Shown: positions 1 through 29,278 of the stretch, one piece after another
Layout of the letters: each line of letters starts with the position of its first letter
Position numbering within the stretch: position 1 is the stretch's first letter
Origin: a virus
Direction: 5' to 3' (one strand)
Virus record (IMG/VR): IMGVR_UViG_3300021960_000354
Span: 1 to 29,278 of that record
DNA length: 29,278 nt
Notes under the pieces: model-generated
Database searches by the model: none
Told to the model about the DNA's origin: nothing
What the model saw: the letters and a program-made list of their open reading frames with translations, nothing else
Translations under genes and position numbers: made by a program

Positions 1-465
1 GATAAGAATGGAGAGGTATTTGGCTTTCAAGGTCGCGCCTTTGACAAGAGTGAACTACGATATATAACGATCATGTTAGACGAATCTAGACACAAAATCT
101 TTGGTCTGGATAATGTAGACTTCACTAAAACATATTACATTGTTGAAGGACCTATCGATAGTTTATTTTTGAAAAATTCTATTGCTATGGCCGGTTCTGA
201 TTTAAATGTGTCTGATTTAAAGAACAAGGACAAAGCAGTAGTTATCTATGACAATGAACCAAGAAGCAAACAAATTGTTTCTAAAATGAGTAAGGCAATT
301 GAAGATGGGTTTAAAGTCTTCTTTTGGCCAAATGTCAAAGGAAAAGACGTTAATGAGGTTATATTAAATGGGCTCACGATTGATAGTTTTTCTAGAATTA
401 TTAACGATTCTAGCTATTCTGGCCTCATGGCTAGCACATATTTAAATTCTTGGAGAAAATGTTAG
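1..465 (+). CDS. 61: DNA primase gp61-like, 3' part
   Basis: The frame is open from base 1, so the gene starts upstream; 154 C-terminal residues are visible. T4 gp61 makes the RNA primers for lagging-strand synthesis with the gp41 helicase. The visible part carries a Toprim-like core: YYIVEGPIDSLF (around residue 46 of the fragment) supplies the acidic EGxxD motif, and VVIYDNEP further on supplies the second acidic strand that holds metal. The segment GFQGRAFD at the start is typical of primases just before Toprim. The TAG stop directly abuts the ATG of thyX, so the two are probably co-transcribed. The zinc-binding N-terminal domain expected of primases lies outside the window. The Toprim assignment is strong; gp61 rather than another Toprim primase is inferred from the T4-like context. 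Confidence 0.8.
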   Translation, partial: DKNGEVFGFQGRAFDKSELRYITIMLDESRHKIFGLDNVDFTKTYYIVEGPIDSLFLKNSIAMAGSDLNVSDLKNKDKAVVIYDNEPRSKQIVSKMSKAIEDGFKVFFWPNVKGKDVNEVILNGLTIDSFSRIINDSSYSGLMASTYLNSWRKC

Positions 466-1188
466 ATGCAAAAAGTAAAATTAATCAGCTACAGCCAGGC
501 ACCTGAAAATTGGTTTAGAGACATAGAAGGAGTTAAGAGACCTAAATCTCTACAAGACATGATTGCTTATGCGGCAAGAGTTTCAAATCCTGCTAATCAA
601 AATAATGATGAAACAGCTGAGAAACTTATACGATATCTTGTAAAGAATAAACACTGGTCGCCTCTGGAGATGGTCTCCGCGTGTCTGGAAATTGAAACTT
701 CAAGAGACATTGCGAGACAAATACTCCGACACCGTTCCTTTTCTTTTCAAGAATTTAGTCAACGATATGCTGATCCTATAAAAGAACTTGAATTTACTAC
801 TCGTGAATGTCGTTTACAAGATACAAAGAATCGTCAAAACTCTATTGAGATTGAAAGTGATCCTAGTATCATGGAAAATAAAAAATATCAAGACTTACTT
901 GCTGAATGGTCTCGCAGGCAGGCCGGTGTTATTAATCGCGCTAAAGAAGTTTATTCTTGGGCGATTGAAAATGGTATTGCCAAAGAACAGGCTCGTGCTG
1001 TTCTGCCAGAAGGACTCACAATGTCGCGCATGTACATGAACGGAACCCTTCGATCTTGGGTACACTATATAGAACTACGAAGCGCAAATGGTACGCAGAA
1101 AGAACATCGACAAATCGCAGAAATGTGTGCTGTCGAAATTGCAAAGATATTTCCTATGATGAAAGAGTTTGTTGGTAGTGAGACATAA
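466..1188 (+). CDS. thyX: Flavin-dependent thymidylate synthase ThyX
   Basis: ThyX makes dTMP from dUMP with methylene-tetrahydrofolate as carbon donor and FAD/NADPH as reductant, so it supplies thymine for phage DNA. The family signature RHRxxSxxxxSxR is complete at residues 88-100 (RHRSFSFQEFSQR). Downstream, the region ARAVLPEGLTMSRMYMNGTL matches the conserved ThyX nucleotide-binding end. At 240 residues the length is normal for the family. The ATG follows the primase stop with no gap. T4 itself uses the unrelated ThyA-type enzyme (td); ThyX is the usual replacement in marine T4-like phages. It sits in a run with nrdA, glutaredoxin and nrdB, a coherent deoxynucleotide-supply cluster. Confidence 0.95.
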   Translation: MQKVKLISYSQAPENWFRDIEGVKRPKSLQDMIAYAARVSNPANQNNDETAEKLIRYLVKNKHWSPLEMVSACLEIETSRDIARQILRHRSFSFQEFSQRYADPIKELEFTTRECRLQDTKNRQNSIEIESDPSIMENKKYQDLLAEWSRRQAGVINRAKEVYSWAIENGIAKEQARAVLPEGLTMSRMYMNGTLRSWVHYIELRSANGTQKEHRQIAEMCAVEIAKIFPMMKEFVGSET

Positions 1189-1189
1189 A

Positions 1190-1918
1190 ATGGAAGAAAA
1201 AAAATCTATTGATTTGACTGTATTATCTTTGTTTCCTTCGCCACTTGGGGTTGTGAATCTTGGCGAAAATATGAGAGATTTAAATAAACAGATTGTAAAA
1301 GATATTGATAATGAAATGTTAATGTCGTCAACTATAGGTGGAGAAAAAAGGTCTTTTGGTGGTACAGAAGGCACTTGGCAATCTCAAGCATCTCCTGGTC
1401 TAGAAACAAAATATCAAAGTTTTGATATGTTAAAAGATATTATTTGGCAAGTCGCATCTCCTGTTATGATAAATGTAGGGTATAAAGAAGAATATGTACA
1501 ACAAAAATTAGAACTAAAAGACCTTTGGGCAAATGTTATTTGGAAAAGAGGAGGTTGGTCTCATCCTCACACCCATGGTAATGGCAATGCTATTTTTAGC
1601 GGAGTTTATTATCCTATTTCGCCAAATAGTCATAATTTAAATTTAGACGATTTTGAAATCGAAAAAAATATTTTAGCTCAAACTGCAGCTAATGAAGGTG
1701 GAAGTTTGGTGATTAGAGATCCCGCAAAAACAACTAAAATTATTAGAGGAGATGATAATTTTCTTTCTTTGTATCCTTATTACGGTATTAGTACCGTAGT
1801 GATACCTAAAGAATCATTATTACTTTTATTTCCTGCTTGGTTAGAACATTATGTAACACCACTTATTGATGAAAAATTTAAGAGATATAGCATATCTTTT
1901 GCTATTACAAAAAAATAA
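1190..1918 (+). CDS. Putative 2OG-Fe(II) oxygenase (TIGR02466-like)
   Basis: This 242-residue protein looks like the cupin-fold 2-oxoglutarate/Fe(II) oxygenases of the TIGR02466 type. Around residue 125 it has GWSHPHTHGNGNAIFSGVYY, which gives the HxH iron-binding strand followed by the family's SGVYY strand. Near the C-terminus, LLLLFPAWLEHYVTP...KRYSISFAI matches the second histidine (WLxH) and the 2OG-binding arginine (R-x-S-I-S-F). Substrate is unknown; relatives are common in marine phages. I chose the ATG at 1190, two bases after the thyX stop, rather than the overlapping upstream ATG at 1169. It lies between thyX and nrdA and is read in the same direction, so it is likely expressed with nucleotide-metabolism genes, but a role in that pathway is only a guess. 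Confidence 0.7.
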   Translation: MEEKKSIDLTVLSLFPSPLGVVNLGENMRDLNKQIVKDIDNEMLMSSTIGGEKRSFGGTEGTWQSQASPGLETKYQSFDMLKDIIWQVASPVMINVGYKEEYVQQKLELKDLWANVIWKRGGWSHPHTHGNGNAIFSGVYYPISPNSHNLNLDDFEIEKNILAQTAANEGGSLVIRDPAKTTKIIRGDDNFLSLYPYYGISTVVIPKESLLLLFPAWLEHYVTPLIDEKFKRYSISFAITKK

Positions 1919-1921
1919 TTT

Positions 1922-1930
1922 TAAGGAGAG
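1922..1930 (+). promoter_or_regulatory. Strong ribosome binding site of nrdA
   Basis: TAAGGAGAG lies a few bases before the ATG at 1935 and is a near-perfect Shine-Dalgarno sequence. It decides the nrdA start: an in-frame ATG at 1866 lies inside the preceding oxygenase gene and has no such site. Confidence 0.8.
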
Positions 1931-1934
1931 AAAA

Positions 1935-3725
1935 ATGGAGCACATGGGCATTACAATAGACCCAAACCGAGACCAATTGTTCGATCAACTCGGTGTTTTA
2001 AGACTTAAAGAATCTTACATGATGGACAATGAAATTTCTCCACAAGAACGATTTGCTTTTGTTTCAAAAACATTTTCCAGTAATGCAGAACATGCTCAAA
2101 GATTGTATGATTATGTAAGTAAACATTGGTTATCATATTCTACTCCAGTTCTTTCTTATGGCAGGTCTAAAAGAGGTTTGCCAATTTCTTGTTATCTTAA
2201 TTACATTAACGACACCGCTGAAGGTCTTGTTGACAACCTATCAGAAACAAATTGGTTGTCTATGTTAGGCGGCGGTGTTGGTATTGGTTTTGGCATTCGC
2301 AGTGCTGATGACAAATCTACAGGCGTTATGCCTCATTTAAAGATGTATGATGCTTCTTCGTTGGCTTATCGTCAAGGCAAAACACGCCGTGGTTCTTATG
2401 CTGCTTATCTTGATATATCTCATCCTGATATCTTACTTTTCCTTGAAATGCGTAAACCAACAGGCGATCAAAACTTCCGTTGTTTAAATCTACATCATGG
2501 TGTTAATATCACCGATGACTTTATGCAGATTATTGAAAAGAGAATGACAGACAAAGATGCTGATGATTCTTGGGAACTAAGGGATCCTCACACAAAAGAA
2601 GTAAGAGAAGTTGTTTCGGCTCTTGATCTATGGCAACGCATTATTGAAATGCGTATGCAGACTGGTGAACCGTACATTCATTACATCGACGAATCGAATC
2701 GTAAACTACCAACCTGGTTAAAAGAAAAAGGTTTATCTGTCGCACAGTCAAATCTTTGTTCTGAAATTATTTTGCCAACAAACAAAGATAGAACAGCTGT
2801 CTGTTGTCTATCTTCAGTCAACCTAGAGTACTTCGATGAATGGTCAAAAGACAAAATGTTTTTGCGTGATATTCTTGAAATGCTTGATAATGTTTTGCAG
2901 TCTTTTATTGATAACGCACCAGACTCGGTCGCAAGAGCTAGATTTTCAGCAATGCAAGAAAGATCAGTTGGCGTTGGAGCTTTGGGATTTCATGCATATC
3001 TGCAACGAAAAGGCGTCCCTTGGGAGTCTGCTCTTGCCAAATCTGCAAATCTCAGAATGTTTAAACATATACGAACAGGACTTGACCGAGCCAATGTTGA
3101 ATTGGGGACAGAAAGGGGAGAAGCCCCTGATGCAATTGGTACAGGACTACGATGCAGTCACGTTATGGCAGTCGCACCAAACGCCTCCAGTTCGATTATT
3201 ATGGGCAACACCTCTCCTTCGATTGAACCTTGGAGAGCCAATGCATACAGGCAAGATACTCTTAGTGGTTCCTTTTTAAACAAAAATAAGTATCTTGATA
3301 ATCTGCTTAAAAAGAAATGTCAAGAAGACGCATCTTTAGATTACGACAAACTCTGGTCTACAATTATTGCAAATGATGGTTCAGTACAACATCTAAAGTG
3401 TTTAGACGATTATGAGAAGGATATATATAAGACTGCAATGGAAATTGATCAGCGTTGGATTATCGAACATGCAGCTGATCGTCAAGTTTACATTGATCAA
3501 TCACAATCTTTAAATGTATTCTTTAGACCAGATACACATATCGGTTATCTGCACGCTGTACACTTTCTAGCATGGAAGAAAGGCGTGAAGACATTATATT
3601 ATTGCCGTTCTGAGAAGATTGGCAAGGCTGATCGTGTATCTAAAAAGATTGAAAGAGATATCATTAAAGAAATTGACATGGCTGCCATTGCACAAGGTGA
3701 AGAATGTTTGGCGTGTGAGGGTTAA
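1935..3725 (+). CDS. nrdA: Class I ribonucleotide reductase large subunit NrdA
   Basis: NrdA reduces ribonucleoside diphosphates to deoxyribonucleotides, using a thiyl radical passed from NrdB. The 596-residue sequence has the first redox cysteine C86 (PISC), the NxCxE active-site loop N273/C275/E277 (NLCSEI), the partner cysteine near C290, the radical-transfer tyrosine pair in TLYYCRSEK, and a C-terminal CxxC shuttle C591/C594. Well-studied enzymes are about 750-760 residues; this one starts directly with the catalytic region and lacks the N-terminal ATP-cone, so dATP shut-off is presumably lost. The next gene is a glutaredoxin, which could reduce the C-terminal cysteines, followed by nrdB. 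Confidence 0.96.
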   Translation: MEHMGITIDPNRDQLFDQLGVLRLKESYMMDNEISPQERFAFVSKTFSSNAEHAQRLYDYVSKHWLSYSTPVLSYGRSKRGLPISCYLNYINDTAEGLVDNLSETNWLSMLGGGVGIGFGIRSADDKSTGVMPHLKMYDASSLAYRQGKTRRGSYAAYLDISHPDILLFLEMRKPTGDQNFRCLNLHHGVNITDDFMQIIEKRMTDKDADDSWELRDPHTKEVREVVSALDLWQRIIEMRMQTGEPYIHYIDESNRKLPTWLKEKGLSVAQSNLCSEIILPTNKDRTAVCCLSSVNLEYFDEWSKDKMFLRDILEMLDNVLQSFIDNAPDSVARARFSAMQERSVGVGALGFHAYLQRKGVPWESALAKSANLRMFKHIRTGLDRANVELGTERGEAPDAIGTGLRCSHVMAVAPNASSSIIMGNTSPSIEPWRANAYRQDTLSGSFLNKNKYLDNLLKKKCQEDASLDYDKLWSTIIANDGSVQHLKCLDDYEKDIYKTAMEIDQRWIIEHAADRQVYIDQSQSLNVFFRPDTHIGYLHAVHFLAWKKGVKTLYYCRSEKIGKADRVSKKIERDIIKEIDMAAIAQGEECLACEG

Positions 3726-3728
3726 AAG

Positions 3729-3962
3729 ATGCATGTAAAAATTATAACAAGTTTGACATGTTGGTATTGTGATCAGGCTAAGTCTCTTCTTAAGTCGTTT
3801 AATCAACCATATGAAGAGGTAGATTTAGATGAAGAAGAAGCATTTGATCTTATGTCACAATATAAATGTTTAACTGTGCCACAACTTTTTATTGATGGCA
3901 AATTATTACCAGGTGGGTACGAAGGACTAAAAGCATATTACGAGGGAAAAGATGACAAATAA
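3729..3962 (+). CDS. Glutaredoxin between nrdA and nrdB
   Basis: This is a 77-residue small glutaredoxin with the redox motif C11-W-Y-C14 on an SLTCWYC loop, the cis-proline segment TVPQLFIDG and the following GGY glutathione/substrate turn. It probably supplies electrons to ribonucleotide reductase, the role of NrdC in T4 and NrdH in bacteria. It begins three bases after nrdA stops and overlaps nrdB by 11 bases, so the three are translated as a unit. The CxxC sequence CWYC differs from both the NrdH type (CVQC) and the T4 NrdC type (CVYC), so the exact subfamily is left open. Confidence 0.9.
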   Translation: MHVKIITSLTCWYCDQAKSLLKSFNQPYEEVDLDEEEAFDLMSQYKCLTVPQLFIDGKLLPGGYEGLKAYYEGKDDK

Positions 3963-4923
3963 ACTTAAACTTCAAGACGAACGAGATTACTTTAAACCTT
4001 TTCATTATCCATGGGCTTATGACGCATGGTTAAAACATGAACAGTCGCATTGGCTTCATACAGAAGTACCAATGCTTGAAGATGTTAAAGATTGGAAGAA
4101 TCGTTTATCTACAGAAGAGAAGTATTTTCTAACACAAATCTTTCGGTTCTTCACACAGTCTGATATCGATGTTGCTGGTGGGTATGTTAAGAATTATCTA
4201 CCTGCATTCCCACAACCAGAAATTCGTATGATGCTTTCTTCGTTCGCTGCAAGAGAAGCATTGCATGTGGCTGCATATTCTCACCTTATCGAATCTCTTG
4301 GCATGCCAGAGTCTACATACAATGAATTTCTAGAATACGATGCGATGCGTGAGAAACATGAATACTTTCATTCAAAGGTAGATAATGGCGCATCTATTCC
4401 TGTTAAGGTTGCTGCAATCTCAGCCTTCACAGAAGGTCTTGCTTTGTTTGCATCATTCATTATGTTATTGAACTTTCCTCGTCACGGTAAGATGAAAGGC
4501 ATGGGGCAAATCGTAACATGGTCGATTGTTGATGAAACCATGCACGCTGAAGGAATGATCAAACTTTTTAGGACATATATAGAAGAAAATCGTGAACTAT
4601 GGAATGACGAAACGAAATCTCAAATCTATACAATCGCTGAGAAGATGGTAGAACTTGAAGATAACTTTGTTGATCTTGCCTTTAAGATGGGCAGAGTTCA
4701 AGGCCTACGCGATACAGAAGTGAAAGAGTATATTCGTTATATTGCAGACCGTAGACTTATTTCTATGGGTATGAAAGGTATTTTTAAAGTCAAAAAGAAT
4801 CCTCTGCCTTGGGTAGAAGAAATGATCAATGCACCAACGCACACGAACTTTTTCGAAAACAGAGCAACTGATTATGCAAAAGGTGCTTTGTCTGGATCTT
4901 GGGCCGATGTTTGGGCAAGTTAA
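3952..4923 (+). CDS. nrdB: Class I ribonucleotide reductase small subunit NrdB
   Basis: NrdB carries the di-iron centre and tyrosyl radical that start catalysis in NrdA. The expected ligands are present in order: D71, E102, H105, E161, E195 and H198, with the radical tyrosine at Y109 in the motif EALHVAAY. It is therefore the class Ia-type, tyrosyl-radical form and not a tyrosine-less class Ic. Length 323 residues is slightly short of the usual 340-390. The start overlaps the glutaredoxin end, which implies translational coupling. No intron or intein interrupts it, although nrdB is a common intron site in T4-like phages. Confidence 0.96.
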   Translation: MTNKLKLQDERDYFKPFHYPWAYDAWLKHEQSHWLHTEVPMLEDVKDWKNRLSTEEKYFLTQIFRFFTQSDIDVAGGYVKNYLPAFPQPEIRMMLSSFAAREALHVAAYSHLIESLGMPESTYNEFLEYDAMREKHEYFHSKVDNGASIPVKVAAISAFTEGLALFASFIMLLNFPRHGKMKGMGQIVTWSIVDETMHAEGMIKLFRTYIEENRELWNDETKSQIYTIAEKMVELEDNFVDLAFKMGRVQGLRDTEVKEYIRYIADRRLISMGMKGIFKVKKNPLPWVEEMINAPTHTNFFENRATDYAKGALSGSWADVWAS

Positions 4924-4934
4924 TAGGAGAAACC

Positions 4935-5111
4935 ATGTACGAAGATAGTCCTTTTGATCACGTTTGTACAAACTGTGCTGCAGCGTTTACCGTGAAACAT
5001 GAAGAAAATGAAGATATTTTCTATTGTCCTTTTTGCGGTGCAGAGATAGAAGAAGATGATGATGAATACCCCGCAAACTGGGATGAAGACTGGGATATTG
5101 ATAATGAATGA
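4935..5111 (+). CDS. Small acidic zinc-ribbon protein
   Basis: This 58-residue protein has two CxxC pairs (CTNC near residue 11 and CPFC near residue 33) about 20 residues apart, the layout of a single zinc ribbon, followed by a very acidic tail rich in Asp, Glu and Trp. The ATG at 4935 is preceded by AGGAGA, which makes it the likely start. It follows nrdB by 11 bases, and its TGA overlaps the ATG of the next gene (ATGA). Similar tiny zinc ribbons are found in T4-like phages without a defined role. The acidic tail could mimic nucleic acid or bind a protein partner; neither is shown. Confidence 0.75.
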   Translation: MYEDSPFDHVCTNCAAAFTVKHEENEDIFYCPFCGAEIEEDDDEYPANWDEDWDIDNE

Positions 5112-5569
5112 GCTACGATAACCCTTGGACATTCAATGGGAAAAGTTTTAATGATGAAGATGTAGATAAATTTGTTGGTTTTGTTTATCTGATAGTGAAT
5201 CGCATTGAACATAAAAAATACATAGGAAGAAAGTACTTTCATCAAGTCAGAAAGGTAAAAGGAAAAAGTCGCCGTCAAAGGTCTGACAGCGACTGGAAAA
5301 CTTATTACGGTTCTTCTAAGGAACTTCTGAATGATGTAGAACGATTAGGCAAAGAAAACTTTGATAGAGTTATCCTGTCACTGCATGTAACTCGTGGTGA
5401 TACCAACTATGAGGAAGTTAAACAACAGTTTCTATATAATGTTTTAGAAGAATCTGGTTGGTATAATGAAAACATTAATGGTAAGTGGCATCGTAAACCA
5501 GATCATATTGCCGAAGCAAGAGAATTTAATGTTTCTAATCTTTGTTTTCTTGGTTTGACAAAACGCTGA
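5108..5569 (+). CDS. Putative GIY-YIG endonuclease
   Basis: This 153-residue protein carries a degenerate GIY-YIG nuclease core: GFVYLIVN (about residues 24-31) stands for the GIY strand and KKYIGRK (about residues 37-43) for the YIG strand plus the conserved arginine. A YYGSS segment and a KENFDRVIL strand follow as in T4 Seg-like free-standing endonucleases. A glutamate in YEEVKQQFLYN is the candidate metal ligand. The gene overlaps the zinc-ribbon stop by four bases. Its 3' end overlaps the convergent SprT-like gene by 35 bases. It could be a homing-type nuclease or a domesticated repair or packaging nuclease; no intron is visible nearby. Confidence 0.7.
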   Translation: MSYDNPWTFNGKSFNDEDVDKFVGFVYLIVNRIEHKKYIGRKYFHQVRKVKGKSRRQRSDSDWKTYYGSSKELLNDVERLGKENFDRVILSLHVTRGDTNYEEVKQQFLYNVLEESGWYNENINGKWHRKPDHIAEAREFNVSNLCFLGLTKR

Positions 5570-6005
5570 TAACACCAGTTTCAGTTACACACTTTTTAGC
5601 AAGTGGTGTTTGCATTTTGTATGCTTCTTTTTCCCAAGGTTGATCTTCATATTTCGTGTCTATAGGCAACTTCTTACCTTTCCAGACCTGACAATGACCG
5701 CCTCTGTAAATCTCTTTCAATTCACTACGAGCCATCTGTCGCACATGCACCATTTCATGACATATGGTGACAATCATATCAGACATACTTTGTTCAGCTC
5801 TAACTTGAATTTTAAATTCACGCGGTCGAAGATTATCGTCTAACCATTCGCACCAACCATCGGCATCAAGTTTCTTTTTAATTTCAAAATCAATGTCAAT
5901 AACATTTGCGAGTCGTTTACCAAGAACCTCGTCAGCCGCCCATTGAGCTACCTCTTTAACTAGGTGTTTTTGTTTCTTCGTTCCACCAGTTATAGAAATG
6001 TACAT
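5535..6005 (-). CDS. SprT-like zinc metalloprotease
   Basis: The 156-residue protein has the HExxH zinc-protease motif at residues 83-87 (HEMVH) and a downstream histidine at 104 in GGHCQVW that fits the third ligand, as in SprT/Spartan-like domains. Bacterial and eukaryotic relatives cut proteins crosslinked to DNA; SprT-like genes occur in many T4-like marine phages, where the target is unknown. It is the only leftward gene in this part of the window, is expressed from its own sigma70-type promoter just upstream (6036-6064), and converges on the GIY-YIG gene. Confidence 0.75.
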   Translation of the reverse strand: MYISITGGTKKQKHLVKEVAQWAADEVLGKRLANVIDIDFEIKKKLDADGWCEWLDDNLRPREFKIQVRAEQSMSDMIVTICHEMVHVRQMARSELKEIYRGGHCQVWKGKKLPIDTKYEDQPWEKEAYKMQTPLAKKCVTETGVISVLSNQENKD

Positions 6006-6035
6006 CGATTCGCTGCCTTTCTTTCAATTTATACC

Positions 6036-6064
6036 ATCCTATCACAAGCAGACCATCATGTCAA
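6036..6064 (-). promoter_or_regulatory. Sigma70 promoter for the SprT-like gene
   Basis: On the minus strand the sequence is TTGACA, a 17-base spacer, then TAGGAT (-35 at 6059-6064, -10 at 6036-6041). It reads into the ATG at 6005 with a leader of roughly 25 bases. The -35 is perfect and the spacing optimal, so host RNA polymerase should use it early. Confidence 0.75.
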
Positions 6065-6105
6065 TAGTTTTTTTTAAAACAAAATCAATGACTTACATAC
6101 TAAAA

Positions 6106-6122
6106 TTTTTTTTAAAAAAAAA
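6106..6122. other. T8A9 tract between divergent promoters
   Basis: Eight T followed by nine A form a self-complementary run between the two divergent sigma70 promoters, with further T runs at 6068-6075 and 6125-6132. Such runs bend DNA and can serve as UP elements for the polymerase alpha subunits. The sequence is seen directly; the role is inferred. Confidence 0.5.
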
Positions 6123-6134
6123 GTATTTTTTTGC

Positions 6135-6163
6135 TTGACTCTGGTTTATCCTCATGTTAGGAT
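6135..6163 (+). promoter_or_regulatory. Sigma70 promoter for the 5'-nucleotidase gene
   Basis: TTGACT at 6135-6140, a 17-base spacer, and TAGGAT at 6158-6163 lie just upstream of the ATG at 6191. The -10 hexamer is identical to that of the divergent promoter at 6036-6064. The expected leader is about 20 bases. Confidence 0.75.
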
Positions 6164-6190
6164 GCATCATAAAATAGAGAAAGAAAAGAA

Positions 6191-6727
6191 ATGATTGTTT
6201 ATTTAGATATGGATGGTGTAATTGCAGACTTCTTCGGAGGCCTTGAAAAACATTGCGAGGTTCTACATTGGAAAGAAATCTCAAACATCGAGAAGGTTCT
6301 TGATACTCTTAAAGATACAAACTTTTTCTATCACTTAGATCCTTTCTACGAAGAAAAGTTTGTCGATGGAACAGGCATCGTATGTAGAAGCTATGAACTA
6401 ATTAAGTTTGTTAAAAACCTGACTGGTACTAACTGGGGTATCTGTTCAACACCTCTTCGTGGTGATCGTGATAACTCTTCTTACTGGAAGCGTAGATGGT
6501 TAGAGAATTATGGTTATGATCCTCTTCCTCAGAATATCATCTTCACCAGTCATAAACACAAGTTCGCCGTATCATCCGTCGATGGTACACCTAACATTCT
6601 GGTAGATGATAAACAAAGTAACATCGACAAATGGAATGCTGCAGGTGGCATTGGTATTCGATACCAATCAAACCAAGATAGTCTAAATGAGTATCTTTTC
6701 CCTCTCTTGAAAGAATATTATTCATGA
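6191..6727 (+). CDS. HAD-family 5'(3')-deoxyribonucleotidase-like protein
   Basis: This 178-residue protein opens with YLDMDGVIADF, the HAD motif I with nucleophile D6 and acid/base D8. A threonine/serine motif II lies in ICSTPL (about residue 95), and motif IV is in NILVDDKQSNI (about residue 137), the usual layout of NT5C-type 5'(3')-deoxyribonucleotidases. It would remove phosphate from deoxynucleoside monophosphates, perhaps balancing pools made by ThyX and ribonucleotide reductase. It is the first gene after a strong early promoter, and its TGA overlaps the next ATG. Confidence 0.82.
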   Translation: MIVYLDMDGVIADFFGGLEKHCEVLHWKEISNIEKVLDTLKDTNFFYHLDPFYEEKFVDGTGIVCRSYELIKFVKNLTGTNWGICSTPLRGDRDNSSYWKRRWLENYGYDPLPQNIIFTSHKHKFAVSSVDGTPNILVDDKQSNIDKWNAAGGIGIRYQSNQDSLNEYLFPLLKEYYS

Positions 6728-7281
6728 ATATCTTTGTAGTTGATGAAAATCCAATAAAGTCTGCAAATCAACTTTGCGACAAACATGTGGTAAAGATGGT
6801 AACTGAGTCTGCTCAGATGCTATCTACAGCCCATCGTTTATTAGATGGTGAAATGTATATAGAAAAGACGGCCAACGGACGCAATATCAAACGATGGCGT
6901 CTGCCTGATGGCCGTGAAGATATTCTAATGAAGGCCTGTCACACTGGTCATCCTTGCACTATATGGACTATGGCGTCGGATGAAAACTATAAGTGGCATG
7001 TTCAACACTATATGGGTTTGGTCTATGAATATAATCATAGATACAATAAATCCCATGGTGCGTGGATCAATAAAGATATTGGCAGTTATCTATTAAAACC
7101 GCCAAATAATATTTCAAAAGGTCCACGCACCCCCTTCGCAATTGCTATGAAACACTATCCAGAATGTATAGTGGAAGGTGATCCTGTTCAATCTTATCGT
7201 AATTATTATAATGTTGCAAAATCATCTTTTGCGAAGTGGACAAATCGAAATATACCAGATTGGTACACTGCCAATCTATAA
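6724..7281 (+). CDS. Conserved T4-like marine phage protein, function unknown
   Basis: A 185-residue protein starting MNIFVVDENP with CDKHVVKMVTESAQMLSTAH, HPCTIWTMAS and a C-terminal YRNYYNVAKSSFAKW segment. I recognise this pattern as a widely conserved protein of marine T4-like phages, but do not know a demonstrated function. Invariant-looking Cys, His and Lys residues (CDKHVVK; HPCTIW) suggest an enzyme active site. No signal peptide or membrane segment is seen. It overlaps the preceding nucleotidase by four bases (ATGA), and its stop codon lies inside a late promoter sequence that serves the next gene. Confidence 0.7.
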   Translation: MNIFVVDENPIKSANQLCDKHVVKMVTESAQMLSTAHRLLDGEMYIEKTANGRNIKRWRLPDGREDILMKACHTGHPCTIWTMASDENYKWHVQHYMGLVYEYNHRYNKSHGAWINKDIGSYLLKPPNNISKGPRTPFAIAMKHYPECIVEGDPVQSYRNYYNVAKSSFAKWTNRNIPDWYTANL

Positions 7282-7284
7282 ATA
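7277..7284 (+). promoter_or_regulatory. T4-type late promoter TATAAATA
   Basis: An exact TATAAATA overlaps the stop codon of the preceding gene. The expected start is about six bases further on, right at a perfect hairpin (7289-7305), ahead of the small membrane protein at 7333. T4 late promoters need only this -10 element with gp55, gp33 and the sliding clamp; gp33 is encoded at 10912. Confidence 0.65.
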
Positions 7285-7288
7285 TAAG

Positions 7289-7305
7289 ACCGACCATTGG
7301 TCGGT
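7289..7305 (+). promoter_or_regulatory. Leader hairpin before the small membrane protein gene
   Basis: ACCGACC, a three-base ATT loop and GGTCGGT form a perfect 7-bp hairpin at the predicted 5' end of the late transcript. It is followed by GTATTTTAA. The short U run makes it a poor terminator. It may protect the mRNA 5' end or end transcripts from the upstream gene. Confidence 0.55.
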
Positions 7306-7332
7306 GTATTTTAACAATAAGAGGTAACTATA

Positions 7333-7509
7333 ATGTTTAATTGGGTTAAAAGCAGAATTAAAGAACGCACATCATGGGATGGTAGCGCTCTTATCGCAGT
7401 AGGTGTCGTTGGACTATTCTTTTCAGCAATCGTACCAATGAACCTTATTTGTTGGGCAGCTATTGGTTGGGGTGTATTCACCCTCGTGAAGTCTGAAAAA
7501 AAAGGTTGA
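7333..7509 (+). CDS. Small membrane protein
   Basis: A 58-residue protein with a short basic N-terminus (KSRIKER) and about 37 mostly hydrophobic residues from ALIAVGVVGLFF to AAIGWGVFTLV, enough for two membrane-spanning helices with a short proline turn between. The ATG follows AAGAGGTAACT, a sequence found again before the porin gene. The TGA stop lies within the -35 box of the tmRNA promoter. Comparable two-helix proteins recur in marine T4-like phages; the role is unknown. A holin is possible from size and topology but is not supported by position. Confidence 0.75.
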   Translation: MFNWVKSRIKERTSWDGSALIAVGVVGLFFSAIVPMNLICWAAIGWGVFTLVKSEKKG

Positions 7510-7534
7510 CTTTCACCAATTAATAATTTACTAT
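7506..7534 (+). promoter_or_regulatory. Sigma70 promoter of the tmRNA gene
   Basis: TTGACT (7506-7511), a 17-base spacer and TACTAT (7529-7534) lie immediately before the first tmRNA helix, with a start expected near 7541. The -35 contains the stop codon of the previous gene. No TATAAATA is present here, so the tmRNA is probably transcribed by host sigma70 polymerase early in infection. Confidence 0.75.
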
Positions 7535-7540
7535 ATAGAT

Positions 7541-7603
7541 CGTGGTGTTGAGGATGACTCAACGCTGTACAGGACATGGGGGCAGTACCCATCGTCTCCA
7601 CCA
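7541..7603 (+). other. tmRNA acceptor piece
   Basis: This is the aminoacylated half. It begins with an 8-bp hairpin (7545-7552 with 7558-7565), continues with the helix 2 strand, then the T arm with stem ATGGG/CCCAT around loop GGCAGTA, and ends CGTCTCCACCA. The loop lacks the usual TTCRA sequence, which I believe is normal for alphaproteobacterial acceptor pieces. Confidence 0.85.
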
Positions 7604-7702
7604 CAAGCACACTAGATAAGACGGATGCATACGGACAATGCCTAGCGCAAACGGTCTAACTTATACTAGTCGGATGGGCAGGACTAGCTAGTGTGTTTCT
7701 GT
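7604..7702 (+). other. Excised intervening segment of pre-tmRNA
   Basis: The 99 bases between the CCA end and the GGGG start should be removed during maturation. CACACTAG (7608-7615) and CTAGTGTG (7688-7695) can pair as an 8-bp stem extending the acceptor stem, which would hold both ends together for cutting by host RNases. Confidence 0.75.
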
Positions 7703-7880
7703 GGGGACGAAATAGGATCGACTGGCAGCAATTAGGAAATCGGAGCCACACGGTTGGTCGCGTATAGACCAAAAAAACTAAATGCAAACGATAATTTTGC
7801 ACCAATGGCACTTGCTGCTTAGTCAGTAAGTTGTCGGGGTTTCGATGGGTGAGCCTAGCAACAGAATCACCCATCACTTT
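7703..7880 (+). other. tmRNA coding piece
   Basis: It starts with the acceptor strand GGGGACG and D-like region, then a PK1-like segment (7750-7770, ACGGTTGGTCGCGTA with GGTC/GACC able to pair), the tag frame at 7784-7822, and helix 5: CTTGCTG (7811-7817) with CAGTAAG (7824-7830) and the stop codon in the loop. It ends with a perfect 9-bp hairpin, GATGGGTGA (7844-7852) with TCACCCATC (7867-7875). Confidence 0.82.
7784..7822 (+). other. tmRNA proteolysis-tag reading frame
   Basis: Starting at the GCA resume codon the frame reads ANDNFAPMALAA and stops at TAG. With the alanine carried by tmRNA the tag is AANDNFAPMALAA. ANDNFA matches the start of the Caulobacter tag AANDNFAEEFAVAA, and the ALAA end fits ClpXP recognition. 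The middle, PM, is unlike tags I know. Confidence 0.9.
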
Positions 7881-7892
7881 AAGAGTTATCAG

Positions 7893-7916
7893 ACATACTA
7901 AAAACACATACTAAAA
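7893..7916. repeat. Direct repeat of ACATACTAAAA
   Basis: The 11-mer occurs at 7893-7903 and 7906-7916, between the tmRNA and the next late promoter. A further copy (with an extra T) is at 6095-6106 between the divergent promoters. All three copies are noncoding. The function is unknown. Confidence 0.5.
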
Positions 7917-7930
7917 TGTTGCACTGCACA

Positions 7931-7938
7931 TATAAATA
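7931..7938 (+). promoter_or_regulatory. T4-type late promoter TATAAATA
   Basis: An exact TATAAATA lies 43 bases before the ATG at 7981. The predicted start falls at a 5-bp hairpin, TGAGC (7943-7947) with GCTCA (7954-7958), followed by a CA-rich stretch and the Shine-Dalgarno sequence CAGGAG. Confidence 0.7.
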
Positions 7939-7980
7939 CACATGAGCAAAGACGCTCAGACATACACACAGGAGTAAAAA

Positions 7981-8178
7981 ATGTCAACACTTATCGCAAA
8001 TGCACTCGCGTTTGAAACATGCTTTATAAGTGCATGTAAATCCAGACTTTCAAAAATTCATAGAGCTATTGTTCGTGGCGGAATGGCTCGCACAGCGAGA
8101 GAATTAGACGCTCGCGGTTTTCACGCAGAAGCTCAATCCATTCGTAACGAACTTCGTTATGGGAAGCACTGGCAATGA
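7981..8178 (+). CDS. Small basic protein, function unknown
   Basis: A 65-residue protein with many Arg and His residues, beginning MSTLIANALAFET, followed by a helical basic segment (SRLSKIHRAIVRGGMARTARELDARG). ACAGGAG precedes the ATG. It is the first gene behind the late promoter at 7931 and overlaps the next small gene by four bases (ATGA). The basic amphipathic middle could bind nucleic acid or membrane, but I do not recognise the family. Confidence 0.65.
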   Translation: MSTLIANALAFETCFISACKSRLSKIHRAIVRGGMARTARELDARGFHAEAQSIRNELRYGKHWQ

Positions 8179-8309
8179 TCAAATTAATATTTAATTTTTT
8201 CTTACCAAAGTTTCCTAGTCCGTCAATCGACAAGTTAGTTGGTTCTAACATTGCAGATAGAGCCGATTTAAACTATCGTTTGAAAAAGATCGGTTTAGGC
8301 GGTCTTTAA
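8175..8309 (+). CDS. Small 44-residue protein, function unknown
   Basis: The ATG overlaps the TGA of the preceding gene, so it is translationally coupled. The 44 residues begin MIKLIFNFFLPKF, a short hydrophobic stretch with basic ends, and finish with YRLKKIGLGGL. Regular coding-like codon use and the overlap support it as real. No family is recognised. Confidence 0.55.
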   Translation: MIKLIFNFFLPKFPSPSIDKLVGSNIADRADLNYRLKKIGLGGL

Positions 8310-8342
8310 TTTTTTTAAAACACACACACAAAGGAGAACAAA

Positions 8343-8567
8343 ATGTTCACACCTAATCTTACAACCGAAAATCTAACAAATTTTTATATTGATGCAATTC
8401 AAAATGCAAAAAGGACCTGGGTCAGTACTTGGGTAAAAGATGAAACTTTGAGCGCACCGCTCTTAGGAATTATCGAAGGACAAACACAATTCACAAAAGA
8501 ATTGGTAAGACAAACTAACGCAATTGCTAATGCGATAGGTGAGTCTATGGCAAAGGGAGTGAAGTGA
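8343..8567 (+). CDS. Small helical protein, phasin-like in appearance
   Basis: A 74-residue, mostly helical protein (NLTNFYIDAIQNAKRTWVSTWV ... EGQTQFTKELVRQTNAIANAIGESM). The pattern of amphipathic helices with QxxFTKxLVxxT resembles small phasin-type proteins, but the match is by eye only. AAAGGAGAA precedes the ATG after a CA-repeat leader. It ends two bases before the next gene, so both are likely co-translated. Confidence 0.6.
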   Translation: MFTPNLTTENLTNFYIDAIQNAKRTWVSTWVKDETLSAPLLGIIEGQTQFTKELVRQTNAIANAIGESMAKGVK

Positions 8568-8568
8568 T

Positions 8569-8802
8569 ATGGCTAAAACACCTTATGAAATTCGTTTCGA
8601 TCTTTTAAAGATGGCGAAAGAAATGTTAGATGCACAGTATGGCACATACCAAACAATGGCTTGGGACGCTTTTACTCGTGCAGCAGAGACAAATCAAGAG
8701 CTCTATAAAGAGGTTCATAAATATCTTCCAAAGATGTTTACACCAGAAGAGATAATTGCACAGGCTGAAAAGCTTCAGTCTTTTATAAATAAGAAAGACT
8801 GA
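8569..8802 (+). CDS. Conserved small phage protein
   Basis: A 77-residue protein starting MAKTPYEIRFDLLKMAKEML and ending TPEEIIAQAEKLQSFINKKD. I recognise this start and end as a pattern shared by small proteins of marine T4-like phages; no function is known to me. It is helical and soluble with no cysteines. Its 3' end contains an exact late promoter (8784-8791) that reads toward the porin. Confidence 0.65.
   Translation: MAKTPYEIRFDLLKMAKEMLDAQYGTYQTMAWDAFTRAAETNQELYKEVHKYLPKMFTPEEIIAQAEKLQSFINKKD
8784..8791 (+). promoter_or_regulatory. T4-type late promoter TATAAATA before the porin gene
   Basis: An exact TATAAATA lies in the last codons of the upstream gene, about 100 bases before the porin ATG. 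The transcript would start near 8797 and carry a structured leader with a tmRNA-like repeat and a terminator-like hairpin. Confidence 0.6.
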
Positions 8803-8810
8803 TTTGCAGT

Positions 8811-8832
8811 ACGGTTGGTCGCGTAATAGACC
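8811..8832 (+). repeat. Second copy of the tmRNA PK1 segment
   Basis: ACGGTTGGTCGCGTA is identical over 15 bases to 7750-7764 inside the tmRNA. After one extra A it continues TAGACC, the same as the tmRNA. In both places GGTC can pair with GACC. Nothing else of the tmRNA is duplicated here. Confidence 0.8.
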
Positions 8833-8837
8833 CGCGA

Positions 8838-8865
8838 GGGACCACGGTTAGTCCCTTATCTTTTT
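8838..8865 (+). terminator. Terminator-like hairpin in the porin leader
   Basis: GGGAC (8838-8842), an 8-base loop and GTCCC (8851-8855), extendable by an A-T and a G-T pair, are followed by TTATCTTTTT. It could end transcripts of the upstream genes, or, lying downstream of the late promoter at 8784, act as an attenuator of the porin. Confidence 0.65.
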
Positions 8866-8888
8866 CCAATACAAAAGAGGTAACTTTC

Positions 8889-9842
8889 ATGTTAAATAAG
8901 AAATTTACTGCTGTGTTACTCGCTAGCACAGTACTAACAGGTGCTGCTTTTGCCACAGAACAAGCTAAAGAACCAGCAAAAGAACCACTAAAGGTAGAAG
9001 TAACACGATCCGGTGAAGTACGCGCTTTTGTCGAATATGGCAACGCCGATGGTAAAGAATTAAGTGTAGAATCTACAGACACCAAGTTTGGTGTTAAAGG
9101 TAAATCAAACGGCGATATCTATGGATTTGGCGAATTAAATGTTGCTGCAGATATTAACGGTAGTGATGTTGTAACAACAGACTACGGATATGTTGGCATT
9201 GGCAATAGTCGATTCGGCGAACTAAGTCTCGGTAAGCAAAAAAGTCTTGCCGCTGAATTTGCAAATCAGACCGATGTTTTCTACAATGCCGGCAATTCGG
9301 CTGTACAAAAACCAGGCGATAAGGTAACAAAATCAGTTAAGTACATGGGCACTTTTGGTCCAGTTTCAGTCGGTGGTTTAGTAGCCATGGATGACACAAC
9401 ATCTGAAGACAACCAAGTTGATTTTTATCAAGTAGGTGTTGGAGTTATGGGTTTTGGTGCATCGATATCTCAAGACCAATCTAACGATTCAACCTGGTAC
9501 AATGTTGGTTACGCAAAAAAATATGGTAAAGTAAGTGTTGCTGCAACATATTCAATTGCTGATGCTGACAGTGGTGCCGGTTTTGGCGATATGATTATGT
9601 ATGACAGTGACAAGACAACAAATGTAACTCGTGGTTATGAAGTTACATTTGGTTTTGATGTAACCGATAAGATATCTGTACTTGGTGGTTACCAAGATAC
9701 GGACGTTGCAGGCGATGATGGTACTATGACCGCTCAGGTTACATATGCCATAAATGATCGTGCAGTTGTATTTTCAAACGTTGATTTTGCGAGAGCAGAT
9801 GAAACATATGTTGTAAAAACGGGACTAAGTTTCGTATTCTAA
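8889..9842 (+). CDS. Outer-membrane porin (Gram-negative porin-like)
   Basis: A 317-residue protein with a signal peptide (MLNKKFTAVLLASTVLTGAAFA, cleavage likely before TEQ), then a short AKEP-repeat linker and a beta-rich body. GDIYGFGELN, YGYVGIGNSRFGELSLGKQ and SVKYMGTFGPVSVGGLV are typical alternating beta-strand and turn sequences of general porins. The last residue is phenylalanine (YVVKTGLSFVF), the signal read by the outer-membrane assembly machinery. It would sit as a trimeric barrel in the host outer membrane. Phage-coded porins are rare; possible roles are replacing a receptor porin or changing uptake. The ATG follows AAGAGGTAACT. It resembles a bacterial gene acquired by transfer, although its base composition matches its neighbours. 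Confidence 0.85.
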   Translation: MLNKKFTAVLLASTVLTGAAFATEQAKEPAKEPLKVEVTRSGEVRAFVEYGNADGKELSVESTDTKFGVKGKSNGDIYGFGELNVAADINGSDVVTTDYGYVGIGNSRFGELSLGKQKSLAAEFANQTDVFYNAGNSAVQKPGDKVTKSVKYMGTFGPVSVGGLVAMDDTTSEDNQVDFYQVGVGVMGFGASISQDQSNDSTWYNVGYAKKYGKVSVAATYSIADADSGAGFGDMIMYDSDKTTNVTRGYEVTFGFDVTDKISVLGGYQDTDVAGDDGTMTAQVTYAINDRAVVFSNVDFARADETYVVKTGLSFVF

Positions 9843-9857
9843 TAACAGGAGGCATTC

Positions 9858-10022
9858 ATGGCTGGAAAGGGCGGATCAAAGGGATCTATTGGTACTAGTT
9901 ATATTCACATAGGTGTTAGGAAGAAGACGACCATTGGTAAAAATAACTCTATGATCTCCACTTCCACCATGAATAAATCCAAAAGACAATCCTATAAAAA
10001 GTATAGGGGTCAAGGAAGATAA
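9858..10022 (+). CDS. Small basic protein ending KKYRGQGR
   Basis: A 54-residue protein rich in Lys, Arg, Ser and Gly, starting MAGKGGSKGSIGTSYIHIGV and ending SYKKYRGQGR. An excellent ribosome site (ACAGGAGG) sits before the ATG, 15 bases after the porin stop. I recognise the basic YRGQG tail as recurring in small proteins of T4-like marine phages. Composition suggests nucleic-acid binding; no function is known. Confidence 0.7.
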   Translation: MAGKGGSKGSIGTSYIHIGVRKKTTIGKNNSMISTSTMNKSKRQSYKKYRGQGR

Positions 10023-10025
10023 AAA

Positions 10026-10706
10026 ATGGATGACATAGAAGCTTGGGGGAAATATCCCCAGCATCGATGGATATTCAATAAACTTGAACTTGCATTGAAA
10101 TTAGGACATAAGGCTGGTCCTGCATGTGTACCTGTTGAAAAGACAGGATTATATGTTATAAGACCTGTATACAATTTGTATGGTATGGGCATCGGTGCAA
10201 AAGTCATAAATATATCGACAAACGATAATCAAAATATAAAAGAAAACGATTTAATACCACCTGGTTATTTTTGGTGTCAGTTTTTTAATGGTAATCATTA
10301 CAGCATTGATTATAAAAGAACAGACGCACCTAGTGGTTCTGTTTTTGCATGGGAACCTTTTCATTGTATGCAAGGGTTTAATAAAAGAAATAATCTTGTA
10401 AAATTCGAAAGATGGGTGGTATGTGAGATACCAGAATTTGCACATGAAGTGCCTAGATTTCTATATGGACTAGATGGCGTAGATTTTTTGAATATTGAAT
10501 ACAAAAATAATAAGATTATAGAAATTCATCTAAGAACCGGTAATGACATAGCCCACAATTTTGATATCGGCGAGGGTCTATGGCCTGTTTGGAAAGGTTC
10601 TGAATACCTTAAAGTTAAACCAAACTTTATACCAAATGAAGATGGCGATGAATATGATGCTTCTGGTCATTTAGAAGATGTTCGAATAGGTTATCTTAAA
10701 ATATAG
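10026..10706 (+). CDS. Conserved marine phage protein, function unknown
   Basis: A 226-residue protein starting MDDIEAWGKYPQHRWIFNKL with LKLGHKAGPACVPV, YVIRPVYNLYGMGIGA, PPGYFWCQFFNGNHYSIDY and a C-terminal GLWPVWKG. The pattern (xVxRPxYNLxGMGxGA) recalls the substrate-binding end of ATP-grasp-like proteins and is conserved in marine phages, but I cannot assign a reaction. No signal peptide or membrane segment is visible. It starts four bases after the previous stop and probably shares the porin transcript. A strong new promoter begins at its stop codon. Confidence 0.65.
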   Translation: MDDIEAWGKYPQHRWIFNKLELALKLGHKAGPACVPVEKTGLYVIRPVYNLYGMGIGAKVINISTNDNQNIKENDLIPPGYFWCQFFNGNHYSIDYKRTDAPSGSVFAWEPFHCMQGFNKRNNLVKFERWVVCEIPEFAHEVPRFLYGLDGVDFLNIEYKNNKIIEIHLRTGNDIAHNFDIGEGLWPVWKGSEYLKVKPNFIPNEDGDEYDASGHLEDVRIGYLKI

Positions 10707-10707
10707 G

Positions 10708-10736
10708 TTGACAAAGTTAAAAATGTCTGTTATATT
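10708..10736 (+). promoter_or_regulatory. Sigma70 promoter of the gp33-gp59-gp32 group
   Basis: TTGACA (10708-10713), a 17-base spacer and TATATT (10731-10736) form a near-consensus promoter about 25 bases before the ATG at 10763. It gives the replication genes their own early transcription start, independent of the porin region. Confidence 0.8.
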
Positions 10737-10762
10737 AAACTCATAACTCAAGGGAGAAAGAA

Positions 10763-10915
10763 ATGCTATCAGCTGCTGAATGGATAGAACTGGCGGTCTT
10801 CGAACGAGAATTAGCAGATTTAAGAGTCAAAAAAGATTTTATAGATTCAGACATAGTAGCAAAGTATTTTTCCGACAAAATTCAAACCTTAAAAAGGAAG
10901 CAAGAAGAAAAGTGA
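10763..10915 (+). CDS. Small protein upstream of gp33, function unknown
   Basis: A 50-residue, charged and helical protein (MLSAAEWIELAVFERELADL ... LKRKQEEK). The ATG is preceded by AAGGGAGAAAG and lies at the expected distance behind the promoter at 10708. Its TGA overlaps the GTG start of gp33, so it probably couples translation to gp33. Small ORFs next to gp33 are common in T4-like phages; no function is recognised. Confidence 0.6.
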   Translation: MLSAAEWIELAVFERELADLRVKKDFIDSDIVAKYFSDKIQTLKRKQEEK

Positions 10916-11151
10916 CAGTATTAAAAATTAGTATGGAATTGTTTGTACAAGAAATTACAGCTCTTGTTAAAAGTGATGAAACTGGTCAAACATCTTTTCT
11001 GGATGCTGCCGTACATTACGCTGAAAAGAATAACATGGAAATCGAATCTGTCGCTGATATGATTCGTAAAATTCCTGTAATTAAATCATATATTCAAGAA
11101 GAAGCACAAGAATTAAACTTGATAGAGAAGACAACACAATTACCATTATGA
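10912..11151 (+). CDS. 33: Late transcription co-activator gp33
   Basis: gp33 bridges RNA polymerase and the gp45 sliding clamp so that gp55-type late promoters (TATAAATA) fire. The 79-residue protein has the typical gp33 layout: FLDAAVHYAEKNNMEIESVADMI in the middle and KSYIQEEAQELNLIEKTTQLPL at the end, which matches the gp33 C-terminus ending in a short hydrophobic clamp-binding tail. The GTG at 10912 overlaps the stop of the small upstream gene. ATG 10933 is a possible shorter start. A longer in-frame extension to 10780 lies wholly inside the upstream gene and is not credible. Its stop overlaps the gp59 start, the T4 order. Confidence 0.82.
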   Translation: MTVLKISMELFVQEITALVKSDETGQTSFLDAAVHYAEKNNMEIESVADMIRKIPVIKSYIQEEAQELNLIEKTTQLPL

Positions 11152-11741
11152 CAGGCATATATTCGACAAAAGAAGCCTTTAATGCATATACCTTTTATCT
11201 CGCTTTAAAGCAACACTTTACAACGAATTATGATTATTTTAAATATAGAGGAAAAGTTACCGCAACGGTAGACTCTTTCGAAATTCGCAAGGATAAGTTC
11301 CAATTTTACAAGCTTTCTAAAAAGAAAGATTATCAGAGTTTGATCCTTGCGAACTTTGTTTCCGACAAAGGAAAAATGTGGGTCGGAGATTTGCTTTCGT
11401 CAGAAGCGGAGCATATATATAATGAATGGTTGAAGAGAAAGCAATCTCTCGGATATCATTTTAAAAATGAATTGTCTTTTTTGAAAGATGACTTTGATAG
11501 TAACTTTGTAGTGACAGATGGTCAACATCCGTATCTACTAGAAAGATTCTTACAAGGAAAGATTTCATTGGAGACTTTGATTATATTTGATGATTGTTTA
11601 GGGATATTCAAACATTGGAATAAAAAAATCTCTTTACAAATCATTTGGAATGATGTATATTACAAAGCATGTAAATACAAACCGTTTTTACAATATGAAC
11701 GCTCAGGCATGAAAAAAATCATGCTTGAATACTTTGGATAA
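11148..11741 (+). CDS. 59: Replicative helicase loader gp59
   Basis: gp59 loads the gp41 helicase onto forks coated with gp32. The 197-residue protein is close to T4 gp59 (217 residues) and has the family's N-terminal AFNAYTFYLALKQHFT and YDYFKYRGK motifs and the QHPYLLERFLQGKISLETLIIF block. It overlaps gp33 by four bases and is followed by gp32, its physical partner, 24 bases later, as in T4. Two domains, both helical, are expected. Confidence 0.9.
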   Translation: MTGIYSTKEAFNAYTFYLALKQHFTTNYDYFKYRGKVTATVDSFEIRKDKFQFYKLSKKKDYQSLILANFVSDKGKMWVGDLLSSEAEHIYNEWLKRKQSLGYHFKNELSFLKDDFDSNFVVTDGQHPYLLERFLQGKISLETLIIFDDCLGIFKHWNKKISLQIIWNDVYYKACKYKPFLQYERSGMKKIMLEYFG

Positions 11742-11765
11742 CTCGCATATACTAAGGAGATATAA

Positions 11766-12692
11766 ATGTCTACATACGCACAATTTAAGAAAGCTAGTAC
11801 TTCTAACTTTGATAAGTTAACCTCTCAATTACAAAAACTCAACAACAACACTCAGCAAAACTCTCGTGGTGATGATCGTTTCTGGAAGCCAGAAGTCGAT
11901 AAGGCCGGCAACGGTTATGCTGTCATTCGTTTCCTTCCAAACAAAAATCCTGATGATATTCCATTTGTTCGCATTTGGGACCATGGTTTCCAAGGTCCTG
12001 GCGGATGGTATATTGAAAACTCTCTCACAACAATTAACCAGGATGATCCTGTTTCGGAGTATAATTCAAAACTCTGGAATTCTGGTAATGAGAAAGACAA
12101 AGATATTGCTCGTAAACAGAAGCGTCGTCTATCCTTCTATGCCAATATCTTAGTACTCAAGGATCCTGCACATCCAGAAAACGAGGGTAAAGTCTTCGTC
12201 TACAAGTTTGGTAAGAAGATTTATGATAAGATTAATGATCTTATGAACCCACAATTTCAGGACGAACAGCCTGTAAATCCTTTTGATATCTGGAATGGTG
12301 CAGACTTCAAGTTGAAGATTCGCAACTTTGAAGGTTACCGTAATTACGACAAATCTGAATTTGACAGTCCATCAACTCTATTTGATGGTGATGATAATCA
12401 GATTGAAAGTGTAGTTTTCGAAAATCTACACAATGTAAACGAATTCGTCGATCCTAAGAACTTCAAGAGCTACGATGAACTTAAAGTAAAACTTTATCGG
12501 GTCCTAGCACTTGATGGCGGCTCACACGCACCCGCGATCACCGCAGAGGACGACGAACCAGTGATGGACTTTACTCCCTCGTTTAAGGAGCGTGAGGCTC
12601 CTAGTATGGCAGAAACTCCATCACGTTCATCTTCCGTCGATGATGATGACGATGATCTATCGTTTTTCAAGAAATTGGCCGAAGATGACTAA
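11766..12692 (+). CDS. 32: Single-stranded DNA-binding protein gp32
   Basis: gp32 coats single-stranded DNA and organises T4-type replication and recombination. The 308-residue sequence shows the basic N-terminus, the core motif FWKPEVDKAGNGYAVIRFLP, the DHGFQGPGGWYIENSL segment, the LAST-like basic stretch ARKQKRRLSFYANI, and an acidic C-terminal tail (DDDDDDLSFFKKLAEDD) that in T4 recruits gp59 and other partners. It has no cysteine at all, so the T4 zinc site is absent, as I recall for cyanophage gp32. An AAGGAGAT site precedes the ATG, and a strong terminator follows the gene. Confidence 0.95.
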   Translation: MSTYAQFKKASTSNFDKLTSQLQKLNNNTQQNSRGDDRFWKPEVDKAGNGYAVIRFLPNKNPDDIPFVRIWDHGFQGPGGWYIENSLTTINQDDPVSEYNSKLWNSGNEKDKDIARKQKRRLSFYANILVLKDPAHPENEGKVFVYKFGKKIYDKINDLMNPQFQDEQPVNPFDIWNGADFKLKIRNFEGYRNYDKSEFDSPSTLFDGDDNQIESVVFENLHNVNEFVDPKNFKSYDELKVKLYRVLALDGGSHAPAITAEDDEPVMDFTPSFKEREAPSMAETPSRSSSVDDDDDDLSFFKKLAEDD

Positions 12693-12719
12693 TACACCTA
12701 AGTAAGCAGGTGTGAGAAA

Positions 12720-12746
12720 GGGGGCGAGAAATTGCCCCCTTTTTTT
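12720..12746 (+). terminator. Rho-independent terminator between convergent gp32 and tape measure genes
   Basis: GGGGGC (12720-12725), an 8-base loop and GCCCCC (12734-12739) are followed by seven T. The U run overlaps the stop of the leftward tape measure gene. In the other direction only AAA precedes the stem, so leftward termination would be weaker. Confidence 0.9.
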
Positions 12747-14922
12747 ATTGTCCTGCAGCACCACCGGCAGTCTTTGCTGCGCCTGGTGGATAATTGTAAT
12801 TATAAGTGTTGTAATTGTTTGTAACATTATTTGTTGTACTGTTGTCAGAAGCATTTGTTGGTGCTGATAGTATCGCTGTACCTGCACCGCCTGCACCAGT
12901 GCCAGTTGCATCAGGAACGGCCGCGGCAGGTATTGCTGTTTGTGTTGCAGCAACTTGCATACCTAATGCCGCTTGAATCTTTTGCATTGCAGGCGCAAGT
13001 TCTTCAAGTCTTAATTTAGGATCAAAGACGCCGCCAGAAGGTACATCAATATTACTACTGAACCATCCAGGCATTTTTATTACACCAGAAGCTGCTGTTG
13101 GGAAACCGCCTTGTGCTAAACCTTGTAAAAGAGGCAAAGAACCTGCTATATTTTTACCAAGAGCTTCGAAGTCTAGATCGCCAGCCTTAATTTTAATTTT
13201 ACCAAACGATTCAAGCGCATTGCCAATTTTTGTCAAAGCATCTGCCGCTTTCGTTAGATCATCCGATTTATCAGCTAAAGATAACATTTCTGCAACCGGA
13301 CCTTTGTCGCCAGATAAGAAACCAAGTGCTGCTGATCCAAGATTTTTAAACGCTGACGATAGTTTGTCACCGGCGAAAGTAGATAATGCTTCACCTATGT
13401 CACTCATAGCCTTCTTTAAAGTTTCTGTACCACCAGCATTCTCAGCAAGTGCTGGTATAGACATAAGGGTTTCGACTTCGCTTTTAATTCTTTGAGCGAA
13501 ACCTTGATCGTCTGTAAATTTAGATATTGCGCCTTGTGCACCTGCTGCAATAGCTTCAGCGCCTTTGCCTAAAGAGAACGCAGCAAGACCTGCGCCAATA
13601 CCACCCATTGTAAGAGCAAACCCAGCAACATTTTTTCCTTCTATGCCTGGTAGAGACATAATAGAAAGTAATGTTTCAACTTCACTCTTTACTCTTTCAG
13701 CGAATGGTTTTCCTTCTGTAAAGGATTTAACGCCTGCTTGTCCACCTTCTGCAATAGCTTCTGCGCCTTTACCAATACTAAACGCAACAAGACCGGCACC
13801 AATGCCACCCATTGTTGCAATAAAACTAGCAGCGCCACCAAATCCTGCGTTTTTGTGGTCTAGAATATTAAGTAATGATGTTACTTCTTTGTGTACTCTT
13901 TCGCCAAAACCACCGCCACTAGAAAACTTATCGACATATGCTGCGCCATTTTGTACAACAGCGCCTACACCTTCAACGGCTTTACCTGCGCCAAAAAGTG
14001 CAAGACCAGCGCCAAGTGCGCCCATTACGGTTGGGAATTTAACAACCGCACCAGCTACTGTGCCCCAATTCCAACTGGTTGCCAAATTGACTAATTTTGT
14101 AACATCTGTAACAATGTTATCTACCCAATTACCACCGCCTCCAAACTTTTCTACTGCTGCGTTAATGCCTGCGCCAACACCTGCAACTGCTGAACCTGCA
14201 CCAAATGCAGCAAGACCAGCACCAAGTGCGCCCATTGTGGCAGAAACCCCTGCAACTGCTCCAGCAGTCATATTTGGCAAGTCTGCAATTGATAGTAATT
14301 TTTCTACATTACTTTTAATTCTTTCTGGCCAATTATCACCAGATGTAAATTTAGCAACCGCATCGCCGATACCGGCAATACCACCACCAATACCAAACGC
14401 AGCAAGGCCTACTCCTAATGCGCCCAATGTAAGACCTACGCCAGCAACATTTTTTACTGTCATACCCGGCAGGTCAGCGATTGATAATAATGTACTTACT
14501 TTGCTTTTGATAGCATCAGCATCAAGTGTGAGCATTGATGAAAGTCCCATCAACGCAGCACCACCAAGAGCAGCGAAACCTAATCCTTTACCAATACCAC
14601 TTGCAGCAGCACCAACGCCTGTGCCTACATTTTTTACACCTTCACCTCTAGGACCAGATTGAACAGGCTGTTTGTCTGCTAATGCAGCTGCTGCAGCCTG
14701 TTTACTTGCAATTTCTTTTGCAGCTTCAGCGGCTTTTGTTTGTCCTTCGACTAAGGCTTCTGTTAATTTTATAATATTATTTGATATTTCCATAGAAGTA
14801 TTACGAATAGTATCACTCAAACCTTCTCTTAAAGCTTTGAGAGAGTTACTACCAGTATTCCGCGTTAAATCCCCTTGGTCTTTAAGCGCGTTAATTACTT
14901 CTTGTAAGGTCGTATCAGCCAT
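12745..14922 (-). CDS. 29: Tail tape measure protein with internal repeats
   Basis: A 725-residue protein at the position of T4 gp29, downstream of the gp26 and gp51-like genes. Residues 1-100 are helical and charged. Residues 139-479 hold five repeats of 63-72 residues, each starting with a pattern like IKSxVxTLLSIADLPG (residues 139, 202, 270, 342, 411 and a last partial one at 479) and containing a Gly/Ala core such as GALGAGLAAF. The C-terminus has Ala-, Asn- and Tyr-rich low-complexity sequence. At roughly 0.15 nm per residue it would span about 109 nm, near a T4 tail. The hydrophobic, glycine-rich repeats suit a protein packed inside the tube. Assignment is by position and character, not by sequence match to gp29. 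Confidence 0.75.
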   Translation of the reverse strand: MADTTLQEVINALKDQGDLTRNTGSNSLKALREGLSDTIRNTSMEISNNIIKLTEALVEGQTKAAEAAKEIASKQAAAAALADKQPVQSGPRGEGVKNVGTGVGAAASGIGKGLGFAALGGAALMGLSSMLTLDADAIKSKVSTLLSIADLPGMTVKNVAGVGLTLGALGVGLAAFGIGGGIAGIGDAVAKFTSGDNWPERIKSNVEKLLSIADLPNMTAGAVAGVSATMGALGAGLAAFGAGSAVAGVGAGINAAVEKFGGGGNWVDNIVTDVTKLVNLATSWNWGTVAGAVVKFPTVMGALGAGLALFGAGKAVEGVGAVVQNGAAYVDKFSSGGGFGERVHKEVTSLLNILDHKNAGFGGAASFIATMGGIGAGLVAFSIGKGAEAIAEGGQAGVKSFTEGKPFAERVKSEVETLLSIMSLPGIEGKNVAGFALTMGGIGAGLAAFSLGKGAEAIAAGAQGAISKFTDDQGFAQRIKSEVETLMSIPALAENAGGTETLKKAMSDIGEALSTFAGDKLSSAFKNLGSAALGFLSGDKGPVAEMLSLADKSDDLTKAADALTKIGNALESFGKIKIKAGDLDFEALGKNIAGSLPLLQGLAQGGFPTAASGVIKMPGWFSSNIDVPSGGVFDPKLRLEELAPAMQKIQAALGMQVAATQTAIPAAAVPDATGTGAGGAGTAILSAPTNASDNSTTNNVTNNYNTYNYNYPPGAAKTAGGAAGQ
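13486..14508 (-). repeat. Five tandem protein repeats in the tape measure gene
   Basis: Repeat headers lie at residues 139, 202, 270, 342, 411 and 479, with spacings of 63, 68, 72, 69 and 68. Each unit has a helix (KSxVxxLLSI), a loop and a Gly/Ala hydrophobic core. The fourth and fifth units (GGIGAGLxAFSxGKGAEAIA) are the most alike. Confidence 0.8.
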
Positions 14923-14928
14923 TTAATT

Positions 14929-15102
14929 TCAGAAATTCCTTGTTCGGCGTTCTTTTTCTTCTTCATTATAATTTATTAACATATCCAAATAAAGGTCTCG
15001 TTCAAATGGTATAAGACTTTCAAGTTCAGTTATACTATATTTATGATGATGCACCATTGCAAACATGACTTGATAATAGTTTGTGAGGCTATTATAAGCC
15101 AT
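14929..15102 (-). CDS. 51: gp51-like small tail assembly chaperone ORF
   Basis: A 57-residue protein, MAYNSLTNYYQVMF then HHKYSITELESLIPFERDLY and a charged end. The HKYSxxELExxxPFERDxY pattern is what I associate with the gp51-type hub assembly protein of T4-like phages, though it is far shorter than T4 gp51 (249). It lies between gp26 and the tape measure, where other tailed phages place a frameshifted chaperone. Its ATG comes two bases after the gp26 stop and has no ribosome site at normal distance. A T TTT TTT slippery site just upstream would fuse it in frame to gp26 after a -1 shift. It may therefore be made mostly as a gp26 extension. Confidence 0.7.
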   Translation of the reverse strand: MAYNSLTNYYQVMFAMVHHHKYSITELESLIPFERDLYLDMLINYNEEEKERRTRNF

Positions 15103-15104
15103 GA

Positions 15105-15800
15105 TTAGATAAAAAAACTTGCCAGTCCTTCTACATCAAGACTTTTTTGTTTGCCTGATGCATCTTTATATTTAAGTGTGTGTTTAAGTTTTGGTACTGT
15201 TGCAAAAAATCTTTGCAAGTCTAATGCTGTCTTTGAACTAAGAGAATTTATAAAATCTTCTTGTTCTTGTCGTGTATGTTCTTTCATTAAAACAACTTCA
15301 TCGTCACCGACCAAAACCTTATCAATACAACCACAGATGATATCAGTCATAGCATCATCGTCGCCAATGTTATCGATCAAACTAAGAGAAGGATCTCTCA
15401 TCAAAATTGTTACATCTTTTGATGCTTCAATTTCATACTTATGGTTCTTGTCAAACTGGACAGTTACTTTGTCTAGATCAACAGAAACATCATACTGTTG
15501 TTCATCATCTGGATCAGTAATCTTCAATTCAACAAGATTTGATACTGATTTTGATCTTAGATTTAAAAAGATATATTCAACATCATATGATGCCAAACTA
15601 CCAACATCAAGGTCACCAATGACACAGTTGTTAATAATTTGAATCACGGCCTCTGTAATCTCTTTTGCTTCTCCGCTTTGAAGAGCAACCAAAAGAATTT
15701 TTTCTTCTTTTACAGTAAAAGGACGATATTTAATAGTTTTCTTTTTGTTAGAAGGTAATTCCAACATAAAAGTTGGCGATTCAATTTTAGGCAAAGCCAT
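15105..15800 (-). CDS. 26: Baseplate hub/tail assembly protein gp26
   Basis: A 231-residue protein starting MALPKIESPTFMLELPSNKK with KYRPFTVKEEKILLVALQSG and a C-terminal TRQEQEDFINSL ... LQRFFATVPKLKH segment, the pattern of T4 gp26-like proteins. T4 gp26 (208 residues) is needed for hub assembly. Its place before the gp51-like ORF and the tape measure is like that of tail assembly chaperones in siphophages and Mu/P2-like phages. The gene ends in a T7 run three codons before TAA. It follows gp54 by 19 bases in the leftward operon. Confidence 0.82.
   Translation of the reverse strand: MALPKIESPTFMLELPSNKKKTIKYRPFTVKEEKILLVALQSGEAKEITEAVIQIINNCVIGDLDVGSLASYDVEYIFLNLRSKSVSNLVELKITDPDDEQQYDVSVDLDKVTVQFDKNHKYEIEASKDVTILMRDPSLSLIDNIGDDDAMTDIICGCIDKVLVGDDEVVLMKEHTRQEQEDFINSLSSKTALDLQRFFATVPKLKHTLKYKDASGKQKSLDVEGLASFFI
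15111..15131 (-). promoter_or_regulatory. Candidate -1 frameshift signal (slippery site plus SD-like element)
   Basis: In the gp26 frame the codons read AGT TTT TTT ATC TAA, giving the heptamer T TTT TTT at 15117-15111. GAAGGA (15131-15126) lies eight bases upstream, like the internal Shine-Dalgarno that stimulates shifting in dnaX. A weak stem GGCT/AGCC follows. A -1 shift continues TAT CTA ATC ATG into the gp51-like ORF. Confidence 0.65.
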
Positions 15801-15819
15801 AATATTTCACTCCATTCAG

Positions 15820-16581
15820 TTAAAATGATTTAAGGATTGTACTCACACCAGTTACTTGATTAATTGCGTCTTGAATACCGGTTGGTTTTTTAATTGTGCT
15901 GATAACGCCAGCGATAGAACCAAGTTGAGCAAGTCTTGTAAAGAAACCTATGCCACTTGGTTTGTGTAATCCTGGATTAATGCCATCCAGTTTTCTTGTG
16001 GTATAATATGTATATGTAAATTCTACAGGCAATTTAATTAATGTATCATTTTGTTCCCAACCCATAGAAACAGCACCGACCTGTATTGGAAATGCACCAT
16101 GTAAAGTATATTCGATACCTTGGCCTGTAGAACCTAGATCAGAAAAACCACGAATTACCATTCTCGTTTCATAATCTTCTTTAAAACCAATTTCTCTATG
16201 TTGTCTACCGCCGTCTAGTATCGTGTTTGGACTTTCGTCTGTGCCTTCGATAACATAATCTAACCAAGTCTGAAAGAACTTTAGTATTTTATAGTTACTA
16301 TCAACGAAAAAGGTACATTGCACATTTTCTGAAGCACGAGACATAGGCAGTTTTGTAACATCGCCATAGGCTTGCTTTCTGTAATCAAATGTATTAATAT
16401 TCTTACCTGGCAAGCTTGTTGTGTCGCAGAAGAAAGACAAGTCTTGTGCAGACACGGCTGTTTGACCAGCAAAAGAACGAATCTTAGGTGGTGCGTCACA
16501 CTGTACAAGAAACTTGTTTGCTTGTGCGAGACCTCCGTATCCTTGCATTGTCGATTTAAATGCTTCTACATTAAAAGCCAT
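15820..16581 (-). CDS. 54: Baseplate tail tube initiator gp54
   Basis: A 253-residue protein with the tube-protein fold pattern: NKFLVQCDAPP near the start, FCDTTSLPGKNINTFDYRKQAYGD, VQCTFFVDSNYKILKFFQTWLDYV and a C-terminal YTLHGAFPIQVGAVSMGWEQND beta segment. In T4, gp54 (320 residues) sits on gp48 and starts tube (gp19) polymerisation. It could also be read as a general gp19-like tube protein; the position beside gp26 and the tape measure, in the baseplate cluster, favours gp54. It begins two bases after the gp2-like gene ends. Confidence 0.75.
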   Translation of the reverse strand: MAFNVEAFKSTMQGYGGLAQANKFLVQCDAPPKIRSFAGQTAVSAQDLSFFCDTTSLPGKNINTFDYRKQAYGDVTKLPMSRASENVQCTFFVDSNYKILKFFQTWLDYVIEGTDESPNTILDGGRQHREIGFKEDYETRMVIRGFSDLGSTGQGIEYTLHGAFPIQVGAVSMGWEQNDTLIKLPVEFTYTYYTTRKLDGINPGLHKPSGIGFFTRLAQLGSIAGVISTIKKPTGIQDAINQVTGVSTILKSF

Positions 16582-16583
16582 AT

Positions 16584-17183
16584 CTATTGTCCTCTAACAA
16601 TTTTTCGTGATTCTTGTTGTACAAATCTTTTATTCTTCTTCGCAAACCTTTCAAGAGGTAGAAACAATGCAATGTCCCATTCTGAAGGAAATACATACCA
16701 GAATTTAGAATCCATTTGATTTGTCAAATAATGTTTGATACATGGTTTAAAAAATCTAAATTTTGCCGCAGAACTTAAAATCTGATAATTCATTCTAAGT
16801 CTGGTTGTTTCATCAAATCTTTGGTTGACACTCAAATCATACAAAGCGTCCATTAACTTCGCTCTTAATTCTAGTGGAAGATAATGCATATTGATACCTA
16901 AGAAACCTCCTGGTGCCTTCTTAAAAGGAAATACAAGAGGAAATCTGTCATAGTATGGCAAAGTCTCTTTATGTTTTGGATCATAATAAAACATATACAT
17001 GTCGCCAATACGCATCCGAGATTTAAATCTACTCGTTTCGGATTGAATCAACGATCTTTCGTTGATTCTACGTCTATTTCCTGCTGCTTCACGATACCAA
17101 TCCCTTGCCTGCTGTGTACGAGCCGGTATTTGACCAGCACGAACGCCTTGTGTCAAGAGTGTATCGAATGTGGTAACTGCCAT
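16584..17183 (-). CDS. 2: gp2-like DNA end protector / head completion protein
   Basis: A 199-residue basic protein with a central MRIGDMYMFYYDPKHKETLP followed by YYDRFPLVFPF and GGFLGINMHYLPLELRAKLMDALY, a strongly conserved block in T4-like phages that I associate with gp2, which binds DNA ends in the filled head. T4 gp2 is longer (274). The following SSAAKFRFFKPCIKHY and a C-terminal Lys/Arg-rich tail support DNA binding. It sits directly after gp4 with one base between, as genes 2 and 4 neighbour each other in T4. The block recognition is good; the name gp2 rests on memory and position. Confidence 0.6.
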   Translation of the reverse strand: MAVTTFDTLLTQGVRAGQIPARTQQARDWYREAAGNRRRINERSLIQSETSRFKSRMRIGDMYMFYYDPKHKETLPYYDRFPLVFPFKKAPGGFLGINMHYLPLELRAKLMDALYDLSVNQRFDETTRLRMNYQILSSAAKFRFFKPCIKHYLTNQMDSKFWYVFPSEWDIALFLPLERFAKKNKRFVQQESRKIVRGQ

Positions 17184-17184
17184 T

Positions 17185-17619
17185 TTACTTTATACCTAGT
17201 TCTATTTCTGTCATTAACATAAATTTCCATCCTCTATCTAAACAAAATTCTTCCGCAGCCTTCCACTTCGCTTGATTTACACCCCATGTATATACTTCAT
17301 TTATATACCTTTTTGTTGCCTTCTCTTGTTTTTTTGGCGCCAAAACTTGACTTTTAGGTTTCACTTCTATCATTAGTGTCTCTTTTATACCATTATTTAT
17401 TTTTTTTACAATAAAATCTGGAAAATATCTATGCCATTTATTGTCTATTGGACTTTTATATGGTATAAACAACTCTTCAGATGACCATTGTACAATCTCT
17501 GGATGTTCGTCTAAATTCTTCATAAGCTTAAATTCCCACAAACTTCTATAGACTATATTTGTAGGATCACCTTTGTATTTGTTCGGATTTTTAGGTTTGA
17601 ACTTACCTTTATAACTCAT
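17185..17619 (-). CDS. 4: Head completion protein gp4
   Basis: A 144-residue protein close to T4 gp4 (150 residues). It starts with a basic YKGKFKPKNPNKYKGDPTNI and has YRSLWEFKLMKNLDEHPEIV, FPDFIVKKINNGIKETLMIEVKPKSQ and a C-terminal ICL-type strand region. The PDF ... IEVKPK pattern is the PD-(D/E)xK nuclease core, consistent with gp4 trimming DNA ends before tails are joined. It is the first gene of the leftward virion operon, read from the late promoter at 17668-17675. Confidence 0.88.
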   Translation of the reverse strand: MSYKGKFKPKNPNKYKGDPTNIVYRSLWEFKLMKNLDEHPEIVQWSSEELFIPYKSPIDNKWHRYFPDFIVKKINNGIKETLMIEVKPKSQVLAPKKQEKATKRYINEVYTWGVNQAKWKAAEEFCLDRGWKFMLMTEIELGIK

Positions 17620-17644
17620 TACTAAGGACCTTTTGAAAATTCTT

Positions 17645-17652
17645 TATAAATA
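17645..17652 (+). promoter_or_regulatory. Late promoter TATAAATA for gp48 and the baseplate operon
   Basis: An exact TATAAATA lies 42 bases before the gp48 ATG at 17695. A start near 17658 is expected. It faces the minus-strand late promoter 15 bases away. Confidence 0.8.
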
Positions 17653-17667
17653 AAAATACTACAAGTG

Positions 17668-17675
17668 TATTTATA
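17668..17675 (-). promoter_or_regulatory. Late promoter TATAAATA (minus strand) for gp4 and the tail operon
   Basis: The plus strand reads TATTTATA, an exact TATAAATA leftward. A start near 17662 is expected, about 40 bases before the gp4 ATG at 17619. It lies inside the leader of the rightward transcript. Confidence 0.8.
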
Positions 17676-17694
17676 ACACCACAAGGACAAATGA

Positions 17695-18612
17695 ATGAGT
17701 ACTCCCGAAGGAAAAAGACTTAGAAAGAAAAACGAAAGAAGTTTTAGCCAATTTTCTTTTCCAGATAATATTGGTTCACACGCTATTGTTTTGATTTTTA
17801 AAAAGTATTCTTTTGCACAAAGAAGGGTACAAACAGCCGTCGGCGAATCATTTCCTTCTTCATCAATCATGTTACCTTTGCCTGAACAATTGCTTGATAA
17901 CGCTTCTCTACGAGTAAGAGGTGAAGAACTAGGCGCTATCGGAGCAAATGTAGCAACTGCTAGTGGCGGTCTTAGAGACACTTTGCAAGGCGGCGGAGAT
18001 GTTGTAGAATCATTAATGAGAAATTTAGGTGTAACAGATTGGAAATCTGCTGGAAATCTTGCTGGTCAAGTAGGTGCATCGATGGCAAAAGAAGCATTAT
18101 CAAAAGTTCTTCCAGGCGCACAAAAAGGATTAGAAGCGGGTGTTGGTATGACATTTAATCCATATCAAGCACTTACTTTTGGTGGTGTTGAATTAAAAGC
18201 CTTCACAATGGACTGGACACTTGCGCCGACGACAAGAAGTGAAGCTGAACGATTAAAGAAAATTATTAAACAAATAAGATATCATGTACATCCTGAATAT
18301 AAGAATATGACAGGCACAAATGCCGCAGCTTCAGCGGCGTCTAGTCGTGCGTTTTTAGAATATCCAGACATGGTTGATATTAAGATACTTGGATCAAATG
18401 ATGATGCAATTATTCAATTTAAAACATGTATGGTAAGTCAATTTCAAGTAAACTATGCAGGCGCAGGTGAACTTGCTTTCTTAGAAGGCGGTGATCCAGC
18501 AGTTGTTAAATTATCAATGACATTAACAGAGTCAGAGATTTGGACAAAAGAAGATTATAACACATCCGATGCATCTGCGAATAATAAAGCAAATGCAGCT
18601 ATATTTACCTGA
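17695..18612 (+). CDS. 48: Baseplate tail tube cap gp48
   Basis: gp48 caps the baseplate and, with gp54, starts the tail tube. The 305-residue sequence has the typical start SFSQFSFPDNIGSHAIVLIFKKY, a Gly/Ala-rich middle, and the C-terminal GGVELKAFTMDWTLAPTTRSEAERLKKI ... VSQFQVNYAGAGELAFLEGGDPAVVKLSMTLTE, the tube-like fold. T4 gp48 is 364 residues. It is first in the rightward baseplate operon. In T4, 48 and 54 are neighbours on one strand; here they are on opposite strands with gp4 and gp2 between. Confidence 0.88.
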   Translation: MSTPEGKRLRKKNERSFSQFSFPDNIGSHAIVLIFKKYSFAQRRVQTAVGESFPSSSIMLPLPEQLLDNASLRVRGEELGAIGANVATASGGLRDTLQGGGDVVESLMRNLGVTDWKSAGNLAGQVGASMAKEALSKVLPGAQKGLEAGVGMTFNPYQALTFGGVELKAFTMDWTLAPTTRSEAERLKKIIKQIRYHVHPEYKNMTGTNAAASAASSRAFLEYPDMVDIKILGSNDDAIIQFKTCMVSQFQVNYAGAGELAFLEGGDPAVVKLSMTLTESEIWTKEDYNTSDASANNKANAAIFT

Positions 18613-18622
18613 GGTATAATAA

Positions 18623-19249
18623 ATGTCAAGATATTTCGAATTTTTTCCAAAAACAAATTATGCTTTTGCTAATTCTTCTTTTTCAGTAGAGAAAGTTATT
18701 AGTAATATTTCTTTGAAAACAAAAGTTATTGATGAAATTGGCGCTGATGATCCTTATCTATTTCTTCCATATACCGTGAAAGAGGGAGAAAGACCAGAAG
18801 ATATTGCAGACTTTTATTATGACTCAACTGATTATGTTTGGCTTGTTCTTATGTCAAATAACATTGTTGATCCTTATACACAATGGCCAAAATCACACGA
18901 AGATTTTATTGCGTATTTTAGAAAGAAGTACGCAAGTCGGTCGTTGCCAGCAGGCACTGATCCTATTGAATGGGGTCAAAACACAACACGAACCGATAAC
19001 ATAGTTCATTATAAAAAAAATATCCTTGACCTAGAAGGAAACATCATCGACACACATTTTATAAGTCCTGATTCTTATACATTATCTTCAACTTTTAATT
19101 CCGGTGATTTTGTTGGCGGCGATTGGACTGCTGTTAGATATTATGATTATGAAGATGAAGAAAATGAAAGCAAAAGAAACATCTTGCTCGTGAACGACGA
19201 ATACAAATTAATTGCAGAAAATAACTTGAAAAGACTTTTAAATGCCTGA
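18623..19249 (+). CDS. 53: Baseplate wedge protein gp53
   Basis: A 208-residue protein with SRYFEFFPKTNYAF at the N-terminus and the conserved block YTVKEGERPEDIADFYYDST followed by DYVWLVLMSNNIVDPYTQWPKSHEDF, a LysM-like segment characteristic of gp53. In T4 (196 residues) gp53 locks wedges into the baseplate ring. It overlaps the gp27 start by eight bases, so the two are translationally coupled. Spacing to gp48 is 10 bases. Confidence 0.93.
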   Translation: MSRYFEFFPKTNYAFANSSFSVEKVISNISLKTKVIDEIGADDPYLFLPYTVKEGERPEDIADFYYDSTDYVWLVLMSNNIVDPYTQWPKSHEDFIAYFRKKYASRSLPAGTDPIEWGQNTTRTDNIVHYKKNILDLEGNIIDTHFISPDSYTLSSTFNSGDFVGGDWTAVRYYDYEDEENESKRNILLVNDEYKLIAENNLKRLLNA

Positions 19250-20528
19250 TAATATTGCAGATGTTGGATATTATGTTATAGATGAAGCTATTCTCAAAGA
19301 ATATGTGGAGAATGGCCGCACCTATAATATTGCTCAGTATATAGCTGCATTTACTATTACTGAATCTATTAATTCTGCTGTTCTATATGCAACATTGACT
19401 ATTATTGATAGTGCTGATATAATTAATAATTTCCCTATTATTGGTGAAGAAATTATAACAATTGCCTATACAGACTCGAATAAAAATCAAATTAGACAAG
19501 ACTTTCTCGTTTATGCTGTGACTGGTTTAGGTGCTAGTTCACAACAAAATTCACAACTGTATACTTTAGAGTTATGTTCTCCTCAACTTATCATGAGTCG
19601 TTCTAAACTAATTCAAAAGTCGTATACTGGTACAACAACAGAGATTGCTAAAAAAGTTTTTGAACAATATCTTATAGATGAAAGTAGAACTCTTCTACCA
19701 AACACAAGACAAGAAATACAGTTTGAAGATTCAGCTGGTACACAAACACTTGTAATACCTGCTTTATCACCTTTAAGTACTATTGATTTTTTGAAAAGAA
19801 AATCGTTTGCGCCTGACAATTTAAGTTCTCATTATCTTTTCTTTCAAACAAGAACCGCATATAAGATGATGACATATGAAAAATTAGTCAAAGATGCAAA
19901 AACAAATTTTCCAGATAAAAATGTATATAATCATTCTATTATGGATTCTGCCAGTGCAAAAGATAAATTTGAAGCCATGAAAAATATTTTAGTTTTCTCG
20001 ATACCTCAAATTCAAAATACATTAGATGAAATTAACGAAGGGTCTATGCTTTCTGATACAATTGAAGTAGATATTTTAAACAAACAATACATCGTTCATC
20101 CTTATCAGTATAAAGACAATTATGAAGACTATACGCATTTAGATAGAACCGTTAGATTTAAACATACCGACGGATATATCGAAAGATTTTTTGATGAAAA
20201 GATTGTAAGTGATTTAATCTTTGTTGATGATGATAGACCAAATCAAAACTATATTAAAATAACACCACATAGACGGTCAAGTTCTTTCTATCTTGGTAGT
20301 ATTGTATGTAAGATCGAAATTTATGGTAGAAATGATTTATCTTGTGGTGATGTTCTTAAATTAAATATTCCAGAATATGCGATTAATGAAAAAAATTCTG
20401 AGAAGAAGGAGAATAAATCTTTCTCTGGATTTTGGTTAATAAATGATATTGTACATAAGTTTGAAGGTAAAGAATATAAGTGTGAATTAACACTTACCAA
20501 AGACTTAAGAAAAGATGGAGTTGATTAA
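19242..20528 (+). CDS. 27: Baseplate central hub gp27
   Basis: A 428-residue protein with the hub pattern FTITESINSAVLYATLTIIDSAD near residue 34, FPIIGEEIITIAYTDSN, a YTLELCSPQLIMSRSKLIQKSYTG block and a C-terminal SGFWLINDIVHKFEGKEYKCELTL strand. In T4 gp27 (391 residues) forms the trimeric torus on which gp5 sits. It overlaps gp53 at the start and gp5 by one base at the end (TAATG), which suits co-assembly of gp27 and gp5. Confidence 0.88.
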   Translation: MPDNIADVGYYVIDEAILKEYVENGRTYNIAQYIAAFTITESINSAVLYATLTIIDSADIINNFPIIGEEIITIAYTDSNKNQIRQDFLVYAVTGLGASSQQNSQLYTLELCSPQLIMSRSKLIQKSYTGTTTEIAKKVFEQYLIDESRTLLPNTRQEIQFEDSAGTQTLVIPALSPLSTIDFLKRKSFAPDNLSSHYLFFQTRTAYKMMTYEKLVKDAKTNFPDKNVYNHSIMDSASAKDKFEAMKNILVFSIPQIQNTLDEINEGSMLSDTIEVDILNKQYIVHPYQYKDNYEDYTHLDRTVRFKHTDGYIERFFDEKIVSDLIFVDDDRPNQNYIKITPHRRSSSFYLGSIVCKIEIYGRNDLSCGDVLKLNIPEYAINEKNSEKKENKSFSGFWLINDIVHKFEGKEYKCELTLTKDLRKDGVD

Positions 20529-21907
20529 TGGCAACAGGTGGGTTTAGAAATCTATTATGGTTTATGGGTGTTGTTGAAGATCGTGAAGATCCTCGACACA
20601 TGGGTCGTATTAAGGTTCGTTGTTTTGATATTCATCCAGACGATAAGAATTTAGTTCCTACGGCTGATTTGCCATGGGCTATTCCTATCGTACATGATTT
20701 GAATTACAAACCACCACTTACAGGCACTTGGGTTTTTGGTTTCTTTCTTGATGGTGAAGACGCACAACATCCTATGGTGATTGGTGTTATGCCTGGTATG
20801 CCTACAACGATTGCAGATAATAAAAACGCATACAGTGGTTCAGATTACAATCCAAAAGCCGCTGATCTATATCAACCAGATATATCTCGTTTGGCAAGAG
20901 CTGAAAACATCGAAGAAACATATGTCATTAGAAGATATGTAAATCAAGAAGAAAACTTAGGGTATACATGGGGCGAACCTGATCCATCATATAACGCAAA
21001 ATATCCTTATAACAAAGTTCAAGAAACCGAATCGGGTCATATTATGGAATTTGACGATACACCGGCTTCTGAAAGAATTAACATTGAACACAGAACTGGC
21101 ACATTTTTAGAAATGATGCCAAATGGTTCTCAGTTGAACAAGGTCATGGGTGATCGATATACAATCACTGAAATGAATGATAAAGTCATTGTAAAAGGCA
21201 ATGTAGATGTAGTTATCAAAGGTGCAAGAACAGTTAATATCGAAGGTCATTGCAATCTAACTGTTGATGGTGATATGAAAACAACAGTTCATGGCAATTA
21301 TGATTTAGATGTTGCGGGTACAATTCAAATCAATTCTGCAAACTATATGAAAATGAAAAGTTCTTCTATCTTCCAAGAGGCTTATCTTGGCAGTATTAAT
21401 TCATATGCAAAAGTAAATCATCATATGGAAGCCAAAGATAATATTACGATACACGCAAACACTGGTATTCTATGGGCCTATGCAAATAACGATATTCGTA
21501 TACAAACTGATACTGACCTGGGTGTATATGTAAATGGTAGTACTTACATATTGACTGAAGGCAATACAAACCTTATTACAAATGGTAATTTTTATTCAAC
21601 AACAACATTAGAAACGCATATCAAAAGTGCTGGTGATGTGGCGATAGAAGGTTCAAGGGTTGATATCAATACAGACGGTGCAGCGGCTAATGCAACATAC
21701 GATTCTTGGATAGATGTATATGATCCTGAATTACCAACATATGTTACATCTTCTAAACAATATGATAGTAATCCATCGCTTCGCAGTTTGCTTGGTGATC
21801 CACCAATTAAAAAGTTTGCAAGTATTAAAACTTTAACCCCAACTGGATATACAAAGTTTACTGATTCTATATTAATTACTGAAGACGAACACGGAATAGA
21901 GGTATAA
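20528..21907 (+). CDS. 5: Baseplate spike gp5, without lysozyme domain
   Basis: Residues 5-100 are an OB-fold (GVVEDREDPRHMGRIKVRC, then PLTGTWVFGFFLDGEDAQHPMVIGVMPGMP) that joins gp27. Residues about 165-410 form a triple-stranded beta-helix, with alternating turns such as VKGNVDVVIKGARTVNIEGHCNLTVDGDMKTTV. T4 gp5 has 575 residues and a lysozyme domain between these; here the 459-residue protein goes from OB-fold through a short linker directly into the helix, with no room for a lysozyme. It is the cell-puncturing needle. The cell-wall activity may have moved to the next gene. Confidence 0.9.
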   Translation: MATGGFRNLLWFMGVVEDREDPRHMGRIKVRCFDIHPDDKNLVPTADLPWAIPIVHDLNYKPPLTGTWVFGFFLDGEDAQHPMVIGVMPGMPTTIADNKNAYSGSDYNPKAADLYQPDISRLARAENIEETYVIRRYVNQEENLGYTWGEPDPSYNAKYPYNKVQETESGHIMEFDDTPASERINIEHRTGTFLEMMPNGSQLNKVMGDRYTITEMNDKVIVKGNVDVVIKGARTVNIEGHCNLTVDGDMKTTVHGNYDLDVAGTIQINSANYMKMKSSSIFQEAYLGSINSYAKVNHHMEAKDNITIHANTGILWAYANNDIRIQTDTDLGVYVNGSTYILTEGNTNLITNGNFYSTTTLETHIKSAGDVAIEGSRVDINTDGAAANATYDSWIDVYDPELPTYVTSSKQYDSNPSLRSLLGDPPIKKFASIKTLTPTGYTKFTDSILITEDEHGIEV

Positions 21908-21908
21908 A

Positions 21909-23615
21909 ATGGCGTTAACATCAATTAATGTACCACAGACTGATATTGGTGATCTTATAGCAACAGATTCTACAAGTTCTCTTGCTGCTTTAAATAGTAT
22001 CAAACCAGAAGAAGCTTTTTCGTCTGCTCAGATGAATGCTTTTAAAGAAAGTCTTACTAAAGCTGTCGATGCTTTTCCATCTGTGCCGTCTCAATTATCT
22101 GGATTTACACAACAATTAAAAGGGTTTAATTCGTCACAGTTGTCTGCTGCCTTATATGATTCTGGTTTTGATGGCGAAGATATAAACGAATTTGACTTTT
22201 CAATTGAAAGTATGACAGACATTACTAAATCACTTTCAACATTCACCACACAAGCGGCTGGTGGGTGTGAGGCTCTTAGAAAAGCAAGAGAAACAGCAGA
22301 GAATTTGTCTGAAAGAGCATTGAAAGATATGGATTTAGAAACAGCCGTGAAAGGATTTGTTGGAAGTGTAGGCAACGACATTAAAGAAATTTTAAAAGAA
22401 TCTGCTAAATCGGTAACATCCATAACAAAAGACTTGTTAAGTTCTGCTAGTGGCGCAGCAAGTTCTATTTCAAAAGCAACAGTTTCATCGCCAACTATAA
22501 GTTTTTCTGAGGTACAAAAATCATTTCAAGAACAAACAAAAGCTTTTGATGATGCCGTAAAAAAGAATTTAGAATCGTTGCAGTCTGGTATTCCTGAAGA
22601 TTTACTTGTTACTTTGGAAGTGTGTGAAGCGTGTGTGGCTGAAACTAAGAAAATGGTTGAAGTTAAAACGAAGAATACAGAAAAGGCAATTGAGAAGTTA
22701 GATAAAAAATTACCAGACTTAACTACTGGTGCTGTTGTGCCTATGAAAACATCATTAAAACAATTAAATGATTTCGCAAAACAACATATTACGCCGGAAA
22801 GTGAAGCGAGTGTTAAAACACAATCTGTTGCAACTTCTAAAGTTATTCAAGAAGGTAATACAGACGCAAAACCAGCAGATAAAGAAAATCTTGCAAAAGT
22901 TCAGGCTGTGCAGGCAAATGAAGATCGTGATGCAAAGGTTAAACAAGAAACGGACTATGCTAAAGAAAAAACGAAAAAAGCAGAGGCAATTGCAAAAGAT
23001 ATAAAGAAAGCAAGTGATGATAAAGCGGTTAAACCAGCTACAAACGGCAGAAAGGTTGTTGAAAGAAAAGAGATTGTGAAAATAGACAAGACGGTTACAG
23101 GTGTAACTGTGTTTGACGAAGCATATTTTCATCCTGGTCCATTTAAAGCTGCGATTGCAAAAAACATAAACAGTCTCAATCCTGCGGTTAGAAAAGCATT
23201 TGCAAATGCCGTTAAAGAATTCATTGACAAGTATTATAGTACTGATTCGACCAAAGCTTATCATATCACTATTAATTTTGGACTTATAGACATTACAGAT
23301 GATAATAACAGATTTAGTTACTATGCAATGAAAGGCAAAGCAGCAGCGCCGCCAGGCAACACTTGGCATAACTTTGGAATGGCTATTGATGTAGCAGTTA
23401 TGGTAGATGGCACATGGTTCGGTAAGAGTAGCAAAGTATATACAGGATTGGTTAGAGAGGTTTTTGAAAAGCACGGAATAACAAATCCTATTGAAGGCGA
23501 CGCTCAACATTTTCAACCAGCACAAATACCTGTATCGCCGAAAGACATAAAAAACACTTTGTTAATTGATGGCAGTAGAGTAAATGAACAGGCAGTCGCA
23601 AACTTAATTGCGTAA
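21909..23615 (+). CDS. Tail protein with C-terminal M15-type cell-wall peptidase
   Basis: A 568-residue protein. Residues 1-390 are Ser/Ala/Lys/Glu-rich and helical, with coiled-coil stretches near 225-265 and 330-375. The C-terminal part, about 405-545, has the M15 signature TWHNFGMAID, fitting (S/T)xHxxGxAxD with H487 and D494, and a later DAQH with D531 and H534, the general base and third zinc ligand. M15 enzymes cut L-Ala-D-Glu or D-Ala-D-Ala bonds in peptidoglycan. Encoded directly after gp5 within the baseplate operon, it is probably a virion component. An endolysin is less likely given the long helical N-terminus. The last 25 residues are a tail of unknown role. Confidence 0.82.
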   Translation: MALTSINVPQTDIGDLIATDSTSSLAALNSIKPEEAFSSAQMNAFKESLTKAVDAFPSVPSQLSGFTQQLKGFNSSQLSAALYDSGFDGEDINEFDFSIESMTDITKSLSTFTTQAAGGCEALRKARETAENLSERALKDMDLETAVKGFVGSVGNDIKEILKESAKSVTSITKDLLSSASGAASSISKATVSSPTISFSEVQKSFQEQTKAFDDAVKKNLESLQSGIPEDLLVTLEVCEACVAETKKMVEVKTKNTEKAIEKLDKKLPDLTTGAVVPMKTSLKQLNDFAKQHITPESEASVKTQSVATSKVIQEGNTDAKPADKENLAKVQAVQANEDRDAKVKQETDYAKEKTKKAEAIAKDIKKASDDKAVKPATNGRKVVERKEIVKIDKTVTGVTVFDEAYFHPGPFKAAIAKNINSLNPAVRKAFANAVKEFIDKYYSTDSTKAYHITINFGLIDITDDNNRFSYYAMKGKAAAPPGNTWHNFGMAIDVAVMVDGTWFGKSSKVYTGLVREVFEKHGITNPIEGDAQHFQPAQIPVSPKDIKNTLLIDGSRVNEQAVANLIA

Positions 23616-23621
23616 TTTTAT

Positions 23622-23640
23622 TATAAATATATTATAAATA
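23622..23640 (+). promoter_or_regulatory. Two tandem late promoters before gp25
   Basis: TATAAATA occurs exactly at 23622-23629 and again at 23633-23640, 11 bases apart, in the only gap of the baseplate operon. Both can drive gp25 (ATG 23660). The AAAAAGGATAAC leader contains the ribosome site. Confidence 0.75.
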
Positions 23641-23659
23641 AAATAAAAAGGATAACAGT

Positions 23660-24067
23660 ATGGTTGGCCTTACGCCTAGAACAGAAAGAGAAATTTATTC
23701 AGATTTCTTTACGAATCTGGATAAACATCCTATTAAAAATACGTTGTTAAGAAAAATCAATGTTGATGCTGTAAAGCAATCAATTAAAAATATTGTATTG
23801 ACAGATAGAGGCGAAAGACTTTATAATCCAACGTTTGGCGGTAATATAAGGGCATTACTTTTTGAAAACAAAACTCCTCAAACGTTTATTTCGATAAAGG
23901 AACAAATAAAGGATGTTTTGGAAGCACATGAACCTAGAGCGGAGATTATTGACATTGTGGTCGCGGACACGTTTGATGACCATACGGTTGATGTGTCTAT
24001 TATATTTCGAGTGATAAATATACAAGATCCGATCACCTTACAAATTATATTAGAAAGAGTAAGATAA
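23660..24067 (+). CDS. 25: Baseplate wedge protein gp25
   Basis: A 135-residue protein (T4 gp25 is 132) with RTEREIYSDFFTNLDKHPIKNT at the start, the conserved VKQSIKNIVLTDRGERLYNPTFGGNIRALLFE and a C-terminal DHTVDVSIIFRVINIQDPITLQIILERVR. This is the GPW/gp25 fold, which links the baseplate to the sheath. Its stop directly abuts the gp6 ATG. Confidence 0.95.
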   Translation: MVGLTPRTEREIYSDFFTNLDKHPIKNTLLRKINVDAVKQSIKNIVLTDRGERLYNPTFGGNIRALLFENKTPQTFISIKEQIKDVLEAHEPRAEIIDIVVADTFDDHTVDVSIIFRVINIQDPITLQIILERVR

Positions 24068-25858
24068 ATGGCTACGAACAGTGGTACACCAATCGCAGAA
24101 CTTGATTTTAATCAAATCAAAAATAGTCTAAAAGATTTCTTGAAAGGACAAGATATCCTTAAAGATTATGACTATGAGGGGTCAAATCTATCTGTATTAT
24201 TGGATGTATTGGCGTATAACACCTTTACGAATAACTTCTATTCAAACATGGCCATTGGTGAAATGTTTATCGATTCGGCACAATTAAAATCGTCTGTCAT
24301 TTCACATTGTAAAGAGTTAAACTATCTTCCTCGTTCTTATCGCAGTCCGACAGCAAAAATTAGAATTGTTGTAAACACATTAGCGGACACTCCTGCATTT
24401 GTTACCATTCCAAAATACACAAAATTTACAACCACGGTTGATGGCGTTTCTTATACGTTTTTGACCGACGAAGTACTTACAGTAACAGCAACAAATGGCG
24501 TTTATTCGGTAGATAATGTTTTTGTATATGAAGGAAAAATAGAAACTGAATACTTCAATGCAACAACAAACGGAAGATATATTCTATCAAATAAAAGAAT
24601 AGACACGGATAGTATCGTGGTTCGTGTTTATGAATCATCTGCAGCTGGCGCTGTTTCTTCAGAATATGTTTATAAAGCAAACTTATTTGATGTTAAAGCT
24701 GCCGATAAAGTATTTTACTTACAACCAGCAGAAGAAGATCGTTATGAAATTACTTTTGGTAAAGATGTATTTGGAGATCAACCAGATACAGGCAAAGTTA
24801 TTGAAGTAAAATATAGAATTACCAGAGGCGAAGACGCAAACGGTGCATCATTATTTTCTCCTGCAAACACGGTATCAGGATATAATTTAACAGTAACAAC
24901 TAGGTCTATTGCACAAGGCGGCGCCGCACAAGAATCGATTGAATCAATTAAGTTTTATGCACCAAAGTCTATACAAATACAAGATCGTGCCGTAACCGAA
25001 TCTGACTATGAAAATCTTTTGAAAAACCATTTTGCAGAAATTCAAGCTGTGTCTGTTTATGGTGGTGAAGAGGTTGACCCACCAAGATATGGTCGAGTTA
25101 TCATCGCTGTTGATATAAAAGATTCTGATGGCGTTTCTGATAGTGCAAAAGAAAAGTATAGAGCTTTTCTAAAAGATAGGTGTCCTCTTGCAATTGAACC
25201 GGTCGTTGTAAATCCAGAATTCTTATATGTAAGACTTATTTCGCATGTTTACTATAACAATAATCTATCAGATATTTCTGCAGGTAGTGTCATTGATAAA
25301 GTAAAAACAGCTTTATCAACATACAACAATGCTTACTTAAATGATTTTAAAAAGAACGCCAGGCAATCACGCATTTCTCGTGTGATTGATGATGCTGATC
25401 CAGCGATCATATCCAATGATACTGAATTGCTTATGATATTGGACTTTATTCCTGCATTAGGATCAAATAGTTCATTTAACAGTAGTTATCAAAATCAATT
25501 AATACTTGATCATCCATTAACAACAGGCGAAGATATTACTTTGCACAAACCAGCTTTGAAATCTAGTAACTTTACATATCAAGGACAAACAGCATTTTTA
25601 CAAGATAATGGATTAGGAGTAATTGAAGTTATTAAAAATACATCAACTGGTTTCCAAATTTTAAATGGCAATATCGGAACGGTCAATTATCAAACCGGCA
25701 AAGTTGTTATACGCAATTTAAATGTAAGTGCTTTCTCCGGATCAGCAATTAAATTGTACGGTAGACCAAACATACAAGATATTATTGGTCCAAAATCTAA
25801 AATATTATCGATTAGACAAGCTGATATTGAAATCACAGTAAGTACGGCTAGACAATAA
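24068..25858 (+). CDS. 6: Baseplate wedge protein gp6
   Basis: A 596-residue protein (T4 gp6 is 660), homologous to the J proteins of contractile tails. The N-terminus has ELDFNQIKNSLKDFLKGQDI, then YEGSNLSVLLDVLAYNTFTNNFYSNMAIGEMF, the best-kept gp6 block, a beta-rich middle and a C-terminal region with QDRAVTESDYENLLKNHF. gp6 dimers form the ring that holds the six wedges. It starts directly at the gp25 stop and its own TAA overlaps the next ATG by one base. Confidence 0.93.
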   Translation: MATNSGTPIAELDFNQIKNSLKDFLKGQDILKDYDYEGSNLSVLLDVLAYNTFTNNFYSNMAIGEMFIDSAQLKSSVISHCKELNYLPRSYRSPTAKIRIVVNTLADTPAFVTIPKYTKFTTTVDGVSYTFLTDEVLTVTATNGVYSVDNVFVYEGKIETEYFNATTNGRYILSNKRIDTDSIVVRVYESSAAGAVSSEYVYKANLFDVKAADKVFYLQPAEEDRYEITFGKDVFGDQPDTGKVIEVKYRITRGEDANGASLFSPANTVSGYNLTVTTRSIAQGGAAQESIESIKFYAPKSIQIQDRAVTESDYENLLKNHFAEIQAVSVYGGEEVDPPRYGRVIIAVDIKDSDGVSDSAKEKYRAFLKDRCPLAIEPVVVNPEFLYVRLISHVYYNNNLSDISAGSVIDKVKTALSTYNNAYLNDFKKNARQSRISRVIDDADPAIISNDTELLMILDFIPALGSNSSFNSSYQNQLILDHPLTTGEDITLHKPALKSSNFTYQGQTAFLQDNGLGVIEVIKNTSTGFQILNGNIGTVNYQTGKVVIRNLNVSAFSGSAIKLYGRPNIQDIIGPKSKILSIRQADIEITVSTARQ

Positions 25859-28800
25859 TGCATAATCAGAGTCAAACAATATCTGAATATATCGCAAGAC
25901 AATTTCCTTCTATCTACAGAGAAGAAGGAGAGGACTTCATTGCCTTTGTTAAGGCTTATTTCGAATTTTTAGAAAAAGACAATGACTCTGCCACAAAACT
26001 TACAAGAGGTATGTTTCAAAATAGAGACATTGATGAAACATTAGATCGATATATCAAACAGTTTTCGAATCAATTTTTAAATAATTTTAGATTTAGAACC
26101 GCGGTTGATAAAAGATTTATTATCAAACATATTATGGATTATTACAGGTCAAAGGGTACGCCTTTATCTGCAAAACTTCTTTTAAAATTAATCTTTAATC
26201 AAGAAGCACAAGTTTATTATCCTGCTGATGATCTATTTAAATTATCAGATAGTAAATGGAATATTCCAAAGTATCTTGAATTATCTCGCAGTTCTAGGAC
26301 AAAAGGATTTGTCGGCAAACAAGTGACAGGATCACAGTCTGGTGCAAAGGCTTTCGTTGAGTCTTTTTCAACAAAACGCATACGCGGCCGTCCAATTGAT
26401 ATTATCTATATCAGCAATCTCAAAGGACAATTTGTTACTGGTGAAACAATCACGGATGATAATAATTTAGTCGGCGCGCCTGTTATGGTAGGCTCACTTA
26501 CTAGTTTGACTATCACAAATGGCGGTCAAAACAATACAGTTGGTGATGTTTTTAATGTTATTGACGATACCGGCAAACAAGGTCTTGCTCGCGTTGTTTC
26601 TACAACAGACGCTACCGGTCGTGTTAATTTCACGCTTGTTAACGGCGGTTCTGGTTATACATTAAACACACCAGATGACGCAAACACAACAAACGACTAT
26701 ACAGATGTTCGTGTTTCTACTGCAATGTTATTTGTGGATAATTCTAATACAAATAATCAATTTGTTCAATTTGAAACTGTACAACAAGTCAGAGAAACTT
26801 TAGCACTTTTGTCTGCCACAGATGTTAATACAAATAGTGGTTCTATTACTGCCTTAGATAGACTTATTGGTGTTCTAACATATACAGAACAATATAACAG
26901 CGGCACACACAACGGCCAAACCATATTTGCAAGATCATCCAATGAAGCCGATGAGGTTCTTGTTACTGTGGACAATGTTGTACAAACAAGCGGTTATACA
27001 GTTCCAAACAGCACTCACATAGAATTTTCAGTGGCACCGGCAGATGATACTGTTGTAAAAGTCGTTAATTATACTGAAACAGCAAATTCATATGTTGTCG
27101 CAATTGCAAATACCGATTCTGATGGTGTAACAACAGATGCTTCTGCAAATTCAAATGTAACTGTTGTTATCAACACCGGCACTTTTGGACCACAACAATT
27201 AATTGACTTAGCGACTAATGTTGTTTATCAGGTCGACGAGGTTGTACAAGAAGAACAAGAAGTTACACTTACAGTAGATGATACAACCGGATTTAGTGTT
27301 AGTGAAGTTATTGAAATGAAAATTCTTTCGGCTGCTTCGCCTGTTGGCGGTACACAACTTATCACCGATTATGCTTTTGGTACAATCATTGACATTGCCA
27401 ATTCAACAACATTAAGTTGTAATCTTTCTTGGGGTACTTTTAGAGCAGGCGAAGACATAGTAGGATTGACAACAAGTACATCAGCAGAAATTGCAACGAA
27501 TGGTGTAAGTGTTACTGTTGCTGGAGCTTCTGGTACAGTATCGTCTTTACAAGATGCAAATACAATTCTTGTAGAAGTTTTAGCTGGTGAGTTTACTACA
27601 GGCAAAAAAATACGCGGCGTTAGTACACAATCTGTTAGAGAAATGTCTGCTGTATCATCTACTGGCGCAACCGAAGTTTGGTACAATGGCGTTCCGACGG
27701 CAAATGGTATTATAGACACCGTAGCGAATAGTACAATTAGTGCAATTGTTGTTGGTCAAAATACAACATGTGTTGGTTTGTACGGAAACACTTCTGCTTA
27801 TTCTTATATTGAAGATGGTAATATACCTATTCGCACCGTAAGAGAATTAGATAGACTTCTCAATTTAAATATTGTAGACAGACCAAACTTAATACTTACA
27901 TTAAACGATACAGCTACCGGCGACTCTGCAACGTTCCAACCAGGTAGTTTAGAAAACGAAGAATCAGTTTCTTTGAACACAGATTTTATTGGTGCAAATA
28001 ATGCGGCAAACATTAGTTTCTTAGATACTATTGTAGGTACGGCCGGAAATTCTGGAGTAGGATTTATAGACTCTATCACCATCGATAGTGGTGGCACTGG
28101 ATATTCTAATGGTGGTCAAATTACCTTTACTGCTGGTGGTTTTGCTGGCGGCGATCCACAAACATTTGCAAACGCTACAATTACAACTGATGGTTCTGGA
28201 ACGATAACAATTATCACAGTAGATACTCCTGGTGAAGGATATTATCAAACACCAACCGCTGTTTTACCTGCTACTGGTGGTTCTGTTGCAAGTGTTACAG
28301 TAAATATGGACTTTGGTTATGGATTCGCTAGAAATCCAAACGGAGATTCTACAACAGCATTTTCAGATTTATTTACATATGATACATTTACAATGGGTAC
28401 AATTACATCATTGACGCGCATTAATCCAGGTTCTGGTTATAATGCGGATCCTTTTGTTTCTGTTCATAACAGATATATTGCGTCATATGCCAGAAAAGAT
28501 ATAGTACTTGATATAACAATTACTTCTGGTTCTTTCCGTGTTGGTGAGACGATCTATCAAGATGCTATTGCAAAAGGCATTGTAAAGACGGCATCATTAA
28601 CCAGACTTACTTTAACCAGATCATCTTTTAATACATCGTTTAATACCAGTAGTCCTATTAGTGGTTCTTCTAGTAATGCAACCGCTACTGTTACTTTAGT
28701 GGCAAGTGATCCTGGTTCATTAGCCATGGGCGAAAATGCAATTGTAACCGGCATCGTGCAGGTTGCAAACGGCGTCGCTTCTTCTCTTGAAGTTGTTGAT

Positions 28801-29154
28801 TCTGGATATGGTTATCTTAACGGTGCACAAATGACATTAGAAAGAACTGGTAGTTCATTCGCAATAACCGCAACAGCTGTGACAGAACACGAAGGCGTTG
28901 GTTCTGGTTATTGGACCACAAGAAATTCACAACTTAGTCATGATAAGAAGATTCATGATAATAGATATTATCAAGATTACTCATATGATGTTCAGATTGG
29001 CGTAGCTTTAGATAGATATAGAAATTTGGTAAAAGATATTTTACACGTTTCTGGTACAGAGTTATTTGGTAGCTTTGTTAAAATTTCTGATATAAATAGT
29101 AATATAACCTATGCTAATACTAGTATTGCAACTGTTTCAACATCGGTGTCATAA
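25858..29154 (+). CDS. 7: Baseplate wedge initiator gp7-like
   Basis: A 1098-residue protein following gp6, as gp7 (1032 residues) does in T4. The N-terminal 130 residues (SEYIARQFPSIYREEGEDFIAFVKAYFEFLE ... FIIKHIMDYYRSKGTPLSAKLLLKLIF) resemble the gpI-type wedge segment. The remainder is beta-rich, with five G-x-G-Y turns near residues 264, 745, 793, 859 and 984. It ends with YWTTRNSQLSHDKKIHDNRY ... DVQIGVALDRYRNLVKDILHVSGTELFG. Part of the middle (residues about 290-600, Thr/Val/Asn-rich) looks like added repeats. The assignment as gp7 rests on position, size and N-terminus. Confidence 0.7.
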   Translation: MHNQSQTISEYIARQFPSIYREEGEDFIAFVKAYFEFLEKDNDSATKLTRGMFQNRDIDETLDRYIKQFSNQFLNNFRFRTAVDKRFIIKHIMDYYRSKGTPLSAKLLLKLIFNQEAQVYYPADDLFKLSDSKWNIPKYLELSRSSRTKGFVGKQVTGSQSGAKAFVESFSTKRIRGRPIDIIYISNLKGQFVTGETITDDNNLVGAPVMVGSLTSLTITNGGQNNTVGDVFNVIDDTGKQGLARVVSTTDATGRVNFTLVNGGSGYTLNTPDDANTTNDYTDVRVSTAMLFVDNSNTNNQFVQFETVQQVRETLALLSATDVNTNSGSITALDRLIGVLTYTEQYNSGTHNGQTIFARSSNEADEVLVTVDNVVQTSGYTVPNSTHIEFSVAPADDTVVKVVNYTETANSYVVAIANTDSDGVTTDASANSNVTVVINTGTFGPQQLIDLATNVVYQVDEVVQEEQEVTLTVDDTTGFSVSEVIEMKILSAASPVGGTQLITDYAFGTIIDIANSTTLSCNLSWGTFRAGEDIVGLTTSTSAEIATNGVSVTVAGASGTVSSLQDANTILVEVLAGEFTTGKKIRGVSTQSVREMSAVSSTGATEVWYNGVPTANGIIDTVANSTISAIVVGQNTTCVGLYGNTSAYSYIEDGNIPIRTVRELDRLLNLNIVDRPNLILTLNDTATGDSATFQPGSLENEESVSLNTDFIGANNAANISFLDTIVGTAGNSGVGFIDSITIDSGGTGYSNGGQITFTAGGFAGGDPQTFANATITTDGSGTITIITVDTPGEGYYQTPTAVLPATGGSVASVTVNMDFGYGFARNPNGDSTTAFSDLFTYDTFTMGTITSLTRINPGSGYNADPFVSVHNRYIASYARKDIVLDITITSGSFRVGETIYQDAIAKGIVKTASLTRLTLTRSSFNTSFNTSSPISGSSSNATATVTLVASDPGSLAMGENAIVTGIVQVANGVASSLEVVDSGYGYLNGAQMTLERTGSSFAITATAVTEHEGVGSGYWTTRNSQLSHDKKIHDNRYYQDYSYDVQIGVALDRYRNLVKDILHVSGTELFGSFVKISDINSNITYANTSIATVSTSVS
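29091..29098 (+). promoter_or_regulatory. Candidate late promoter TATAAATA before gp8
   Basis: An exact TATAAATA lies within the last codons of the gp7-like gene, 61 bases before the gp8 ATG. A start near 29104 would fit. Because it lies in coding sequence it may be chance. Confidence 0.45.
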
Positions 29155-29159
29155 AAAGA

Positions 29160-29278
29160 ATGAAGTTAATAACAGAAAATTTTAAAACACACATGGCCGC
29201 GCAATTCGTTGAATCCGTATCGGAGACTTCGAATTCAAATTACTATGTGTTTGCCGCGAGAAGTCTTCCTTTTACGGA
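29160..29278 (+). CDS. 8: Baseplate wedge protein gp8, 5' part
   Basis: The frame runs from ATG at 29160 to the end of the window (39 full codons). The N-terminus, MKLITENFKTHMAAQFVESV then NYYVFAARSLPFT, has the FVES ... YYVFxARxxPF pattern of gp8, which forms a dimer on each wedge. It lies directly downstream of the gp7-like gene, the T4 order 6-7-8. The body of the protein is outside the window. Confidence 0.65.
   Translation, partial: MKLITENFKTHMAAQFVESVSETSNSNYYVFAARSLPFT

Follow-up and report, generated by a model that had tools for sequence, protein, structure and literature searches.

In phage lambda (G/GT) and phage P2 (E/E+E′), a −1 frameshift near the end of a short gene, at a site flanked by the tail tube and tape measure genes, gives rise to a short and a long form of a tail assembly chaperone (TAC). 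A −1 frameshift in E. coli dnaX is known to involve three parts, namely an upstream Shine-Dalgarno (SD) sequence, a slippery heptamer and a 3′ stem-loop. The tail assembly chaperones of T4-like phages were identified by Vladimirov, Gautam and Davidson (2022, Virology 566:9-15), a study represented here by papers that cite it (PMC10885494, PMC12846349); these papers state that in some T4-like phages a short TAC gene is accompanied by a long, fused one (PMC10885494), and that the TAC-N genes of T4-like phages are known to contain poly-T −1 frameshift signals (PMC12846349).

Here, we describe the junction downstream of the gene 26 homologue in a 29,278-nucleotide stretch of viral DNA (IMG/VR virus record IMGVR_UViG_3300021960_000354, positions 1–29,278; hereafter the window), for which an earlier note had proposed a programmed −1 frameshift joining gp26 to a short gp51-like open reading frame (ORF). 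We conclude that this locus very probably encodes a programmed −1 frameshift making a short chaperone, TAC-N, and an extended one, TAC-NC. Since the chaperones and the poly-T signals had already been reported, the interpretation in the earlier note was right but, going by the passages cited above, published in essence. The window phage is very probably a clear further case of the T4-like short/long chaperone pair described in 2022, sharing the protein family (gp26/gp51) and role of the TAC-N/TAC-NC of that study as relayed by its citing papers. The upstream SD-like element, a downstream stem with compensatory changes and an exception among Vibrio phages were not found in the literature consulted, in which the 2022 study figures through its citing papers, and may be new.

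Results

A slippery heptamer at the end of gene 26

On the minus strand, the junction reads GTA GAA GGA CTG GCA AGT TTT TTT ATC TAA TC ATG GCT. The gp26 gene (15105–15800, minus strand, 231 amino acids) ends with a TAA stop codon at 15105–15107, just downstream of the slippery heptamer T TTT TTT (15111–15117, minus strand), which lies in a codon phase permitting re-pairing of both Phe-tRNAs after a −1 slip. The slippery site was recognised correctly beforehand; one sense codon stands between the heptamer and TAA. As had also been predicted, the −1 frame is open beyond this point (TAC-C; 14929–15117, minus strand), reading FF-YLI-MAYN... through an annotatable ORF of 57 residues (14929–15102, minus strand) to a TGA at 14931–14929, and gp26 together with this extension would form a fusion of 290 residues, in agreement with the length expected. 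The ATG of the 57-residue ORF (15100–15102), the only one in that downstream ORF, lies 2 nt past the gp26 stop, and no aSD-complementary stretch of at least 4 nt occurs 5–16 nt upstream of it, consistent with the earlier description of an ORF lacking its own ribosome site.

Directly upstream of gp26 is a tail-tube family gene of the gp19/gp54 type (15820–16581, minus strand; PF23849, 3e-11; phrog_45, 1.9e-37). Directly downstream is a 725-residue gene (12745–14922, minus strand) that, from its position, length and Ala/Gly-rich repetitive composition, is the probable tape measure gene, so that gene 26 and its extension lie between a tail-tube gene and a probable tape measure gene; the location that the earlier note had stated holds with respect to this probable tape measure gene. 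The 725-residue protein matched no Pfam, PHROG or NCBIfam family, its N-terminal 70–130 residues match genes at the same place in four related loci (L025, L054, L023 and L043), and in phiM12 a nearby gene is annotated as tape-measure-like. The Ala/Gly-rich repeats of this protein measure very roughly 70–100 residues (LLSIADLPGM...GLGALGAGLAAFG) and, in a self-comparison, are mutually 45–47% identical.

The slippery run and the frame relation are kept in relatives

Relatives were collected from public phages, which yielded 658 records with a match, the loci of 15 relatives and of T4 being inspected, and from viral contigs, with 173 loci containing a complete junction analysed and grouped at 70% protein identity into 73 clusters. 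Contigs were searched with peptide patterns lying clear of the junction, so that there was no selection for the slippery run. The heptamer, as T TTT TTC or T TTT TTT, was present in phase in 172 of the 173 loci and in 72 of the 73 clusters, showing that the run and the frame relation are indeed kept in related phages. Past the stop, the −1 frame is open in all 173 loci for 51–73 codons (51–70 codons, median 58, in the 70% clusters), and the +1 frame mostly stops within 10 codons (median 4 in the clusters); a stop-free downstream ORF overlaps the short ORF in −1 in the window and in 172 relatives. As in the window, the gp26 stop lies exactly one codon (3 nt) past the heptamer in 50 of 72 clusters. 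At least 115 of the 173 loci have six T followed by C rather than seven T, and isolate genomes with the same frame break include Aeh1, phiM12, Mendera, LPCS28 and AS-zj.

The heptamer is constrained at the nucleotide level. The codon preceding both Phe codons, which specifies Ser, Asp, Asn, Thr, Ala or His, ends in T in 72/72 clusters (chance about 1e-18.6 over these six amino acids, from the codon use of the same genes), and the first Phe codon is TTT in 72/72 clusters (chance about 1e-12.4; background TTT 67%), values that are indicative rather than exact because the clusters are related by descent. Of 16,132 other codon positions in gp26 bodies, 2 have an in-frame T TTT TTY, and just 2 of the 74 other FF pairs in gp26 genes use this context. 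The arrangement at the junction is far beyond chance.

The −1 extension is conserved straight from the slip, with the pattern FF-xxx-LSHxSLxNYYxxNFALxQHHKYSLTELExMIPWERxIY across 72 clusters, and on these sequence grounds the −1 frame is protein-coding. The 57-residue ORF matches phrog_634 (2.9e-21), with a weak second match to the final portion of phrog_150. No ATG, GTG or TTG occurs among the opening codons of the extension in 38 of 72 clusters, and among the clusters that do have a start codon only 2 show an SD-like stretch, from which it follows that in most lineages the domain would be reachable only via the slip. A joined feature or product is annotated in none of the inspected phage-record loci with this layout: the −1 domain is wholly unannotated in the records of Aeh1, LPCS28 and AS-zj (L007, L013 and L182), truncated ORFs beginning inside it are given in four others (L003, L006, L010 and L011), and further records carry a separate CDS.

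An upstream SD-like element and a downstream stem-loop flank the heptamer

Eight nucleotides upstream of the heptamer lies an SD-like GAAGGA (15126–15131, minus strand), which the earlier note had likened to the stimulatory SD of dnaX. The element is borne out by comparison, with aSD matches of at least 4 nt found upstream of the heptamer in 89% of clusters versus 31% in the background, and with a spacing to the heptamer of mostly 8–10 nt; GAAGGA is a probable stimulator of the slip.

Seven nucleotides past the heptamer, the RNA of the window is predicted to fold into a stem-loop (15064–15103, minus strand; folding z −3.15 and −4.16), a feature absent from the account in the earlier note. Its stem comprises 15 base pairs, buries the ATG at 15100–15102 in its 5′ arm and reaches a z of −2.3 against a synonymous-codon null. 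Across 72 clusters, the 60 nt downstream of the heptamer have a median z of −2.1 versus −0.05 in control stretches (p 4e-15), and against a null in which synonymous codons are resampled with the protein unchanged the median is −2.12 versus −0.08 and −0.24; the commonest position of the first paired base is +7. Two large stem groups have different pairing partners, and both show compensatory changes: group A, with 8 pairs, is 97.4% paired and has 15 double-change cells versus 2.0 after shuffling, and group B, with 11 pairs, is 92.8% paired with 9 such cells versus 1.9, the percentages being biased upwards because the groups were picked by predicted shape, so that it is the double changes that carry weight. 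The stem of the window is a variant outside both groups.

gp26 is predicted to share the fold of tail assembly chaperones

The gp26 protein belongs to PF12322 (2.3e-52; 178.3 bits, against a curated cut-off of 24.5) and phrog_150 (2.9e-58); an NCBIfam search gave no match, and a sequence-based search for relatives of solved structure returned none. An AlphaFold model built on a 39-row alignment has a pLDDT of 94. When this model was compared with 996 PDB chains by VIA-align, residues 1–96 matched 3fgx, 2ob9 and 3klu at Z 7.8, 7.6 and 7.3, with the next chain at 2.9. These three are rbstp2171, the HK97 tail assembly chaperone and YqbN, respectively; a Z under 8 is middling on its own, and what is telling for the modelled fold is the gap to the next chain and the identity of all three. 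gp26 differs from them in having an unmatched second domain of about 130 residues, and the identities are 5–7%. A Foldseek search of the model against the PDB gave no significant match, with 2ob9 present at E 1.9, and it was the VIA-align comparison alone that set the chaperones apart from other chains. Tail assembly chaperones diverge beyond sequence recognition, and an hhalign comparison of gp26 with lambda gpG, for which the template was a single lambda sequence, scored 0.2%.

In BFVD, the model has confident fold matches among uncharacterised proteins of Ralstonia phage phiRSL1 and Bacillus phages SP-15 and BCD7, with further confident matches in Leptospira phage LE4 and Tenacibaculum phage PTm1; judging by the modelled folds, these phage proteins are likely unannotated tail assembly chaperones.

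T4 has a separate gene for each form

In profile comparisons, T4 gp51 residues 8–200 are homologous to gp26 (E 2e-13), and the −1 extension is homologous to the last 45 residues of gp51 (E 3.2e-7), the alignment passing through the junction. T4 gp51 is thus a natural in-frame fusion of a gp26-like domain and a tail, two parts that in the window phage are united solely by the frameshift. T4 gp26, the short form, ends AAA GAG TTC TTT GAG TTA CTA TAA, without a slippery run; with gp26 short only and gp51 fused, T4 makes both forms from two genes. The two systems are therefore alike in having a short form and a long form with the same C-terminal tail, and differ in that the T4 genes lie on opposite strands and have no slippery run. 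In a tree without a fixed root, T4 gp26 and gp51 fall together and apart from all frameshift genes (96/83), a grouping that fits one duplication, although their branches are long. The proposal that gp26 and gp51 are the chaperone pair also stands, having been published in 2022 as relayed by citing papers, but gp51 is the equivalent of the whole long form and not of the 57-residue ORF alone. T4 gp26 also weakly matches the gp28 family (phrog_1140, E 9e-4, residues 32–141); T4 gene 28 lies at 5349–5882 of the T4 locus (L014), and gp28 may be a further relative of the gp26 family.

A Vibrio clade lacks the heptamer

Vibrio phages D495, K474 and K357 (L008, L180 and L181) keep the −1 relation and the coding domain, and the heptamer is absent, replaced by CTTTTC or CTTTTT, with TAATG at the stop (the junction region of D495 lies at 2150–2350 of its locus). 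Stop-start reinitiation may operate in these phages, or else a weaker slip at a single site, and the clade is a candidate for a switch from frameshift to reinitiation. The D495 protein as query against the contigs gave no matches.

Discussion

Taken together, the conserved heptamer and frame relation, the SD-like element, the stem, the TAC fold and the T4 gp51 fusion argue for a −1 frameshift that yields TAC-N and TAC-NC, in the manner of lambda G/GT. The window differs from lambda in its site, T TTT TTY rather than the lambda one, and in the length of its extension, which at about 60 residues is shorter than the lambda T part; with dnaX it shares the three-part layout, but there the heptamer is A AAA AAG instead of a T-run, and the gene and its purpose are unrelated.

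The slip itself, its efficiency and the chaperone action of the products, which we infer from these elements, would unfold as follows. Most ribosomes would stop at TAA and release the 231-residue TAC-N, and a minority would be held up by the internal SD-like element and the stem-loop 7 nt downstream; the two Phe-tRNAs would then slip from AGT TTT TTT to TTT TTT, and continued reading would yield the 290-residue TAC-NC. By analogy with lambda gpG/gpGT, TAC-N would coat the tape measure protein encoded next, and the C-terminal extension would recruit tail-tube subunits.

Other readings of the junction were weighed against this one. With its ATG 2 nt past the stop, the window would permit reinitiation in this phage, the ribosome restarting there (at TAATG or TGATG overlaps elsewhere) and producing a separate 57-residue TAC-C, and a −1-frame ATG near the stop, often overlapping it, is found in 26 of 72 clusters including the window; the Vibrio clade with TAATG and no heptamer, as well as the separate CDS of several records, point the same way. 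We nevertheless consider it very unlikely as the explanation, since a start codon is missing from 38 of 72 clusters, the fixed synonymous sites of the heptamer would be left unexplained, the window ATG has no SD and sits inside the stem, and T4 gp51 shows the fused form to be the working one. Slippage of transcription on the T-run, whereby some mRNAs would gain or lose a base and encode the fused protein, usually needs runs longer than six T; the seven T of the window would suit it, but in most relatives the run is just six T and then C, and the codon phase of the heptamer, the SD-like element and the 7-nt distance to the stem are features of a ribosomal event, so that we regard such slippage as extremely improbable. 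Homopolymers are error-prone and the window comes from an IMG/VR virus record, but a sequencing or assembly error that split one gene in two, to which we assign a negligible probability, is refuted, since 173 independent contigs show the same break, as do isolate genomes.

A further alternative concerns the product rather than the slip, namely that gp26 is a structural baseplate-hub protein to which the frameshift adds a hub domain. The family names of PF12322 and phrog_150 suggest as much, public records still name gp26 and gp51 baseplate hub proteins, and older T4 genetics placed gp26 in the hub (reviewed in PMC3004832). The same review, however, counts both proteins among the hub assembly chaperones and reports that the virion lacks gp51. 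No chain of known structure matches T4 gp26 or gp51 by sequence besides chance zinc-finger matches, and the gp26 model has a TAC fold; a structural hub role is therefore highly unlikely.

Beyond the window, the frameshift may belong to a three-part cassette found across T4-like phages, composed of an SD, T TTT TTY and a stem mostly 4–8 nt downstream, in which the stem would be under selection but rebuilt with other partners by clade, and which some lineages would have left, T4 via duplication and fusion and the Vibrio clade via a stop-start overlap with a free TAC-C. This broader account is tentative, and we would give it slightly less than an even chance.

With more than 170 loci sharing the arrangement, frameshifting is very probably how T4-type phages outside the T4 lineage produce their tail chaperones, and T4 gp26 and gp51, long termed a hub subunit and a catalyst, look like the short and the long chaperone. 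The conserved stem opens the ratio of short to long product to direct mutational tests, and two lineages that have naturally lost the slip show what can replace that ratio.
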